Source of the DNA: Candidatus Hydrogenedentota bacterium
Lineage (GTDB): Bacteria > Hydrogenedentota > Hydrogenedentia > Hydrogenedentales > JAEUWI01
Direction of reading: 5' to 3'
NCBI GenBank assembly: GCA_016182605.1
Contig: JACPGE010000024.1
Span: 1 to 64,000 of the forward strand
Length of the DNA: 64,000 nt
The translations under genes were made by a program, and so were the position numbers. Under the pieces are notes generated by a model. It ran no database searches. It saw nothing but the letters and a program-made list of their open reading frames with translations, and was not told where the DNA came from. This document shows positions 1-64,000 of the stretch, piece after piece (positions within the stretch are counted from its first letter, which is position 1; each line of letters starts with the position of its first letter).

Positions 1-1
1 A

Positions 2-124
2 AGGCCTTCCTGCCTCGATCTCATCACACTGCTGCGAAAAGAAATCGACGAAAGCCCAGAGATGGTGGAAGCACTCGGAATTACAACCTCAAAAAGCCAC
101 ATGGCAGCGGCAGCAGCGGCATGA
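2..124 (+). CDS. C-terminal end of an unidentified protein (partial)
   Basis: The window opens inside a reading frame that stays open from base 2 to a TGA at 122-124. It encodes about 40 residues, including the stretch LLRKEIDESPEMVEALG followed by a short tail ending in a run of alanines. The composition looks like a real charged helix near a C-terminus, and the other two forward frames look less protein-like. The start lies outside the window and the family was not recognised. A weak GC hairpin (145-157) and a short T run (169-172) follow the stop and could end its transcript. Confidence 0.4.
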   Translation, partial: RPSCLDLITLLRKEIDESPEMVEALGITTSKSHMAAAAAA

Positions 125-538
125 AAATGTAGAAACTCCAGGCGCCGGCAGAGCCGGGGGATCTCCCGTTTTGGGTTAGAGCCAGCGCATAGTGCAGTCG
201 CATCCGATGCTTCCCCGCAGTGACTGTTCCCCGTCCCAGGCGCCCGGTGTGACTCCCCCAAACGCCGTATGGATCGGCGCGTCAACAGCCCGATGCGTGT
301 ACAGTGTATCCCATATCCCCCTCCATTCCAAACCTGGGGCGGCCCAGATGGATGCGGCACACGGCGGGAACGCGCACGCCATTTCGCCGGAGCAAGTTTA
401 TTCACGCGGGCACAAGACGCTACAATGGAGCCACGGGCGGACACCCAGCGTGGTGCGATGAAACGCTGCCCGGAGTACAGCCCTACCCCAACGCGTCCCG
501 CGCCCCCTGGCGGCGAAGGACTTGCAGGAGATCGCATC
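125..538. other. 414-bp gap upstream of hemB, no gene seen
   Basis: This stretch holds short overlapping open frames on both strands, none with a ribosome binding site or recognisable protein. A small hairpin (CCGGC, 145-149, with GCCGG, 153-157) sits just after the preceding stop. An ATG at 461 is in frame with hemB and could extend that protein by 26 residues, but the extension is proline/arginine-rich and unlike the family. The hemB promoter probably lies here, but no clear -35/-10 pair was found. Confidence 0.4.
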
Positions 539-1531
539 GTGGAGCCCTTGACCTACCGCCCCCGCCGGAACCGCCGCAACCCGGCCATCCGTTCCCTCGT
601 GCGGGAAAACGTCCTTCAGGCGAGCGACTTCTACTGGCCCGTCTTCGTCACCGATGGCGAAGAACAGCACATCCCCATTGCCTCCATGCCCGGCGTTTTC
701 CGCCTCAGTGTCGACGAACTCATCAAGGACGCCCGCGAGGCCCACGCCTTGGGCATCAACGCCCTGGCGCTCTTTCCCGTCATCGCGGAGGTGCTGAAGG
801 ACCCCGTCGCCACCGAATCGAAGAACCCCCATGGCCTCCTCCCCACCGCCATCCGCGCACTCAAAGAGGCCCTGCCCGATCTCCTCATCGTCACCGATGT
901 CGCCATGGACCCCTACTCCTCCGACGGCCACGACGGCGTCGTGAGCAACGGCCAGATCATCAACGACGAGACCTTGCCCATTCTCGCCGACATGGCCGTG
1001 GCGCAGGCGGACGCGGGCGCAGACATCGTGGCGCCCTCGGACATGATGGACGGCCGCATCGGTTACATCCGCGAGGCGCTGGACAACGCCGGCTATTCGA
1101 ACGTGGGCATCCTCGCCTACAGTGCCAAGTACGCCTCGGCCTTTTACGGCCCCTTCCGCGACGCCCTCGATTCCGCGCCCAAGCACGGCGACAAGAAAAC
1201 CTACCAGATGGATCCCTGCAATGCCCGTGAGGCCCTGCTCGAAGTCGCGCTCGACGTGGCCGAAGGCGCGGACATGATCATGGTCAAGCCCGGCATGCCC
1301 TACCTCGACGTGATCTACGCCGTCCGCGAAAACACCGATCTGCCCGTCGCCGCCTATCAGGTGAGCGGCGAATACGCCATGATCCAGGCCGCCGCACAAA
1401 ACGGCTGGCTCGACAAGGACAAGTGCATGATGGAGAGCCTCATGGCCTTCAAGCGCGCCGGCGCAGACATGATCCTCACCTACTTCGCCGTGGAAGCCGC
1501 CCGCAAGCTCAAGGAAGGGTGGGTCTGGTAG
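539..1531 (+). CDS. hemB: delta-aminolevulinic acid dehydratase (porphobilinogen synthase)
   Basis: Condenses two 5-aminolevulinate molecules to porphobilinogen, an early cytoplasmic step of heme and other tetrapyrrole synthesis. The 330-residue length is normal. Both Schiff-base lysines are visible: Lys197 in YSAKYAS and Lys250 in MVKPGMP. The metal loop (from residue 120, DVAMDPYSSDGHDG) has no cysteines, so the enzyme should belong to the magnesium/aspartate-rich group rather than the zinc group. I chose the GTG at 539 because AGGAG (526-530) lies 8 bases upstream and the protein then begins near the usual family start. An ATG at 461 is the alternative. The next gene is convergent, 3 bp away. 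Confidence 0.93.
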   Translation: MEPLTYRPRRNRRNPAIRSLVRENVLQASDFYWPVFVTDGEEQHIPIASMPGVFRLSVDELIKDAREAHALGINALALFPVIAEVLKDPVATESKNPHGLLPTAIRALKEALPDLLIVTDVAMDPYSSDGHDGVVSNGQIINDETLPILADMAVAQADAGADIVAPSDMMDGRIGYIREALDNAGYSNVGILAYSAKYASAFYGPFRDALDSAPKHGDKKTYQMDPCNAREALLEVALDVAEGADMIMVKPGMPYLDVIYAVRENTDLPVAAYQVSGEYAMIQAAAQNGWLDKDKCMMESLMAFKRAGADMILTYFAVEAARKLKEGWVW

Positions 1532-1534
1532 GGT

Positions 1535-1861
1535 TCAGGTGAGCGCGTACCACGTTGAGGCCGCGACAAGGGCGAGGATCAGCCCCGCGCCCAAGTACAG
1601 CGCCAGGCGATGCCCCGGCTTCCGCATCCCGGAATCGGCCGGCTTATCCAGCCGTTGCAACACCGCGCGCTCGAAATCGTACTCCGTCTCGGGGCGCGGC
1701 AACTCGCGGTACAGATCGGAGACCGCCTTGTACTTGGCCAGCGTGCGCAGACAGTCCGCGCATTGAAAGAGGTGCGCCTCCAGCACTTCCCGGTACTCCG
1801 GATCCACCTCCTGATCCAGCAGCGCCGAATAGGAATCGCGCACGTCGTCGCAACTCAACAT
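1535..1861 (-). CDS. zinc-finger anti-sigma factor, single-pass membrane protein
   Basis: A 108-residue protein that should hold the neighbouring sigma factor inactive at the membrane. His30, Cys34 and Cys37 form an HxxxCxxC motif typical of zinc anti-sigma domains, and a hydrophobic segment at about residues 85-105 would place the C-terminus across the membrane. The start codon overlaps the last 7 bp of the sigma gene, as expected for translational coupling of a sigma/anti-sigma pair. Almost nothing follows the membrane segment, so a large periplasmic sensor domain is absent. The signal sensed is unknown. Confidence 0.72.
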   Translation of the reverse strand: MLSCDDVRDSYSALLDQEVDPEYREVLEAHLFQCADCLRTLAKYKAVSDLYRELPRPETEYDFERAVLQRLDKPADSGMRKPGHRLALYLGAGLILALVAASTWYALT

Positions 1862-2412
1862 CCGGAGCGCCTCAACACACCGGCATAGAGCAGCCAGGGG
1901 TACAACTGTTTCCGCGCCTGGTTGAGGCGGCTGTGAACCTGACCGGGGCTCACCCCCGTGATGCGTGCGATATGATCGTAACTCGCCCCGTCCACCTGCG
2001 CCAGCAGAAAGGTCAGCCGCAGGTCCGGACTCAAGGTCTGCAACGCGGCTTTCAGGCGTCCCCGCTTCACCTGCACCACGGAAAGGCTCGGCGGCTGCTC
2101 CGCGTTTGCCACATCCAGCTCGGTCATCACCGTCACGCCCCGGTCGATCTCCCACGCCCGCAGCTCCCGGTAGAGCTGGCTCATCAGCCACACATAGACC
2201 GAGTCCGTGCCCTCATCGGGACGCGCCCCGGCCAGCACGGCCTCGGTGTGCGTCTGCGCCGCCCCTTCATCATTCAGATAGAGCGCCGACACACAGTACA
2301 TCCGGGAGGCGTATTGCTGGATAACCCGGTGGAGTGCGGGCCGTTCCCCCCGCTGCAAGGCTTTCAGAAGCGCCCGTTCGCGCTCATCCGACACACGCTT
2401 AAGGAGTATCAA
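1855..2412 (-). CDS. ECF-type RNA polymerase sigma factor
   Basis: A 185-residue sigma-70-family protein. The C-terminal part (about residues 118-175) reads as region 4: LSPDLRLTFLLAQVDGASYD followed by a helix-turn-helix with ITGVSPGQVHSRLNQARKQL, matching the sigma-70 region 4 pattern that contacts the -35 element. Region 2 at the N-terminus is less conserved but has the right size and helical character. It is the first gene of a two-gene operon, with the anti-sigma start overlapping its stop. Such pairs usually autoregulate and answer envelope stress. Its targets cannot be read from this window. Confidence 0.75.
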   Translation of the reverse strand: MILLKRVSDERERALLKALQRGERPALHRVIQQYASRMYCVSALYLNDEGAAQTHTEAVLAGARPDEGTDSVYVWLMSQLYRELRAWEIDRGVTVMTELDVANAEQPPSLSVVQVKRGRLKAALQTLSPDLRLTFLLAQVDGASYDHIARITGVSPGQVHSRLNQARKQLYPWLLYAGVLRRSGC

Positions 2413-2572
2413 CGCAGTACCTGCTCCTCTATAATCCGGAAATCCTGCCCAGTACCTGCCCTATTGTACATGCCTTTCCATCGAATTGCTAAATCCGGCC
2501 AATCCGGCGCTCCCCCGCCCCAAACCCACCGGAGCCCCGGCAGACCCCGCAGGCCCTGGCCCCGCAACGGTG

Positions 2573-2601
2573 TTGATTTTGTCATTTTAAGCCGCTATTC
2601 T
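2573..2601 (+). promoter_or_regulatory. sigma-70-like promoter for the small lipoprotein gene
   Basis: TTGATT (2573-2578) and TATTCT (2596-2601) are separated by 17 bp, about 70 bp upstream of the start codon at 2671. Each hexamer matches four of six consensus positions. The region is also AT-richer than its surroundings. Confidence 0.45.
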
Positions 2602-2670
2602 TGTGGGATTCGTTCCAATTCCACGCACTGTCGTCTGTGGGTTAACCTTTAGAGAAGGAAGAGAGAAATC

Positions 2671-3093
2671 ATGAAACGCATACTTATGACGGGCTTTGCT
2701 GTATTCACCTTGGCGTTCGTTGCAGTGGGCTGCGCCACCGGCGGCGGACAGAGCCCCGAATCCATGATCCAGGCCACCCTGGACTCCTGGAAAGCGGCCA
2801 TCACCGCGAAAGACATCGACGCCATCATGAAGAACTACTCCGAGAAGTTCGAAAACTATGACTGGGGCAACAAGGCCGGCGCTCAGGAATTCCTGAAGGG
2901 CGCTATCGACCAGGGTTACCTTGACGATATCAAGATCGTCACCGACGCCCTGGAAATCAAGGTGGAAGGCGATACCGCCACCGCGGGCCCGATCGACATG
3001 GAAGGCGCCTTCGGCGAAGTCTCCTTCGACCTCTCCTTCGCCAAGGAAGAAGGCGGCTGGCTCATCGTCGGCACCGAATCCTCGGGCGTCTAA
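2671..3093 (+). CDS. small lipoprotein with NTF2/SnoaL-like fold
   Basis: A 140-residue protein. The N-terminus is a lipoprotein signal with a lipobox ending VAVGC, so the mature protein should be lipid-anchored in the cell envelope. The rest (MIQATLDSWKAAITAKDID, IMKNYSEKFENYDWG, later FDLSFAKEEGGWLIVG) follows the pattern of NTF2-like/DUF4440 domains: a helical start with alternating small residues, then strands with a final W-x-I. That fold carries many functions, so no activity is assigned. A purine-rich site (GAAGGAAGAGAG) precedes the ATG. It has its own promoter and a strong terminator, so it is probably monocistronic and well expressed. Confidence 0.75.
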   Translation: MKRILMTGFAVFTLAFVAVGCATGGGQSPESMIQATLDSWKAAITAKDIDAIMKNYSEKFENYDWGNKAGAQEFLKGAIDQGYLDDIKIVTDALEIKVEGDTATAGPIDMEGAFGEVSFDLSFAKEEGGWLIVGTESSGV

Positions 3094-3114
3094 GTTCCGC
3101 TCCGCTACTACCGG

Positions 3115-3156
3115 CCGCCGGATGCCCCCTTGGGTGCGTCCGGCGGTTTTATTTTT
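3115..3156 (+). terminator. rho-independent terminator after the lipoprotein gene
   Basis: An 11-bp stem (3115-3125 with 3136-3146, one G-T pair) encloses a 10-base loop and is followed by TTTTATTTTTG. It begins 22 bp after the lipoprotein stop codon. Confidence 0.85.
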
Positions 3157-3232
3157 GCACCCGCCCTGCCCTATAGTGTGCGGCAACCCAAGCTGCCTCG
3201 ACGACGCGCCTACCCACAGGAGATCCCCGTTC

Positions 3233-4597
3233 ATGTCCGCTCTGGATGCCGCCCTCCAATTCGCCCGCGATAACCACCCGCGCTTTCTCGATGAATACCG
3301 CGCCCTCCTCGCCCTCCCCAGCATCTCCACCCTCCCCGAACATAAGCAGGACGTGCTCGACACCGCGGACTGGGTCGCCGCCCAGCTTCGCGAACACGGC
3401 ATGACCGAAGTGGAGATCGTGCCCACCGCCGGCCACCCCATCATCTTCGCCTCCTGGCTCGGCGCGCCCGGCAAGCCTACCGTACTCGTCTACGGCCACT
3501 ACGATGTGCAGCCGGTCGATCCCCTCAACGAGTGGGAAAGCGGCCCCTTCGCCGGTGAGATCCGCGGCGATTACATCTTCGCGCGCGGCGCCTCCGACAT
3601 GAAGGGCCAGATCTTCGCCCAGATCAAGGCGCTGGAATCCCTCGTGAAAACCGGCCAGTGCCCCGTGAACATCAAGTACATGATCGAAGGCGAAGAGGAG
3701 ATCGGCTCGCCGAACCTCCAGCCCTTCATCGAGGCGAACCTGGATCGCCTTAAGGCCGACTTTGTCCTCAACTGCGATGCGGGCATTCATTCGCCCGATG
3801 TGCCCGCCATCACCTATTCGCTGCGCGGCCTCGCCTACTTCGAACTCGAAATCCGCACCGCCGCAAAGGACATGCACAGCGGTCTCTTTGGGGGCAGTGT
3901 CTACAACCCCATCCACGTGCTCGCGGAACTTATCGCGGGCATGCACGATGCCCAGGGCCGCGTCACCCTGCCCGGCTTCTACGATCGCGTGCGTGAACTC
4001 GACGCGGAGGAACGCGCGCTGCTTCAGCGCGTGCCCTATTCCGACGAGCGCTGGCAGACCATGACGGGCACCCAGGCCCTCTACGGCGAGGCCGGCTACT
4101 CCACCATCGAGCGCGTCGGCGCACGCCCCACCCTCGAAGTGAACGGCATCTGGGGCGGCTTTATCGAAGAAGGCGCCAAGACCGTGCTCCCCGCCCGCGC
4201 CTCCGCCAAGATCAGCACGCGCCTCGTGGCCGATCAGCGTCCCGAAGAGATCTACGGCATACTGAAAGCCCACCTCGAAACCCGCATGCCCGCGGGCATC
4301 GACTGGCGCCTCCATCAGCACAGTTGTGGCGCGGGCGCTATCATGGACCGCAAGTCGGCCTACATGCAGTCCGCAGAGGCCGCGCTCAAGACCGTCTTCG
4401 GCAAAGACCCCATCTTCAAGCGCGAAGGCGGCAGCGTCCCCGTCGTCAGCATGCTCCAGCAGAAACTCGGCATCGACTCCATCATGCTCGGTTTCGCCCT
4501 GCCCGACGACGGCATTCATGGCCCCAACGAACGCCAGTACCTCCCCAACTTCTACCGCGGCATTGACACCTACATCCACTTTCTCTTGTCTCTATAG
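3233..4597 (+). CDS. M20-family metallopeptidase (dipeptidase-like)
   Basis: A 454-residue zinc-dependent exopeptidase or amidohydrolase of the M20 (ArgE/DapE/dipeptidase) family, probably cytoplasmic because no signal peptide is present. The di-metal ligands are visible: His89 in YGHYDVQP, Asp122 in GASDMKG, the Glu pair near 155-156 in EGEEEIG, an NCDAG aspartate, and a late His in DDGIHGPNE. The HYDVQP/ASDMKG form is typical of the broad dipeptidase branch, so the natural substrate is likely a dipeptide, but this is not certain. The ATG at 3233 was chosen because AGGAG (3218-3222) lies 10 bases upstream. A same-strand secreted hydrolase follows after 147 bp. Confidence 0.9.
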   Translation: MSALDAALQFARDNHPRFLDEYRALLALPSISTLPEHKQDVLDTADWVAAQLREHGMTEVEIVPTAGHPIIFASWLGAPGKPTVLVYGHYDVQPVDPLNEWESGPFAGEIRGDYIFARGASDMKGQIFAQIKALESLVKTGQCPVNIKYMIEGEEEIGSPNLQPFIEANLDRLKADFVLNCDAGIHSPDVPAITYSLRGLAYFELEIRTAAKDMHSGLFGGSVYNPIHVLAELIAGMHDAQGRVTLPGFYDRVRELDAEERALLQRVPYSDERWQTMTGTQALYGEAGYSTIERVGARPTLEVNGIWGGFIEEGAKTVLPARASAKISTRLVADQRPEEIYGILKAHLETRMPAGIDWRLHQHSCGAGAIMDRKSAYMQSAEAALKTVFGKDPIFKREGGSVPVVSMLQQKLGIDSIMLGFALPDDGIHGPNERQYLPNFYRGIDTYIHFLLSL

Positions 4598-4633
4598 CCA
4601 AGACACGCCCGAACCCACGACCCCCTACACTCG

Positions 4634-4722
4634 TTCCCACGGTCCTCCGTGGGAATGCATACAACCCAGCACTCGCACGCGCGCTCAAGGCCCAACAGAC
4701 TCGCACCCACGGCCCCCCGTGG
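4634..4722. repeat. two copies of a short palindromic (REP-like) repeat
   Basis: Copy 1 is a perfect 9-bp hairpin, TTCCCACGG (4634-4642) with CCGTGGGAA (4647-4655) around TCCT. Copy 2, 70 bp downstream, is a shorter form, CCACGG (4707-4712) with CCGTGG (4717-4722). Both are preceded by ACTCG, so they are direct copies. The CGTTCCCACG...CGTGGGAA core resembles palindromes common in intergenic DNA of many bacteria. Confidence 0.65.
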
Positions 4723-4744
4723 AAACACCTACGAAGGAGTCCCC

Positions 4745-5671
4745 ATGAATCCCCGCCGCATCACCCCCGCCCTCTTCCTCGCCTTGGCCGGTCTCGTGCC
4801 CGCCATGCCCAGCCATGCCGGCATCGAAACCCTCGTCGTCCCCTACGTCGCCACGGAAGACATCGTCTATGGCCAGAAGGAAGGCATGGGCCTCACCCTC
4901 GACGTGCTCCAGCCCGGGAAAGAAGCCGATCGTAACGGCAAGGGCATCGTGCTCATCTCCAGCGGCAGTTGGAAATCCCACAAGTCGAACATCGCCGAAG
5001 AAGTCGCCGAATTCCGCAAAGACCACTGGGCCATGGGCCTCCTGAAAAACGGCTACACCGCCTTCGTCGTGCGCCACGGCAGCGGCACCCGCTTCCAGGT
5101 GCCGGAAATGATCGAAGACGTACGCCGCGCCGTGCGCTTCATCCGCCTCCATGCCGCCGAATACCGCGTCGACCCGGACCAACTCGGCATCACCAGCGGC
5201 TCCTCCGGCGGCCACCTCGCCCTCATGGCCGGCCTCACGGGCGACGACGGCAACCCCGATTCCAAAGATCCCGTCGAACGCGTGAGCAGCCGCACCCAGG
5301 CCATCGTCGCCTGGTTCCCCCCCACCGACCTCATCAACTGGGGAGGCCCCGACGGCTACAAAATGATCCAGACTGTCCGGCCCGATCTCTTCAAGGAGAT
5401 CTTTGGCGAGATCACCGATCTCACCGCACAACTCAAATCCATCTCCCCCATCTACTTCGTCACGCCCGACGATCCCCCCCTGCTCCTCATCCACGGCGAC
5501 CAGGACAAGACCGTCCCGGTCCAGCAGTCCGAAATCCTCAAAGCCAAATTCGAAGAAACCCAACTCCCCGTCAAACTCATTGTCCAGCCCGGCGGCCCAC
5601 ATACTTACTGGGACGGCATCGAAGAGGACTACACCGACGTGAACGGCTGGTTCAAACAGTACCTGGAATAA
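4745..5671 (+). CDS. secreted alpha/beta hydrolase (prolyl oligopeptidase/acetylesterase-like)
   Basis: A 308-residue protein with an N-terminal signal peptide (MNPRR, then a hydrophobic stretch ending MPSHA), so it acts outside the cytoplasm. The fold and catalytic triad are readable: nucleophile Ser154 in GSSGGHLA, an Asp in HGDQDKTVP near residue 256 and a His in GGPHTYW near 288. The layout resembles the BD-FAE/prolyl-oligopeptidase-like esterases found with polysaccharide-degrading enzymes, but no carbohydrate genes are adjacent and the substrate is unknown. The start at 4745 is set by GAAGGAG (4734-4740) 4 bases upstream and by the signal peptide. The HD-GYP gene is convergent, with a palindromic repeat between. 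Confidence 0.82.
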   Translation: MNPRRITPALFLALAGLVPAMPSHAGIETLVVPYVATEDIVYGQKEGMGLTLDVLQPGKEADRNGKGIVLISSGSWKSHKSNIAEEVAEFRKDHWAMGLLKNGYTAFVVRHGSGTRFQVPEMIEDVRRAVRFIRLHAAEYRVDPDQLGITSGSSGGHLALMAGLTGDDGNPDSKDPVERVSSRTQAIVAWFPPTDLINWGGPDGYKMIQTVRPDLFKEIFGEITDLTAQLKSISPIYFVTPDDPPLLLIHGDQDKTVPVQQSEILKAKFEETQLPVKLIVQPGGPHTYWDGIEEDYTDVNGWFKQYLE

Positions 5672-5726
5672 TCCCCTGGGAAAGAGCAGACACCTTGTTG
5701 TTGGTGCATGTTGCGGGTGTAACGGG

Positions 5727-5757
5727 CACACGAACGTGCATTTCGCATGATCGGGGA
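5727..5757. repeat. palindromic repeat, family 2, copy 1 (degenerate)
   Basis: CACACGA-A-CGTGCA-TTT-CGCATG-A-TCGGGGA matches the longer palindrome at 6772-6802 base for base over most of its length. The inner 6-bp stem is kept with G-T pairing, but the outer stem has decayed. It lies between convergent genes, about 130 bp after the HD-GYP stop. Confidence 0.6.
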
Positions 5758-5889
5758 GTGTTGGCGGGGCGGGTTGCCGAGGGCCTTCGGGGGCCGTCTC
5801 TGGGAGATTGGTCACTGACAAAGCGTGCGAGATGACAATGGCGGCGATGGGGCGCGATTTTTTGAGCAGGCGCCGTTCGTGGCGGGGGC

Positions 5890-6645
5890 CTATGGTTTCA
5901 AGGGTTCGCCAATATTCTTCGCAAGGAAGACGTCGATCATGGCGCCGTCGTAGTGCTTGCCCTGTTCGCTCTTGAGGTAGTCGATGGCCTTCTCGTGCGT
6001 GGCGTGGGTGGTGCGGTAGTGGCGGGGGCTGGTCATGGCGCAGTAGACGTCGATGATCTTCATCACGCGGGCCAGGTAAGGGATGTTCTCGCCTTCGAGT
6101 TTATCGGGATAACCGGTGCCGTCGTAACACTCGTGGTGGGATTGCACGATCTCCACGACATCGAGCCCGACACCGCGCTGGCGAAGCAGTTCCACGCCGA
6201 GGCGTGTGTGATCCTGGAGCAGCAGCCATTCGTCGTAGCTGAGCACGCTTTTCTTGAGGAGGACGTCGTTGGGGATGGCGATCTTGCCGATGTCATGCAG
6301 AAGCGCGCCGCGTTCCAGGGTGAGCCGATCGCCTGGGCTGAGCCCGAGGGCCTGGGCGAAGCGCACAGCGTGCTCTTGCAGGCGCCGGCTCGAACCGGAC
6401 AGAAGCCCTTCGCGGCAATCGATGGCGTCGGCGAGCAGATCGAGCCACTGCTCGTGGCCGTCGCCGATCTTCACTGCCGCGTCGATCAGGGCCTTGGCGT
6501 CGCCGGGGCCGCCGGCCACGGCGACCGTGCCCGCGGGGATGGCCTTGGCCCCGGTCACGATCTCGATGGGGTGCTTGCCCGCCTTCGCCTGGAGGGCCTC
6601 CGCAAGAGCCTTGTTGTCACCTACGACCAGAACGCGCTTGAGCAT
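5890..6645 (-). CDS. HD-GYP domain protein (putative c-di-GMP phosphodiesterase)
   Basis: A 251-residue protein whose C-terminal two thirds is an HD-GYP domain, the class that hydrolyses cyclic di-GMP. Visible motifs are HDIGK (117-121), an H in LQDHTRLG (146), HHE (170-172) and GTGYP (176-180), so the signature and metal ligands are complete. The first 75 residues begin like a response regulator (MLKRVLVVGDN) but are too short and lack a phospho-acceptor, so input is unclear. The start at 6645 has AAAGGAG upstream. It could work with the PilZ protein at 45279 in c-di-GMP signalling, but that link is inference. No GGDEF synthase is seen in the window. Confidence 0.88.
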   Translation of the reverse strand: MLKRVLVVGDNKALAEALQAKAGKHPIEIVTGAKAIPAGTVAVAGGPGDAKALIDAAVKIGDGHEQWLDLLADAIDCREGLLSGSSRRLQEHAVRFAQALGLSPGDRLTLERGALLHDIGKIAIPNDVLLKKSVLSYDEWLLLQDHTRLGVELLRQRGVGLDVVEIVQSHHECYDGTGYPDKLEGENIPYLARVMKIIDVYCAMTSPRHYRTTHATHEKAIDYLKSEQGKHYDGAMIDVFLAKNIGEPLKP

Positions 6646-6681
6646 GGGTACCTCTCCTTTGAATGCGTCGCAATGGAAGAC

Positions 6682-6711
6682 ATAGTAGCAAGGCGGAACG
6701 GGGACAGCCAA
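6682..6711 (-). promoter_or_regulatory. possible promoter of the HD-GYP gene
   Basis: Read on the minus strand, TTGGCT (6711-6706) and TACTAT (6687-6682) are 18 bp apart and end about 37 bp before the start codon at 6645. Each box matches four of six consensus bases, so this is a modest candidate. Confidence 0.3.
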
Positions 6712-6771
6712 GTATTGTAGAGAAAGCCGTTCAGGCGGGTGGTGACAGTGAGAGGAAGATGCCGCGACTTG

Positions 6772-6802
6772 CACACGAACGTGCGTTTCGCACGATCGTG
6801 TG
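6772..6802. repeat. palindromic repeat, family 2, copy 2
   Basis: A 13-bp hairpin broken by one A/A mismatch: CACACGA (6772-6778) pairs with TCGTGTG (6796-6802), and CGTGCG (6780-6785) pairs with CGCACG (6789-6794) around TTT. It lies about 70 bp after the rluB stop and could act as a 3' structure for the aroF-scpB-rluB transcript. The second copy is at 5727-5757. Confidence 0.7.
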
Positions 6803-6873
6803 GCACAGGACGGTGAATGGGCTTGATGAGCGAGTGCGCGAAACTCACAGGCGCCTTGGCCGGGGCGGGCGGC

Positions 6874-7590
6874 TCAATCCAACTGCGTCAAGGCACGCAG
6901 GTGCCGGATCTCTTCCTGGCTGAGGTAGCGCCATTCTCCGGGGCGGAGCCCGTCGGCGCGAATGGTGGCGAAGGATTCGCGCAGGAGGGATTTCACGGGG
7001 TGGCCGACGGCGGCGCACATGCGTTTTACTTCGCGTTTGCGGCCCTCGTGGATCTGCAATTCCAGCAGTGAGGCGTTGGGCTCGGTCTTGAGGATGCGCA
7101 CGCGGGCGGGCGCGGTGGGGCCGTCTTCGAGTTCGACGCCCGCTTCGAGGCGATGCATGGCGTCGGGTTGCATGACGCCGCGTACCCAGGCGCGGTAGAC
7201 CTTCCAGACTTCGTTGCTGGGATGGAGCAGCCGGTGGGAGAGTTCGCCGTCGTTGGTGAGGAGCAGGGCGCCCTGCACGTCCATATCGAGGCGTCCCACG
7301 GGATAGACGCGCGCCTTCACACCCTTGACGCAATCGAGGACGGTCTTGCGGCCGTGGGTGTCGGAGGCGGTGGTGACGACGTCGCGGGGCTTGTTCAGCA
7401 CGATATAGATCTTGGTGTCTTTGGCGATGGGCTTGCCGTCGACGGCGACGCAATCGGTATCTGGGGAGATGGTGAGTCCCAGGGTGGCGGGGCTGCCGTT
7501 CACGGATACCCGGCCCTCGCTAATGAGGCGCTCCGCGGCACGCCGCGAGGCAATGCCGCATTCGGCCAGGTATTTTTGCAGACGGAGCAT
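6874..7590 (-). CDS. rluB: RsuA/RluB-family pseudouridine synthase
   Basis: A 238-residue RNA pseudouridine synthase. An S4 RNA-binding domain occupies about residues 1-45 (LQKYLAECGIASRRAAERLI), followed by the catalytic domain with VLNKPRD (65-71) and the catalytic aspartate Asp102 in the GRLD motif. The family modifies 16S (RsuA) or 23S rRNA (RluB/E/F). Lying directly after scpB is a very common arrangement for rluB, which favours 23S helix 89 as target, but the exact site is inferred. It starts only 2 bp after the scpB stop, so the two should be co-transcribed and probably translationally coupled. Confidence 0.88.
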   Translation of the reverse strand: MLRLQKYLAECGIASRRAAERLISEGRVSVNGSPATLGLTISPDTDCVAVDGKPIAKDTKIYIVLNKPRDVVTTASDTHGRKTVLDCVKGVKARVYPVGRLDMDVQGALLLTNDGELSHRLLHPSNEVWKVYRAWVRGVMQPDAMHRLEAGVELEDGPTAPARVRILKTEPNASLLELQIHEGRKREVKRMCAAVGHPVKSLLRESFATIRADGLRPGEWRYLSQEEIRHLRALTQLD

Positions 7591-7592
7591 GT

Positions 7593-8186
7593 CTACCCCA
7601 TGTCGCGGATTTCGTCCAGAGTGGGCAGCTCGTTCAGGCCGCCCAGTCCAAATTGCAGCAGGAACTCGTCGGTCGTCTTGTAGAGCTTGGGGCGGCCGGG
7701 AAGGTCCGCAACACCGGAAATCTTGATGAGCCGTTTTTCCAGGAGCTGTTCGAAGGCGTGGGAGACGCTGACGCCGCGAATGGATTCGACTTCGGCGCGG
7801 GTGACCGGCTGTTTGTAGGCGATGATGGCGAGGGTTTCCAGGACGGCCTTGGAGAGGCGCTTGTTTTTTTTGAGCTGGAAGAGGCGCCGGATATAGGGGG
7901 CGAATTCCGGTTTGGTCATGAGCTGGTAACCGCCGCCGATCTCCTTGAGCAAATAGGGGAGCAGGGGTTGCGCGTCAAGTTCATCGCGCAGTTCACCGAG
8001 CAGCGTGGCGACCATGTCCGGGTCCATGTCGCCGAGGGCTTCGGAGAAGCGCCCGGGGCTCATGGGGCGGTCGCTCACGAAGAGCAGGGCGTAGAGGGTG
8101 CGGCGCGATTCTTCGCGGCCGAGCGTTTCTACGGGCTCAAACTCCTCGATCTCGTCTTGTGTTTCTTCCTGAATCTCTTCGGACAT
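7593..8186 (-). CDS. scpB: segregation and condensation protein B
   Basis: A 197-residue kleisin-binding subunit of the Smc-ScpAB condensin, which organises and segregates chromosomes. Two winged-helix units are recognisable: SRRTLYALLFVSDRPMSPG near the N-terminus and the conserved block LETLAIIAYKQPVTRAEVESIRGV at about residues 117-140. The acidic N-terminal 25 residues are family-typical. GGGAG precedes the start. It lies between aroF and rluB. The usual partner gene scpA is not adjacent in this window, so it is presumably elsewhere. Confidence 0.92.
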   Translation of the reverse strand: MSEEIQEETQDEIEEFEPVETLGREESRRTLYALLFVSDRPMSPGRFSEALGDMDPDMVATLLGELRDELDAQPLLPYLLKEIGGGYQLMTKPEFAPYIRRLFQLKKNKRLSKAVLETLAIIAYKQPVTRAEVESIRGVSVSHAFEQLLEKRLIKISGVADLPGRPKLYKTTDEFLLQFGLGGLNELPTLDEIRDMG

Positions 8187-8210
8187 GGTGCGCAGGGACT
8201 CCCGTGGGGT

Positions 8211-9236
8211 TCAGGGAAGGTAAGTGACTTCTTTCTTCATGACTTCGAGCAGGGGCCGGATTTCCCGGATGAGGTTGACGAACTTTTCCGGCTTGAGCGA
8301 TTGGGGTCCGTCAGAGAAGGCGGCTTCCGGATGGGGATGCACCTCGACCATGATGCCATCGGCGCCCGCGGCAACAGCGGCGCGCGCCATGGGAGTCACG
8401 AGGTCCCAGTGGCCGCTGGCGTGGCTGGGATCGATGACGATGGGCAGGTGCGTATACTTTTGGAGCACGGGCACCGCCTGGATGTCGAGGGTGTTGCGGG
8501 TCTCGGTCTCGAAGGTCCGGATGCCGCGTTCACAGAGAACAACATTGGGGTTGCCCTCGGACATGATGTATTCGGCGGACATGAGGAGTTCGTTGATGGT
8601 GGACATCATGCCGCGCTTGAGAAAGACGGGCTTGCTGGATTTGCCGACCGCCTTGAGGAGGCCGTAATTCTGCATATTCCGGGCGCCGATCTGAAACATG
8701 TCGGCGTGCTCTTCCACGAGGGGGACCTGCTCCACGTTCATGACCTCGGTCACGACGGGGAGTCCGAAGGCCTTGCCGGCCTCTTCGAGGAGGAGCAGGC
8801 CCTCGGCTTCCAGGCCCTGAAAGCTGTAGGGCGAGGTGCGGGGCTTGTAGGCGCCGCCGCGAAGCATATTGGCGCCGGCCTCCTTGACGATGCGGGCGGA
8901 TTCCATGATTTGCGCTTCCGACTCGACGGAACAGGGGCCGCCGACAATACAGAAATGCCCCGCGCCGATCTTGACGCCCCCCACCTCGATGACGGTGGGT
9001 TCCGGGCGGACTTCACGGCTGGCCAGTTTGTAGGCCTTGAGGATGGGCAGCACCTGTTCCACATGGGGCATGGATTCGAGGGCGGTGAGGCGGTGTTTTT
9101 CGCGGTCGTCGCCGACGGCGGCGATAATGGTGCGTTCGACGCCTTCAATGACATGGGGGCGGTAGCCGAATTCTTTGACCTTCTGTACAACCTGCTCCAC
9201 GTCTTCTTTCTTGCGTGAAGACATCACGATAATCAT
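8211..9236 (-). CDS. aroF: 3-deoxy-7-phosphoheptulonate synthase (DAHP synthase, type I-beta)
   Basis: First enzyme of the shikimate pathway, joining phosphoenolpyruvate and erythrose-4-phosphate. The 341-residue protein has an N-terminal ferredoxin-like domain of about 70 residues ([20 protein letters not shown]...), as in Thermotoga-type enzymes where it mediates feedback control. The TIM barrel follows, with the family blocks [37 protein letters not shown] and [17 protein letters not shown] precedes the start. The start codon lies only 28 bp from the structured repeat at 9265-9473, so the repeat occupies the leader or promoter region of this gene. scpB and rluB follow on the same strand. 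Confidence 0.93.
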
Positions 9237-9264
9237 GGTAGTGAGATCCTTGTCATTAAAGGGG

Positions 9265-9473
9265 TTAGCCCGGATAAATCACGGGCTCCAATCGATGTAG
9301 TCATAACATCCGCATACACATATCGTTTTCCCGACGTTAAGTCTGGGAATAAGAAACAGCCCGTGATTTAGCCTGCCCCATGAACGCCAGCAACATCGCC
9401 ACGCTGAGCATATTTCACCACGTTGCCAATCCGAATGTAATCTGGAGGCCACCGAATGGTGAAATATGCGGGC
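9265..9473. repeat. structured dispersed repeat, copy A (209 bp)
   Basis: One of three copies of the same element (others at 23004-23215 and 28095-28306). Helix P1: GCCC (9268-9271) with GGGC (9470-9473). Helix P2: TAAATCACGGGCT (9275-9287) with AGCCCGTGATTTA (9358-9370), 13 perfect pairs. P2 contains an inner hairpin, TTCCC (9328-9332)/GGGAA (9345-9349) plus GAC/GTC. Helix P3: GCATATTTCACCA (9408-9420) with TGGTGAAATATGC (9457-9469), 13 perfect pairs. This is the most diverged copy. Relative to copies B and C, several pairs are changed on both sides. It lies between the divergent genes aroF and the vWA lipoprotein. The rest of this 475-bp gap (9474-9711) holds no gene. Confidence 0.85.
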
Positions 9474-9711
9474 CGGCCCCGGTTCGGAAAGGCCGGGCAG
9501 TATAGCGTTTTGCAGTGGAAAATTGCAACGTGGGGATTGAATGTGACGCGGGGACGGCTCGTCAGTATAGATACAATGGAGGTGACGCGCTGTGCGCCGT
9601 GGCCGATACTTTATTGACAAGCCGCCCTTCGATGGGCCATCTTGAATCCCCGTGGGTGCGCCCGCGCCAATCCGGCAAAAAACTACCCAGGTACGCCTGA
9701 GGGAGGTTGTC

Positions 9712-11766
9712 ATGTGCTCTAAACGGCTCTCTCACCTTGTCTTACTCCTTGTTGCCACATTCGCGATGGCGGGTTGCGAACCGCCCCGGCCGGTGGAGGC
9801 CGTCTCTACGGCAGAGTCCGAATTAAACTTTGCCATGAGCCAGCTCCCCCGTTTTCTGGAGGTGTGGAACAACAATGTGGGCGTCCCGGCGCTGACCCTG
9901 AATGTGGAACCCTCGGCGCCCTGGATCGTGGTCAATGTGAACACGGTGAGCAGCGAGGCCCCTCCCACAGAAACGGGACCCTTCGACCGGCAGACAATCC
10001 AGGTGACGATCGACCGGAACCAGCTCACTCGGGGCAACCACGAGGGTTTTATCCGCTTTACGGCTTCAGGGATCGCCACGCGATCGGTGAAAGTGCTGGT
10101 GAGCCAGGATTTCGATGGGACCCAGGATTCGCTACGCATCCTGAATCCCGCCGCAGTCTATTCCGAGCCTTACCTCATCGATTTCTCCTTTTCGTTGCGC
10201 GATGCGATGGACAATGCGGTGGTCGCGGAGCCGGCGCAGTTCGAGCTTGAAGCACGCGAAGGCTCCGAGAGGATAGGCGACGAGACGGGATTTCATCTGA
10301 TTCGGGGTGCGGCGCGGCAACTCAAGATCGAGCTGGTGCTGGACTACACGCTGAGCATGCAGAACATGCCCGGGGCCATCGACGCGATGGAGGACTCGGC
10401 AATCGACGTGCTCTTGCCCTCGCTGAACGAGGATGCGCTGGTGGGGGTGACGGAATTTCACCGGGACGACCGGGAGTCGCAACGCGTGGCGGCGTTCACG
10501 GTGAGCCGCGAACTGCTGACCACCCGGATCCGCGGCATTCAAGACGATTTCGTGAACGGATTTTCCTCCGGCTCACGCATGCTGGATGCGGTCTACGATG
10601 GGGTGACCCGCTTCGACGCGGAGGGACAGGATCAGGACGCGCGGTTTATCCTGCTCTTCTCGGATGGCGACGATTCCTCCAGCACGCATTCGACGAACAA
10701 TGTGGTGCAGCTTGCGCGGGCGCGCGGCGTGCGCATATACGCGATCGCCTTCGGCACCGACAGCAATTTCACGGACCTGATCGACATCACCACGCGCACG
10801 GGCGGGGCGATCTTTGAAGCGGCCTCGACGGACGAACTGGAATCCACGTTTGAGCGCATCGTGATGGACCTGCAGGGGCAATACAACCTGCGCTGGGCCT
10901 CGCTGGCGCGCAACAGCACGCCGGTGATTCCCAGCTTCACCATCGGGCTCAACAGCGAATCCGCCACCTACGCCGCGCAGACGGCTTTTGTGCCCACGGC
11001 GCATGCGGGCAACGGCCCGCTCGAAGGGCGGCTGCGGCTGGTAAGCTCCGACAATGAAGAAAATACCATCGTGTTTCTGCGCGCGGACTACGTGCCGCGC
11101 TTTATCCGCGAAATGAGCATCTTCCTGCGCAGCGCGGAAGACTTCACGGTCAGCGTGGTGGATGCCGCGGACGACGGCCTGCTCGGTGGATGGACGGTGA
11201 CCCAGGAACCATTGGACGGCGGCATTCTGGTAACCGCGGTGAGCCCTGCCTCGAATGCGTACATTCCGTTCGGCACCTTTGGCCCCCTGCTGCGGATCGA
11301 TTTTGACGCGCTGATTCCGGAGGAGGAGGAACTCTTCGATTCCATCTTTATTGACAATACGTTGTATGCGAGTGGGCAGACCTTTGTGGTGGAAGATGTC
11401 CCCAGTGTGGAGCCTGGTGGGGAAGGAGAAGGCGAAGGAGAGGGAGAAGGCGAGGGCGAGGGCGAGGAGCCGATGCCTGAGTTGCGCACGAATATCACGG
11501 AACTCTTCTTCAACAGTCCGTTGGGGTTGACCAATTTCGTGGTGTGGAACGGCGCGGACAACGGGAGCACGCTGGACTTCTCGATTGGCCACAACCTGAC
11601 GCAGACGGGCGTAACCATCAACCCGAATTCGGAGCAGAGCACGGGCCCGACCGATCGGAAAATGATCACGGTGACCATAGCGAGTGTGCTGGACGATGCC
11701 GGCGATCTTATTATCGATTGGGAGGGTGAACCTCTGGCCATTCCCGTGATCGTCGACGTGCCGTAA
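9712..11766 (+). CDS. von Willebrand factor A domain lipoprotein
   Basis: A 684-residue envelope lipoprotein; the lipobox ends FAMAGC at Cys22. Residues of about 35-150 form a beta-sandwich-like repeat of BACON type (SAPWIVVNVN, GFIRFTASG). The vWA domain follows from about 204, with metal-site residues Asp211, Thr213 and Ser215 (DYTLS, a variant of DxSxS) and LFSDGDDSS further on. A linker of alternating Gly and Glu (about 569-587) leads to a second BACON-like repeat at the C-terminus. vWA domains bind proteins through a metal ion, so a surface adhesion or scaffold role is likely, but the partner is unknown. GGGAGG precedes the ATG. A zinc-ribbon gene follows after 14 bp. Confidence 0.82.
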   Translation: MCSKRLSHLVLLLVATFAMAGCEPPRPVEAVSTAESELNFAMSQLPRFLEVWNNNVGVPALTLNVEPSAPWIVVNVNTVSSEAPPTETGPFDRQTIQVTIDRNQLTRGNHEGFIRFTASGIATRSVKVLVSQDFDGTQDSLRILNPAAVYSEPYLIDFSFSLRDAMDNAVVAEPAQFELEAREGSERIGDETGFHLIRGAARQLKIELVLDYTLSMQNMPGAIDAMEDSAIDVLLPSLNEDALVGVTEFHRDDRESQRVAAFTVSRELLTTRIRGIQDDFVNGFSSGSRMLDAVYDGVTRFDAEGQDQDARFILLFSDGDDSSSTHSTNNVVQLARARGVRIYAIAFGTDSNFTDLIDITTRTGGAIFEAASTDELESTFERIVMDLQGQYNLRWASLARNSTPVIPSFTIGLNSESATYAAQTAFVPTAHAGNGPLEGRLRLVSSDNEENTIVFLRADYVPRFIREMSIFLRSAEDFTVSVVDAADDGLLGGWTVTQEPLDGGILVTAVSPASNAYIPFGTFGPLLRIDFDALIPEEEELFDSIFIDNTLYASGQTFVVEDVPSVEPGGEGEGEGEGEGEGEGEEPMPELRTNITELFFNSPLGLTNFVVWNGADNGSTLDFSIGHNLTQTGVTINPNSEQSTGPTDRKMITVTIASVLDDAGDLIIDWEGEPLAIPVIVDVP

Positions 11767-11780
11767 GGGTGGGGTAGTTC

Positions 11781-12170
11781 ATGGCACCTTCGAATCTGGA
11801 AATGCCCGCGTGCGCCCGATGTGGCTGGTCAGGAAGCTTGGCGCCTCTCGACGCCGAGGGTGCACGCCGCTGCCCGGCATGTGGTCACGTCTTGGGTTCG
11901 ACTTCGGCGGACGATGTGATCGAGGTGGATGCGGTGCCTGTGGGCGGGCTGCCCGCGGCAAGCGAGCCGGATTACAGTGAGGACCCGTTCTTCGATCCTG
12001 CGTTGCAGGAACACCCGCCTGAATATGGCTGGCGCGGCCAGTCCGTGCAGTTCGAGCGCACGTACCGCGGGGGTGGCGGATGCGGGTGCTGCCTCGGCGG
12101 CTGCTTGATGGCGGTCGTGCTGATCTACCTGCTTTTCCGGGGTCTGGCAAGTGTGTTGTTCGGGGTGTAG
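11781..12170 (+). CDS. zinc-ribbon membrane protein of unknown function
   Basis: A 129-residue protein. The N-terminus has two CxxC knuckles, CARCGWSG (about 12-15) and CPACGH (about 32-35), forming a zinc ribbon. A flexible acidic middle follows, then a glycine/cysteine-rich patch (GGGGCGCCLGGC, about 97-108) that runs into one hydrophobic membrane segment at the C-terminus (LMAVVLIYLLFRGL). The layout resembles tail-anchored zinc-ribbon proteins of unknown role. It starts 14 bp after the vWA lipoprotein gene and is probably in the same transcript. nadE is convergent, 23 bp away. Confidence 0.6.
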   Translation: MAPSNLEMPACARCGWSGSLAPLDAEGARRCPACGHVLGSTSADDVIEVDAVPVGGLPAASEPDYSEDPFFDPALQEHPPEYGWRGQSVQFERTYRGGGGCGCCLGGCLMAVVLIYLLFRGLASVLFGV

Positions 12171-12193
12171 GTGACCGGCAAGCACGCGTCCGT

Positions 12194-14122
12194 TTAGGCG
12201 ATCTCCAGTTTCGCTTCCTTCAGTTCCACTAACTCGTGATCGATACTCTGGGTGACCGGGAAGCGAAAACCCGTTTTGGGATCGAGGTCCAGGTCCATCA
12301 CTTTGAGCGCAACGGGATGCTGATCGCGCTTCCACTGGTTCTGACAGAAGCGGCGCGCAAAGTCCGCCGTCCATTCGCGCAGTTGTTCTGGCGTGTGGCC
12401 CGGGTGGCGCACGCAAGCAATGCGCCAACAATCCACGAGGGATAGCCGCCTGCGCGCGTAGAGGTGAAGCAGATCGTCCAGGACGACATAGGGCATGAGG
12501 TCCGATTCGTCTTTCTGATCGGGGGCCAGTTCCGCACTGGGGGGAATATCGAGCACACGCTGCAGCGCCTTAATGTTGTCGCGTTTCGCCAGGTAGGCCA
12601 GCAACTCCGACACGAGGGTCTTGGGCACATTCGCGATCGGCGAGTAGCCGCCCTGGTTGTCTCCTCCGGTGGTGGTATAGCCGACGGCAGCTTCGCTCAA
12701 GTTGGAAGTGACCAGCACCAGCCCCCCCACGCTGTTCGCCCAGTTGAGCATCATGGCGCCGCGCACACGGGCCTGCAAGTTTTGCTTTGCGAGGGCGGTA
12801 ACTTTGTCCGCGCCACCCGCCAGCACTTCGGCGAACTCCGTGGCGACCGCCGTCTCGGTGTCGATGGCCAGGACGCGGAAAGGCACGCCCAGTTCGACCG
12901 CGAGGGCCTGCGCTGCGTCGTGGGTGCCCGAAGAACTGTAGGCGGCCGTGGGCAGATAGACCGTATCCACGTGGGCGGCGAATTTGTCCGGCTGGGCGCC
13001 TTCCTTCAGGGCCTTGGCTGCTTCCACCGCTAACAAGAGGCACAGGGCGCTGTCGCGGCCGCCGGAAAGGGCGACGAGGAAGCGTTCGAAAGCGCCAACC
13101 TTTTCGAAGTAGTCGCGCAGCCCGAGCACCAATGCGTCGAACAGCTCGTCGAGGTATTGTTCCCGGGTTGGCCCGGGCGCGCTTTCGCCGCTGACATAGA
13201 AGCTCTTGGGCAACTGGGCGGCGTATTCCCTTAGCGAGGCGGGGCGGAAAACCCCCTCAATCGCGCGAACCATTTCCGGACGCACCCCGCAGCCGGCCTT
13301 TTCCTCGCGCCAGGTGGTGTTCTCCCGGCGGTCCTGGAGCAGATCGTCGAGATCCACCAGGCCGGTCGTGAGGGTCCACATGCTGCGGGAGAGGATGGGG
13401 CCTTCCGCCACGATGCCGTTGGGCGTTGCGATGAGTCCGCCGCCATCGAAGACGAGGCGGCTGTTGTCGCAACCGAGAAGATTCGCGTAGGCGTAGACGG
13501 ACTTCAGGTGCGCCGCCGTGCTCTCGACCAGGCGCTTGCGGTGATCGTTCTTGCAGGGGGTGAACGGCGACGCGCTCGGATTGCAGACGATCTCCGCGCC
13601 TGCGCGGACGCGTTCCTGCGCGGGGGAATTGGGCGACCAGAGATCCTCGCAGATCTCCATGCTTAGCTTGCCGAAGGGCAGTTCGAAAACGAGATCGCCC
13701 GCGGGCACGCCGTTGATGCGGGTCTGGCCGCCTTCCCAGGGGGTGTAGTTGCGGCCCTCATAGAAGATGCTGTAAGTGGGCAGATGGCGCTTGAGCACCA
13801 GGCCATGTATCACGCCGCAGTAGAGCAGGGCGGCCGCATTGTAGACGCGTGACTCGATCTGGACGGGCAAGCCGGCCACGACCGCGATGCCGCCGCAGGC
13901 CTGTGCGAGTTCCGCGAGGCTGGCCCAACTGTGGCGCGTGATATCGGGCCAGAAGATGCGATCTTCGAGGCTGTACCCAGAGAGGGCAAGTTCGGGCGTC
14001 ACCAGCAGATGCACCCCGCGCTGCTTCGCCTCGGCGATGACCTGCACGAGCCGCGCGCGGTTGCCGGGGAAATCGCCGGCCTTCACGGAGACGGAAGCCA
14101 CGCCAATCTTGACAAGACGCAT
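12194..14122 (-). CDS. nadE: glutamine-dependent NAD+ synthetase
   Basis: Converts nicotinate adenine dinucleotide to NAD+ using ammonia from its own glutaminase. The 642-residue protein has an N-terminal nitrilase-type glutaminase with Glu44 (TPELALSGY), Lys111 (LKRHLPTY) and Cys158 (MEICEDLW), then the synthetase domain with the pyrophosphate loop LSGGRDSALC and the block TSNLSEAAVGYTTTGGDNQGG. Both halves look complete. The start at 14122 was chosen because GGAG lies about 10 bases upstream and the family begins MRLVKIGVAS-like; an earlier in-frame start would add 42 unrelated residues. With pncA and a Nudix gene upstream on the same strand it forms a NAD salvage group. Confidence 0.94.
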   Translation of the reverse strand: MRLVKIGVASVSVKAGDFPGNRARLVQVIAEAKQRGVHLLVTPELALSGYSLEDRIFWPDITRHSWASLAELAQACGGIAVVAGLPVQIESRVYNAAALLYCGVIHGLVLKRHLPTYSIFYEGRNYTPWEGGQTRINGVPAGDLVFELPFGKLSMEICEDLWSPNSPAQERVRAGAEIVCNPSASPFTPCKNDHRKRLVESTAAHLKSVYAYANLLGCDNSRLVFDGGGLIATPNGIVAEGPILSRSMWTLTTGLVDLDDLLQDRRENTTWREEKAGCGVRPEMVRAIEGVFRPASLREYAAQLPKSFYVSGESAPGPTREQYLDELFDALVLGLRDYFEKVGAFERFLVALSGGRDSALCLLLAVEAAKALKEGAQPDKFAAHVDTVYLPTAAYSSSGTHDAAQALAVELGVPFRVLAIDTETAVATEFAEVLAGGADKVTALAKQNLQARVRGAMMLNWANSVGGLVLVTSNLSEAAVGYTTTGGDNQGGYSPIANVPKTLVSELLAYLAKRDNIKALQRVLDIPPSAELAPDQKDESDLMPYVVLDDLLHLYARRRLSLVDCWRIACVRHPGHTPEQLREWTADFARRFCQNQWKRDQHPVALKVMDLDLDPKTGFRFPVTQSIDHELVELKEAKLEIA

Positions 14123-14127
14123 CGCAG

Positions 14128-14697
14128 TTACTCCGTTGCTTTCTGGATTGCCGCCGGCTCCAGCCAGGTCTCCACGGGGACACCGCTGAGCTGGGCAATG
14201 GCCGCCGCGAGTTCGTTGGGATAGCGGGTGCCGATGAGCAGATGGCACCCGTTACTGTACTCGATTCGCACACCCAGTTTTCCCTGGATGTTGTAGGCCT
14301 TGCCATGGCGCACGTAGCGTATCCCCCAGCCGCCGTACTCGGCGACAGGACGGTAGACCACCGGGATGACGGCCGTGACCGATTCCAGTTCGATCTTGCG
14401 CACCTTGCGGTGCAGGGGCTTGAATCGCACAAACAATCCCGCCGTGGTCACTTCCACCTGCAGTTTCGCGGCAGCAAAGAACAGCAGCAAGAGCCCGTTC
14501 CCCAACAGGAGTATTCCACCAAGTACGGAAAGCTTGCCGTCCGTCATCACCTCGGAAAAGACCTTGCCGTGGATCAGTTGCTGACTCATCATCCAGAGGG
14601 TCGTGCCTAAGAGCGGCGAGCTGATCAGTACCAGCATGATCCAGAGCCAAGGCTGCCGAAACTGCTGATCTTCGCGAAATAGTCGTTGTTCATCCAT
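14128..14697 (-). CDS. membrane protein with PH-like domain, unknown function
   Basis: A 189-residue protein with two membrane helices (about residues 17-38 and 57-80), followed by a soluble part with alternating strands (VEVTTAGLFVRFKPLHRKVRKIELESVTAV, seen in pieces) like the bacterial PH domains attached to short membrane anchors. It ends with a helix holding YPNELAAAIAQ. The start at 14697 (MDEQRLF) is preferred over an upstream in-frame start, which would add 28 unlikely residues, but no clear ribosome site is seen. It lies 5 bp before nadE, so it is probably in the same operon; whether it is involved in NAD metabolism is unknown. Confidence 0.6.
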   Translation of the reverse strand: MDEQRLFREDQQFRQPWLWIMLVLISSPLLGTTLWMMSQQLIHGKVFSEVMTDGKLSVLGGILLLGNGLLLLFFAAAKLQVEVTTAGLFVRFKPLHRKVRKIELESVTAVIPVVYRPVAEYGGWGIRYVRHGKAYNIQGKLGVRIEYSNGCHLLIGTRYPNELAAAIAQLSGVPVETWLEPAAIQKATE

Positions 14698-14798
14698 GAT
14701 TTGTGACTCAAGAAGCGATACGGCATCGCATGTTTTCAGGCAATGGGCATTCCCCAGGGGGCCATGGCGCAAGTTTAGCACAGCAGCGCGGGGCGGGG

Positions 14799-14840
14799 CC
14801 TACTCCGCAATGGCGGCGCTGCGCACGCGCGGAATGCCGG
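14799..14840. repeat. 42-bp direct repeat: duplicated 3' end of pncA (copy 1)
   Basis: This segment matches 16050-16091 at 40 of 42 positions. Read on the minus strand it encodes GIPRVRSAAIAE and a stop, the exact C-terminus of the nicotinamidase at 16051, yet it lies just after the nuclease stop codon and is attached to no gene body. It marks one edge of a 1.2-kb insert. Confidence 0.85.
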
Positions 14841-14841
14841 A

Positions 14842-15948
14842 TCAGTTCTCTTCGGGCTGCGACTGACAATCCAACGTTAATTGGTAGAGTTCGTGGAGCT
14901 TTTCCTGCAACAACTGTTTGTCTGGTAGCTGGGTAGTGTATTCCGCAATCAGCGCCGGAGACAAACTGCGGCTGAGTGCGTATTCGACTACTTCGTCGTC
15001 TTTGGAGGCACAAAGTAGCAGGCCGATGGCCGGGTTTTCGTGAGACTTTCGCGAATCGCGGTCCAGCGCTTCGAGGTAAAAATTGAGTTTGCCCAGATGT
15101 TCGGGCTCAAAGCGGTCCACTTTGAGTTCGATCGCAACCAGACAGTTGAGTCCCCGGTGAAAAAAGAGCAGGTCTATCGCGAAGTCGCGTCCACCAACCT
15201 GCACAGGGTACTCCGAGCCCACGAAGCAGAAATCGCGCCCGAGTTCGATAAGAAAATCCCGCAACTGCAGCACGAGCCCTTTGTGCAAGTCCGCCTCGGA
15301 ATGGTGACTTGGCAGGCTCAAGAATTCAACAACATAGGAATCCTTGAAGACCGCACTCGCATTGGGATGGGCAAGAGTTGCCGGAAGTAACAATTTCGGG
15401 GGTGAAAGCATTGCCCGTTCAAATGCGGCACTCCGGTATTGGCGCTCGAGTTCGCGGCTGGACCATTGCTCGTCGATACACCTGCGCAGGTAGAATTCCT
15501 CTTCTTCAGGCCGCTTGCTCTGACCCAGAATTATCATGTGTTGTGTCCATGGCAATTCTCTCAGCAGTGCCGAGAGATCTGGCCGGTCTCGCCATGCCTC
15601 GAAAAACTGTCGCATGCGCCAGAGGTTTTGCGGCGAGAAGCCACGAACACCGGGTTGACGCCGCTGAACTTGCACGGAAAGTGCCGCGACCGTTCCTTTT
15701 CCCCACCCTTCGGACTCGATTCTCCGTGACAAAATCCCTCCAACCTGCCAATAGAGATCGACCAAGGTTGAATTTACGGCACGCAGGGACTTCGCGCGTG
15801 ACAGTTCAATTACGTTGACGATTTCGTCGATGGCATTCTCGGACACTACTTTCCGGGCCCGCAAGGAACCGGACCCAGATTCTGCCGCACTTGGCTTCCG
15901 CTTCAACGGCCACCTCCCTTCTGAAAAACGACCCAATACTGAGTTCAT
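14842..15948 (-). CDS. YhcG-type PDDEXK nuclease (DUF1016)
   Basis: A 368-residue protein of the YhcG/DUF1016 family. The N-terminal part (about 35-190) is the helical DUF1016_N domain with YWQVGGILSRRI, FSPQNLWRMRQFF and LPWTQHMIIL. The C-terminal part is a PD-(D/E)xK nuclease with catalytic Asp259 (FAIDLLFFH) and Glu274/Lys276 (VAIELKV), so the active site looks intact. Family members often sit in restriction-modification or defence loci, but no methylase or specificity gene is near. The gene is bracketed by a 42-bp direct repeat copied from the end of pncA, which suggests insertion. The start is uncertain, since no strong ribosome site is seen. Confidence 0.85.
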   Translation of the reverse strand: MNSVLGRFSEGRWPLKRKPSAAESGSGSLRARKVVSENAIDEIVNVIELSRAKSLRAVNSTLVDLYWQVGGILSRRIESEGWGKGTVAALSVQVQRRQPGVRGFSPQNLWRMRQFFEAWRDRPDLSALLRELPWTQHMIILGQSKRPEEEEFYLRRCIDEQWSSRELERQYRSAAFERAMLSPPKLLLPATLAHPNASAVFKDSYVVEFLSLPSHHSEADLHKGLVLQLRDFLIELGRDFCFVGSEYPVQVGGRDFAIDLLFFHRGLNCLVAIELKVDRFEPEHLGKLNFYLEALDRDSRKSHENPAIGLLLCASKDDEVVEYALSRSLSPALIAEYTTQLPDKQLLQEKLHELYQLTLDCQSQPEEN

Positions 15949-16049
15949 TCTGAGTCAACCGCTCTTATCGCGCCGGCCCAATAACAACCCTCCTGTCTCA
16001 GGTTCTTCCGCACCGGCTGGATCGGCGTCAGTTCGAACCGATACCACTT

Positions 16050-16091
16050 CCTACTCCGCGATGGCGGCGCTACGCACGCGCGGAATGCCGG
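16050..16091. repeat. 42-bp direct repeat: 3' end of pncA (copy 2, in the gene)
   Basis: This is the genuine 3' end of the nicotinamidase gene, plus one base beyond its stop. The other copy is at 14799-14840; two mismatches separate them. The repeats are in the same orientation and enclose 14841-16049, which contains only the nuclease gene and about 100 bp upstream of it. Confidence 0.85.
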
Positions 16092-16623
16092 CGGCTTCCA
16101 TCTCTACCAGGGCTTCGGCGACGGTCTGGTCGTTGACGCCGCGGCAGCCATCCTCGATGAGGATGGTTTCGAAGCCGGCGTGGAGGGCATCGAGCGCGGT
16201 GGCCTTCACGCAGTAGTCGGTGGCGAGGCCGGCGACGAAGACGCGGGTGATGCCCTTGTCGCGCAGGGCGGCCTCGAGCCTGGGGTTGCCAAAGGCGCTG
16301 TAACATTCGGCGTCGCGGTCCGTGCCTTTGTCGATAATCGTGGCGTCCAGGGGGACCATGAGTCCGCCGTGGAACTCGGCGCCGGGGGTGTTCTCGACGC
16401 AGTGTTCGGGCCAGCTTCCGTCGACGTACTCGGGGGCGAAGCTGAAGCTGCAATGGTCGCCGGGGTGCCAGTCGCGGGAGTAGAAGAGGTGCTCGAATTT
16501 CGGGATGACGCGGTTGATGGCGGGCACCACCATGTCGCCGCCGAGCACGGCGAGGGCGCCGCCGGGGCAGAAGTCGTTCTGCACGTCGACTACGATGAGG
16601 GCGTCCTGTTCAGTGATGTCCAT
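16051..16623 (-). CDS. pncA: nicotinamidase
   Basis: Deaminates nicotinamide to nicotinate for NAD salvage; possibly also acts on pyrazinamide-like amides, as the family does. The 190-residue protein shows the complete cysteine-hydrolase triad: Asp13 (VVDVQNDF), Lys99 (IDKGTDRD) and Cys138 (ATDYCVKAT). The metal ligands Asp51, His53 and His57 in RDWHPGDH are also present. The start (MDITEQDALIVVDVQ) lies 14 bp inside the end of the Nudix gene and is preceded by GAGGA, so translation should be coupled. Its last 41 bp are duplicated 1.25 kb downstream, after the nuclease gene. Confidence 0.93.
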   Translation of the reverse strand: MDITEQDALIVVDVQNDFCPGGALAVLGGDMVVPAINRVIPKFEHLFYSRDWHPGDHCSFSFAPEYVDGSWPEHCVENTPGAEFHGGLMVPLDATIIDKGTDRDAECYSAFGNPRLEAALRDKGITRVFVAGLATDYCVKATALDALHAGFETILIEDGCRGVNDQTVAEALVEMEAAGIPRVRSAAIAE

Positions 16624-17059
16624 GAGTTCGATCCTCGTGTGCGCATTGCAGGGCGTCGGCGATGATGGTGGCGTGGTCGAAGGCCAGGGGCGGCAGGGCG
16701 TCCAGGGGAAACCACTGCGCAGCGGCGGCATCGTCCTGTGCGGTGACCGGTGTGGCCGCCTCCACTGTAGCAACATGGGCGATGGAAATGGTACGTCCGC
16801 GCGGGTCGCGCGTGGGATCGCCGTAGGTGTGGAACTGGCGCAGCGCCACCTGGCGCAGACCGGTCTCCTCGGCGAGTTCGCGGGCGGCGGCGGCATCGAG
16901 CGGCTCGTCCATGTCGACAAAGCCGCCGGGCAGCGCCCAGGCCCCGGCGAAGGGGGCGTGCGCGCGCTGGATGAGCAGCACGTGTGGGCCGCTGGGGACG
17001 CGGGCGAAGACGACGGCGTCGATCGTGACCATGGGCCGGGGATAGGGATAGGTGTACAT
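16610..17059 (-). CDS. Nudix hydrolase, ADP-ribose-pyrophosphatase-like
   Basis: A 149-residue Nudix enzyme. The Nudix box is perfect at residues 46-68 (G, five residues, Glu52, seven residues, then RELAEETGL), so it should hydrolyse a nucleoside diphosphate linked to another group. Its overlap with pncA and nearness to nadE suggest an NAD-related substrate such as ADP-ribose. The block GRTISIAHVATVEA after the box fits that subgroup. It lacks the C-terminal winged helix of the NrtR repressors, so it is probably an enzyme, not a regulator. GAGGA precedes the start. It leads the pncA operon. Confidence 0.85.
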   Translation of the reverse strand: MYTYPYPRPMVTIDAVVFARVPSGPHVLLIQRAHAPFAGAWALPGGFVDMDEPLDAAAARELAEETGLRQVALRQFHTYGDPTRDPRGRTISIAHVATVEAATPVTAQDDAAAAQWFPLDALPPLAFDHATIIADALQCAHEDRTHGHH

Positions 17060-17212
17060 GAGGAGTCCTCGGTTGCGGCGTGTTTGCCAGCGCAGTTTCT
17101 GGCCGGGAAAGCCGGCTGGCTGCGGAATGGTAACACGGTGTCGACGCTCAAATCGCCGCAGGAGGATGGCGCGGTTGAATGGCGCTTGTCACCTGATGTG
17201 GAGGGCTGAAGC

Positions 17213-17481
17213 AATGCCTGCGCTCGTCGAGCGAAGGCCTACTGGGGGCGTCTGTTCTGGGCGTTCTTTGTAAAGAACGGATAATGAATGAAGGGTCTCA
17301 ATGCCTGGGTGGGGCACGTGAAGAGGAGAAATCGCCTTCTTCTTGTTGCAGAGCGCCGGGATGTAGCACGTCGCTCGATGAGCGTCGTGATTGGGGTACT
17401 TGCCACGAAGCAGCCGCCAATCGCCACGGAAGCAATACCGCAGCCAAGCAGCTTCTCGGACTATCCGGAGACGGAACGCGT
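17213..17481. repeat. left direct repeat of the transposase locus (87-bp unit plus 182-bp unit)
   Basis: It consists of one 87-bp unit (17213-17299, beginning AATGCCTGCGCTCGTCGAGC) and one longer unit (17300-17481, beginning AATGCCTGGGTGGGGCACG). The same two units, in the same order, recur at 18404-18671 on the other side of the transposase gene. Both units contain a CGCTC...GAGCG palindrome. The long unit runs into the last seven codons, stop included, of the transposase. The rest of this gap (17060-17212) holds only the leader of the Nudix gene. Confidence 0.85.
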
Positions 17482-18090
17482 GGCCCGGTCCAACTCCGGG
17501 TCGTTCCAGGAACCGTAAGGCCACTCCCGATAGTCCTTGACCAAACCCGCCTTCACGGGATTATTCCGAATATACATTCGAATACGCTCATCCTGTTCGT
17601 TGGAGCGGGACCAGTGGTCAAACCATTCCTGCTGCCACAAGGACCCCCGCAATCTCAGAATCGGTCGGGCGTGTTGCGTCGTCCATCGCTTTAGGGATTC
17701 CATCGTGGGCCGCAGTTCCCGCGCACGCAACTGGAAAAGTAGATGAATATGGTTTGGCATCAGCACATATTCGTCCATCAGCCAGATTCCACGTTGATGG
17801 CGGTTTCGCAGGGCCTCGGTGCAAAGCGCGGCTACCTCCGGACGGACAAGATAGTCGATGTCATTTCTATGATCGAGGGCTTCTTCAATCAGGCGGAATG
17901 CCTGTCTGCGCAACTGCCAAAGCTTCGATTCTCCGTCACGCTCCGCTTCGACCGATAGCGCTCGCAGGCTGTCCAAGACTTCCATTGGCAGAGATCCCTG
18001 AACGTGCATCGTCACGAAATACACGCCGCGGTTCACTTCCCAGTGCGGCAGGCGCATGCGGTAGAACGACGTCGTGTCACTCGAATGCAT
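17461..18090 (-). CDS. REP-associated tyrosine transposase-like protein (Y1 transposase)
   Basis: A 209-residue single-strand DNA transposase of the IS200-like/RAYT group. The HUH metal motif is MPNHIHLLF (His114-Ile-His116) and the nucleophile is Tyr172 in RMYIRNNPVKAGLV, preceded by the typical WQQEWFDHW. RAYT proteins usually move or maintain short palindromic repeats rather than complete insertion sequences, and this gene is flanked on both sides by palindrome-bearing direct repeats. The start at 18090 has AGGAA about 10 bases upstream; 18126 and 18057 are alternatives. The gene appears intact. Confidence 0.85.
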   Translation of the reverse strand: MHSSDTTSFYRMRLPHWEVNRGVYFVTMHVQGSLPMEVLDSLRALSVEAERDGESKLWQLRRQAFRLIEEALDHRNDIDYLVRPEVAALCTEALRNRHQRGIWLMDEYVLMPNHIHLLFQLRARELRPTMESLKRWTTQHARPILRLRGSLWQQEWFDHWSRSNEQDERIRMYIRNNPVKAGLVKDYREWPYGSWNDPELDRATRSVSG

Positions 18091-18229
18091 AGGGTGGAAG
18101 TTCCTGTGCGTCTTTCGATATGTCAAGGGCAGCTTTTGCCCATACTAGCAAAGGCCGCTTGAATATGCGATTATTGGGCTGGCTGTGGACCGAGCAATGC
18201 CACGGAATTCATGGCTTTGTTCGAGTCTC

Positions 18230-18491
18230 AATGCCTGCACTCGTCGAGCGAAGGCCTACTGTGCGCGTCTGTTCTGAGCGTTCTTTGTAAAGAGCGGGTA
18301 ATGAAAGAAGGGTCTCGATGCCTGCGCTCATCGAGCGAAGGCCTACTGGGGGCGTCTGTTCTGGGCGTTCTTTGTAAAGAGCGGGTAATGAAAGTAGGGT
18401 CTCAATGCCTGCGCTCGTCGAGCGAAGGCCTACCGGGGGCGTATGTTTGGAGACGGCTTTGTTCAGCACGGGTGATGCGGGGAGGGTCTTT
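18230..18491. repeat. three tandem 87-88-bp repeat units right of the transposase gene
   Basis: Units begin at 18230, 18317 and 18404 (periods 87, 87 and 88 bp). The first two are close to identical; the second half of the third has diverged. Each carries the palindrome core GCTCGTCGAGC or a one-base variant, and GGCGTTCTTTGTAAAGAACG-like sequence with its own TTCTTTGTAAAGA palindrome. Because 87 is a multiple of 3 the minus strand reads as a 29-residue repeating peptide. The 138 bp between the transposase start and 18230 is the gene's upstream region. Confidence 0.88.
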
Positions 18492-18671
18492 AATGCCTGG
18501 GTGGGGCACGTGAAGAGGAGAAATCGGCACCTCCAGGTCGCAGTGCGCCGGGAAGTAGCACGTCGCTCGACGAGCGTCGTGATTGGGGTACTTGCCACGA
18601 ACCAGCCGCCATTCGCCATGGAAGCAATACCGCAGCCCGCCAGCCTCGAACTATCCGGAAACGGAGCGCGT
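18492..18671. repeat. right copy of the long repeat unit
   Basis: This 180-bp unit matches 17300-17481 along its whole length with scattered substitutions, including the CGTCGCTCGACGAGCGTCG palindrome and the terminal CTATCCGGAAACGGAGCGCGT, whose left counterpart encodes the transposase C-terminus. No open transposase frame is attached to the right copy. The next 93 bp up to ilvB hold nothing recognised. Confidence 0.8.
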
Positions 18672-18764
18672 CTGAGGAGCGATCCCGAATAGGTCTAAAT
18701 GCAGCGCGGCCCACGGCGTCGCGATGGCCGCCGTGGGCCGGAACGTGACGTTTGAAGGGGCAGC

Positions 18765-20594
18765 CTAGAAGGCGGCCGTGGTCTCGAGCTTTTCATCACC
18801 GCCGTTAGCCTTGGCTTCGCGGGCTTCGATGTAAGGCCCGGTGATCATGTCTTTGTAGGACATGCCGGGGCCGACCATGGGATAGACGAAGGCGTTTTTG
18901 TCGGTCATGACTTCGAGGAACGCGGGGCCCTTGGCGGCGATGAATTCTTCGAGGGTCTTGCGCAGATCGCTTTCTTTTTCGACGCGGCGCGCGAACTCGA
19001 AGCCATCGGCTTCGGCAGATTTCACGAAATCCTTTTTGTGAAGGGACTTGTCGGTGCCGGAAAAGCGGCTTTCGAAAAAGAGAGTCTGCCATTGCACGAC
19101 CATGCCGTCGCCGAGGTTGTTGAGAAGGAGGATCTTCACGGGCAGGTTGTACGTCGTGCAGGTTTCCATTTCGCCGAGGTTCATGCGGATGCTGCCGTCG
19201 CCGTCGACGTCGATGACGATCTTATCCGGACAGCCGACCTGCGCGCCGATGGCGGCGGGAAGGCCGTAGCCCATGGTGCCCATGCTGCCGGAGGTGAGCC
19301 ACATGCGGGGCTGTTTGAAGTCGATGAACTGTGCGGCGAACATCTGGTGCTGGCCAACGCCCGTGGTGTAGATGGCTTCGCCCTTAGTAATTTCGTTGAT
19401 CATCTCCATCACCTGCTGGGGCTGGATGATCTCGCCGTTGCGGTTGTAGTTCATCTTGTGCGCGGCCTTCAACTTCATGAGCTGGCTGGTCCAGGCCTTG
19501 AAATCGGTCTTCACGCCCTTGCCGTGGGTGAGGAGATCGCGCAGGCTGACGGCGGCATCGCCGACGTGGTGCCAGTCGACGGGCTTGACCTTGCCAATCT
19601 CTGCGGCATCGATGTCGAGATGAAGAATTTTGGCATTTGCGGCGAACTGTCGCGGCACGCCGGCGACCCGATCGTCGAAGCGGGCGCCGACCGCGATGAG
19701 GAGGTCGCAGTCTTCCACGGCGTAGTTGGCGTAGGCCGTGCCATGCATGCCGAGCATGTGCAGGCAGAGGTCGTCCGTGGTATCGAGGGAACCGATGCCC
19801 ATGAGGGTGGTGACGGCGGGGATCTGGAAGGTTTTGACGAACTCGCGCAATTCGGCGGAGGCGTTCGCGTTGATGACGCCGCCGCCTGCGTAGACGAGGG
19901 GGCGCTGGGCATTCTTCACGAACTCGAAGAAGGCCGCGGCCTTTTCTTTGGTCATGCGGGAATCGCGCAGTTGTTTGAGGCGCTGTTCGTAGCCCGGCAT
20001 GCTCAGGTGGCCTTCACCGGTGAAGACGCCCTCCCAGTTTTGCACGTCTTTGGGCAGGTCGATGACGACGGGGCCCGGGCGGCCGCTGCGCGCGATGTGG
20101 AAGGCCGTGCGGACGGTGGCTTCGAGTTCCTGCTCATTCTGGATGAGGAAGACATGCTTCGCGCAGGCGCTCATGATGCTGAAGACCGGCGCTTCCTGGA
20201 AGGCGTCGGTGCCGACGGCGGCGCGGGGCACCTGGCCGCAAATAACGATAAGGGGGATAGAGTCGGCCATGGCGTCGCGCACGGGCGTGACGCAGTTGGT
20301 GGCTCCGGGCCCGGAGGTGACGAGGGCGACACCGACCTTGCCGGTGACGCGGGAGTAGCCGGCGGCCATGAACCCCGCGCCCTGCTCATTGGCGGGGACA
20401 ATGAGGTTGAGCTTCTGGGCGGCATTGCGCTCGTTGTACTTGAAGATGCCGTCGTAGGTGGGCAGGATCGCCCCGCCGCTGTAGCCGAAGATGGTATCTA
20501 CACCCTCATCCACCACGACCTGAATGACCATATCCGCGCCACGCATTTTTTGACCGGCCAGGGGATGTCGTGCTGCTGCTTTCACGGTAGCCAT
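18765..20594 (-). CDS. ilvB: acetolactate synthase, large (catalytic) subunit
   Basis: Thiamine-diphosphate enzyme that makes 2-acetolactate or 2-aceto-2-hydroxybutyrate, first step of branched-chain amino acid synthesis. The 609-residue protein shows the ThDP-activating glutamate in ANEQGAGFMAAGYSR, the FAD-domain region RFDDRVAGVPRQF, and the ThDP/magnesium motif DGDGSIRMNLGEME...LLNN. Catalytic elements therefore look complete. GAGGAGT before the start at 20594 supports that choice over longer in-frame starts. The regulatory subunit gene ilvN and ilvC, normally adjacent, are not seen. Length, FAD-region motif and sequence favour the biosynthetic form over a catabolic one, but this is inferred. 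Confidence 0.87.
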   Translation of the reverse strand: MATVKAAARHPLAGQKMRGADMVIQVVVDEGVDTIFGYSGGAILPTYDGIFKYNERNAAQKLNLIVPANEQGAGFMAAGYSRVTGKVGVALVTSGPGATNCVTPVRDAMADSIPLIVICGQVPRAAVGTDAFQEAPVFSIMSACAKHVFLIQNEQELEATVRTAFHIARSGRPGPVVIDLPKDVQNWEGVFTGEGHLSMPGYEQRLKQLRDSRMTKEKAAAFFEFVKNAQRPLVYAGGGVINANASAELREFVKTFQIPAVTTLMGIGSLDTTDDLCLHMLGMHGTAYANYAVEDCDLLIAVGARFDDRVAGVPRQFAANAKILHLDIDAAEIGKVKPVDWHHVGDAAVSLRDLLTHGKGVKTDFKAWTSQLMKLKAAHKMNYNRNGEIIQPQQVMEMINEITKGEAIYTTGVGQHQMFAAQFIDFKQPRMWLTSGSMGTMGYGLPAAIGAQVGCPDKIVIDVDGDGSIRMNLGEMETCTTYNLPVKILLLNNLGDGMVVQWQTLFFESRFSGTDKSLHKKDFVKSAEADGFEFARRVEKESDLRKTLEEFIAAKGPAFLEVMTDKNAFVYPMVGPGMSYKDMITGPYIEAREAKANGGDEKLETTAAF

Positions 20595-20703
20595 GGAAGA
20601 TACTCCTCGGTGCGCTCTGGGGTGGTGGGAGGGGTGGCGGCGGCGCGGCCGGACCCTCGGGTAACAATGACCTATACTATGCGCGTGCGCATGCACATTC
20701 TAC

Positions 20704-20741
20704 AAAACGAGGGCGCCGCAACCCTTGCGCGCGGCGCCCTC
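20704..20741 (-). terminator. rho-independent terminator of rpsA
   Basis: An 11-bp perfect stem, GAGGGCGCCGC (20709-20719) with its complement (20731-20741), around an 11-base loop. On the minus strand it is followed by GTTTTG. It lies 28 bp after the rpsA stop codon. Confidence 0.85.
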
Positions 20742-20768
20742 GATACCTGCTTAACGGTTCCTGCTCAA

Positions 20769-22676
20769 TCAGGCCTTGGGCTCTTCGGCGGGCGCTTCGG
20801 CTTCGGCAGCCTCCGCGGCCACTGCGGCGGCGTCGGCCGCGGCCTGGGCCCGTTCTTCGGCGCGGGCGGTTTCCACCTTGCTTACCGCGGCCATCATTTC
20901 GTGAGCCACGTCTGCCAGGCTGCGTCCGGCCTGTACCATGCTCTCCGGCACAGAGTCGCGCATGGCCGCAGCTACGTCCACCCGGCCGCCATCGCCGCCG
21001 CCGTGTTCGCTCATGAGCGACTTCTCTTCGTCGCGCTCGGCTTCACGGATGCTCAGACCCAGCTTGCGGTCGGCCGCTTCGATGCTGATGACCTTGGCCT
21101 TGACCTTGTCACCGACCTTGAGGGCTTCTTCGGGCTTCTGCACGCGTTCGTTGGCGATTTCGCTGACGTGGATGAGGCCTTCCACGCCGTTTTCGAGGCG
21201 GGCGAAGGCGCCGAAGCTGACGAGCTTGGCGATTTCGACTTCCACGACGGAGCCGATCGGGATGCGCTCCACAACGGCCAGCCAGGGATCGCTGTCCATC
21301 TGCTTGAGACCGACGCTGATCTTTTCGTTGTCCGTGTCGATATTCAGGATCTTGACTTCGAGTTCCTGGCCCTTCTCCAGACATTCGGAGGGGTGCGTGA
21401 CCTTCTTGGTCCAGGAGATGTCGCTCACGTGGAGCAGACCGTCGATGCCGTCTTCAATCTGCACAAACGCGCCGTAATCGGTGAGGTTGCGCACGATGCC
21501 CTTGACGATCGAGTTGATCGGGTATTTCTCTTCCAGAACGCGCCAGGGATTCGGCTGCGTCTGCTTGATGCCCAGGGCAATCTTTTCCGCGTCCGCGTCC
21601 ACGCTGAGGATCATCACGTCCACTTCATGATCCAGCTCGAGCATTTCGTTGGGGTGGCGCACGCGGCGGGTCCAGCTCATTTCGCTGACGTGTACCATGC
21701 CTTCGACGCCTTCTTCAAGCTGCACAAACGCGCCATAGTCGGTCATGCTGACCACTTTGCCGCGCACGACGCTGCCGATGGGATAGCGGTCGACGGCGGT
21801 CTTCCAGGGGTTGTCGCTGATCTGCTTGAGGCCCAGGCTGATGCGCTCGGTGTTCGGGTCGAAGCTGAGCACCTTGACGTCGATTTCCTGGCCCACGCTG
21901 ACGACCTGCGAGGGGTGCTTCACGCGGCCCCAGCTCATGTCGGTCACGTGCAGCAGGCCGTCGATGCCGCCCACATCCACGAAGGCGCCGAAGTCGGTGA
22001 TGTTCTTGACTTCGCCCTTGAGGATGATGCCTTCCGCGATCTTGCCAAGCAAGGCCGCCTTCTCGCCCGCGCGCTGTTCTTCGAGCAGCTTGCGGCGGCT
22101 CACCACCACGTTGCGGCGGCGCTTCGTCAGCTTGATGATCTTCAGCTCCATCTTGGTGCCGATGTATTTTTCGAGATCGCCCGTGGGACGGAAGGTGAGC
22201 TGGCTCGCGGGCATGAACGCGTCGATGCCGATGTCCACCTTGAGCCCGCCCTTGACGCGGCGGTTGATGATGCCTTCGATGACACCGTCGTTCTCGTAAA
22301 TTTCCTGAATCTTTTCCCAGTTCTTGATGCGGTCGGCTTTCATCTTCGAAAGCACCGGCATGCCGGCCTCGTTCTCGGGATCTTCGATGTAGAAATCGAA
22401 TTCATCGCCGATGTTGAGGTCTTCCGGGCGCGGGAACTCGTTCGAGCCCACGACCCCCTCGCTCTTGTAGCCGATGTCGACGAGGATGCGGTCAGGACCG
22501 ATCTCCATGACCCGCCCGCGAACGACTTCGCCTTCCTTGAAATTCTGGACGGATTCGTTGAACAGGGAATCCATCGTGACGTTGGCCAACTGCGCCTGCA
22601 GTTCTTTCTCCAGATCGTCGTAGCCCTCGAGGGCTGCTGAAGCGCCGGTTAGGTGTTTTGTTGCATGTTGACTCAT
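20769..22676 (-). CDS. rpsA: 30S ribosomal protein S1
   Basis: A 635-residue S1 protein that helps mRNA bind the 30S subunit. Six S1/OB repeats can be counted, starting near residues 46, 130, 216, 301, 388 and 475. Repeats 3 to 5 carry the strongest RNA-binding pattern, such as ITDFGAFVDVGGIDGLLHVT and LTDYGAFVQIEDGIDGLLHVS. After repeat 6 comes a tail of about 90 residues, rich in alanine and glutamate, not found in the E. coli protein. The start is fixed by an in-frame stop nine bases upstream. The AAAGGAG site is unusually far (13 bases) from it. It has its own promoter and terminator. Confidence 0.95.
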   Translation of the reverse strand: MSQHATKHLTGASAALEGYDDLEKELQAQLANVTMDSLFNESVQNFKEGEVVRGRVMEIGPDRILVDIGYKSEGVVGSNEFPRPEDLNIGDEFDFYIEDPENEAGMPVLSKMKADRIKNWEKIQEIYENDGVIEGIINRRVKGGLKVDIGIDAFMPASQLTFRPTGDLEKYIGTKMELKIIKLTKRRRNVVVSRRKLLEEQRAGEKAALLGKIAEGIILKGEVKNITDFGAFVDVGGIDGLLHVTDMSWGRVKHPSQVVSVGQEIDVKVLSFDPNTERISLGLKQISDNPWKTAVDRYPIGSVVRGKVVSMTDYGAFVQLEEGVEGMVHVSEMSWTRRVRHPNEMLELDHEVDVMILSVDADAEKIALGIKQTQPNPWRVLEEKYPINSIVKGIVRNLTDYGAFVQIEDGIDGLLHVSDISWTKKVTHPSECLEKGQELEVKILNIDTDNEKISVGLKQMDSDPWLAVVERIPIGSVVEVEIAKLVSFGAFARLENGVEGLIHVSEIANERVQKPEEALKVGDKVKAKVISIEAADRKLGLSIREAERDEEKSLMSEHGGGDGGRVDVAAAMRDSVPESMVQAGRSLADVAHEMMAAVSKVETARAEERAQAAADAAAVAAEAAEAEAPAEEPKA

Positions 22677-22734
22677 GGAATAACATTAACTCCTTTGTAA
22701 AATGGGGTTTACCGCCGTGACGCGGCATCCGGAA

Positions 22735-22764
22735 AGAATACCAAATACCGGCAAAGCAGGTCAA
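22735..22764 (-). promoter_or_regulatory. sigma-70-like promoter of rpsA
   Basis: On the minus strand, TTGACC (22764-22759) and TATTCT (22740-22735) are 18 bp apart. They match five and four of six consensus bases and lie about 60 bp before the rpsA start codon. Confidence 0.6.
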
Positions 22765-23003
22765 ATCTGCGATTTCGGGGATGCCGCAACTCGATAAAAG
22801 TCTCCTCCAAGCTATCCTCCTCTCCAGAAGAGTCCATGGAAGGTCATTTGCCGATAATAAGCACTACCAGATTGGCAGCGATAATCAAGTCTTTTCCCAA
22901 ACCCAAAAACATGGTTATGATCCGCACCCGTCTGGACGCAACCGCCAGGCAACGCAACAAGGAAGTGACGCGCAAGGCACACCAGGAGAGGAAGATCAGC
23001 GCC
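22765..23003 (+). other. gap with a possible gene fragment cut by repeat copy B
   Basis: No complete gene is present. On the plus strand an open frame with basic, helix-like content (VMIRTRLDATARQRNKEVT and KAHQERKISALI) runs from about 22914 directly into the structured repeat at 23004 and ends inside it. It could be a truncated coding remnant, but the family was not recognised and chance is possible. The stretch 23216-23328 after the repeat holds nothing recognised. Confidence 0.25.
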
Positions 23004-23215
23004 CTAATCCGCACATTTCACCCCTTGGAGCGTCAACGCGTGAATGGACATTTGGAACACGGTGAAATGTGCTCAGTGCGAGGCCGGTGCTGGCGTTCAC
23101 CGGGCAGGCGAAATCATGGGCTGTCCGGTAATTCCACAGTGCATGTTGTGGCAAAGACAGACGAGAAAAGGGGTTATGACACAAATACGTGGAGCCCGTG
23201 ATTTATCCGGTTTAG
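23004..23215. repeat. structured dispersed repeat, copy B (212 bp, inverted)
   Basis: Same element as 28095-28306 in opposite orientation, about 90% identical by eye. P1: CTAATCC (23004-23010) with GGTTTAG (23209-23215), six of seven paired. P3: GCACATTTCACC (23011-23022) with GGTGAAATGTGC (23061-23072), 12 pairs. P2: 23111-23122 with AGCCCGTGATTT (23193-23204), 12 pairs including one G-T. The inner P2 hairpin CCAC/GTGG is also kept. It lies between the divergent rpsA and DUF1553 promoters. Confidence 0.85.
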
Positions 23216-23328
23216 AGGCGCCTCACCGTAAGGCCGTATCTTGTCCTATTCCAAACTGCCGGTACCCACCGGTCCGGCGGCAATAGCTCCATGGCCGATC
23301 TTCGTGCGCAGATTCCGGGCAGCGGAGG

Positions 23329-23357
23329 TTTAAAGGTGCAGGAGAGCGGGGTATAAT
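23329..23357 (+). promoter_or_regulatory. sigma-70-like promoter of the DUF1553/DUF1501 pair
   Basis: A perfect TATAAT (23352-23357) lies 17 bp after TTTAAA (23329-23334), about 100 bp upstream of the start codon at 23459. Confidence 0.5.
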
Positions 23358-23458
23358 CGGCATGCAATTTTGAATGAAAGATATATCCGGAAGATTCGTG
23401 CAAGGGAGTGCCCTGCCGGGATTTCCATGACGGGGCACGGAGGGAAGCGCGCGCTGCA

Positions 23459-26400
23459 ATGAATATTGGTTTGAAATTATTTCTGCTTGCAAATATCGCT
23501 ATTGGCTGCTTGTTGTCTGCCTCCGCCACGCCCCACCAAGCGCCGATCGACTACACCCAGGACGTCCTGCCCATTCTCGCGTCGAAATGTTTCACCTGCC
23601 ATGGCCCCGACCCCGCAAAGCGCAAGGCCGGGCTGCGCCTGGACGATGGGGAGGGACTCTTTGCCGTACTGCCTTCGGGTAACCGGGCGGTGGTGCGGGG
23701 GGATCTTGCGGCGAGCGCCCTGGCGCTGCGCATCACCCACCCCGACCCCGGCGAGATGATGCCGCCCGCCGACGCCCCAAAGCCCCTGAACCCCGCGGAA
23801 ATCGAGATGCTATCGCGATGGGTTGCGGAAGGCGCGCCGTGGGAAGGGCATTGGGCCTTTCAGCCCTTGCGCGCTCATGAGCCGCCGCCTGTCCAACGTA
23901 CGGACTGGGTGCGCAACGCCATAGACGCCCATATCCTCGCCGCGCAGGAAACGCGTGGCCTCTCCCCCGCTCCCGAAGCCGATCGCCGCACCCTGATTCG
24001 CAGGCTCTACTTTGACCTGCTGGGGCTTCCTCCCGCACCCGAGGCCGTGGAGGCTTTCGTGGGCGATGCGCGGCCCGATGCGTATGAACGGCTCGTGGAC
24101 GAACTGCTGGCCTCACCGCGTCACGGGGAACGCTGGGCGCGGCACTGGCTCGACGTGGCGCACTATGGCGACACCCACGGCTACGACAAGGACAAGCGCC
24201 GTCCTCACGCGTGGCCCTATCGCGACTATGTCATTGCCGCCTTCAACAACGACAAACCCTATGGACGCTTTGTGGAAGAACAGCTTGCGGGCGATGCCCT
24301 CTATCCCGAAGATCCCCAGGCCACCGTGGCCACCGGTTTCATCGCGGCGGGTCCGTGGGATTTCGTGGGGCACGTGGAACTGCGCGAAGGCACCGTGGAC
24401 AAGGCGATCACGCGGAATCTGGATCGTGATGACATGGTGTCGACCTCCATGGGGGCCTTTACGAGCCTGACCGTGGGGTGTGCACGCTGTCACGATCACA
24501 AGTTCGATCCCATCTCGCAGGCGGACTACTACAGCCTGCAAGCCAATTTCGCCGGGGTGGAGCGGGCGAACCGTCCGTATGATCTGGACCCGGCGGTGCA
24601 TCTGGAGCGCCAACGGCTGTTGAAGGAGCAAGAGCGCTTGCAGACCGTGCAACGCACACTGGAAGCGAAGATGGAGGCGATTGCGACGCCAGAACGAACG
24701 GATCTGGAAGCCGTTCTGACGGAAGCGCGAGAGGCCGTGGAACAGTTGGATGGCAAAGAGAGCCCCAGCAACGGTTACCACAGCGCGATAGAAAACCTCC
24801 CCAATGTGACGAAGTGGGTTCAGGTGGATCTTGGGACGGTGCAACGCCTGGAAAAGATCCGGCTCCTGCATGCCCGCCCCACCGATTTTCCCGACACGCC
24901 CGGCTTTGGTTTTCCCGTGCGCTTCAAGATCGAAGTATCGGAAACGGAAGACTTCGCCGCACCGGTGGTGCTCGCGGACTACACGGAAACGGACAGTTCC
25001 GCGCGCACGGACGCGCCGTTTGAACTGGACGCCGCCGGAGCAAGCGGCCGCTATCTTCGCGTGACGGCCACCCGGCTCTGGAAGCGCCTGGAGGACTACG
25101 TCTTTGCCCTGGCGGAATTGGAAGCCTACGCCGGCGGAAAAAATGTGGCGCGCGACGCCGTGGTGAGCGCGAAAGACAGTATTGACAGCGGACGCTGGCA
25201 CACGGCGTTTCTCGTGGACGGTTTCGACAGCCGCAATCGGGTGGGCGCCGCCACCACGAATGACGCTGCCACACAAACGGCACTGGCCGCAGCCGTGAAA
25301 GCGCTCGGTGAATCGAAGGCCAGCCTGAAGGCCTACCTGCGCGGGGCCTTGACGCCGGAGGAGCAATCGACGTTTTCCATCACCGAGGCCACCCTTACCG
25401 GGAATGGCCTGGAACTGAGAACGCTGTCCCCAGCCCTGATGGTCTACGCAGGCGCGGCTGCATTCACGAGCGAGGGCAATTTCAGCCCGGCTGAAGCGCC
25501 GCGTGACGTCTTTCTGTTAAAGCGGGGCGATATCAAACAGCCCGCCGATCCTGCGCTGCCCGGAACCGTAGGCTGTCTGCCCGATCTCCCCTCCCGTTTC
25601 GACTTGCCTACCGGGCATGAAGAAGGGGCGCGGCGCGCGGCACTGGCACGCTGGATCACCGATCCTGCAAACGTGTTGACGTGGCGCAGTATCGTAAACC
25701 GAGTGTGGCACTATCACTTCGGCCAGGGCATCGTGGAGACCCCCAACGATTTCGGCCGCATGGGCGCCCCGCCAACCCATCCCGAACTGCTGGACTATCT
25801 CGCCTTGGCATTTCTGGAACACGGCCAGTCACTCAAGTGGCTGCACCGGGAGATCGTGTGCAGCGCGGCCTACCGCCAGCAATCGCTTCACAACGACGCA
25901 TTTGCGCAGTTGGACGGTGGAAACCGCTATCTGTGGCGAATGAACCGGCGGCAACTGGACGCGGAGGCGCTGCGAGACAGTGTCTTGTCGGTTAGCGGTT
26001 CGCTGGACTTGAGCATGGGGGGCCCCGGTGTCGATCTCTTTGCCTTCAAGGACGATCACTCCCCCCGGTATCTCTACGAACAACTCGATCCCGCGGATCG
26101 CACGGCCTACCGGCGTTCCATCTACCGCTTCGTCGTGCGGAGCGCCCCCGATCCCTTTATGGCCACGCTGGATTGCGCCGATCCTTCGCAGAGTGTGCCC
26201 GTGCGCACGCAGACGCTCACCGCGTTGCAGGTACTGGCCACCTTAAACAATTCGATGATGGTGTATCAGGCCGCGCTTTTTGCAGACTTGCTCGCAAGAG
26301 ACGGCGCCCCCTTGGAAGTGCAAATCGATACGGCCTATGAACGGGCCTTTGCGCGCACGGCGGCCACCGGCGAACGGGAACTCCTGTCGCAGTATGCCAC

Positions 26401-26467
26401 GCAGTATGGGATGGCAGCGGCGTGCCGCCTTCTCCTGAACAGCAATGAATTCATATTTGTGGATTAA
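23459..26467 (+). CDS. cytochrome-c DUF1549/DUF1553 protein with a discoidin domain
   Basis: A 1002-residue secreted protein typical of Planctomycetes-like bacteria. After a signal peptide comes a c-type heme site, CFTCH (44-48). DUF1549 follows (RRLYFDLLGLPPAPEAVEAF, HGERWARHWLDVA), with a second CxxCH in VGCARCHDHKFDPI. The middle (about 430-600) contains an F5/8-type discoidin-like sugar-binding domain (KWVQVDLGTVQRLEKIRLLH, GRYLRVTATRLW). DUF1553 closes the protein (NRVWHYHFGQGIVETPNDFG, LDAEALRDSVLSVSG). These families are abundant and mostly uncharacterised; an extracellular redox or polysaccharide role is likely. The partner DUF1501 gene follows closely. The start was chosen for the signal peptide, with GGAGGG upstream. 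Confidence 0.88.
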   Translation: MNIGLKLFLLANIAIGCLLSASATPHQAPIDYTQDVLPILASKCFTCHGPDPAKRKAGLRLDDGEGLFAVLPSGNRAVVRGDLAASALALRITHPDPGEMMPPADAPKPLNPAEIEMLSRWVAEGAPWEGHWAFQPLRAHEPPPVQRTDWVRNAIDAHILAAQETRGLSPAPEADRRTLIRRLYFDLLGLPPAPEAVEAFVGDARPDAYERLVDELLASPRHGERWARHWLDVAHYGDTHGYDKDKRRPHAWPYRDYVIAAFNNDKPYGRFVEEQLAGDALYPEDPQATVATGFIAAGPWDFVGHVELREGTVDKAITRNLDRDDMVSTSMGAFTSLTVGCARCHDHKFDPISQADYYSLQANFAGVERANRPYDLDPAVHLERQRLLKEQERLQTVQRTLEAKMEAIATPERTDLEAVLTEAREAVEQLDGKESPSNGYHSAIENLPNVTKWVQVDLGTVQRLEKIRLLHARPTDFPDTPGFGFPVRFKIEVSETEDFAAPVVLADYTETDSSARTDAPFELDAAGASGRYLRVTATRLWKRLEDYVFALAELEAYAGGKNVARDAVVSAKDSIDSGRWHTAFLVDGFDSRNRVGAATTNDAATQTALAAAVKALGESKASLKAYLRGALTPEEQSTFSITEATLTGNGLELRTLSPALMVYAGAAAFTSEGNFSPAEAPRDVFLLKRGDIKQPADPALPGTVGCLPDLPSRFDLPTGHEEGARRAALARWITDPANVLTWRSIVNRVWHYHFGQGIVETPNDFGRMGAPPTHPELLDYLALAFLEHGQSLKWLHREIVCSAAYRQQSLHNDAFAQLDGGNRYLWRMNRRQLDAEALRDSVLSVSGSLDLSMGGPGVDLFAFKDDHSPRYLYEQLDPADRTAYRRSIYRFVVRSAPDPFMATLDCADPSQSVPVRTQTLTALQVLATLNNSMMVYQAALFADLLARDGAPLEVQIDTAYERAFARTAATGERELLSQYATQYGMAAACRLLLNSNEFIFVD

Positions 26468-26506
26468 GCGATGAAACGACCCGCACAGCATCAGGGATGG
26501 CAATCA

Positions 26507-27922
26507 ATGAACCGGCGCGATTTCCTGTGGCGCTACGGCGGCGGTCTTGGCGGCATAGCCCTCGCCCACCTGCTCGGCAGTGAATTGAAACCCGCGCACG
26601 CGGCGGCGGACGGCGTCCTCACGCGCGGGCTGCATCATCCGCCGCGCGCACAACGCGTGATTCAACTGTTCATGTCGGGTGCGGCGAGCCAATGCGACAC
26701 CTTCGACTACAAGCCCCTGCTCATCGAACGCGCGGGGAAGCCCTTCGATCCCGGTGAGAAGGTGGAACTCTTTCAAAGCGACGCGGGCGTGGTCATGCCC
26801 TGCCCGTGGGAATGGAAGCAGCATGGCGCCTGCGGCAAGTGGGTGAGCAGCCTGGTCCCCCACCTCGCGCAATGTGTAGACGACATGGCTTTTCTCCCGG
26901 CGATGGTGGCGAAATCCAATGTGCACGGGCCGGCAACCTTCATGCAGACGACCGGATTCGTCTTGCCGGGCTTTCCCAGTGTGGGCGCCTGGGTGAGCTA
27001 TGGCCTGGGCAGTCTCTCCGACAATCTTCCCACCTTTGTGGTATTGCCCGATGCGCGCGGCTTCGCGCCCGGCGGCCCCAAGAACTGGGGCGCGGGCTTC
27101 CTGCCTTCCAACCATCAAGGCACCCTGATTCATCCAGCCGCCGAAAACCCTATCGCCGATCTCTTTGCCCCCGAAGGAAAATATGTAACACCCGAATCGG
27201 ATGCGGCGGGGATCGATGTGCTGACCCAACTCAATCGCATGCACGAATCTGGGCGCGAGGGCGACACACGGCTCGACGCACGAATACAGAGCTTCGAACT
27301 TGCCGCAAAGTTGCAGTTGAGCGCTCCCGAGGTGCTCGACCTGCGCGGTGAATCCGGCGCGACCAAGAAACTCTACGGTCTGGACAACCCAGTCACGGAA
27401 GATTTCGGAAGAAACTGTTTGCTGGCGCGGCGTCTGCTCGAACGGGGCACGCGTTTCGTGCAGGTGTGGAGCGGCGCCGACAACGCCTTTCCACGCCGCA
27501 ACTGGGACTCGCACGAAGACCTGCGGAAAGACCACGGCGACATGGCCGCGAGCATGGACCGTCCCGCAGCCGCGCTCATCAAGGATCTGAAGGCGCGTGG
27601 CATGCTCGACGACACCATTGTGATCTGGACCACGGAATTCGGGCGGATGCCCTGCAGCCAGGGCAGCGCCGGCCGGGACCACAACCCGTTCACCTTCACC
27701 TCCTGGGTGGCCGGAGGCGGTTTCAAGGGTGGCGTTACCCACGGCGCGAGCGACGAATGGTCCTACAAGGCGGCGGAGCATGAAACCTATTGTTACGATT
27801 TGCACGCGACCGTCCTGCACCAACTCGGGATCGATCACGAGAAACTCACGGTGCGGAACAACGGCATCGACCGGCGTCTGACGGATGTGCACGGGCACGT
27901 AATACAAGAAATCCTGGCTTAG
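26507..27922 (+). CDS. DUF1501 protein, Tat-exported, partner of the DUF1553 protein
   Basis: A 471-residue protein starting MNRRDFLWRYGGG with an alanine-rich segment ending AHA, a twin-arginine-type signal, so it should be exported folded. The body is DUF1501, related to the alkaline phosphatase/sulfatase fold: QLFMSGAASQCDTFDYKP, GTRFVQVWSGAD, WDSHEDLRKDHG, DDTIVIWTTEFGRMP and GRDHNPFTF give the metal-site-like Asp/His pattern. It follows the DUF1553 gene with about 40 bp between stop and this start (an in-frame ATG at 26471 is the alternative) and is surely co-transcribed. This pairing is conserved in Planctomycetes-like genomes, but its biochemical role is unknown. Confidence 0.88.
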   Translation: MNRRDFLWRYGGGLGGIALAHLLGSELKPAHAAADGVLTRGLHHPPRAQRVIQLFMSGAASQCDTFDYKPLLIERAGKPFDPGEKVELFQSDAGVVMPCPWEWKQHGACGKWVSSLVPHLAQCVDDMAFLPAMVAKSNVHGPATFMQTTGFVLPGFPSVGAWVSYGLGSLSDNLPTFVVLPDARGFAPGGPKNWGAGFLPSNHQGTLIHPAAENPIADLFAPEGKYVTPESDAAGIDVLTQLNRMHESGREGDTRLDARIQSFELAAKLQLSAPEVLDLRGESGATKKLYGLDNPVTEDFGRNCLLARRLLERGTRFVQVWSGADNAFPRRNWDSHEDLRKDHGDMAASMDRPAAALIKDLKARGMLDDTIVIWTTEFGRMPCSQGSAGRDHNPFTFTSWVAGGGFKGGVTHGASDEWSYKAAEHETYCYDLHATVLHQLGIDHEKLTVRNNGIDRRLTDVHGHVIQEILA

Positions 27923-28094
27923 ACGCCCCTCAGTCCGCGCGCGATACCATCGGTCCCGGGTCTGGAGCATGTTTGCGTCCAGCGTCGATCATGTGTTTCT
28001 TCATCACAGACATCAACAACGCGGCCTCCTCGGCACAGGCCCAGTCCACGATCGTTAATCATGCTCGACAATATCGCGGACGCGGCGGAGAGCT

Positions 28095-28306
28095 TTAACC
28101 CGGATAAATCACGGGCTCCACGTATTTGTGTCATAAGCCCTTTTCTCGTCTGTCATTGCCACAACATGCACAGTGGAATTGCCGGACAGCCCGTGATTTA
28201 GCCTGCCCAGCGAGCGCCAGCACCGGCCTCGCGCTGAGCACATTTCACCGTGCTCCCAATGTCCGCTCGCGCGTTGACGCTCCAAGTGGTGAAATGTGCG
28301 GGTTAA
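28095..28306. repeat. structured dispersed repeat, copy C (212 bp)
   Basis: Best-preserved copy. P1: TTAACCC (28095-28101) with GGGTTAA (28300-28306), 7 perfect pairs. P2: TAAATCACGGGCT (28105-28117) with AGCCCGTGATTTA (28188-28200), 13 perfect pairs. Inner P2 hairpin: CCAC (28159-28162) with GTGG (28173-28176). P3: GCACATTTCACC (28238-28249) with GGTGAAATGTGC (28288-28299), 12 perfect pairs. Its right end abuts a truncated prepilin-like reading frame. The 172 bp between the DUF1501 stop and this element show no gene. Confidence 0.88.
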
Positions 28307-28448
28307 CCATGTGCCGGTCGCGGCGAACGTCCTCTTCATGGATGGACACGTTGCCTTCCACGTGGGCAAGCACATCTTCGCGCCGGGCGAAGAAGGCATT
28401 GAGAGCGGCTTCTATCAAAGTGTGCCGTGGCCCGGCAGCAACTACTGA
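28302..28448 (+). pseudogene. truncated C-terminus of a prepilin-like H-X9-DG protein
   Basis: Starting at the edge of repeat copy C, the plus strand reads VNHVPVAANVLFMDGHVAF, then about 30 more residues to a TGA at 28446-28448. The NH...NVLFMDGHV block is the hallmark C-terminal motif of the DUF1559/H-X9-DG prepilin-like proteins that are numerous in Planctomycetes-like bacteria and normally about 250-350 residues long. Everything upstream, including the N-terminal methylation helix, is missing and replaced by the repeat. The frame is intact from the histidine onward, so the loss looks recent or sharply bounded. No start codon or ribosome site serves it. Confidence 0.75.
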
Positions 28449-28472
28449 TCGACAAGAACGCACGCTACCTCC

Positions 28473-28506
28473 CGGGCCGGTGTCTGCATGGATAGACACC
28501 GGCCCG
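28473..28506. terminator. strong hairpin after the prepilin-like remnant
   Basis: A perfect 13-bp stem, CGGGCCGGTGTCT (28473-28485) with AGACACCGGCCCG (28494-28506), around an 8-base loop, 24 bp after the remnant's stop codon. No T run follows, so termination activity is uncertain. It is probably the former gene's 3' structure. Confidence 0.5.
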
Positions 28507-28557
28507 AACTATGCCTGTATTCTGTCGTGCTTGCGGCCGGGCTGAGCGCGCACAGAA

Positions 28558-28587
28558 TTGTTCCGGAAACCATAGTACGGGTATAGT
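28558..28587 (+). promoter_or_regulatory. possible promoter of the TolC-RND efflux operon
   Basis: TTGTTC (28558-28563) and TATAGT (28582-28587) are 18 bp apart, about 105 bp upstream of the tolC-like start codon. The -10 matches five of six bases, the -35 four. Confidence 0.35.
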
Positions 28588-28691
28588 TGTCTTACACGAT
28601 GGAAGACGGCCACACCGCCATACGATGTGCGCGCAAGCAGCGCAAAGCGTGAAAACCTCGATCGGGTGTCCGCGGAGACCGCTTGAACCCC

Positions 28692-30425
28692 ATGAAATTT
28701 GTGCCTCCCCATACGCCGGTAATCGCCTGCTTTGTGCTGGCCCTCACGGGTTGTGTGCACTCGCCCACCACATGGACCCCAGAATCCGTCAGCCCCCCTC
28801 CTCCCGCGGCAACCGCGATCGAGGTTCCCGCACCGCTGGAGTCAAGCGCGGCACCCGTGGCCCTTCCCCAACCCGGCGCTGAGGCCATGTCCGTGCCACT
28901 CACGCGCGATGGAGCCATCCTGACGGGTCTTTCCCACAACCGGGCCATTGAGGTGGCCAGTTACGGTCCGGCAATAGATGCGACCTTCATCGATGAGGCG
29001 CGCGCGGACTTCGACCCGCGGCTGCTGGCAAGCGTGTCGCGCGGCCGCGAACGGAGCCAGAGTTTTGGAAACACCGGAAGCAATTCGAACACCCTTCAGG
29101 AAGAGACCGCCAAGGCGATCACGGTGGACAGCGTTGAAGATCTGCTGGCACGCGTGCAGAGTCTCAATCAGACGTTGGAAACCCTTCGCGGCGGATCGGG
29201 CAACACCGCCATGGGCTCGACCGGATCCATTCGCGTGCAACAATATCTCCCAACCGGAACCATGCTCTTTCTCACCGGTTCGCACGCGGAGATCGACGAT
29301 GGCCCCTCGCAGGGCAGTTGGACTTTGGGTGTGACGCAGCCGCTCTTGCGGGGCGCAAATCCCAGCGCCAATCTGGCAACCCTGCGGCAGGCGCGCAATG
29401 CCGCCGCCCAATCGGAGCACGCCTTTCGCATGACCGTGCTCGACGTCATCCAGCAGATTGAACGCGCCTATTGGGAACTGGTACTGGCGGAGGAAGTGCT
29501 CGGCATCCGTGAACTCGGAGTGACCTTGGCCGAGGAACAATTGCACCGGGAGGAAGAGTTGCTCGCGGTGGGCAAAGCCCTCAATGGCGATGTGATGTCC
29601 GCGCGCGCAGAACACGCCGCGCGGCGTGCGGATCTTGTGGACGCGCAGGCGGCCATGAAACGGCAGGCCATCGAATTGACGCACTTGATGCGGCCGGAAG
29701 TATTTCCGCGCTGGGATGTGCTCTTCGATCCGCAAGACGGCGCGCAGGTGGTCGAAGTCCACGCGGACGCCGCACAAAGCGAAGAACTCTCGCTGCAATA
29801 CCGCCCCGAACTGGCCCAGGCACGCCTGACACTGGCCAATCTCGAACTGGAGGAAGCACGAACCCGGAATGGACGCCTTCCCCAGTTGAATCTGGTGGGC
29901 GAGTACCGCGCCGTGAACGATAACCCCACCGCTACCAGTAGCACCTCCCTCGGCGCGAACGAAGACACGTACTCCGTGGGCCTGGAGTTTGAAACGGCGC
30001 TCACCCGGCGTGCGGAACGCGCACGATACCTCCGCGCCCAGTTGGAGCGCGATCGTGGCGCGGGCTACATCGCCCAGTTGGAGGAGGGCATTGCCGCCGA
30101 AGTGCGCCAGGCCATCGTGGAGGCAACGCGCCAATGGGAGCGCCTGACGGCAACGGCGGAAGCTGTGCTCAGCAGCGGCGAAGCGGCACGAGTAATCGAA
30201 GCCCGCCACGAGGTGGGCAGGGCGACCAACCTCGACGTGCTGCAGGTGCAACGGGATTTCATTCAGGCGCAAGTGGACGATGCCACGGCGCGCGTTCGAT
30301 ATATTGAGGCATTGACCACATTGTATGCCGCGGAGGGAACCTTGCTGGAGCGGCGCGGCATTTCGATGGCCGGCCTGGCAGGCCGCAATGAGCAACGGGG
30401 AAGTAGCATCCATGAAGTTGACTAA
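28692..30425 (+). CDS. TolC-family outer-membrane efflux lipoprotein
   Basis: A 577-residue outer-membrane channel subunit. The N-terminal signal ends in the lipobox LALTGC, so it is lipid-anchored. Two long helical repeats typical of the family can be followed, e.g. IQQIERAYWELVLAEEVLGI and later VRQAIVEATRQWERLTATAE with VGRATNLDVLQVQRDFIQAQ. It should form the exit duct for the RND pump encoded next. The ATG at 28692 gives the best signal peptide; a TTG at 28683 has a better-placed GGAG and remains possible. It overlaps the adaptor gene by 14 bp. An insertion after residue 110 (SNTLQEETAKAITVDSVEDL) is unusual for the family. Confidence 0.87.
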   Translation: MKFVPPHTPVIACFVLALTGCVHSPTTWTPESVSPPPPAATAIEVPAPLESSAAPVALPQPGAEAMSVPLTRDGAILTGLSHNRAIEVASYGPAIDATFIDEARADFDPRLLASVSRGRERSQSFGNTGSNSNTLQEETAKAITVDSVEDLLARVQSLNQTLETLRGGSGNTAMGSTGSIRVQQYLPTGTMLFLTGSHAEIDDGPSQGSWTLGVTQPLLRGANPSANLATLRQARNAAAQSEHAFRMTVLDVIQQIERAYWELVLAEEVLGIRELGVTLAEEQLHREEELLAVGKALNGDVMSARAEHAARRADLVDAQAAMKRQAIELTHLMRPEVFPRWDVLFDPQDGAQVVEVHADAAQSEELSLQYRPELAQARLTLANLELEEARTRNGRLPQLNLVGEYRAVNDNPTATSSTSLGANEDTYSVGLEFETALTRRAERARYLRAQLERDRGAGYIAQLEEGIAAEVRQAIVEATRQWERLTATAEAVLSSGEAARVIEARHEVGRATNLDVLQVQRDFIQAQVDDATARVRYIEALTTLYAAEGTLLERRGISMAGLAGRNEQRGSSIHEVD

Positions 30426-31641
30426 GTACACGCGGGCGGGAATGCTGTTTGGCGCAGCACTGGGCATGCTCTCCGGCTGCCAGCAAGCCACCAAGGCGGG
30501 CGGGCCGCCCCCGGGTACCGTACAAGCTGCCCCGGTACATACGGCCACTGCGACAAGTGAACGCGTTCCCGTAGAATTGACGGCCTTCGGTGCCGCGGAG
30601 CCGCTCTCGACCATTGCACTCAAAGCGCAGGTTTCCGGAGAGATCATGGAGGTGCTCTTCAAGGAAGGGGATCGCGTGGCCCCCGGTCAGCCACTCTTCC
30701 GCATCGACCCACGTCCATTTGAAGCCAAACTCGCAGAGGCGGAGGCCATGCTTGCGCGCTCCGAGGCGCAGCGCAGTCTGGCCGAGGCCAACTTGCGCGA
30801 GAACGAAGTCATGCTGCGGAACGCACAGGTGGAACTCGATCGGAACAAGGCGCTGCTGGAACGCGAATTCGTAACCCAGGAGGAGTTCGACCAGTCGCGA
30901 ACTGCAGCAGAGGCCTTGCGCGCTTCCGCCGGGGCCGATACGGCGGCGGTCCGTGCCGCAGGTGAGGAGATTCGTGCCGCGCAGGCGGCCGTCGAAGCAG
31001 CACGGCTCGACTTGGCCTATTGCACGCTCAGTTCGCCCCTGGACGGACGCACCGGCAGTCTGATGGCGCACCGTGGCGACCTGGTTTCTGCCAATGCCAG
31101 CGCACCGCTGGTGGTGATCACGCAGACCCAGCCCATGTACGTTTCCTTCACCCTTCCGGAACGTTACCTCAACCAATTGCGGGAGGGCATGGCCGCGGGT
31201 GCGGTGCCCGTTTATGCAACCATACCGGACACCGCGATGGATCCACTCGAAGGCAAACTAACCTTCATCGACAATGCCGTGGACAAGGTCACGAGCACGA
31301 TCCGGCTTAAGGCCCAATTTGAAAACACCGGCGAAACATTGTGGCCGGGCCAGTATGTGAACGTTCGGGCCGGCCTGGGATTCCTGGAAAACCGCACCAC
31401 GGTGCCCGGCGAGGCCGTGCAAACGAGCCAGGACGGCCCGTATGTCTATGTCATCACCGCGGAGAAGACGGCGGAATTGCGCCAGGTGAAACTTGGGCCT
31501 GCCTTTGGAAACAGACTGGTCATCGAAGAGGGGGTGGCGCCCGGTGAATCGGTCATGTCCGACGGGCACCTCCGTGTCGCGCCCGGCGGCGCCGTCACCG
31601 TGCTCGATGAGAGTCAAGCCGCGGAAGCCCCGGCGCCATGA
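30412..31641 (+). CDS. RND efflux periplasmic adaptor (membrane fusion protein)
   Basis: A 409-residue lipoprotein (lipobox GMLSGC) that links an inner-membrane RND pump to the TolC channel. The order is typical: biotinyl-lipoyl half-motif (ALKAQVSGEIMEVLFKEGDRV, written in part), a coiled-coil hairpin (about 105-180), second half-motif (YCTLSSPLDGRTGSLMAHRG in part), then beta-barrel (GKLTFIDNAVDKVTSTIRLK) and membrane-proximal domains. It overlaps the tolC-like gene by 14 bp and the pump gene by 4 bp, so the three are one tightly coupled operon. Closest in organisation to AcrA/MdtA-type adaptors. Substrates are unknown. Confidence 0.92.
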   Translation: MKLTKYTRAGMLFGAALGMLSGCQQATKAGGPPPGTVQAAPVHTATATSERVPVELTAFGAAEPLSTIALKAQVSGEIMEVLFKEGDRVAPGQPLFRIDPRPFEAKLAEAEAMLARSEAQRSLAEANLRENEVMLRNAQVELDRNKALLEREFVTQEEFDQSRTAAEALRASAGADTAAVRAAGEEIRAAQAAVEAARLDLAYCTLSSPLDGRTGSLMAHRGDLVSANASAPLVVITQTQPMYVSFTLPERYLNQLREGMAAGAVPVYATIPDTAMDPLEGKLTFIDNAVDKVTSTIRLKAQFENTGETLWPGQYVNVRAGLGFLENRTTVPGEAVQTSQDGPYVYVITAEKTAELRQVKLGPAFGNRLVIEEGVAPGESVMSDGHLRVAPGGAVTVLDESQAAEAPAP

Positions 31642-34600
31642 GCATGTCGTCTCTCTTCATACAACGCCCGGTGATGACCACACTCGTCATGGTGGGCATC
31701 ATGCTGCTCGGTGTCGCGGGATACCGCGCGATGCCGGTAAGCGATCTTCCGAACGTGGACTTTCCCACGCTCTCCATCTCCGCAAATCTGCCGGGTGCCA
31801 GCCCGGAGACGATGGCCTCCTCTGTCGCCACACCGCTGGAGCGGCAGTTCTCCACCATTGCGGGCATCTCTTCCATGACCTCGACAAACGCCCTGGGTTC
31901 TTCCCAGATCACGTTGCAGTTCGATCTGGAACGCGACATCGATGCCGCTGCACAGGACGTGCAATCGGCAATTATGCAGTCGCTGCGCCAGCTTCCGCGC
32001 GACATGCCCAATCCGCCGTCGTTGCGCAAGGTGAATCCCGCGGATCAGCCCATCCTCTATCTCGCGCTCTCCTCACCCGTACTGCCGCTGTCGATGGTGG
32101 ACGAGTACGCGCAGACCATGGTCTCCCAGCGCATCTCCATGCTGCCCGGCGTGGCCCAGGTGCAGGTCTACGGCTCGCAAAAGTATGCCGTGCGCGTGCA
32201 GGTGGATCCCCACAAGCTGGCGGCGCGCGGCATTGGCGTCGATGAAGTGAGCATGGCGATCCAGCAGGCAAACGTCAATCTCCCCACAGGCACCCTTCAG
32301 GGAGAATTTCAGGCATACACGATAGAAACCAGCGGCGAGTTGATGAGTGCGAAAGCCTACGAACCCATAATCGTTACCTGGCGCGACGGCGCCCCCGTTT
32401 ACCTGCGGGATCTCGGCCGCGTCATTGACAGCGTGGAGAACAACCGCGCGGCAAGCTGGTTCAGCGGCACGCGCGGCGTGGTGCTCGCCGTGCAACGCCA
32501 GCCCGGAACCAACACGATTGCCATCGTGGATGCGATCAAGAAACTGGTGCCGGAATTCCGCACCGTATTGCCGCCTGCCGTGAGTCTGGACATTCTCTAC
32601 GATCGCTCGCAGGCCATCCGCGCCTCCGTGGAAGACGTGCAATTCACCTTCCTCCTCACTGTCGCCCTGGTGGTTATGGTCATTTTTCTCTTCCTGCGCA
32701 ACCTGGTGGCCACCATAATTCCCACACTCGCCCTGATCCTCTCCATTGTGGGCTCCTTTGCCGCGATGTATCTCCTCGACTTCAGCATCGACAACCTCTC
32801 TCTCATGGCACTCACCCTCTCTGTCGGTTTCGTCGTGGACGACGCCATTGTCATGATTGAGAACATCGTGCGCCATATGGAAAAGGGCGAATCCCCCATG
32901 GAGGCCGCCTACAAGGGCTCCCGTGAGATCGGCTTCACCATCCTCTCCATGACCGTCTCCCTCGTGGCCGTATTCATACCCGTCCTCTTCCTGGGGGGCA
33001 TCGTCGGCCGCCTGCTGCACGAGTTCGCCATCACCATCAGCGTGGCCATCCTCATTTCCGGCTTTGTCTCGCTTTCGCTCACTCCCATGCTCTGCAGCCG
33101 CTTTCTTCGCGACTACGAACATACCCAGCACGGAATGCTCTACAACACCCTGGAACGCCTCTTTGAGGGCATGCTCGCCCTCTACGCCTGGACGCTCCGC
33201 CTCTCCCTCCGTTTTCGTCTGCTTACCGTGCTCAGCCTGATTCCGCTCATCTACTTCACTGGCATGATGTTCTCCAACATGCCCAAAGGCTTCATGCCGA
33301 GCGAAGACCTGAACCAGCTCGTTGCGATTACCGAAGGGGCGCAGGGCATCTCCTTCGAAGACATGAAAAACCACCAGCAGAAACTGGCGGCCATCGTGGC
33401 CGGCGACCCCAACGTGAGCGTGTTCATGTCGGCGGTCGGCGCGGGCGGGCCAAACGCCTCCGGCAATGCGGGCCGCATGTTCATCACGCTGAAGCCGCGC
33501 AATGAGCGCGCGGACATCGACACGGTGATGCAGGGGCTGCGCAAGAAGTTTGCGGCGGTGCCGGGCATCCGCGTCTTCCTGCAAAACCGCCCTGCGATCA
33601 ACGTGGGTGGCCAGACCTCGAAAAGCCTCTACCAGTTCACGCTGCAGGGGATGGACACGGAACAGTTGTACGCCTACACCCCGGAACTGGAAAGCCGCCT
33701 GCGCGGCCTGCCGGGATTCCGGGACGTATCCAGCGATCTGCAGATCTCCAACCCGCAGGTTCATATGGCGGTGGACCGCGAGAAGGCGGCCTCGCTCGGC
33801 ATCTCCATGCAACAGGTGCAGGACGCGCTCTACACGGCATATGGAACGAGGCAGGTTTCGACCATCTTCGCGCCGAACAACCAATACAACGTGATACTGG
33901 AAGTCCTGCCGGAATTGCAGATGGATCCCGCGGCCATCGAACTGCTCTACGTGCGTTCTTCCGATGGCATGCTGGCGCCACTCAGCACCATCTCCAGCAT
34001 CGAGAAAACCGTGGGGCCGCTCACGGTAAACCATCTGGGACAGTTCCCCGCCGTGACGATTTCCTTCAATCTGGAGCCTGGCTATTCGCTCGGCGATGCC
34101 GTCACGCAGGTCAACAAAGCGGCAGCGGAGATCTTGCCCGCAACAATCTCAACAAGTTTTCAGGGCACGGCCCAGGCCTTCGAATCGTCCATGGCGGGGT
34201 TGAACATCCTGATACTCGCGGCCATCATCGTCATCTACATTGTGCTGGGAATTCTCTACGAAAGCTTCATCCATCCCATCACCATTCTCTCCGGGCTGCC
34301 CTCGGCCGGTGTGGGCGCGCTCGTGACGCTCTGGCTCTTCAACATGGACCTCAACCTCTTCTCCCTCGTCGGCCTGATCCTGCTTATCGGCATCGTGAAG
34401 AAGAACGCCATCATGATGGTCGATTTTGCGCTTGAAGCACAGCGCGAACGCGGCGTAGCCCCGGCCGAGGCCATCTACGATGCCTGTATCGTCCGCTTCC
34501 GGCCCATTATGATGACGACCATGGCTGCGCTCATGGGCACCTTGCCCATCGCCCTGGGGCATGGCGCCGGCGCGGAGTCGCGGCAGCCCCTGGGCCTCGC

Positions 34601-34760
34601 CGTCGTGGGCGGCCTCTTGTTCTCGCAGGTGCTGACGCTGTACGTGACGCCGTGTGTCTATATCTACATGGAGCAGTTGCAGCAGTACCTGAAAAACGTG
34701 CGGGGGAAGAGCGGTTCCGCCGCGGCCGCCAAGCCGGAGCAGGACGCACAGCCCGTATAG
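31638..34760 (+). CDS. RND multidrug efflux pump, HAE1/MdtB-C type
   Basis: A 1040-residue proton-driven inner-membrane pump with twelve membrane helices and two large periplasmic loops. The proton-relay aspartates Asp401 and Asp402 lie in GFVVDDAIVMIENI, the family hallmark; the N-terminus MSSLFIQRPVMTTLVMVGI and the internal repeat ending GIVKKNAIMMVDFAL are also typical. The GFMPSEDLNQLV form is like MdtB/MdtC-type pumps, which handle bile salts and drugs, but the substrate cannot be fixed. The start overlaps the adaptor stop (ATGA). There is no TetR or two-component regulator alongside. The next gene is convergent, only 11 bp away, with no clear terminator between. Confidence 0.95.
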   Translation: MSMSSLFIQRPVMTTLVMVGIMLLGVAGYRAMPVSDLPNVDFPTLSISANLPGASPETMASSVATPLERQFSTIAGISSMTSTNALGSSQITLQFDLERDIDAAAQDVQSAIMQSLRQLPRDMPNPPSLRKVNPADQPILYLALSSPVLPLSMVDEYAQTMVSQRISMLPGVAQVQVYGSQKYAVRVQVDPHKLAARGIGVDEVSMAIQQANVNLPTGTLQGEFQAYTIETSGELMSAKAYEPIIVTWRDGAPVYLRDLGRVIDSVENNRAASWFSGTRGVVLAVQRQPGTNTIAIVDAIKKLVPEFRTVLPPAVSLDILYDRSQAIRASVEDVQFTFLLTVALVVMVIFLFLRNLVATIIPTLALILSIVGSFAAMYLLDFSIDNLSLMALTLSVGFVVDDAIVMIENIVRHMEKGESPMEAAYKGSREIGFTILSMTVSLVAVFIPVLFLGGIVGRLLHEFAITISVAILISGFVSLSLTPMLCSRFLRDYEHTQHGMLYNTLERLFEGMLALYAWTLRLSLRFRLLTVLSLIPLIYFTGMMFSNMPKGFMPSEDLNQLVAITEGAQGISFEDMKNHQQKLAAIVAGDPNVSVFMSAVGAGGPNASGNAGRMFITLKPRNERADIDTVMQGLRKKFAAVPGIRVFLQNRPAINVGGQTSKSLYQFTLQGMDTEQLYAYTPELESRLRGLPGFRDVSSDLQISNPQVHMAVDREKAASLGISMQQVQDALYTAYGTRQVSTIFAPNNQYNVILEVLPELQMDPAAIELLYVRSSDGMLAPLSTISSIEKTVGPLTVNHLGQFPAVTISFNLEPGYSLGDAVTQVNKAAAEILPATISTSFQGTAQAFESSMAGLNILILAAIIVIYIVLGILYESFIHPITILSGLPSAGVGALVTLWLFNMDLNLFSLVGLILLIGIVKKNAIMMVDFALEAQRERGVAPAEAIYDACIVRFRPIMMTTMAALMGTLPIALGHGAGAESRQPLGLAVVGGLLFSQVLTLYVTPCVYIYMEQLQQYLKNVRGKSGSAAAAKPEQDAQPV

Positions 34761-34771
34761 CGTTGCAGGTC

Positions 34772-35572
34772 TTATTCCGGCTGGGGGCGCCTGCGCGCGA
34801 GAAGCATGGCGCCGGCAACGCCAAGCGCAAGCGCGACCACGATAGCGCCGCGGAAGGGAAGCGAGACGCCCGGGGGCAGGTATTCTATCGTGAGTACGGG
34901 CCGATCGGAGAAGGCTTCGGACGAATGAAACTTCTTGACCAACTTGAACTCGCCTTCTTGGGTGGAACGGATAATCCAGCCAAAATTCCCGCCGGGATTG
35001 TCCACCCATTCCTGCACGTCGTTCCTCAAACCAGTGCCGGACCAGGTAACAACCGAGCCCGCAGTGCCCGCCGTGGCGGTACCACTGATCACAGGGCTGT
35101 AATCGCCCCCCGCAGTGTTCCAGAGCGTGGTCCCATGAAACGCGGATTGCCAGGTGGCATCGCCGGGATCGGCCGGAGCGCCAAAGCCTCCCTCCGAGAG
35201 CCCCACCACGCTGCCCTCACCCCAATCGCCCGTCACTCGATGCAGCGTATAATCCAGATCGCCATTGTTGTTGCCCGACATCATCACCGTCAGTGTCAGG
35301 GAAACGCTGAGAATGGTGGACCCGGGCGCTATTCCGCTGAGATCGGCGCGGATCAATGCGCGGCGGTTGTGGAACTGGCCATTGGTGCCCGAGAAAATGC
35401 CATCCGTACCTCCCCCACTGTTCACATTCTCGGAGAAGAGCGACGTATCCTCAAATCCGGTATAGCCGTCCGTTCCCTGTACAAGGACCAGGCTCTCCCC
35501 AAGCGCAACCGCTGGCGCCGAAGGTACGGTCAGCATCAGGATCACAAGCATGCATGCTCGAAAGTACTTCAT
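34772..35572 (-). CDS. DNRLRE-domain surface protein with C-terminal sorting tail
   Basis: A 266-residue secreted protein with an N-terminal signal peptide (ending PAVALG). The body fits the DNRLRE beta-sandwich: VLVQGTDGYTGFEDTSLFSE, RRALIRADLSGIAPGSTILS, then VTGDWGEGS and DATWQSA, and finally DRPVLTIEYLPP. The tail, a short proline motif, a hydrophobic helix of about 20 residues and a cluster of arginines (LLARRRPQPE), is like PEP-CTERM-type sorting signals, so the protein may be processed and anchored at the surface. It is third in the DUF1800-DUF1501 operon, 31 bp after the DUF1501 stop. Exact tail class is uncertain. Confidence 0.72.
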   Translation of the reverse strand: MKYFRACMLVILMLTVPSAPAVALGESLVLVQGTDGYTGFEDTSLFSENVNSGGGTDGIFSGTNGQFHNRRALIRADLSGIAPGSTILSVSLTLTVMMSGNNNGDLDYTLHRVTGDWGEGSVVGLSEGGFGAPADPGDATWQSAFHGTTLWNTAGGDYSPVISGTATAGTAGSVVTWSGTGLRNDVQEWVDNPGGNFGWIIRSTQEGEFKLVKKFHSSEAFSDRPVLTIEYLPPGVSLPFRGAIVVALALGVAGAMLLARRRPQPE

Positions 35573-35603
35573 GAATGGCCTCTCTCTTTGGGGAATTCCA
35601 AAC

Positions 35604-37103
35604 TCAGGTGCGGGCCGGACGCTTCGGCTTCTGTTCGTCCTTCATCATGTGTTGTACCGCCGCACCACCCGCCAGCGCAGTGAGGATGGCCGCCATCCCG
35701 AGGCCGCGTTTGCTCACCGCCGTGACATTGGACTCGGGCAGTTCCGCGATGAATTCGATGCCGCCCATGCCGCCCGCAATATTAAACGCGGGGTTGGTAA
35801 AGTCGGGGCCGAAGATCAGGGCCGGGTCCACTTGGAGCCAGTCGCGCAGGACGATGGAATAGACGGACCGGAAGTCGACGGCGTGTTCCAGGTTGCCGCC
35901 CTGATTGCCGCCGGTCAAGGGCGCCAGATTGGGTTGTCCGCCATAGACTCCGCCGTTCACGCCGCCGCCCATCGCAAAGAGGCAACTTGCGGTGCCATGG
36001 TCGGTGCCATTGCTGCCGTTTTCCTGGGGACGGCGCCCAAACTCGGAGAACGTCAACAACAACACCCGATCGAGGTTGCCGCTGTCGGCCATGTCCTGCA
36101 AGAACGCATCAAGGCATCGATCCATTTCGTCAAGCAATTGAGGGTGGGTGCCGTTGTTCGCCGGGTCGGAGCCATCGGACTGGTTCGCGTGGGTGTCGTA
36201 ACCGCCCTGAGTCACATAAAAGACGCGGGTCTTAAACACCGGCGACTCCGTGCGAATGATGCGCGAGACCATGTCCAGGCCCGGACCAAGCGTGGGGCTG
36301 CCCGAAGGGTACGGATTGATGATGGGGGTCAGCGCCGCGATCTGCATGTCTTCCACCGAGGCCTGCGCGATGTTCGCGGCACGCTGGATATAGTCCAGGC
36401 TGGAGTTGAGCGGCACATTGAGGTTGCTCATCAGCTCAATGTAGTTGCGGATGTGCTCCCCAAACGCAATCGGATTGGTGGGGACTTCAATGTTGTACGA
36501 TTCGAAACTCTCCACCGCCGGCGGCAGAAAGTAATTGCTGCCAGAGAGAGTCAAGGGCAGGCGGGACATACCGCCCGCCATCATGGCGAGAGGATCGACC
36601 TCCGGCGGCGGCGCGCCATTGCACATGTTGTCGTAATAGCGCGAGGCCCAGCCCTGGGTGGCCGTGAGCGTGGATCCGGGCGAAACGCCGAGTTCCCAGT
36701 AGTCGGTGCCCGTGAAATGCGAGAGGCTCGGATTCGGATAGCCGACGTTTTGCACGATGGCAACCTTGCCCGCGCTGTACCAGTTTTTCAGCCGGACAAG
36801 CTTGGGATGGAGCGCGTTGAGCCCATCGCCGAGTTCCGTGGCTTCCAGACCGGATGTAATGTGCAGCGTGGGACGCAGACTGTTGGCCCCATTGTCCAGA
36901 TACTTCGGATCGCTGTAGGGAATGACCGTGTTGAGTCCATCGTTGCCCCCGGCCATCTGATAGATGACCAGGATGCGGTCGTCGAGCGGATTGCCCAGCG
37001 CCTGTGCAGACCGTGCGATCCAGAGCGGCATGGTGGAGGCCGTTGAAAAGCAGGCCATCGAGGAAAGACCCGTCTTCATGAATTGGCGGCGATTGCAGTT
37101 CAT
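35604..37103 (-). CDS. DUF1501 protein, Tat-exported, partner of DUF1800
   Basis: A 499-residue protein beginning MNCNRRQFMKTG with a hydrophobic, alanine-rich signal, a twin-arginine-type export signal. The DUF1501 core shows ILVIYQMAGGNDGLNTVIPY, LVRLKNWYSAGKVAIVQNVG, VFYVTQGGYDTHANQ, LTFSEFGRRPQENGSNGTDHG, a set of Asp/His residues resembling the alkaline phosphatase superfamily metal site. Of the two DUF1501 proteins here this one belongs to the branch that travels with DUF1800, found well beyond the Planctomycetes. It starts 27 bp after the DUF1800 stop. GAGGA precedes the ATG. Function is unknown. Confidence 0.87.
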   Translation of the reverse strand: MNCNRRQFMKTGLSSMACFSTASTMPLWIARSAQALGNPLDDRILVIYQMAGGNDGLNTVIPYSDPKYLDNGANSLRPTLHITSGLEATELGDGLNALHPKLVRLKNWYSAGKVAIVQNVGYPNPSLSHFTGTDYWELGVSPGSTLTATQGWASRYYDNMCNGAPPPEVDPLAMMAGGMSRLPLTLSGSNYFLPPAVESFESYNIEVPTNPIAFGEHIRNYIELMSNLNVPLNSSLDYIQRAANIAQASVEDMQIAALTPIINPYPSGSPTLGPGLDMVSRIIRTESPVFKTRVFYVTQGGYDTHANQSDGSDPANNGTHPQLLDEMDRCLDAFLQDMADSGNLDRVLLLTFSEFGRRPQENGSNGTDHGTASCLFAMGGGVNGGVYGGQPNLAPLTGGNQGGNLEHAVDFRSVYSIVLRDWLQVDPALIFGPDFTNPAFNIAGGMGGIEFIAELPESNVTAVSKRGLGMAAILTALAGGAAVQHMMKDEQKPKRPART

Positions 37104-37130
37104 TGGAGATCCTCGCAGCTTCGCGCGTTG

Positions 37131-38810
37131 TTACTTGAGTTGGGCCCGGGGCATGCTGAGCATGACGTGCACCGCGCCGCGTATCTTGCGGCGCTTCTCC
37201 TGAATGGCGTTCCCGCCAAGACCCGTCAGCGGCATGGTATTGAGAAAATCGAGCAGGCGGTTTTCTTCGTCAGTGCTCAGGGGTTCATGGAAGAGTCGAT
37301 CGGCCAGGTGATCGATCATGCCGGCATGGTCATTGTTCGAAACCGGATACGCATCGATGAGGAGGGCAACGCCGCTGTCCGCCATGATCACGTTGCAGAG
37401 CCGGTTCGCCCAATTGTACCGCGCGACCAGCGCCGCCGCGCTGAGCCAGGCCTGACCGTGATGCCAGCCGGAAACGTCCGGCGGTTGAAAGAGGTCCATC
37501 CCCATGAAGCGCATCTGATCGTTGAGACCCTCGCCGATGCTGAACAGCTCGACCATCTCCAGGGCGCGCAACGCCCCGATGATGTAGTCGGCGGGATGCT
37601 TGTGTATCGCGAATCGATTCGCCGAATCGAAGAAAAACTGCGAACGGAAAAGTTTCCCCATGGCCGCCTTGATGTCGTAGGGATAGCGGCGCGCTGGATA
37701 GACCCCGGCATCGTCCCCCATGAGGTAGGTGGCCAGTTCGACAACAATCGGGCTCGGCGGATTCAACTCGATATTCTCATTCACGAACCAGCGGCAAAGT
37801 TTCCACGCCATGTACATGGCGGCGCCCGGCAGCGCAATGTTGGGGGTCACGCTCTGCTTCTGAAGAATGGCCTGAATGACCATCTCCGTTTCGGCGCCCG
37901 CCGCATTGTAGGGTATGGCCGTGCTGCCAAAAATAAATTTCCCTCCGGGCTCGTGCGCCAATGGGATAAAGCCCGAAGTGGTATCCCACGTCGTCTCGCA
38001 GCGGAAGTTCGGAAAACTCTCGCCAGTGAGGCACTTCGCGATCTGTTGAATGTCGTTCTCGCTGTAGTTGCCCACCCCCAGCGAAAACAACTCCATCAGT
38101 TCCCGGGCGAGATTTTCCTGGGGACGGCCCGCAACATTCAAGTAGTTGTCGAGATAGACCAGCATCGCGGGATCGCGCACCACAGCAAGGAGCAGATCTT
38201 CAAAGCGATTCACGCCTTCGCTGCGGAAGAGGTAGTTCTGATCACGAAGCAGGCGCGTGACCATTTCGTGTTTGCGATAGGGATCGTAGGGCACCCCGGC
38301 CAAGCCAAGATTACAGGTTTGAACTTCCCCCGGTGGCACCAGATTGCCGGGATCGCCGTCATTGCCCCAGAGCACATCGTTGGGCAGGACGTCGAGCAGC
38401 TTCTCTATCTCGCTCGGCATATGGTCGTGCAAGAAGAGCGCCAATTGTTCCTGAAAGGGCTGCGACGTGTACCGCATGCGGTACATCCAATGGCCTCGTA
38501 GTCCATGGGGATATTGCGCCTGCTTGAGCGTAATGTGGTCCAGTTCGATCAGGGTCGGAGAACCCGGCACCACCGGATCGTCGGGAAGATCGGCCAAGGG
38601 CGATCCGAAGGACCCCGTGCCCGGCGTTCCAGGCTGATCGAGGTGGGGGTCCGTGGGTTGAATTTCCACCAGATACGCCACAGCCGCGGCTGCAGTGAGT
38701 CCGGTGAGGGCCGCGCGTTCCGTGGGTGTGCCCCCAAATCCGGCGCGCCTCAGAAGGTGGCTCGCGTCTGCATTATTCAGCGGCCCGACGAAGTCGTCCA
38801 ACAGCGCCAT
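37131..38810 (-). CDS. DUF1800 protein
   Basis: A 559-residue protein of the DUF1800 family, usually encoded just upstream of a DUF1501 gene as here. Family blocks are visible: DASHLLRRAGFGGTPTERAA at the N-terminus, FLHDHMPS, NLARELMELFSLGVGNYSEND in the middle and FQPPDVSGWHHGQAWLS near the C-terminus. Biochemistry is unknown; the pair is associated with secreted or surface functions. No typical signal peptide is seen, unlike the partner. GGGAGG lies before the ATG. The 161-bp gap upstream separates it from the glycoside-hydrolase-like gene. Confidence 0.85.
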   Translation of the reverse strand: MALLDDFVGPLNNADASHLLRRAGFGGTPTERAALTGLTAAAAVAYLVEIQPTDPHLDQPGTPGTGSFGSPLADLPDDPVVPGSPTLIELDHITLKQAQYPHGLRGHWMYRMRYTSQPFQEQLALFLHDHMPSEIEKLLDVLPNDVLWGNDGDPGNLVPPGEVQTCNLGLAGVPYDPYRKHEMVTRLLRDQNYLFRSEGVNRFEDLLLAVVRDPAMLVYLDNYLNVAGRPQENLARELMELFSLGVGNYSENDIQQIAKCLTGESFPNFRCETTWDTTSGFIPLAHEPGGKFIFGSTAIPYNAAGAETEMVIQAILQKQSVTPNIALPGAAMYMAWKLCRWFVNENIELNPPSPIVVELATYLMGDDAGVYPARRYPYDIKAAMGKLFRSQFFFDSANRFAIHKHPADYIIGALRALEMVELFSIGEGLNDQMRFMGMDLFQPPDVSGWHHGQAWLSAAALVARYNWANRLCNVIMADSGVALLIDAYPVSNNDHAGMIDHLADRLFHEPLSTDEENRLLDFLNTMPLTGLGGNAIQEKRRKIRGAVHVMLSMPRAQLK

Positions 38811-38971
38811 GGCAAGCGCCCTCCCGGTTTAGTGCGCGAATTCCCACAAAGAACAATTTTCGCACATCCACACGTCCAAAACCGGCGTCTGCACCCCTTC
38901 ACGCCTGTTGGAGTGTACCACGCTTCGCCTGAAAAGGTTACACAGAATTACGGGAACGGAATCTTCACAGG

Positions 38972-41185
38972 TTATCTCCCGTGGAAGGTGGCATAGCCAA
39001 ACCCGCTTGGCGGCAGTGTCAACGTCACCGGCACTGTGTAATCTCGTCCGAGCTGCACCGGCTCTGGCGCGCCTCCGGCGATCGAGACTTCGGCCCGATC
39101 CGTCAGTCCCGTGTAGTAGAGACTCACATTGATCTGCCGCGTGACACTTTCCTTCAGCGGATTGAAGGCGACAAGCATGCCCTTCGTCTCGAGTGCCGGG
39201 TTCACATGCAGCATCCAGTCGACATCGCGGCCATCGGCGCGCCGGCCGTGGATGACATCACTCTCGAGAATCGCGCGATGCTGCTTGTACCAGTCCACCC
39301 GCGCCTTGAGCATCTCACGTGTGCGGTCGGTGTCGAAGAGCCGGGGCCCGCGATAGCAGGCCTGCACCCCCATGGCAAGGTTGCTCGTCAGCATGGCCTC
39401 ATAGTGATCCAGGTGTTCGTCCAGCGGCTCAATGGTGGCCGCCTCACCGCCACCCTGATACTCCGTCAGCGGCACGAACATCCACCCCATGCTCGGCGTC
39501 TTTTCCCAAGTGCCATCGTAAATGTTCTGGCGCGTGTGCAGCACCTGTTGATCGCGCGGCAGGGACCAGTTGGTTTCGCGGTAGCCCATGCCGCACTTGT
39601 TGGAACCCGCAAGATAGTAATAATCAGGCACGTTCAGGTAGATGCCGTTCCCCCGGCACCATTGGTAGAACTCGGTGATCGTGCGCCATTGATTCCACTG
39701 GGAATCCTCCAGATTGCGATGGCCGGGGTGCGTGGTGGACACACAAGGATCGCCGGGATAAGAGCCGTCGTGTTCCAGCAGCAGGAATCCCGTCTTCTCG
39801 TAAAAGTTGTAGAGCTTCTTGAAGTAGGCCTCCCCCCAGGGACTGCCAATGCAGGGAGCATGATCGAACATGGGTTTTTCTCCGGGGGGCGAAACGATGT
39901 CATCCTCCGCGCTGATCTTGCGGCTGGAGAGGAGCGAGTATCCGCCAATCTCAATCCCCTTCTTGCGCGCGTAGTCCGCAAAGCGTTTCATTTCCTTCAC
40001 GTTCTTCTTCGAGCTGTCCTCAATGTCGAATCCGCTGCCGAAAGTCAGGATGACCATCTCGAAACCCACCTCGGCGCATTGGTCAATCGCGTTCTTAACA
40101 GTTTCCCAGTCCGCAAAGCGAACGTGCATCATGAGCGGGTTCTCCGTGACCCAGGGAGCGATGGTGCGATACATGCGGCGCTGCGCGAGACCGCGGCGCT
40201 CGCGATCGTGGCTGTCGTGCGGCAGAATAAACGCATGGAAGGATTCGAAGGCCTCCCCCGATTCGAGGATTTGCCCGGGGCCAAGGGTGGGACCAATCTC
40301 CAGCATGCACGGAGTCTGCCTGCGGTAGTTGACCTGCGTTTCGTATTGCGGGTCGGGCATCCAGCGCACAGTGTGGCGGCTGGTGTTCCACGCCGTCATG
40401 CCGCAGAAGGCATAGTCCGTCTCCACGTGCAGGTTCGGCGTGCGCGCCTGTTGCGTGCTGGTTTCGACATCGTCTCCCGCCTCCACCACGGCGAGCCGTT
40501 CGCTGGCAAAGCGCTCCAGTGTGACAGCGGCAGCGCCCGTATTCTGAACGGCAATCCATTTGCTCAGCACAGGCACGCCCGAGTACAGCTCGTAGTGCAC
40601 CGAAAGCGTGATCGCCCGATGGCTTTCGGCGGCGCCCTCAGGCATGCGGTAGTCCATCCGGAGATGAATGCCACGGGGGGGCCACACGGCATCCGGGGCA
40701 TGATGGCGCACGGTCTTCCAGGACATGCAGCCTTCCGGAGCGGAGATCTCGAAGCCCGCGAATTGCATGGACTCTGGATCGGCCGTCAACGCGTCGATCC
40801 ATTCGGGACGCAGAAAAGCATAGTTCGGCTGGCCGTAGAGTCCCCCAACCGGAATGATGGCACCATCGATCACCACCTCCGCTTCGGGCTTCACGCCGCG
40901 CAGCAGGGATTCGCCGGTAACAAGATTGTCGAAAGCGACCGTGGCCGCATTGGGCACAATCCGGAAGACGCGCCGAATAAGCCCGTTGGAGAGGATGAGT
41001 TCATTCCCGGCGGCATTGCGATAGGCCCCCGCCTCGCGGGCAATCGGCTTAACGAGCCAGTCGCTGTCCTGGATGGCCTCGTCTGGAGGGATAACAGGCA
41101 ACGAGGCAAGGTCCGCAGCACGGGCCGGAACGGAAGCGAAGGCAACGAGGCTGAACATCGCGAAAATCAGAAGAAAATGAGGCAT
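38972..41185 (-). CDS. secreted glycoside-hydrolase-like protein (GH36/GH31-like barrel)
   Basis: A 737-residue protein with a signal peptide (cleavage near ARAADL). The first half is beta-rich and resembles the N-terminal supersandwich domain of alpha-galactosidase-type enzymes (ELILSNGLIRRVFRIVPNAA, RAITLSVHYELYSGVPVLSK). From about residue 380 a TIM-barrel-like region follows: VKNAIDQCAEVGFEMVILTF, FADYARKKGIEIGGYSLLS, then LLLEHDGSYPGDPC with a candidate catalytic Asp. The C-terminal beta-sandwich closes it. The family call is from overall layout, and the substrate is unknown. GGGGAG precedes the start. It is on the same strand as the DUF1800 group, but 161 bp away. Confidence 0.6.
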   Translation of the reverse strand: MPHFLLIFAMFSLVAFASVPARAADLASLPVIPPDEAIQDSDWLVKPIAREAGAYRNAAGNELILSNGLIRRVFRIVPNAATVAFDNLVTGESLLRGVKPEAEVVIDGAIIPVGGLYGQPNYAFLRPEWIDALTADPESMQFAGFEISAPEGCMSWKTVRHHAPDAVWPPRGIHLRMDYRMPEGAAESHRAITLSVHYELYSGVPVLSKWIAVQNTGAAAVTLERFASERLAVVEAGDDVETSTQQARTPNLHVETDYAFCGMTAWNTSRHTVRWMPDPQYETQVNYRRQTPCMLEIGPTLGPGQILESGEAFESFHAFILPHDSHDRERRGLAQRRMYRTIAPWVTENPLMMHVRFADWETVKNAIDQCAEVGFEMVILTFGSGFDIEDSSKKNVKEMKRFADYARKKGIEIGGYSLLSSRKISAEDDIVSPPGEKPMFDHAPCIGSPWGEAYFKKLYNFYEKTGFLLLEHDGSYPGDPCVSTTHPGHRNLEDSQWNQWRTITEFYQWCRGNGIYLNVPDYYYLAGSNKCGMGYRETNWSLPRDQQVLHTRQNIYDGTWEKTPSMGWMFVPLTEYQGGGEAATIEPLDEHLDHYEAMLTSNLAMGVQACYRGPRLFDTDRTREMLKARVDWYKQHRAILESDVIHGRRADGRDVDWMLHVNPALETKGMLVAFNPLKESVTRQINVSLYYTGLTDRAEVSIAGGAPEPVQLGRDYTVPVTLTLPPSGFGYATFHGR

Positions 41186-41386
41186 GAAGCGCGGACTCCC
41201 CTGGGTACGTTGCAGAAGCGTTACTCAGAAGTGTATCAGAGAGACGGGCCTCCCAGCCTCCCGGCGAGGCGCGCCGGCCCAACGCAATGCCGCGCCCAGG
41301 GGGACGGAAAAGTGCGCATATTTTTGCGCATTTCGGTTGGGTTCACGTGGGCGGCGCGCCGCCGCGCCGCAAAAGCAGAGAGAACG

Positions 41387-42466
41387 ATGAGGACAACATT
41401 AGAAGCTCTCGGATGGACGCCCCATTTTGAGGGGCACTTTTCCACTATCGCGGAACCGGACTGGATTCCCGCACGGGTCTCCCGGGTGGATCGTGGACAG
41501 GTGAACCTCCTCAGCGTCCATGCTACGATGGTGGGCGAAGTTACCGGCGCCTTCCGCCATCGCAACGCGCAGAGCGAGGTCTACCCCGCAGTGGGCGACT
41601 GGGTTGCGGCGGAGGCCCTGCCCGGGGAAGATCGCGCCTTGATTCACGCCGTCCTGCCGCGCCGAACCACCTTTAAGCGTGTGGCGGCGGGTGGCAGCTC
41701 GGAGGTGCAGGTGGTGGCGGCCAATGTGGATGTGGTGTTTCTCGTGAACGGCCTGGACCACGATTTCAACATCCGGCGTCTGGAGCGCTACCTCACGCTC
41801 ACATGGGAGAGCGGCGCGCGGCCGGTAGTAGTTTTGAACAAGGCCGACATCTGCGAAGACTTGGAGGAGCGCATGGCGGAGGTGGATAGCGCCGCCATGG
41901 GTGCCGCCGTCCATGTGGTTAGCGCCTTGAGCGGCGCGGGGATGGAAGCCTTGCGCCCCTATCTGCAACGCGGCGCAACCATCTCCTTCCTGGGCTCCTC
42001 CGGCGTGGGCAAGTCCTCCCTGATCAATGCCCTGGCGGGCGAGGAGATCATGGCGACGCGCGCCGTGCGCGATGACGACAGCCGTGGCCGGCACACGACG
42101 ACACACCGGCAATTGGTCGTCTTGCCCGCGGGCGGCGTCCTGATCGACACACCAGGCATGCGCGAACTGCAATTGGCCGCGGGAGAAGAGAGCCTCGCGG
42201 CGGCCTTTGCGGATGTGGAGCAGTACGCCGCGGCCTGCCGCTTCCGCGATTGTACCCACGAAAACGAACCCGGATGTGCGGTCCGCGCAGCCATGGACAC
42301 CGGAGCACTGGACGCCGGGCGCTTGCAGTCCTTCCGGAAATTGCATAGGGAAATCGCCTATCAGGAACGGCGCCAGGATCAGGCCTTCAAGCACCTGGAG
42401 CACCAGCGGGCAAGGACGCAGGGAAAACTCATCAAGCGAATTCTGCGTGAAAAGGGAAAGCAATAG
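41387..42466 (+). CDS. rsgA: ribosome small-subunit-dependent GTPase A
   Basis: A 359-residue circularly permuted GTPase that checks late 30S subunit maturation. An N-terminal OB fold leads to the G-motifs in permuted order: NKAD (151-154, G4), GSSGVGKSS (203-211, G1) and DTPG (254-257, G3). The C-terminal zinc site is complete with Cys284, Cys289, His291 and Cys297 (CRFRDCTHENEPGC). GAGAG before the ATG at 41387 supports the start. A GC-rich inverted repeat (GGCGGCGCGCCGCC, near 41350) lies upstream. It is a single-gene unit between a divergent gene and a convergent acetyltransferase. Confidence 0.93.
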   Translation: MRTTLEALGWTPHFEGHFSTIAEPDWIPARVSRVDRGQVNLLSVHATMVGEVTGAFRHRNAQSEVYPAVGDWVAAEALPGEDRALIHAVLPRRTTFKRVAAGGSSEVQVVAANVDVVFLVNGLDHDFNIRRLERYLTLTWESGARPVVVLNKADICEDLEERMAEVDSAAMGAAVHVVSALSGAGMEALRPYLQRGATISFLGSSGVGKSSLINALAGEEIMATRAVRDDDSRGRHTTTHRQLVVLPAGGVLIDTPGMRELQLAAGEESLAAAFADVEQYAAACRFRDCTHENEPGCAVRAAMDTGALDAGRLQSFRKLHREIAYQERRQDQAFKHLEHQRARTQGKLIKRILREKGKQ

Positions 42467-42520
42467 CCGGGGCGGCAGTTATCGTGGGGCCCGCCAAGAC
42501 TCACCACCGGAGCTTCGACG

Positions 42521-43150
42521 CTACCCGAGGCGCTTGAGCATCTTCCGGTGTCCCGGAACGCGCGCCGTGGCATTCGCCAGGCTGGAAGGGGTTTCTGAAA
42601 TCACCTCGAAACCGAGGCGCGCGTAGAGGGCCTCCGCACGCGGATTCTCTATCGAGACGTCCAAGGTGGCATAACGCATGCCTTGCGCCCTGGCCCGTGC
42701 AAGCATTGCCTCCATCAACTGACCGCCAATGCCGTGACCGCGAAGCCCGGGCGTCACGCCTACGTGCGCAATGTAAAACTCTTCCCGGGTTGGCGTGGAG
42801 AGCATATGCTCCATCCGCAATCCACGCGACATCACTCCTATCCCCGCCACCACACCATAGTGGCGCAGAATCTGGCGGAGCGCGACGAGCATAAACCCGC
42901 GCAACGCATCCGCGCTCCAGCCCGCGGCCGTGGCCACGCAAACGCCATTCATCTCCCCCACAACGTGACCCGCATACCCAAACTCCCCCGCGCCCGTTAG
43001 GAAAGTGCGCCGGAGAAAAGTCTGCGCGTCGATGGGGGTCCGATGCGAAAAGACGAAATCAAATGCGGCAGGCCCAGAGCTATAGATGAGTGGCACCGCC
43101 GGTTCAACGTCTTCTGCAACGCCAGGCCGGAATCGTATGCGGTCGGACAC
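42521..43150 (-). CDS. GNAT-family N-acetyltransferase
   Basis: A 209-residue acetyltransferase. The acetyl-CoA loop is clear in VTPGLRGHGIGGQLMEAML (around residues 131-149), followed by YATLDVSIENPRAEALYARL and GFEVISE, the standard GNAT end. A hydrophobic N-terminal part (EPAVPLIYSSGPAAFDFVF) is typical of a widespread subfamily with no known substrate. It starts with GTG at 43150, with AGGAG 9 bases upstream. The preceding sulfatase gene is on the same strand, about 100 bp away, so co-transcription is possible. Confidence 0.85.
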   Translation of the reverse strand: MSDRIRFRPGVAEDVEPAVPLIYSSGPAAFDFVFSHRTPIDAQTFLRRTFLTGAGEFGYAGHVVGEMNGVCVATAAGWSADALRGFMLVALRQILRHYGVVAGIGVMSRGLRMEHMLSTPTREEFYIAHVGVTPGLRGHGIGGQLMEAMLARARAQGMRYATLDVSIENPRAEALYARLGFEVISETPSSLANATARVPGHRKMLKRLG

Positions 43151-43251
43151 GGGTCATATCTCCTGAAGCGAATTGAACTCCGCCGGAGTATAGCGCAGGC
43201 ACAAGCAAAAAAAGCATCCCGCCACATCCCCTGCACCACATCCGGGTCCAT

Positions 43252-45150
43252 TCACAGTGTGGAGGGTTTCAAAACAGCTTCAGGCCAGGTGATCTTGAGG
43301 TCCGCATAGGCCTTCAACAAAACGCGGTACGGGTAATCCTCGGGCGTCCAGGTTTCTGCAAGATACGCCGCGTTGGCCTCCAGGATCGGGCGCGCCGCTT
43401 CTCCCAGTTCACCCACGATACCCGTTGCCCGCAATGCGGCGATGGGATGTGTTTCCCGGAGCGCCGCTTCGAGCACCTTCATGGCTTGCCGGGCATGCTC
43501 CGTACCGGCCAGCGCCTGCGCCGCCGTGACACGTACATCGAGTTCCGTGTCCTCCAGAACATCAAGCAACGGTTTCCGCGAGGCCTCGGGCGCACCCAGC
43601 GCGAGACAACCCACGGCCCCCCAATAGCGCAACGTAGAATCCGCGTTGCTCAGGAGGGCAAGCAATTCGGGCAGCCGGCCCGCGTCGCGCTGATTCGCAA
43701 TCCAGGCCGCGTCCAGCCAGGTCCGCAATTCGTCCGGCTTCAGATCCAGCGCATCTTGTGGTGCGCGATCCCCAGCGCGTTGCAGCATGGACCACTCGGG
43801 AATCAAACCGGTATCGGAGACCGCGATCATCTGCGCTTCCAGTGTCTTGCGCATCCGAAGCAGAATGGGTTCAAACTCCGGGAGTGCGGACAGATTGTTA
43901 ATCTCGTGGGGGTCCGCCGTGGTGTCATAAAGCTCTTCGGCGGGCTTGCCCTCGAAGAGGCGCCGCTGCACGGCATTGAGGGTTCCAGACTCATACGCTT
44001 CCCGCCACGACTGCATCGCCGGCATGCGGTGCAGGTAGCTCACGTAATTGTCCCAGGGCTGATGGGGCATGAAGTTCCGGATGTAGTGATAGCGTTTTTC
44101 CCGGATGCTCCTGGAGAGATCGTAGCGCTCATCCATGCGATCGCGAAATGCAAAGGAATGGCCGGGCTCAGGCAGCGCAAATGCGCCGAGGAACGCCGTG
44201 CCTTGCATCTGCGCCGGCGGAACGATCCCGGCGAGACTCAGTACCGTGGGGGCGAAATCCACCAAACTTACGATGCGATCGCAAACAGTGCCGGGTGCCG
44301 CGCCCGCCCAATGTTGAAAAGCCCTGGGAAATCGAACGATCAGCGGAATGTGAATTCCAGAGTCGTATAGAAAGCGCTTGCTGCGGGGAAGCACGCCGCC
44401 ATGATCGGCGAAGTAAAATACAATCGTATCTTCCTCCAAACCGGCCGCGGCCAACTCGTCGAGCCTTGCGCCGAATTCCGTGTCCATCTTGCCGATTTGA
44501 TCATGGAAACGCGCCCAATCATGACGCATCGGGGGCGTGTCTGGATGATACGGTGGCAGACGCACAGCCGCCGGATCCGTTTCTGGCGGGATGTCCCGCT
44601 TGTGCAGATTGCTTTCGTGCGTGAGCGCACAATTGAAGACCGCAAAGAAAGGCTGGCTGGGTTTGCGATTACGCCAATGCGCGTCCTTGCTCGATGCGTC
44701 CCACGCCCCCCCGGGTTTCCGGGCGGCGTTATAGTCTTCCTTGCTGCAATTGGTGCAGTAATACCCCGCATCGCGAAGATAATTGCTGTAGAAACGCACA
44801 TTCTCCGGAAGCGCATTCTGGCTGCGCATGTGCTGCGTGCCCAGAGATACCGCATGAATTCCCGTGGCGAGTGTCGAGCGTGACGGCGCACAGACCGGGG
44901 CATTCGCAAAGGCGTGGGAGTAACGCACCCCCTCCGCAGCCAGTGCATCCAGCCGGGGGGTGCGCGCCAAGGCCTCGCCGTAGCACCCAAGAAATGGGCC
45001 ATTGTCCTCACTGACCAGCCACAGGATGTTCGGCAGACGCGCCGGCGGCGCCGCGGAAAGCAGCTCGGGAAAGAAGAACGCCGCAGCACCAAGACCGGCG
45101 TTCTGGAGAAAGGCCCTTCGCGTGCCAAAAGCAGGCTGCGCCGATGCCAT
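43252..45150 (-). CDS. Tat-exported sulfatase with C-terminal HEAT-like repeats
   Basis: A 632-residue sulfatase. An N-terminal RRAFLQNAGLGAAAF signal suggests Tat export. The catalytic motif CAPSR (87-91) is the site where a cysteine is turned into formylglycine; metal residues are in NILWLVSEDN and later in YFADHGGVLP. This is the type I family that desulfates polysaccharides or glycosaminoglycans. The last 120 residues form HEAT-like helices (LRYWGAVGCLALG, VRVTAAQALAG, ALRATGIVGELGEAA), an accessory region seen in some planctomycete sulfatases. AAGGA precedes the start. The natural substrate is unknown and no maturase gene is in view. Confidence 0.9.
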   Translation of the reverse strand: MASAQPAFGTRRAFLQNAGLGAAAFFFPELLSAAPPARLPNILWLVSEDNGPFLGCYGEALARTPRLDALAAEGVRYSHAFANAPVCAPSRSTLATGIHAVSLGTQHMRSQNALPENVRFYSNYLRDAGYYCTNCSKEDYNAARKPGGAWDASSKDAHWRNRKPSQPFFAVFNCALTHESNLHKRDIPPETDPAAVRLPPYHPDTPPMRHDWARFHDQIGKMDTEFGARLDELAAAGLEEDTIVFYFADHGGVLPRSKRFLYDSGIHIPLIVRFPRAFQHWAGAAPGTVCDRIVSLVDFAPTVLSLAGIVPPAQMQGTAFLGAFALPEPGHSFAFRDRMDERYDLSRSIREKRYHYIRNFMPHQPWDNYVSYLHRMPAMQSWREAYESGTLNAVQRRLFEGKPAEELYDTTADPHEINNLSALPEFEPILLRMRKTLEAQMIAVSDTGLIPEWSMLQRAGDRAPQDALDLKPDELRTWLDAAWIANQRDAGRLPELLALLSNADSTLRYWGAVGCLALGAPEASRKPLLDVLEDTELDVRVTAAQALAGTEHARQAMKVLEAALRETHPIAALRATGIVGELGEAARPILEANAAYLAETWTPEDYPYRVLLKAYADLKITWPEAVLKPSTL

Positions 45151-45278
45151 AGCGGTAGTCCTTCCGTTTCACGGATACTGCGAAGACCCGGGCCGCGCGA
45201 AGTCTTGCCAGGCCGCGGCGCAAATGGACGTGCTCCAAGCCGAAAACCGTTGAGCGGCGGGCGCGTCAGTGCAATGTG

Positions 45279-45698
45279 CTACTGCGCCCCCTCTTCGTGA
45301 CTTGCGGGATCGTAATAGAGTTCCAAGCCCAGTTCGCGCGCGGACTCCACTTCTTCCAGGGCCTGATCCGGGTCTTCCGCATTGTAGATGACGATGTTGT
45401 GAAGGTCTTCGAGACTGTCAACATCGACGGAATCGAATTCGATGGCGAAACCCTCCGGCTCCAGGCGCACGACCACCCCCCGGGCGTCGATACTATGGGC
45501 CGTATCCAGCCCGACGTGAACTTCGCACCGCGCATCGATCGCGGCATCGTTGTCCTCGCTCACCTTGACAAAGATACCCTTCACCCCGGCATTTCTCAGG
45601 GCACCCCACCGGACGCGGCCATCCTCGAAGGTGACGCGCACAGTGAAGTCGACCGCGGCCCGCGTGAGGCGCCGTTTCTCCTGCTCAAAGTTTGTCAT
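45279..45698 (-). CDS. PilZ-domain protein, last gene of the chemosensory operon
   Basis: A 139-residue protein with a PilZ-like layout. RRLTR (9-13) matches the RxxxR c-di-GMP-binding signature and NAGVKG (36-41) lies where (D/N)x(S/A)xxG is expected, with Gly replacing the Ser/Ala. An acidic helical tail (about 95-139) is added. If it binds c-di-GMP it could connect the che pathway to second-messenger control of motility or surface behaviour. It starts 26 bp after the cheX stop on the same strand, so co-transcription is very likely. The deviating residue and lack of a search keep the call moderate. Confidence 0.65.
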   Translation of the reverse strand: MTNFEQEKRRLTRAAVDFTVRVTFEDGRVRWGALRNAGVKGIFVKVSEDNDAAIDARCEVHVGLDTAHSIDARGVVVRLEPEGFAIEFDSVDVDSLEDLHNIVIYNAEDPDQALEEVESARELGLELYYDPASHEEGAQ

Positions 45699-45724
45699 GG
45701 AATGTGCCTGCCGCTTTCCGAATA

Positions 45725-46201
45725 TCAGGATTCGGGGGGGTTCTGAAAATTGACGCGCAACAATATGGCTCCGAAGTCGCTTTCAAAGGGGACTTCGAGC
45801 CACATCGTTCCCGTGGGATACTCAACCACATAATTGTTGCCAACAATGACATTGGGAAGACTGAGGGATAGGGGAAAGCCGCCCTCATTGCTCAGTTTCG
45901 CCTTGGCCCCGCCCGCGACCATGTTGACCATTTCGGAAATGCCGTCGATGGCCACCTGATCGATCCCGGTGAGTTCGGCGCCCAGCAGGGAGCCCACAAG
46001 CTTCATGGCGGTTTCTTTTGGAAAGGAGATGCCAACCGTGCCGGCCGCCTCTCCCGTAATGCCGATCACCGCCATCAGGTCGTAGGGATGCGAATCTGCC
46101 TTGGAGATAGCCAGCGGGCCGCGCCTCAAATTGCCGGAGAGCATGGTGTTGAAGATATCGTTGAGACTTTCGATAAAGGGGTTGATCAGTTCCGCTTTCA
46201 T
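45725..46201 (-). CDS. cheX: CheX-type CheY phosphatase
   Basis: A 158-residue CheX/CheC-family protein expected to remove phosphate from CheY. The N-terminus KAELINPFIESLNDIFNTML and the region ISFPKETAMKLVGSLLG are typical. The motif ISEMVNMVAGGAKAKLS around residue 88 carries the Glu and Asn residues used for catalysis in this family (ExxN), so it should be active. With no cheZ or cheC in the operon this is the likely signal-termination step. It sits directly after cheY, 39 bp from its stop. Confidence 0.85.
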   Translation of the reverse strand: MKAELINPFIESLNDIFNTMLSGNLRRGPLAISKADSHPYDLMAVIGITGEAAGTVGISFPKETAMKLVGSLLGAELTGIDQVAIDGISEMVNMVAGGAKAKLSNEGGFPLSLSLPNVIVGNNYVVEYPTGTMWLEVPFESDFGAILLRVNFQNPPES

Positions 46202-46240
46202 TCCTCGCCTGCCTTGTTGAATGTGCGATTTACAGGGTGT

Positions 46241-46624
46241 TTAGAGATCCAGGTCGCCGCCTATCGTCTCCAGCATCTTGGTGGTGATTTCTTCCTGGGT
46301 GAAGGGCTTGCATACGTAGTTTGCGGCGCCCATTTTTACCGCACGAATGATGTTGACCCGCTCGCTCTCGGTGGTCACCATGATCACGGGGATGTGCTTG
46401 ATGGCGTCGTCGGCTTTCAGTTGCTCCAGGGTGGCAAAGCCATCCATCACGGGCATGTTCACATCGAGCATGATCAGGCAAATATCGCCGCCCATCTGCC
46501 GGAGCACGTCAAGGGCTTCGGCGCCGTTGGCGGCCTCTACCAGATCGTATCCGAGCACGGCCGCGGCGCCCTTGATAATGCGCCGCATCATCGCTGAATC
46601 GTCAACAGAAAGAATCTTGCTCAT
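46241..46624 (-). CDS. cheY: CheY-type single-domain response regulator
   Basis: A 127-residue receiver domain with no output domain. The acidic pocket VDDS (7-10), phospho-acceptor Asp54 (IMLDVNMP), Thr in MVTTES and Lys in CKPF are all present. It should be phosphorylated by CheA and carry the signal to a motor or to a type IV pilus. Neither target is encoded in this window. It lies between cheR and cheX on the same strand. Confidence 0.92.
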   Translation of the reverse strand: MSKILSVDDSAMMRRIIKGAAAVLGYDLVEAANGAEALDVLRQMGGDICLIMLDVNMPVMDGFATLEQLKADDAIKHIPVIMVTTESERVNIIRAVKMGAANYVCKPFTQEEITTKMLETIGGDLDL

Positions 46625-46645
46625 GTTACGGGTCCCGTTGCTTGA

Positions 46646-47491
46646 CTACTTCCGCGTGAAGTAGGTTCCTCCGCCCAGCGTTTTGGAGTCGAAATCTTCC
46701 GAGATCTCCCGGAGCGATTCCGTGGCTCCGATCAGAAGGTTTCCTCCCGGCGCAAGTTGGGCGTGAATATTCTTCAGAATGGCGCGTTTCAGTTCGATGG
46801 AGAAATAAATGAGAACGTAGCGGATAAAGACGATATCAAAGACGCCCAACAGGGTGGGCTTCTCCTGCAAATTGAATTTCTTCAGGGCCATCATGTTCTT
46901 GATGTTGTCGTTGATCTGCCAGGTGTTTCCCGACTGGGCGAAGTAGCGATCGCGGATCTCGTCTTTCATGCCCCGGTTCATGGCCAGTTGATCGTAGCGG
47001 CCGGCCTTCGCAAGGAGCAACGCAGACTTCGAAATATCCGTTCCCACAATCTCGAAATGCTCCGGGCGCACACCGAAGTTGCTGCGGCAGAACTCATGAA
47101 TGGTCATCGCGATGCTGTAGCCTTCCTGGCCGGTGGAGGCGGCGGCAGACCAGATTCTGACCTTTTGGCGTTTGCCCGCCTTGATCTCCGCCGCAAGTCT
47201 CGGCAAGAGTTCTTCGGCCAGAATGAGAAAGGGGTGCGTGTCGCGAAACCAGAGTGTCTCGTTGGTGGTCATCGCATCGATGATCTTCTCTTTGAGACTT
47301 TCGTCCGCGCTGGCTTTGATTATCCGGTAAAAGTCGCTGTAGCTCTCGCATCCATTGAGGGCCATGAGCTTGGTAAGGCGAGTTTCGATGAGATAGGCCT
47401 TCTCCTTGCCCAGCGCAATTCCGCAATGCTGCTCAATGTAGTCGCGGAGCAAATTGAACTCCACCTCGGATATCTTGGAACTGGTGCTCAT
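46646..47491 (-). CDS. cheR: chemoreceptor methyltransferase CheR
   Basis: A 281-residue S-adenosylmethionine-dependent enzyme that methylates glutamates of chemoreceptors for adaptation. The N-terminal helical domain (LRDYIEQHCGIALGKEKAYL) and the SAM domain (TTNETLWFRDTHPF, RIWSAAASTGQEGYSIAM, VFIRYVLIYF) are complete. Its start overlaps the cheB stop by 4 bp (ATGA), so the two adaptation enzymes are translationally coupled. No receptor gene is in the window, so its substrates lie elsewhere. Confidence 0.93.
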   Translation of the reverse strand: MSTSSKISEVEFNLLRDYIEQHCGIALGKEKAYLIETRLTKLMALNGCESYSDFYRIIKASADESLKEKIIDAMTTNETLWFRDTHPFLILAEELLPRLAAEIKAGKRQKVRIWSAAASTGQEGYSIAMTIHEFCRSNFGVRPEHFEIVGTDISKSALLLAKAGRYDQLAMNRGMKDEIRDRYFAQSGNTWQINDNIKNMMALKKFNLQEKPTLLGVFDIVFIRYVLIYFSIELKRAILKNIHAQLAPGGNLLIGATESLREISEDFDSKTLGGGTYFTRK

Positions 47492-48636
47492 TGAGCGGGC
47501 GCCTTCTTCTGAATCAGTTGCGCAATCCGGCCCGCGATCTCCGGCAGCGGCACGCGGAGATCGCTCAGGCCTGCTTCATCCACCGCGCGGGGCATGCCGT
47601 AAATCACACAGGTGTCTTCCGATTGGGTGATGGTATAGCATCCGCGGCGTTTCATCACCCGGACTCCTTCGCAGCCATCGGAGCCCATTCCAGTAAGTAT
47701 AACGGAAAGTATGTTGCTGCCATACTGCGCCGCGACTGAGCGGAAGAGCACATCGACGGAAGGGCGGCAACTGTTCTCCGGGGGGTTGTCATTGAGCGCA
47801 ATTCGCATGTTTTCGCCCGGCTTGCCCAGTTCGACGGTGCGGCGAACGATCATGTGGCAGCCTCCTGGAGCAATGTAGACATGGTTCGGTTCGACCAGAT
47901 CGCCTTCCTGCGCCTCCCGCACCGTAAGCTTCGACTTGGCATTGAGGTTGTCTGCCAGCGAGGCGGTGAAAACGGGCGGCATATGCTGGACAAGCAGCAC
48001 GGGAACTCCCAGATCGCCGGGCAGCGCGGGAATCAGCGTGGCAAGCGCGTTTGGCCCTCCAGTGGAGACGCCAATCGCGAGTACGTCGAAGTGCTTCCGC
48101 GGGAAGGCCAAGGAGGGCTGCGGTGGCGGAGCGGTGACCGGTTTGAGCAAGGTTTCCGCGGGCGCCAGCGGAACCGTGGAGCGCGCCGGGGCCCCTCCCG
48201 CATCGCGCGTACGTTTCATGCGGATGCGCATGGAGAAGTGGCGCACGAGGGGCTTTAGCTGTTCCACGAGCATGGTCATACTCTCTGTTGGGCTGCCCCC
48301 ATCCGGCTTGGGGATAAAATCGAGCGCGCCCTTCTGCAAGGCCTTCATGGTGACACCGGCGGCATGCCGGTTTGCCGCGCTCACCATGATCGCGCCAATG
48401 TGAGGATACTTCTCGCGCAGCACGTCCAGGGTGGCGAGCCCATCCATCTCGGGCATTTCAATGTCGAGAAGGACCAGGTCCACCGGGGTCGACTCAATCT
48501 TGCTCAGGGCGATCCGGCCATTTTGGGCGACCCCGATGACCTCGGTGCCCGGGATCTGTTCGAAAGCAAGCGTAAGTATGCGCCGGTAGGTGGCCATATC
48601 ATCGACAATGAGGATTCTGAGGACTTCTTGCGTCAT
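47488..48636 (-). CDS. cheB: chemotaxis response regulator methylesterase CheB
   Basis: A 382-residue protein: receiver domain (1-125, phospho-acceptor Asp58 in VLLDIEMP), proline/alanine-rich linker, then the methylesterase domain with the serine in GVSTGGP, histidine in LVQHMPP and aspartate in GMGSDG. It demethylates or deamidates chemoreceptors when phosphorylated by CheA. The start at 48636 (MTQEVLRILIVDD) has GGAG about 8 bases upstream; a longer in-frame start at 48696 would add 20 residues and overlap the cheW stop. The long receiver and insertion are within the family range. Confidence 0.92.
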   Translation of the reverse strand: MTQEVLRILIVDDMATYRRILTLAFEQIPGTEVIGVAQNGRIALSKIESTPVDLVLLDIEMPEMDGLATLDVLREKYPHIGAIMVSAANRHAAGVTMKALQKGALDFIPKPDGGSPTESMTMLVEQLKPLVRHFSMRIRMKRTRDAGGAPARSTVPLAPAETLLKPVTAPPPQPSLAFPRKHFDVLAIGVSTGGPNALATLIPALPGDLGVPVLLVQHMPPVFTASLADNLNAKSKLTVREAQEGDLVEPNHVYIAPGGCHMIVRRTVELGKPGENMRIALNDNPPENSCRPSVDVLFRSVAAQYGSNILSVILTGMGSDGCEGVRVMKRRGCYTITQSEDTCVIYGMPRAVDEAGLSDLRVPLPEIAGRIAQLIQKKAPAQ

Positions 48637-48695
48637 CGACACTCCGAATTCAAGGTAAAGGCTGCGCCGGCGCGCAGCCCGCATGATGGCCAGCA

Positions 48696-49190
48696 CTAGG
48701 CGGCGGCGTTATTCCGCGCCTGTCCCAATACCATGGCGATGTCGAGAACGGCAACGAGTTGTTTGTCCAATTGCACCACGCCGGAAAGGAAGTGGCCGTC
48801 GATGGTTCCGAGATTCGCCGGGGGAAGCTCAAACTGCTCATTCTCAATCGTTATGACGTCTCCAATGCCATCGACAAGCAGCCCCGTGGGATCGTCGCTG
48901 CTGATGAGTTCCTCCTTGAACTCTGCCTGGAGGCGGATCCGCGCGAGTTCCGGCTCCGCTTTCAGGATGACATTGTGTGAGGCCGGGGAGATCCCGGTGC
49001 GGCCCATTCCGAGGCGCTCTCCCAGGTCGAACACGGTAACGACAAGTCCGCGCAGGTTCACGAGCCCACGGATGTAATGGGTTGCATGGGGCACCGGCGT
49101 GATATCGACGAGGCGGTTGATCTCGCGAACGAGAAGAATGTCCACGCCAAAAAGCTGTTCGCCCAGGCGCATGGTGGCAATCTGGCGCAT
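48696..49190 (-). CDS. cheW: CheW coupling protein
   Basis: A 164-residue CheW with the typical block FGVDILLVREINRLVDITPV and IRGLVNLRGLVVTVFDLGERL, ending VVQLDKQLVAVLDIAMVL. It links receptors to CheA. A small insertion after residue 75 (GISPASHNVILKAEPELAR) is longer than in E. coli. GAGGG precedes the start; the cheA stop is only 10 bp upstream. Confidence 0.9.
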   Translation of the reverse strand: MRQIATMRLGEQLFGVDILLVREINRLVDITPVPHATHYIRGLVNLRGLVVTVFDLGERLGMGRTGISPASHNVILKAEPELARIRLQAEFKEELISSDDPTGLLVDGIGDVITIENEQFELPPANLGTIDGHFLSGVVQLDKQLVAVLDIAMVLGQARNNAAA

Positions 49191-49200
49191 TATAAAGCCC

Positions 49201-51921
49201 TCAATTGTTCAGTACCTGGCAAGTCAGTTGGTCCGGCTCGATGAGCAGGGTCAGGTGATCGCGAATTACGGCGGAACCAAGGAGCCCCGGAGTATTAAGC
49301 CCTTCCTTTTGAAGCTCCATCTCCGCATCGAAGGCATCCACGATGCGGGTGGCTACAATGCCGGCAAGGGCGGTGGCATTTTCCTGCTTTTGGGCGACCT
49401 TGGGAATGATCAGGAAAAACTCTTTCGTGTCGTCTGGAATCGGCTGCACGGGAAGGTAGCTGTCCAGCCGGATGAGCGGGAGGCCCTTGCCGCGATACTG
49501 GACAAACTCCTGATTGCCCACCAGCTCTATGGCGTCTCGCTGTATCCGCTCGAGCCGCATGACGGCGTCTTGCTGCACCGCAAAATACTCGCCCGGCGCA
49601 CTGTGAAATAGTATGATGGACTTCCGGATCTTCGCCCGCTCTGCCTCGCGGCGGCGTTCCTCGGCCTGGCGTTTGCGCTCTTCTTCCTCCACATTCGCAA
49701 AATGAAGCTTGGCCACCTCCGCCACGCCGACCACATCGAGAATCATGACCACCTTGCCGTCCCCGAGAATGGTATTTCCGGTGAAACAGCGGCAGTCCTT
49801 GATGTGGCCCGGAAGCGGGTTTACCACAATTTCTTCGCCGTCGAAAAGCCGGTCGACAATGAGGCCAAACTTGTTTCCTGCGTTTTTCACCACCACCACA
49901 TTGTAGTCGCTATGCCAATTGACCCGCCGATCCGCGCCAGCCCGATCATGCGCGGGCTCCACCACGTCATCTGCTATCAAGGCGCCGTCTGGAGAGCGCC
50001 GATCCGCCACCTGCTTGCGCCGGCTCGCGGATTCCGATCCGCTCCTCGGATCGATAAAAGTGTCGTCAATGTCCAGCACCGTCGAGAGACGGACAAGCGG
50101 CATGAGCATGCCGCGCAGACGGAGCACGTCCTGGCCCTGAATGCGTTCGATGCGTTCTGCCACTTCGTTGGCGCGGATCCAGACAAATTCCTCGATGTTC
50201 ACCTGGGGAATGGCAAAGCGCTGATCCGCGACTCCCGTGATCATGGAGGGAACTATCGCGAGGGTCAGGGGAAGCTGAAGCAGCACCGTGGTGCCTTCGT
50301 TCACCGCGCTTTCCAGCTCGATCGTGCCGCCGATCTTCTCGATGTTCGTGCGGACCACATCCATGCCGACGCCCCGGCCCGAAACCGCGGAGATCGTCGC
50401 GGCCATGGAGAATCCCGGCGCAAATACCAGATTGACTTTGTCGCGATCGCCCATGCGGGCGCGCTCTGCCTCGGAGATGAGCCCCTTCTCGACCGCTTTT
50501 CGGCTGACCTTCTCCGGATCGATGCCGCGCCCATCATCTGATATCGATACCTTGATCTGCCCGTCTTCATGAAATGCGTGTATTGCGATGCGGCCTTCGC
50601 GGCGCTTGCCCATCGCCTCGCGTTCCGCGGGGGGCTCAAGCGCGTGATCGGCGCAATTGCGGATGATATGGGTGAGCGGATCGGAAAGGGATTCCAGAAT
50701 GGTCTTGTCGACTTCGACTTCCGAACCATCGATGGTGATTTCGATCTCCTTGCCCAACTGACGGGCAAGATCGCGCACGACACGCTGGTACTTGCTCAAC
50801 ACCGTGCCGATGGGCTGCATGCGGGTGCGCATGATCCCCTCCTGGAGGTCCGTCGTCACGTGATCGATGCTCTGCATGAGGGCCACCAGACCAGGAACGG
50901 TATCGGCCTGGTCCTCCATCATCCGCAGAAGCTGATTCCGGGCGAGCACCAATTCTCCCGCAAGATTCATGAGATCGGTCAGCAAACTCACACGAACGCG
51001 AAGGGAATCCGAAACCTCTCCTTTGGGGGCTTTGGCGGCGGTCCGGCTCTCGGGCGGTTTCGAATCGGTGGTAGCACCGTCAGATGCATTGTGGGCAGCG
51101 ATCGCGGAGGCCGCCCCTGGCTTTATCTCAATCGCATGCACGCACGAGGCTTCCACTTCCAGCGCGACCGGCGCCAAATCCGCCTCCAATACACTTCCAA
51201 AAAGGATATACTCCACTTCAGAAGCCGCATACGCGGTGTTGGTATCGTTGGAGTCAAACGTGCTATCCAGGCACTCCCCTACCGTGCGCAGGTTCTCCAG
51301 GAACCCGGCCAAGCTCCTTCCGGCTCCTTCAGGCTCAAAGAGGGAACGCTCCAGTTTCACGGCAAAAATATTGAGCCCGTGGCGCACCGCATTCCGGACC
51401 TTGTCGTGCGAAAGGTCGAAGGCGCCCTGCGGCTCTCCGGGCGGCGCCACTTTCGAAGTGGGAGCCGCGGGCGCTGCCACGGCCCCGGGGGCCGCGGCCG
51501 GCGCGGGTGCGGACACCGCTGCCGGCGCGCCCAATTCCGATCCCGAGACAATCGCCGAGAGTTTTTCCAATTCGCCCGCAATGGGGACCGTGTCGCTACC
51601 CTCAAGATCGTCTATCATGACCCGCAGCTTGTCGACACCGGCAAGGAGCACATCTGCCAGCGCAGGCGAGAGGGCGAGCCCCCCATCACGCAAGAGCATG
51701 AGGGCGTTTTCCATGGCATGACTCAAGTCACGCAGGTGCTCGTAGGAGAGAAAGCCGGCCCCCCCCTTGATGCTGTGTATAGCGCGAAAAATACGATTGA
51801 CGATATCGCCGGATTCTTCCCCGGATTCCAGCGCGAGCAAATCAGGCTCGATAGTATCCAGATGATCGCGGCTTTCAGCAATAAACTCCGAGACCAGTCC
51901 ATCATCAAACATTTCGTTCAT
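49201..51921 (-). CDS. cheA: chemotaxis histidine kinase CheA with two C-terminal CheW-like regions
   Basis: A 906-residue kinase. The phospho-accepting His49 lies in RAIHSIKGGAGF (P1). A proline/alanine linker and a P2-like segment (about 165-265) follow. P3 dimerisation helices precede the HATPase (P4) with IIRNCADHALEP, DDGRGID and GRGVGMDVV. Beyond the usual CheW-like P5 (VPSMITGVADQRFAIPQV) there is a charged helical linker and a second CheW-like region (SIILFHSAPGEYFAVQQDAV ... LTLLIEPDQLT). The start at 51921 is set by AAAGGGG upstream and the normal P1 length. This is the first gene of the operon. Confidence 0.93.
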   Translation of the reverse strand: MNEMFDDGLVSEFIAESRDHLDTIEPDLLALESGEESGDIVNRIFRAIHSIKGGAGFLSYEHLRDLSHAMENALMLLRDGGLALSPALADVLLAGVDKLRVMIDDLEGSDTVPIAGELEKLSAIVSGSELGAPAAVSAPAPAAAPGAVAAPAAPTSKVAPPGEPQGAFDLSHDKVRNAVRHGLNIFAVKLERSLFEPEGAGRSLAGFLENLRTVGECLDSTFDSNDTNTAYAASEVEYILFGSVLEADLAPVALEVEASCVHAIEIKPGAASAIAAHNASDGATTDSKPPESRTAAKAPKGEVSDSLRVRVSLLTDLMNLAGELVLARNQLLRMMEDQADTVPGLVALMQSIDHVTTDLQEGIMRTRMQPIGTVLSKYQRVVRDLARQLGKEIEITIDGSEVEVDKTILESLSDPLTHIIRNCADHALEPPAEREAMGKRREGRIAIHAFHEDGQIKVSISDDGRGIDPEKVSRKAVEKGLISEAERARMGDRDKVNLVFAPGFSMAATISAVSGRGVGMDVVRTNIEKIGGTIELESAVNEGTTVLLQLPLTLAIVPSMITGVADQRFAIPQVNIEEFVWIRANEVAERIERIQGQDVLRLRGMLMPLVRLSTVLDIDDTFIDPRSGSESASRRKQVADRRSPDGALIADDVVEPAHDRAGADRRVNWHSDYNVVVVKNAGNKFGLIVDRLFDGEEIVVNPLPGHIKDCRCFTGNTILGDGKVVMILDVVGVAEVAKLHFANVEEEERKRQAEERRREAERAKIRKSIILFHSAPGEYFAVQQDAVMRLERIQRDAIELVGNQEFVQYRGKGLPLIRLDSYLPVQPIPDDTKEFFLIIPKVAQKQENATALAGIVATRIVDAFDAEMELQKEGLNTPGLLGSAVIRDHLTLLIEPDQLTCQVLNN

Positions 51922-52354
51922 GGCCAAGTCGAGCCCCTTTCGCCGCAACCAGAAGACCCCTGAAATGCCGGTAGAACGGGAGAGCATACCCAGAGGCTGC
52001 CCTCCTTCAAGAACTTCGCCCAATGCGGGAGAAATTTTGACGCACTCCAGCCGAAGAAATTCTAGTTATTCTGGTTTGTGTTGCCTGATTACCACGTTCT
52101 GCGGCAAAGCTTAACCGCTTTGAGTAACTATAGTCTACGAACCGCACTTTTGCAAGTCCAATTCTTGCCAATTCTTAAACGCCGCTTGCCCGCTCTTTCA
52201 CGGCATGGAATCCTGGGATTGGAAACGCTGCAAGGCCGCTCTTGGGCGCAGGACATTCCATTTCTATTGAATTTCCCGAATGCTTCGGGTTAGGGTGGTG
52301 ATCTTGGCGATTTCCTTGGCCCGAACGCTCCAAAATGAAAGCAGCTAAAATCCC
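51922..52354. other. 433-bp divergent gap between cheA and the secreted-protein gene
   Basis: No gene is seen. It contains the AT-rich leader of the che operon and a promoter on the minus strand (52127-52155), which gives a leader of about 200 bases. An ATG at 52335 on the plus strand opens a 40-codon frame beginning MKAAKIPCAVLLLLFYLPVS that overlaps the next gene out of frame. Compared with neighbouring DNA, bases 52050-52200 are visibly AT-richer. Confidence 0.45.
52127..52155 (-). promoter_or_regulatory. sigma-70-like promoter of the che operon
   Basis: On the minus strand, TTGCAA (52155-52150) and TATAGT (52132-52127) are 17 bp apart, upstream of cheA. The -10 matches five of six and the -35 four of six consensus bases. 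Confidence 0.5.
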
Positions 52355-53197
52355 ATGTGCAGTCTTATTATTATTCTACTTGCCGGTCTCGCAACAGCCG
52401 CCGGACCGCTGGAGACTCCAGGAGTCCTTAGCGTTGGAAAATCGGAAATTGCCTTGACACATGTCTGTGCACTCCTCTTTGACCATGAAGAAGGCGTAAA
52501 CGAGACCCCAGAATACCGCATTCTTCTCAGCGATCGGGAAATCTCCCCCACCCTCATTCAGGCTCCGGTGCTCCACGAACTGGATGCTTTGGCGCGCGCC
52601 GGCAAGTTGCAGGGCGTGCTGCTGCGCTTGAACAGGGACTCCGAATCAAACGATATCTACGGGACGGTACTCTTTCCCCCGGCCAATCCCTACGAATCGT
52701 TGCAGTTCTTCACGGTCAGCGGGCTGGAAGAATTCAACGTCAAAGCGGATGATCAGACTGCCTCGGGCGAGGTGGCATATACGCCCACTTCAATTGATTC
52801 CGATGAAAGCGGCACATTCTCTTTCAAGGCCACCTTCAAAACGGCCTTGAGCCCCTGTCCACCGGTCAGTGAAAAGCTCGAAGGCCCTGCGGCCCTCGCG
52901 AGTGCGCCGGTGAAGGCATTGTTCGTCTTCCAGGAAAAGCTCCGTTCGGGAGACTTGGAGGGAGCGGCGGCCCAGGCCACTGCTGGCAAGATGAAAGAGA
53001 TTCAGACCTTCGTGGATCAGGCGGGCAAAGAGGCTTTCCTGGAGCAGGTGAAGCAATTTGTCCCCGACACCGAAACCCTGACCCAACAGATTCGCAAGGT
53101 CTTCGTGCGTGGAGCAAGCGCAACGGTCATTGCAGAGGACCAAGGAACGAACTACTTGTTTCTGGTGAAGGAGGGGGAGGCGTGGAAGGTGAACTGA
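52355..53197 (+). CDS. secreted protein of unknown function
   Basis: A 280-residue protein with a hydrophobic start (MCSLIIILLAGLATAAG), probably exported, though it lacks the usual positive residues before the hydrophobic core. An in-frame stop at 52346-52348 rules out a longer start. The middle is strand-rich (EYRILLSDREI, GVLLRLNRDSESNDIYG, GEVAYTPTSIDSDESGTFSF) and the C-terminal 100 residues (ALFVFQEKLRSGDLEGAAA, ..., NYLFLVKEGEAWKVN) look like an NTF2/DUF4878-type domain ending with the usual W-K-V. The domain is suggestive only. It has no ribosome site of note and no co-oriented neighbour. Confidence 0.6.
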   Translation: MCSLIIILLAGLATAAGPLETPGVLSVGKSEIALTHVCALLFDHEEGVNETPEYRILLSDREISPTLIQAPVLHELDALARAGKLQGVLLRLNRDSESNDIYGTVLFPPANPYESLQFFTVSGLEEFNVKADDQTASGEVAYTPTSIDSDESGTFSFKATFKTALSPCPPVSEKLEGPAALASAPVKALFVFQEKLRSGDLEGAAAQATAGKMKEIQTFVDQAGKEAFLEQVKQFVPDTETLTQQIRKVFVRGASATVIAEDQGTNYLFLVKEGEAWKVN

Positions 53198-53222
53198 CGC
53201 GCTTCCCCACGGCGCAATAAAA

Positions 53223-53309
53223 TGGTACCGGGGAGGGGGGTCGAACCCCTATGGTGTTGCCACCGGTGGATTTTGAGTCCACTGCGTCTGCCAATTTCGC
53301 CACCCCGGC
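53223..53309 (-). tRNA. tRNA-Leu (anticodon CAA)
   Basis: Reading the minus strand gives a full cloverleaf. The acceptor stem GCCGGGG (53309-53303) pairs with CCCCGGT (53233-53227), with a G-T first pair. The anticodon stem is GTGGA/TCCAC with loop CTCAAAA, anticodon CAA, decoding UUG leucine. A long variable arm (GGTG/CACC) and T arm (AGGGG-TTCGACC-CCCCT) follow. The discriminator A and an encoded CCA end the gene. The long variable arm confirms a class II tRNA such as leucine. Confidence 0.96.
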
Positions 53310-53372
53310 ACGGGAAGGCGAAGTATAGCCGTTTGCCCACGCCCGATGCAATTTTGAAGCACGGCGTCTTGC

Positions 53373-54593
53373 TCAGAAGCGGTCCTGCGGCCAGACATAG
53401 GCGTGGCGTTTTGGAAAGAGGCAGTCGAGGAGCGCCCGGGCTTCGGGGGTGAGGATACGGCGCCGTTCGTTGAGTACGTCGTCCAGGTAGGCATACCCCG
53501 TGAAGAGTTGCATGAACTCGGCCTGGCTGAGACTGAGCTTGTTCTGGCCCGTGACGGGGGCGATGCTGATGCTTCCCTTGTGCGTGCGAATGCGATACGG
53601 TTTCTTGCCGGCAAGGAGTGTCACTTCGGTGTGCGCGGCGCCGGCGACGTGGCGTTGAAGCAGGCTCTCCCACTCGGGGATCATCATTTCAAGGGCCTCG
53701 GCCGGGTTGACGAAGGCCATCATGCCTTCGCCGTTGCGGGTGATGTGCATTTCGTGCGTGGAATCGTGGTGCAGCAGAAAGTGGGCAAAGGGGTGTTGCG
53801 GCGGCAGCGAGAAGCGTATCCGGGGCAGGGTGTGGCGCTGGGCGAGTTCGCCACACGCATGCAGCAGGCCCTCCGCATCGGCAATACTGAGGAGGCCGGC
53901 TTCCTCGATGGCCAGAAAGCCCTCGCGCAAGCGCGGTGTGCAATAGGCCAGCACCTTGCCTGCGCTGTCGAGGAGAACGAGCGAGTTCTTCCACTGATCC
54001 CAGCGGCAGGAAAAATGGGCCGCGGTACGGATGATGGAGCAGGGCGTCGCGCCGTCGTTCTTCTCGTGCATCTTCTGCAGGGACCGGATATCCCCGGGCT
54101 TAATCTTGCGCTGCCGGAATGGATGGAGCGGGGCGACGGCGAGCGCATTGCGGGTATCTACCCAGACGCCATAGCCGGGAAGCGTGGAGACAAAGCCAAA
54201 GCGGTGATAGAAATTCGGAATGCCGAAAAGCATGGCCACGTGGTAACCGTGTTCGGCGAGGTAATGCATGGCGTTTTGAATGAGGAGACTCGCAATGCCC
54301 TTGCCGCGGTGGCGCGCCACCGTGCTCACATAACCAAAACCGCCCATGCGCAGCCGTGCCTCGCCAATCCGAATCGTGTCCGACGTGATGCGCAGGGCCG
54401 CCGCGACCTCGCCCTCGACCACCGCAATGCGGGTATGCTCACGCTTGAAACCCGGATAGGCCCCGCCAACCTTCAGAAGCCAGTCGAGGGTTTCAAAGTA
54501 GTCGGGCCGCCCAATCTTGGCCATGCAGTCGTTGGCCCAGTGCAATTCCTCGGCGCTTTCCACCCCCTTGATGATGATGTTCCTGTCGCGCAT
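53373..54593 (-). CDS. Eis-like GNAT acetyltransferase with SCP2-type C-terminus
   Basis: A 406-residue two-GNAT-domain protein. The first domain has the acetyl-CoA loop STVARHRGKGIASLLIQNAM, with LFGIPNFYHRFGFV after it. A second degenerate GNAT (LVLLDSAGKVLAYCTPRLRE) follows, then a sterol-carrier-like beta domain (EMHITRNGEGMMAFVNPAEA ... SLSQAEFMQLFTGY). This order is typical of the Eis family, which acetylates lysine or amine groups of varied substrates, including some antibiotics. The target here is unknown. The tRNA-Leu lies downstream. Confidence 0.8.
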   Translation of the reverse strand: MRDRNIIIKGVESAEELHWANDCMAKIGRPDYFETLDWLLKVGGAYPGFKREHTRIAVVEGEVAAALRITSDTIRIGEARLRMGGFGYVSTVARHRGKGIASLLIQNAMHYLAEHGYHVAMLFGIPNFYHRFGFVSTLPGYGVWVDTRNALAVAPLHPFRQRKIKPGDIRSLQKMHEKNDGATPCSIIRTAAHFSCRWDQWKNSLVLLDSAGKVLAYCTPRLREGFLAIEEAGLLSIADAEGLLHACGELAQRHTLPRIRFSLPPQHPFAHFLLHHDSTHEMHITRNGEGMMAFVNPAEALEMMIPEWESLLQRHVAGAAHTEVTLLAGKKPYRIRTHKGSISIAPVTGQNKLSLSQAEFMQLFTGYAYLDDVLNERRRILTPEARALLDCLFPKRHAYVWPQDRF

Positions 54594-54707
54594 GTCGTGT
54601 GGCTTCGAACTCCTGTGCGGGATCGGCTATAGTGGCGGCGCCGTTGGCAGTGCCCGGCCCTATCTTAGCAGATTTTGACGCGTTCACGCGGCAAGGAGCA
54701 GCGTTCG

Positions 54708-56156
54708 ATGACCTCTGAAACCCAGCGCCCCGGATTGGCGCTTTCTGTCATTCCCGTAATCGTGCTGATGAGCTTCCTCATTGTGAACGTGCGCACCTTC
54801 GGCGATTCGGCGACAGCGGGCCCGAACCAGCTTGCGCTCTTTCTCGCCGCGGCACTGGCGGCCTGCATCGGTCACTTCGTCCTGAAACTGGAATACAAGA
54901 CCCTCGAACTTCGGGCTATCCACTCCATCGGCCTGGCGATGCAGGCCAACTTGATCCTGCTGGTGGTGGGCGCGCTGATAGGTCTCTGGATTCAGGCAGG
55001 CATCGTACCCACCCTCGTGTACTACGGGGTCAAGTTATTGCACCCCACCTCTTTCCTCGCGGTTGCCTGCGGCTCGTGCTGCATGATCAGCCTCGCCGTG
55101 GGCAGCAGTTGGAGCACCATGGGCACCCTGGGTGTGGCCCTCATTACCATTGGCGCCGCTCTGGGCATTCCAACGCCGATGGTCGCCGGCGCCATCGTCT
55201 CCGGCGCGTATTTTGGCGACAAGCTCTCTCCGCTTTCCGACACCACGAACCTCGCACCGGCCATCGCCGGCACGGACCTGTTCACCCATGTACGGCACAT
55301 GCTCTACACCACCATTCCCGCCATCTCCCTGGCGCTGCTGGGTTACGCCCTGCTCGGTTTCGCCTACGGCGGAAAAACCTACGATCCCGCCCTGGTGCTG
55401 GAAGTACAGGAGGTGCTCCTCTCCCACTTCAGCATCGGCATCCACACCCTGATCGCGCCTGCTGTGGTACTGGTGCTCGTCCTCCGGAAGATGCCAGCCC
55501 TGCCCGCGCTGACCGTGGGAGCGCTCCTCGGCGCGGCAGAGGCGCTCCTCTTCCAATCCGGCAACACCACTCAGGGCATGACCGGAATTTACACCACCCT
55601 CATCACCACCGCACACTCCGGCTACACCCTGGAATCCGGCAATGCCATTATCGACGATCTTCTCTCAAAAGGCGGCATGCTGGGCATGCTCAATACCGTG
55701 TTGCTGATCATCATGGCCATGCTCTTTGGCGGCATGATGGAGGCCACCGGAATGCTCCGGCGCATCGCCGCTTCCATTCTCTCGCTCGTGCGCGGCACGG
55801 GCAGTCTGATCGGCGCCACCATCGGCACGTGCATCTTCTTCAACATCACCGCAGCGGAGCAGTACCTGGCCATCGTGGTGCCCGGGCGCATGTACCGCGA
55901 AGCCTATGAGGAATACGGGCTCGATCCGCGCAACCTGTCGCGGGCCCTGGAGGATGGCGGCACCGTCACTTCCGTGCTGGTGCCCTGGAACACCTGCGGC
56001 GCCTATGCGAGCAGCGTCCTCGGTGTGGCCACCTTTGACTATCTGCCGTGGTGCTTCTTTAACCTCTGCAGCCCGGTCATCTCCACTTTCATGGCCGCGA
56101 TGCACTGGGCCATCAAAATGAAGGCGGAAGATACGCTGGAAAATTCGGGGACCTGA
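54708..56156 (+). CDS. nhaC: NhaC-family Na+/H+ antiporter
   Basis: A 482-residue membrane protein with about 11-12 helices. Family blocks are present: SCCMISLAVGSSWSTMGTLG, VAGAIVSGAYFGDKLSPLSD and TNLAPAIAGTDLFTHVRHML. NhaC exports sodium in exchange for protons, and relatives exchange malate/lactate or amino acids. The end NTCGAYASSVLGVATFDYLP is typical of the branch. AAGGAG lies 9 bases before the ATG at 54708, which fixes the start over an earlier in-frame one. The ABC permease gene is convergent. Confidence 0.9.
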   Translation: MTSETQRPGLALSVIPVIVLMSFLIVNVRTFGDSATAGPNQLALFLAAALAACIGHFVLKLEYKTLELRAIHSIGLAMQANLILLVVGALIGLWIQAGIVPTLVYYGVKLLHPTSFLAVACGSCCMISLAVGSSWSTMGTLGVALITIGAALGIPTPMVAGAIVSGAYFGDKLSPLSDTTNLAPAIAGTDLFTHVRHMLYTTIPAISLALLGYALLGFAYGGKTYDPALVLEVQEVLLSHFSIGIHTLIAPAVVLVLVLRKMPALPALTVGALLGAAEALLFQSGNTTQGMTGIYTTLITTAHSGYTLESGNAIIDDLLSKGGMLGMLNTVLLIIMAMLFGGMMEATGMLRRIAASILSLVRGTGSLIGATIGTCIFFNITAAEQYLAIVVPGRMYREAYEEYGLDPRNLSRALEDGGTVTSVLVPWNTCGAYASSVLGVATFDYLPWCFFNLCSPVISTFMAAMHWAIKMKAEDTLENSGT

Positions 56157-56158
56157 TC

Positions 56159-56175
56159 CGGGGCCATCCGCCCCG
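56159..56175. terminator. hairpin between convergent nhaC and ABC permease genes
   Basis: CGGGGC (56159-56164) pairs with GCCCCG (56170-56175) around CATCC, exactly in the 19 bp between the two stop codons. There is no T run on either side, so it is only a candidate bidirectional terminator. Confidence 0.35.
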
Positions 56176-57534
56176 TCATTCGTGGCGAAGCGCCTCGACG
56201 GGATCCATATTGGCCGCGCGAATGGCCGGATAGATGCCGAATACCACACCGACGAGGGCGGAGATGGTGAACGCCATCGCCGGCGACCACAATGTGACAA
56301 TGGTGGGCATTTCCGCAAACAACTCGATGAAGATCGGAATCGCGATCCCGAGTACCACGCCTATGATGCCGCCAAAGGCCGAGAGGATGACCGTTTCCAC
56401 CAGGAACTGCGTGATGATATCGCTGCGTTTCGCGCCGAGCGCGCGCCGGATGCCAATCTCCCGCGTACGCTCGGTCACGCTCGCAAGCATGATGTTCATG
56501 ATGCCGATACCGCCGACGAGAAGCGAGAGCGCCGCGATGCCGCCGAGTACGATATTGAAGATCTGGTTCTGACGCTCCGCCGCGTGCAGCAGCTTCAGCG
56601 GCACCATGATCTTGTAGTCTTTCTTCTTCCGGTCTTTCGCAAGCACGCGTTCCACCACAAGCGAGGTTTCGAGCAGTTTGCCCAGATCATCGACCTGCAC
56701 CGTGACCTCGTGCAGTTCGACCCGTTCGGCGGACATGGCCCCGCTGGAGCGCTCGAAGATCACCTCGCCGTAGCGTTCCTTGGCCGTTGTCAGCGGAATG
56801 AAAAGCCGGTTGGCTTCCTCTGCACCATCCTCGCCACTCCGTGACACTTCCAGTCCCAGTTCAGCCCGGGAGGCCTTTGCCGCCATGACGCCGATGACCT
56901 TGTAGTACTTCTGACCCACATGAACCTGACGCCCCACGGGCTGCGACATGGGAAAAAGTTCTTCCGCCATGTCCGCGCTCAACACGCAAACATTGGCCTT
57001 GGAATCCAGTTCGACCCGGTTGAAAAAGCGGCCCTTTTGAACCGGGTGATTGTTGACCTCGGGATACCAGGAGACCGTGCCAAACACGTCGCAGGCCACC
57101 CGTTTGCCGCCATGCCACACGTCCTTGCGCACCTTCCGCGCCGGCACCTTCACCTTCACCCCGGGTATCGTCTCCGTGATCCGGTCCACATCCTTGTAGG
57201 TAATCCCGTACTCCGCAATCCAGGAGGTTTCCGCGGAACTGCGCTTCTCGTCGGGGGGCTTCACGCTTTCAATAATGATGTTGTGACTGCCCAGTTTGCG
57301 AATTTGATCGAGGGCCTCATACTTCGCGCCCTCCCCGATCGCCAGCATGGATATCACCGAGGCGACGCCAAACACGATCCCAAGCGCCGTGAGGAAGGAA
57401 CGCAGCCGGTGGTTCCAGATACTCTTGAAGCCGAGACGCACGGTTCCCTTGAGCCGCGAGGGCGCAAGCGGGTGGCTGCCCACGAAGTTACGCGGCAGCG
57501 CATTAATTGTAGATATCTGACTCAACTTGTCCAT
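56176..57534 (-). CDS. MacB-type ABC transporter permease
   Basis: A 452-residue inner-membrane permease: one helix near residues 42-65 (FLTALGIVFGVASVISMLAI), a large periplasmic domain of about 220 residues, then three helices with the conserved NIMLASVTERTREIGIRRAL coupling segment and the C-terminal YPAIRAANMDPVEALRHE. This is the MacB-type fold, here without a fused ATPase; the ATPase is the overlapping upstream gene (32 bp shared). It works mechanically on periplasmic substrates together with an adaptor and TolC. The substrate (macrolide, toxin, lipoprotein or peptide) is unknown. Confidence 0.92.
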   Translation of the reverse strand: MDKLSQISTINALPRNFVGSHPLAPSRLKGTVRLGFKSIWNHRLRSFLTALGIVFGVASVISMLAIGEGAKYEALDQIRKLGSHNIIIESVKPPDEKRSSAETSWIAEYGITYKDVDRITETIPGVKVKVPARKVRKDVWHGGKRVACDVFGTVSWYPEVNNHPVQKGRFFNRVELDSKANVCVLSADMAEELFPMSQPVGRQVHVGQKYYKVIGVMAAKASRAELGLEVSRSGEDGAEEANRLFIPLTTAKERYGEVIFERSSGAMSAERVELHEVTVQVDDLGKLLETSLVVERVLAKDRKKKDYKIMVPLKLLHAAERQNQIFNIVLGGIAALSLLVGGIGIMNIMLASVTERTREIGIRRALGAKRSDIITQFLVETVILSAFGGIIGVVLGIAIPIFIELFAEMPTIVTLWSPAMAFTISALVGVVFGIYPAIRAANMDPVEALRHE

Positions 57535-58192
57535 CGCGTAACCGAACTACGCGCCGCGCGCGTTTGCCAACTTCGTCTTCGTGGGTGACCACAATGAGCG
57601 TCTTTCCCTGATCGTGCAACGCGTCAAAAAGCTCCAATATCTCTGTGCCGGACGCCGTATCAAGATTCCCGGTGGGCTCATCCGCAAGCAACACCAGCGG
57701 ATTCGCAGCAAGGGCGCGCGCAATGCCGACACGCTGCTGTTGGCCACCGCTGAGCTCGTAGGGCCGGTGGTGCGTGCGCGATTCCAGCCCAACCAGCGCC
57801 GCCAGTTCCAGGGCGATGGTACGGCGCTCCTCCTCCGGGGCGCCCTGGTAAAACAGCGGCACCTCAATGTTCTCCAGAACGCTCAACTGTTGGATGAGAT
57901 TGTAGGATTGAAAAACAAAGCCTATGTGACGGCCGCGAATCGCGGAGAGCGTGTCGTCATCGTGATCGGAAACGTTGTCGCCACCCAGGAGATAGCGGCC
58001 CGACGTGGGGCGATCCAGGCAACCCAGCAGATTGAGCATGGTGGACTTGCCACAGCCCGACGGGCCCATGACCGCCACATAGCCCCCCTCTTCAATGTCG
58101 AGGTTGATGCACTTCAACGCATCCACTTCGAGATCGCCCATGCGATAGGACTTGCGGACGTCTTCAAGACGGACAATGGGGTGCGTGCTCAT
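57503..58192 (-). CDS. MacB/LolD-type ABC transporter ATPase
   Basis: A 229-residue ATP-binding subunit. Walker [10 protein letters not shown] (43-51), signature [15 protein letters not shown], Walker [12 protein letters not shown] and the switch His in VVTHEDEV are all intact. The protein is of the LolD/MacB subfamily, which works with the permease encoded next. Its gene overlaps that permease gene by 32 bp and follows the adaptor gene by 18 bp, so the set is one operon. AGGAA lies before the start. Confidence 0.93.
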
Positions 58193-58210
58193 TGGGGTGC
58201 GTTCCTGTGC

Positions 58211-60346
58211 TCATGCATCGGGGGGACCGGGCGCAGCATCCACTGCGGGCGCTTCCTCGGTGGCTTCCGTGTCTCCGGCGTCCTCGGTCTCGTCGCTCTC
58301 GAAGCCGTCCCAATCCTTGTCCTTGCCGGCGGCATCGGGATCGCTGTCGCTTTCGAGCGGCCGGAGCAATACTTCGTCGCCTTCGTCCAGCCCCGTCTTG
58401 ATCTCGACGTAAAGATCGTTGAACTGGCCTGTTTCCACCTTCCGCTTTTCGCCACTCGACAGAAAGACGATGTGGTCCTCCTTCTCCGTGGTCACGGCCT
58501 GCACCGGAACATAGAGAACGTTCTTCAGCTCGGTCACAAAAATCTCAACTTCGGCGGTCATCCCCGGCTTGAGCCAATCATAGGTGCCGTCAATCGCAAT
58601 GGTGGTCTTGTAGACCTTCAGATCCGGATTCATCCAGCGGTTTTCGGAATCAGGCAGCACACTGACTTTCATAACCTCGCCAACCAGTTCCTCGTTCGGA
58701 AAGGCCTCGACGCTGATACGGGCCCGCTGCCCCTTCTTGATCTGCTTGATGGCGGATTCATGCACCTGAACCGTAATGGCCATCTTGGTAATGTCCGGAA
58801 TGGTGAGAATGGTCTGGTTCTCCCAGACTGCGGTGCCTTCGCGAATGGGGTCCTGGCGCCAATATTGTTCTTCACCGCCATAGACCACCAGACCTTCCAC
58901 CTCGGCCGTGATCGTGCACTTGTCGAGCTGCTCCTGCAAGTCCTTGCGGGATTCCTCCTGCACTTTGAAGCGGGCAAGCGAAGCGTCCGAACTGACTTTC
59001 GCGTTGACCAGTTTTGTGTCGGTCTCCTTGCGGGTTCGATCAAGCACACGCAACGCCTCTTCAAACTCGCTGTACTTTTCTTCGGCCATCTTCGGGAATT
59101 CATACTGGAAGAACAGGTCGGAGGTGGATTTCTTCGATGCCAGATTGCTCTCGCGGCGGCGCACGCTCATCCGCGCCTTGATCACGTCGGTCTCGGTCAC
59201 AAAATCGCTCTTGAAGAGCTTCTCGTTCCCCTCCAACTCCTGCTTGGCCGTGGTGAGTTCTTCCTCTTCCAGCAGAATCTCCGAAAGCTGGGTCGTGCGC
59301 TTCTGTTCCGCCTCGCCGCCGAGACGGTTGTCTTTCGCGAGGCTCAGAAAGTCAATGGGCTTGAAGGTCAGGATAAAGGCTTCTTGGTCAACAATGCTTG
59401 CCTCTGCGTTCCTTGCCTCGGTTTCAAAGACGGCCTTGGCCGCCTCAAGCTCCGAAGTCAGGGTCTGTTTGCGTTGCTGCGCCTCGTCGTTCTCCGCCTT
59501 GAGCTTATCAACCTCTTCCTTGTCCTTCGGTTCCAGTTCGAGGGACGCGGGCGGCGGCGCAGGTTCCCCTTCGCCCTCCGAACTCGCAGAAGGCACAGGT
59601 TCAAGCTTCTTTGAGCTGTTTTTGGTGCGTGCCTTCTCTTCCGCGCGGATTTCGGCCAGCTTTGCAGCCTTGTCCTGCGCTTCTTTCAGCGCCCGATCAT
59701 AGGCTTCCTGCTTCAGCGTGGCGTCCAGTTCCGTTTCCTTCAAAAGGGCGGCACGTTCCCGAGCCTTTTCCGCGGCGCCCAACGCAACGCGCTGGCGGGT
59801 GAGTTCCGCAACGAGCACCTCGGCCAGCGGCTCCCCGATGTACTTCTTTACCTCCATCCCTTTGAACTTCACATCGCGCTCGGCCTTCTTGATCTCGCTC
59901 GTGTTGTCTTCCTGCTGGATCTGAAGTTTCTGCCGCGCCTCGGAGAGATCGGCCTTGGCCTGCTGATACTCGATTTCCTGCTGCCGCTGCCGCTCCTCCA
60001 GTTCGCCCGCATCGAGCTTGACGATGACAAGATTTTTCTCGATATCTTCCTTGGTAATGCGATGGCCTTCTTCGATGAGGGAAACGATCTTGGTTTCCCG
60101 GCCTTTGACCTCGTTCTTGATATAGAGCGGCTCCTGGGACTCCGCGCTCCCCCCTTCGATCACCGTAATGGGGATGTTCCCCCGCTTCAGGGTGTAGGTG
60201 GCCCCGGCGGCTCCGTTCGGCGATGTCTCCTCTCCCCCGCTGCGCAGTCGCCACGCAACAACGAGCACGATCACAACCGCAACGGGCACGAGCACGCGCG
60301 GGCGAAAGAAACGGCCCCAGCCCTTAGCTCGGGTTGCTTGTGACAT
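58211..60346 (-). CDS. large periplasmic efflux adaptor (HlyD/MacA-like) with a very long coiled coil
   Basis: A 711-residue membrane fusion protein, far longer than the usual 350-450. An N-terminal membrane helix (VLVPVAVVIVLVVAWRL) anchors it. A charged helical hairpin from about 80 to 440 (EELEERQRQQEIEYQQAK in part, ALKEAQDKAAKLAEIRAEEK and so on) is predicted to be coiled coil. The barrel and lipoyl-like elements follow (LVVYGGEEQYWRQDPIREG, TVQVHESAIKQIKKGQRARI). An acidic tail (ESDSDPDAAGKDKDWDG and more) closes it. The start at 60346 has GGAGGAG 7 bases upstream; its first 23 bp overlap the tolC-like gene. The long hairpin should span a wide periplasmic gap. Confidence 0.82.
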   Translation of the reverse strand: MSQATRAKGWGRFFRPRVLVPVAVVIVLVVAWRLRSGGEETSPNGAAGATYTLKRGNIPITVIEGGSAESQEPLYIKNEVKGRETKIVSLIEEGHRITKEDIEKNLVIVKLDAGELEERQRQQEIEYQQAKADLSEARQKLQIQQEDNTSEIKKAERDVKFKGMEVKKYIGEPLAEVLVAELTRQRVALGAAEKARERAALLKETELDATLKQEAYDRALKEAQDKAAKLAEIRAEEKARTKNSSKKLEPVPSASSEGEGEPAPPPASLELEPKDKEEVDKLKAENDEAQQRKQTLTSELEAAKAVFETEARNAEASIVDQEAFILTFKPIDFLSLAKDNRLGGEAEQKRTTQLSEILLEEEELTTAKQELEGNEKLFKSDFVTETDVIKARMSVRRRESNLASKKSTSDLFFQYEFPKMAEEKYSEFEEALRVLDRTRKETDTKLVNAKVSSDASLARFKVQEESRKDLQEQLDKCTITAEVEGLVVYGGEEQYWRQDPIREGTAVWENQTILTIPDITKMAITVQVHESAIKQIKKGQRARISVEAFPNEELVGEVMKVSVLPDSENRWMNPDLKVYKTTIAIDGTYDWLKPGMTAEVEIFVTELKNVLYVPVQAVTTEKEDHIVFLSSGEKRKVETGQFNDLYVEIKTGLDEGDEVLLRPLESDSDPDAAGKDKDWDGFESDETEDAGDTEATEEAPAVDAAPGPPDA

Positions 60347-62195
60347 CCTGGATCTCCTCCCATTGTCCATCGGGCTTGATATAGAGAATGCCCATGTCGC
60401 GCCAGAGACTGAGATTGGCGATGGTATGATCGACCAGGGCCCGGGAGACGCTGTTCTGCGCGGCGATCCGGTCGTTCTCCGCGTCTACGCGGTCGTTCGC
60501 AGTGCCTTGGCCTATTTCGAGGAGCAACTGTTGCTCAAGCACGCGGCGTTCACTCAGCTCCAGCGAACTCACTTGAATGTCATAGGTCGTCCGCGCCTGC
60601 TCCAATTCGCGCCAGGCGCGCCGGACCGCAAGCCGGATCCCATCTTCGAACTCTTCCAGGTCGCGCTCCGATCGCTCATACGAGATCAGGGCGGCCCGGT
60701 ATTCATTCCGCACCGCGGTCCGGTTCAATTTCGGATCGACATCCAGACCGATGTTCCACGCGTAGTGCTTGAAGTCGAGTTCCTGAAAGCGGTCGCCTTC
60801 GGGGCTCTCCACACGGGCCCCGGCAATCAACGCAATGTCCGGCTTGAGCCCGTCAGAGGCAATCTTAAGCTGGCGTTCCACATCCTGCAACTGATCGATG
60901 CGCGTGTAGTAATCCAGGCGCGCATTGAATGCGACCTGTACCGCATCTTCGAGCATAAAGACGGGATCCGCCATGGGCCCACGCTCCAGAATGCGATTCA
61001 GTTCGCCCTGATCCAGCACGACCTGTGCGTCGGTCGAAAGACCGAGGCGGATCTTGAACTGATCGAGGGCGTCACTATAGCCCTGCGCCGCCGTGACCCA
61101 GTTGTTCTCGGCCTGAAGCTGGCCCTGCTTGGTACGGCCCAAGTCGGCCTTCGTAATCTTGCCGACGTCCGCCTCTGCCGTGGCCCGTTCCAGATCCCGC
61201 AAGAAGTTGGTGTAGCCGATATAGTTGTTGCGGACCGTGTCGCGGCTCTGTATCACCCGGTAATAATTTGAGGCGATGTCCACCGCAAAAATCGCGCGGA
61301 AGCGGGTGAAGTCGCGCATCGCATAGAGCAGGTCGCGCTCCGCCTGGGTAAACACCTCTTCCGCCGTGCGGCGGTCCGCGCCGAGAAGGGGCTGCGTGAT
61401 GGAAGCGATCAGGGCGGAAGTGGTTGCCGTGGCCGGATCGCCGGTAAGGAAACGCAGAAAGTTGGACGTGAGCGAAACCGCTACATTCGCCCCGCCGCGC
61501 ATGAGCATACCAACGCCAAGCGAGGTGCTCCCACTTACACTGCGCTCTTGTTCGATCGACGTGCCCGCCGTTTCATAGCCAAGCACCTCGGCGGCGTCGA
61601 CGATGTCCGCATACGCCTGCAACAGCGTGGCCGAGGAACCTGTGAGCCCCGTGGCGCTGTCACTGAAATCCCGCAACAGTCCGGGAACATTCGTCTTTGT
61701 GACGTCCACGGCTTCCGCGTTCAACGCCACGCTCCCGCGGCCGGAAAAGGCCGGGCGGTACTGCTGGCGCACCCCGGTAAAGTTCAGGGCTTGCAGGTAC
61801 AACGCTTCTTTGCGGTTCTGGTATTCGCGGCTGTTGTTGACCGCCAGTTCCAGCGCCTTCTCCAGGGAAATGATGGCGGCCCCAACCTCCTTTTCCCCCG
61901 CCGCCCCCAGGTACTCATCGATATCCGACTCTCCAACCGTGGGGTACCCCTCAAAGGAAAGTTCGGGTTGCGCCAGGTCGTAGGCCAGGGGACTGCCGGG
62001 AACTTCCTTGGAGACCTTATCGAGGAGCCCGTAGACCTCCGTGTCGGCACGTTCCCTGGCCTGCGTGGTCGTGCAGCCAGAGAAGGCTGTGCCCGCAATG
62101 AGGCACAGTCCGAGGGCTGCGAAGGCGCCGCTGCCCCGATAGAGGCACGCAAGAAATCCCGGTTTCAGCGCGATACGGCGTGAAATCTGGTCCAC
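60324..62195 (-). CDS. TolC-family outer-membrane lipoprotein
   Basis: A 623-residue channel subunit for the ABC efflux operon. The signal ends in the lipobox TAFSGC. Two helical repeats are visible, e.g. LYAMRDFTRFRAIFAVDIAS and ERDLEEFEDGIRLAVRRAWR, with the second ending in RVLEQQLLLEIGQGTANDRV. A GTG start at 62195 follows AAGGAG. This is the second, clearly different, TolC-like protein in the window (the other is at 28692). It is the first gene of the four-gene operon. Confidence 0.85.
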   Translation of the reverse strand: MDQISRRIALKPGFLACLYRGSGAFAALGLCLIAGTAFSGCTTTQARERADTEVYGLLDKVSKEVPGSPLAYDLAQPELSFEGYPTVGESDIDEYLGAAGEKEVGAAIISLEKALELAVNNSREYQNRKEALYLQALNFTGVRQQYRPAFSGRGSVALNAEAVDVTKTNVPGLLRDFSDSATGLTGSSATLLQAYADIVDAAEVLGYETAGTSIEQERSVSGSTSLGVGMLMRGGANVAVSLTSNFLRFLTGDPATATTSALIASITQPLLGADRRTAEEVFTQAERDLLYAMRDFTRFRAIFAVDIASNYYRVIQSRDTVRNNYIGYTNFLRDLERATAEADVGKITKADLGRTKQGQLQAENNWVTAAQGYSDALDQFKIRLGLSTDAQVVLDQGELNRILERGPMADPVFMLEDAVQVAFNARLDYYTRIDQLQDVERQLKIASDGLKPDIALIAGARVESPEGDRFQELDFKHYAWNIGLDVDPKLNRTAVRNEYRAALISYERSERDLEEFEDGIRLAVRRAWRELEQARTTYDIQVSSLELSERRVLEQQLLLEIGQGTANDRVDAENDRIAAQNSVSRALVDHTIANLSLWRDMGILYIKPDGQWEEIQDVTSNPS

Positions 62196-62455
62196 CGGAG
62201 CTACTCCTTCGCGATAGTGTGACGAAGCGGCCTGCGAAGCTTCACCCAGAGGGTGCGAGCCCTATTAAGAACCGTTCGTAAACACACGGTTTCCGGCTGC
62301 GCCCGGTCATGGCCCGGCTCATTGCCAGAATAATGTGATTTCAGGGAAAGAACGATCAAACTTGTGAGAAAGTAGACCCGGCCCAGGGGCGTCTGGTTAC
62401 CCGCCGAATTCAAATAGGACATGCACGTACGGGGGCAGGACTCAGCCCCGGGGCC
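62196..62455. other. 260-bp gap upstream of the ABC efflux operon
   Basis: No gene is seen. The efflux operon promoter must lie here, on the minus strand. An imperfect GC hairpin (62430-62452) follows the ribF stop on the minus strand but lacks a T run. Confidence 0.3.
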
Positions 62456-63385
62456 CTATTGCGCCACCCCAAAATAAACCCGAATAGCCCGCACATCCTG
62501 ATCGATGGCACGCACCAGCGCTTCGTGACTTTCAAACTTCTTCTCGCCCCGAATCCGGGCGTGAAATTCCACTTCCACCTCCTTCCCCACCAGATCGCCC
62601 GCATAGTCCAGCAGGTGCGCCTCCACCATCGGCTCATCATGCCGGATCGTCGGCGCAATGCCCACGTTGACTGCGGCGTGATGGGCCGCTCCGTCCACAA
62701 AGGCAATGGCCGCATAGATGCCAAAGGCCGGGAGCGCACAATTTCCGGGATGAATGTTGGCCGTTGGAAAACCGAGTTGGACCCCCATCCCGCGCCCGCG
62801 GATGACCGCGCCGCGAATCGCATATTTCCTGCGCAGGAGCCGCTCCACATCCTCCAGATCGCCCTGGAGTATCCGTTCCCGAATCAGCGTGCTGCTGACG
62901 CGTTCCCCCTGAAGGATAAGCGGGGGCACTTCCTTCACCGCGAAACCGCAGCCGGGTGCAGCGGCGGCGAGGTACGCGTAGTTGCCTTGGGCGCCTTTTC
63001 CGAACGAGAAGTCATGGCCCACGATGATGTGCTGCGCCTGGCAACGCTTAAGAACAATCTCTTCGAGGAAATCCCGACGGTCCATGGCGGCAACGGAGGC
63101 CTCGAACGGCAGAATGAAGCAGGTCTCGATGCCGCATTCGGCAATCAATTCCAGTTTCTTCTTCAGTGTCGTGAGAATATTCGGGGCGTGGGCGGGCGTG
63201 AAATACTGGCGCGGATGAGGGTCAAGCGTCATCAGCGCCGGTGTGCCGCCGCATCGGTGCGCCGTGGAACAGACTTCATCAATGATGCGCTGATGGCCGA
63301 GGTGAACCCCGTCGAAGCTGCCAATGGTCAATACCAGACTCGTGAAAGATTCCGTGACCGTTCGCACATCTTCGAAAATCCGCAT
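62456..63385 (-). CDS. ribF: bifunctional riboflavin kinase/FAD synthetase
   Basis: A 309-residue enzyme that makes FMN and then FAD from riboflavin. The N-terminal FAD-synthetase domain shows TIGSFDGVHLGHQ, DPHPRQYF and VGHDFSFGKGAQGN, then SSTLIRERILQGD. The C-terminal kinase domain has GAVIRGRGMGVQLGFPTANI and the metal-binding region. Both halves look complete. AGAGGA lies before the start. It begins 17 bp after the truB stop, matching the conserved truB-ribF order of many bacteria. Confidence 0.94.
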   Translation of the reverse strand: MRIFEDVRTVTESFTSLVLTIGSFDGVHLGHQRIIDEVCSTAHRCGGTPALMTLDPHPRQYFTPAHAPNILTTLKKKLELIAECGIETCFILPFEASVAAMDRRDFLEEIVLKRCQAQHIIVGHDFSFGKGAQGNYAYLAAAAPGCGFAVKEVPPLILQGERVSSTLIRERILQGDLEDVERLLRRKYAIRGAVIRGRGMGVQLGFPTANIHPGNCALPAFGIYAAIAFVDGAAHHAAVNVGIAPTIRHDEPMVEAHLLDYAGDLVGKEVEVEFHARIRGEKKFESHEALVRAIDQDVRAIRVYFGVAQ

Positions 63386-63402
63386 GGTTTCGCCAGAATC
63401 CT

Positions 63403-64000
63403 CTAGGCAGTTTGACCCGGAGACAAAAACACCCGTTTCGGCTGGACCATCGCGCCCATGGGACTCCCATCAACCGTGCCCAGGGCGAGGAGTTGGCCCC
63501 GCTTGTCCTGAATCTGCACCCACCCCGTATTCACGGGGCATCCCTCCACCATGTGCATGGGCAGCAATACGCCCCCAGTGGCGATGATATTCAGTCCATC
63601 CCGCTCCACGATAACACAGGGCAGATCAAGGGCTTCCCCCATCGGTATCAGACGGGCATAGACATCGTCCGTGCTTTGCAGTGCCTCCAGGGTGGCTGCG
63701 GCCTCGACAGAGTGGCGCCCCACCGCCGTGCGCCGCAACGAGGCCAGCAGCGCGCCGCACCCGGCCAACTCGCCGAGATCGTGGGCAAGACTCCGTACAT
63801 AGGTGCCGCTCGTGCAGGCGACCCGCACCTCGGCCTCAGGCTCGGTATAGGAGAGCACCTCAAATGCGTGCACGGTAACCGTGCGCGCGGGCCGATCGAC
63901 CACTTCCCCCTTGCGGGCCTTCTTGTACAGCCGCTCTCCCCCGATCTTCACCGCGCTGACCATGGGCGGGATCTGCGAAATCACGCCCGTAAAACCGCTG
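63403..64000 (-). CDS. truB: tRNA pseudouridine-55 synthase TruB, C-terminal part (cut by window end)
   Basis: The gene runs off the right edge of the window. The visible part starts SGFTGVISQIPPMVSAVKIG, the family block that follows the catalytic domain, and continues with GERLYKKARKGEVVDRPART, SGTYVRSLAHDLGELAGCGA and LRRTAVGRHS. The catalytic aspartate (GxLDxxAxG) lies in the missing N-terminal part. A PUA-like C-terminus (VQIQDKRGQLLALGTVD) closes it. TruB modifies U55 in the T arm of tRNA. No stop or frameshift is seen. Confidence 0.93.
   Translation of the reverse strand, partial: SGFTGVISQIPPMVSAVKIGGERLYKKARKGEVVDRPARTVTVHAFEVLSYTEPEAEVRVACTSGTYVRSLAHDLGELAGCGALLASLRRTAVGRHSVEAAATLEALQSTDDVYARLIPMGEALDLPCVIVERDGLNIIATGGVLLPMHMVEGCPVNTGWVQIQDKRGQLLALGTVDGSPMGAMVQPKRVFLSPGQTA

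Follow-up and report, generated by a model that had tools for sequence, protein, structure and literature searches.

A solitary DUF1016 nuclease gene enclosed by two copies of the pncA 3' end in a Hydrogenedentota NAD salvage operon, and comparable structures at unrelated genes

The window (i.e., the whole 64,000-nucleotide stretch that was analyzed, from contig JACPGE010000024.1 of a Candidatus Hydrogenedentota bacterium) carries an NAD salvage operon on its minus strand. Read in the direction of transcription, the order is a Nudix hydrolase gene, pncA, a 101-bp leader, a nuclease gene, a detached 42-bp copy of the pncA 3' end, approximately 100 bp of flanking DNA, a membrane protein gene, and nadE, as follows.

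16610 to 17059, minus strand: Nudix hydrolase gene, first in the NAD salvage operon (PF00293, 4.7e-24)
16051 to 16635, minus strand: pncA-type isochorismatase-family gene, intact (PF00857, 8.5e-33); the Nudix-pncA order is kept in relatives
16050 to 16091, minus strand: upstream repeat copy, consisting of the final 41 bp of pncA and one further base, ending 1 nt past the pncA stop codon
15949 to 16049, minus strand: 101-bp leader from the pncA end to the nuclease start
14842 to 15948, minus strand: YhcG/DUF1016 nuclease gene, 368 aa (PF06250, 1.3e-55; PF17761, 9.4e-40; PDC-S02, 2.3e-127)
14799 to 14840, minus strand: downstream, noncoding copy of the pncA 3' end, 40/42 identical
14698 to 14798, minus strand: flank adjoining the downstream copy, probably native, with a box like one found 5' of the membrane gene in relatives (by eye)
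14128 to 14697, minus strand: operon membrane protein gene without a Pfam match, adjoining nadE in relatives G004, G005, and G006
12194 to 14122, minus strand: nadE, glutamine-dependent NAD synthetase (PF02540, 2.4e-39; PF00795, 5.7e-22)

The two copies constitute a 42-nt direct repeat (D3; 14799 to 14840 and 16050 to 16091) with 40 of 42 positions identical and a spacing of 1,251 nt. The repeat scored 36, while the best score in 200 dinucleotide shuffles of the 4-kb region was 15 or less, which rules out a chance origin. A search of the 6.76-Mb genome for the 42-bp pattern, allowing at most three mismatches, hit two places only (i.e., the two copies in the window). The copy at 14799 encodes GIPRVRSAAIAE followed by a stop codon and one further base; it begins 1 nt past the nuclease stop codon (14842 to 14844), and it stands alone, with no longer pncA paralogue around it. 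Both differences between the copies are synonymous (2/2 at third codon positions). Between the repeats lies one substantial gene (15948 to 14842), which encodes a protein with the DUF1016_N and YhcG_C domains; the insert contains no integrase gene, and no sigma-70-like promoter was found on the minus strand of the 101-bp leader (15949 to 16049). The preliminary description, which was made from the letters of this DNA, had reported a detached copy of the pncA 3' end plus one base just beyond the nuclease stop codon, and an enclosed segment holding a YhcG-type nuclease gene only, with no integrase; all of this is borne out. Bracketing repeats are not a general habit of this genome, since 394 kb of other sequence from it contained no comparable single-gene case. 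Elsewhere in the window (17212 to 18647), an IS200-like (Y1_Tnp) transposase gene (17461 to 18126) is flanked by several repeat copies of 94 to 156 bp, as in REP-associated transposases.

Both domains of the window nuclease scored above the Pfam cutoff, and the protein matches the PADLOC candidate defense family PDC-S02 (2.3e-127). YhcG/DUF1016 proteins are PD-(D/E)XK nucleases with the catalytic motif E-D-(E/D)xK (PMC1189080). In an alignment of 13 proteins (A1), E218, D259, and K276 were invariant, and the acidic residue preceding xK is E in the window nuclease, which thus keeps the catalytic residues predicted from the family motif. No solved relative was found in the PDB by sequence. The window nuclease gene is the sole PF06250 gene found in its genome, and its best relatives (59 to 70% identity) come mostly from Betaproteobacteria and other distant groups. 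The GC3 of the nuclease gene is 0.60, compared with 0.75 to 0.89 in its operon neighbors. Among 76 close relatives of the nuclease, 36 have type I restriction genes no more than 2.5 kb away, and 25 of these are directly 3' of hsdM. The window gene shares both Pfam domains and the catalytic residues with the YhcG/DUF1016 (PDC-S02) family, but it resides in an NAD salvage operon, not in a restriction locus. Carriage by phages was considered and set aside: no relative of the nuclease was found in viral contigs, and the 14 relatives in phage records were all distant.

Five genomes of the same family and order (G001, G004, G005, G006, and G021) lack the nuclease at the corresponding place. On the basis of its GC3, its distant best relatives, and this absence, the window nuclease is a foreign arrival that entered at the pncA end and left pncA intact, as had been proposed. 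In G001, G005, G006, and G021, a gene that we read as pncB (this is our own reading of the protein, not a Pfam result) lies directly 3' of pncA, and in G005 and G006 it is followed by the membrane gene and then nadE. G004 has neither pncB nor the nuclease, and a gap of ~387 bp takes their place. The operon in relatives is thus Nudix-pncA-pncB-membrane-nadE, and pncB is missing from its place in the window (14698 to 16050). The operon named in the preliminary description (Nudix, pncA, a membrane protein, and nadE) was incomplete; the junction in relatives does lack the nuclease, but the neighbor of pncA there is mostly pncB rather than the membrane gene. The loss of pncB, which was invisible in the window alone, would be an event separate from the arrival of the nuclease; the only pncB relative in the window genome is on another contig (G000:C117:47138-48538) and is 45% identical to a relative's pncB. 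Since the 14698-to-14798 flank keeps the box that relatives have 5' of the membrane gene (by eye), the downstream copy probably lies beside native DNA. Among the relatives examined, none has the nuclease at this place but lacks the repeat. A search of E. coli for empty sites likewise found none; yhcG, which most of its genomes contain, was of no use for this purpose.

To see how often such structures recur, we collected DUF1016 loci (L numbers below) from genome contigs, from the phylum of the window and from other bacteria. The loci from genome contigs are biased toward close relatives of the window nuclease. A bracketing repeat was defined as a direct repeat with a score of at least 20. Such repeats bracketed 18 of the 143 DUF1016 genes with enough flank and 10 of 485 other open reading frames in the same loci (Fisher p = 1.7e-6). 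Curation by eye, carried out after the data had been seen, left ~14 DUF1016 cases and ~4 controls: palindromic and self repeats were removed (L211, L220, L240, L249, L323, and L070 were excluded because their repeats were palindromic, intergenic, or self-copies), and the weaker gene-end cases L158 and L053 were included. In a held-out plasmid set, fetched afterwards, 0 of 17 loci were gene-end cases, and the overall rate including that set is nearer 14 in 160. DUF4143 ATPase genes of the same phylum had a bracketing repeat in 1 of 25 cases (a palindrome) and no gene-end case (0/25), compared with 5 of 34 DUF1016 genes of that phylum (p = 0.06); these control sets are small, and many of the genomes are metagenome assemblies. 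The recurrence suggests that arriving DUF1016 genes often bring part of a neighboring gene with them.

Usually, the bracketing repeat is a copy of the 3' end of the upstream gene, and the nuclease has the same direction as that gene in those 3'-end cases that were examined. The genes concerned are unrelated and occur in other bacteria: hsdM in L042, L053, and L087; probably hsdM, without a Pfam match, in L247; a dnaE2-like polymerase gene (L161), a sugar epimerase gene (L179), an HD-domain gene (L224), and an amidase gene (L230); and in L158 a gene to which no family was assigned. Gene starts rather than ends are duplicated in L060, L155 (rhaT), and L213 (ORF6N). In most gene-end cases, the repeat ends within ~4 nt of the neighbor's stop codon (+1 in the window and L247; 0 in L042, L224, L158, and L053; +3 in L161; -4, ungapped, in L179); in L087 it ends 21 nt short. 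The copy starts no more than ~32 nt from the nuclease stop codon in nearly all gene-end cases, with L230 as the exception. Several loci hold arrays. In L087 (4848 to 8008), three diverged hsdM 3' ends and two DUF1016 genes are stacked between hsdM and hsdS; in L158 (~1250 to 2760), the 3' end of one gene occurs three times, around a DUF1016 gene and a short inverted-repeat insert; and in L285 (contig 374 of G130), an HD gene's 3' end is present as short copies interspersed, in an array-like arrangement without an integrase, among RhuM, DUF4143, and RES-domain genes.

Other genes were found in similar surroundings. In L042, an Abi_2 gene between a DUF1016 gene and hsdS is enclosed by 19 bp of the hsdS start, repeated exactly (6023 to 6041 and 7133 to 7151). 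Two of the ~4 curated controls enclose other defense-type cargo, namely a minus-strand DUF4143 ATPase gene bracketed by copies of a neighbor's 3' end (L046, 767 to 2590) and, in the type I restriction locus L080 (1716 to 3931), an AAA ATPase gene flanked by two hsdS 3' ends that have diverged.

Integrases that target gene ends bring an incoming copy that restores the gene end and leave the resident end at the far side of the insert, and the window is alike in both respects. The preliminary description had drawn this comparison, and the event might be a site-specific integration in which a recombinase acted in trans on an insert carrying a substitute 3' end; the ending of the repeat at the stop codon is expected of it as well. 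However, the insert is a single-gene cargo without an integrase, the comparable insertions target unrelated genes, and no common target or core was seen by eye when the repeats were laid side by side. We see very little prospect that this explanation is correct, and the site-specific part of the earlier proposal is not upheld. A role like that of homing endonucleases, in which the nuclease would cut the intact gene end and so drive its own insertion, is also highly unlikely. The predicted catalytic residues of the nuclease are intact, and the higher frequency of repeats at DUF1016 genes than at DUF4143 genes would agree with this, but similar structures enclose the AAA ATPase, DUF4143, and Abi_2 genes described above, and a single cutting specificity would hardly cover targets that look so diverse.

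The positions at which the two copies differ bear on where the second copy came from. L158 has 10 differences over 70 bp (between two of its three copies), every one a synonymous third-position change, and third positions account for 22/32 differences in L179, 17/24 in L087, and 7/9 in L060 (80/126 when all cases are pooled). Since the differences fall mostly at third codon positions, both copies at several of these loci were coding while they diverged. One explanation for the anatomy is insertion with long target duplication, in which the nuclease alone would have entered, 42 bp of the resident pncA would have been duplicated, and the copies would have drifted later. Restriction-modification genes of H. 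pylori have the same anatomy, as the phenomenon is presented in papers citing the original report (Nobusato, Uchiyama, Ohashi, and Kobayashi, Gene 2000; cited in PMC1643837 and PMC3031569). High identity between copies (40/42 in the window, 60/61 in L224, 183/187 in L213) allows a recent exact duplication, and the mismatches in L247 are spread across codon positions (6/20 at third positions), like those of a decayed relic. However, a duplicated target would be noncoding from the start, and changes would therefore be expected at all codon positions, unlike what is found in L158, L179, L087, and L060; nor does target duplication by itself account for a repeat that ends at a stop codon. We regard it as a possible but rather unlikely explanation. 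The codon pattern thus argues against a plain duplicated target and fits an imported fragment, and the simplest source of a second coding version would be a donor orthologue brought in with the nuclease.

Synonymous differences would also be expected if pncA had had a tandem paralogue, the second copy of which was mostly replaced by the nuclease gene. The relic is, however, only 42 bp long and 1 nt from the nuclease stop codon, none of the relatives examined showed a tandem pncA, and a separate tandem duplication followed by the same replacement would be needed at each target (i.e., hsdM, the dnaE2-like gene, and others). We consider this quite unlikely.

Our preferred explanation, held with moderate confidence, is that a fragment consisting of a relative's pncA 3' end and the nuclease gene recombined into the resident pncA. 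The donor would have been a close relative in which the nuclease gene followed the pncA 3' end. The fragment may have circularized and entered by one crossover with the resident pncA, or it may have been joined by homology at one end and illegitimately at the other. As a result, pncA would carry the incoming 3' end with the nuclease next to it, and the resident 42-bp end of pncA would be displaced behind the nuclease, beside the native flank. The shared gene end would be the only address, an integrase would be unnecessary, and the nuclease would be a passive passenger; repeated rounds could produce arrays such as those in L087, L158, and G130 (L285). Under this import, the repeats would end at the stop codon because intergenic DNA was not common to the donor and recipient lineages. 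In its favor are the foreign composition and distant relatives of the nuclease, its absence from this place in relatives, the native-looking flank of the downstream copy, and the recurrence of the structure at unrelated genes. In E. coli, single-crossover integration leaves partial duplications of 109 to 950 bp of the homologous locus (PMC3240628).

The import of a 3' end is suggested by the codon pattern at the other loci; the window alone, with two differences, does not prove it. Several observations count against it: L247 (6/20) and L161 (1/3) lack the third-position pattern, the start of the copy within ~32 nt of the nuclease stop codon is left without explanation, and the loss of pncB requires a separate event. 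The signal for the direction of import is weak or ambiguous in L224 and L161. A bolder version of the import, which we think unlikely, is that a DUF1016 gene constitutes a single-gene cassette that moves together with a neighbor's 3' end as its only address and speeds its entry by cutting the uninterrupted end (i.e., an integrase-free, gene-end-homing unit able to build arrays).

Long target duplication, as characterized in the citing papers, is the nearest named phenomenon and may apply to the window itself: both involve a defense-type gene flanked by direct repeats of the target that are long and variable, without an integrase. The present cases differ in that the cargo is a solitary DUF1016 nuclease, the repeats mostly end at the neighbor's stop codon, and the copies at several loci differ as two coding orthologues would, not as a fresh duplicate. 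Single-crossover or homology-facilitated illegitimate recombination (PMC3240628) is alike in that one homologous stretch suffices and part of the locus is left duplicated around the insert; it was demonstrated with laboratory constructs, whereas here it would be deduced from natural loci with homology limited to gene ends.

Should it be regular for DUF1016 genes to bring in a neighbor's 3' end, each pair of repeats would be a trace of the event, import could be told from duplication by the codon positions at which the copies differ, and the mechanism would be testable in transformable laboratory strains. To our knowledge, it is largely an open question how a single defense gene gets from one operon to another when neither a transposase nor an integrase is involved. 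Such arrivals, if they are regular, would help explain the buildup of extra defense genes between hsdM and hsdS.
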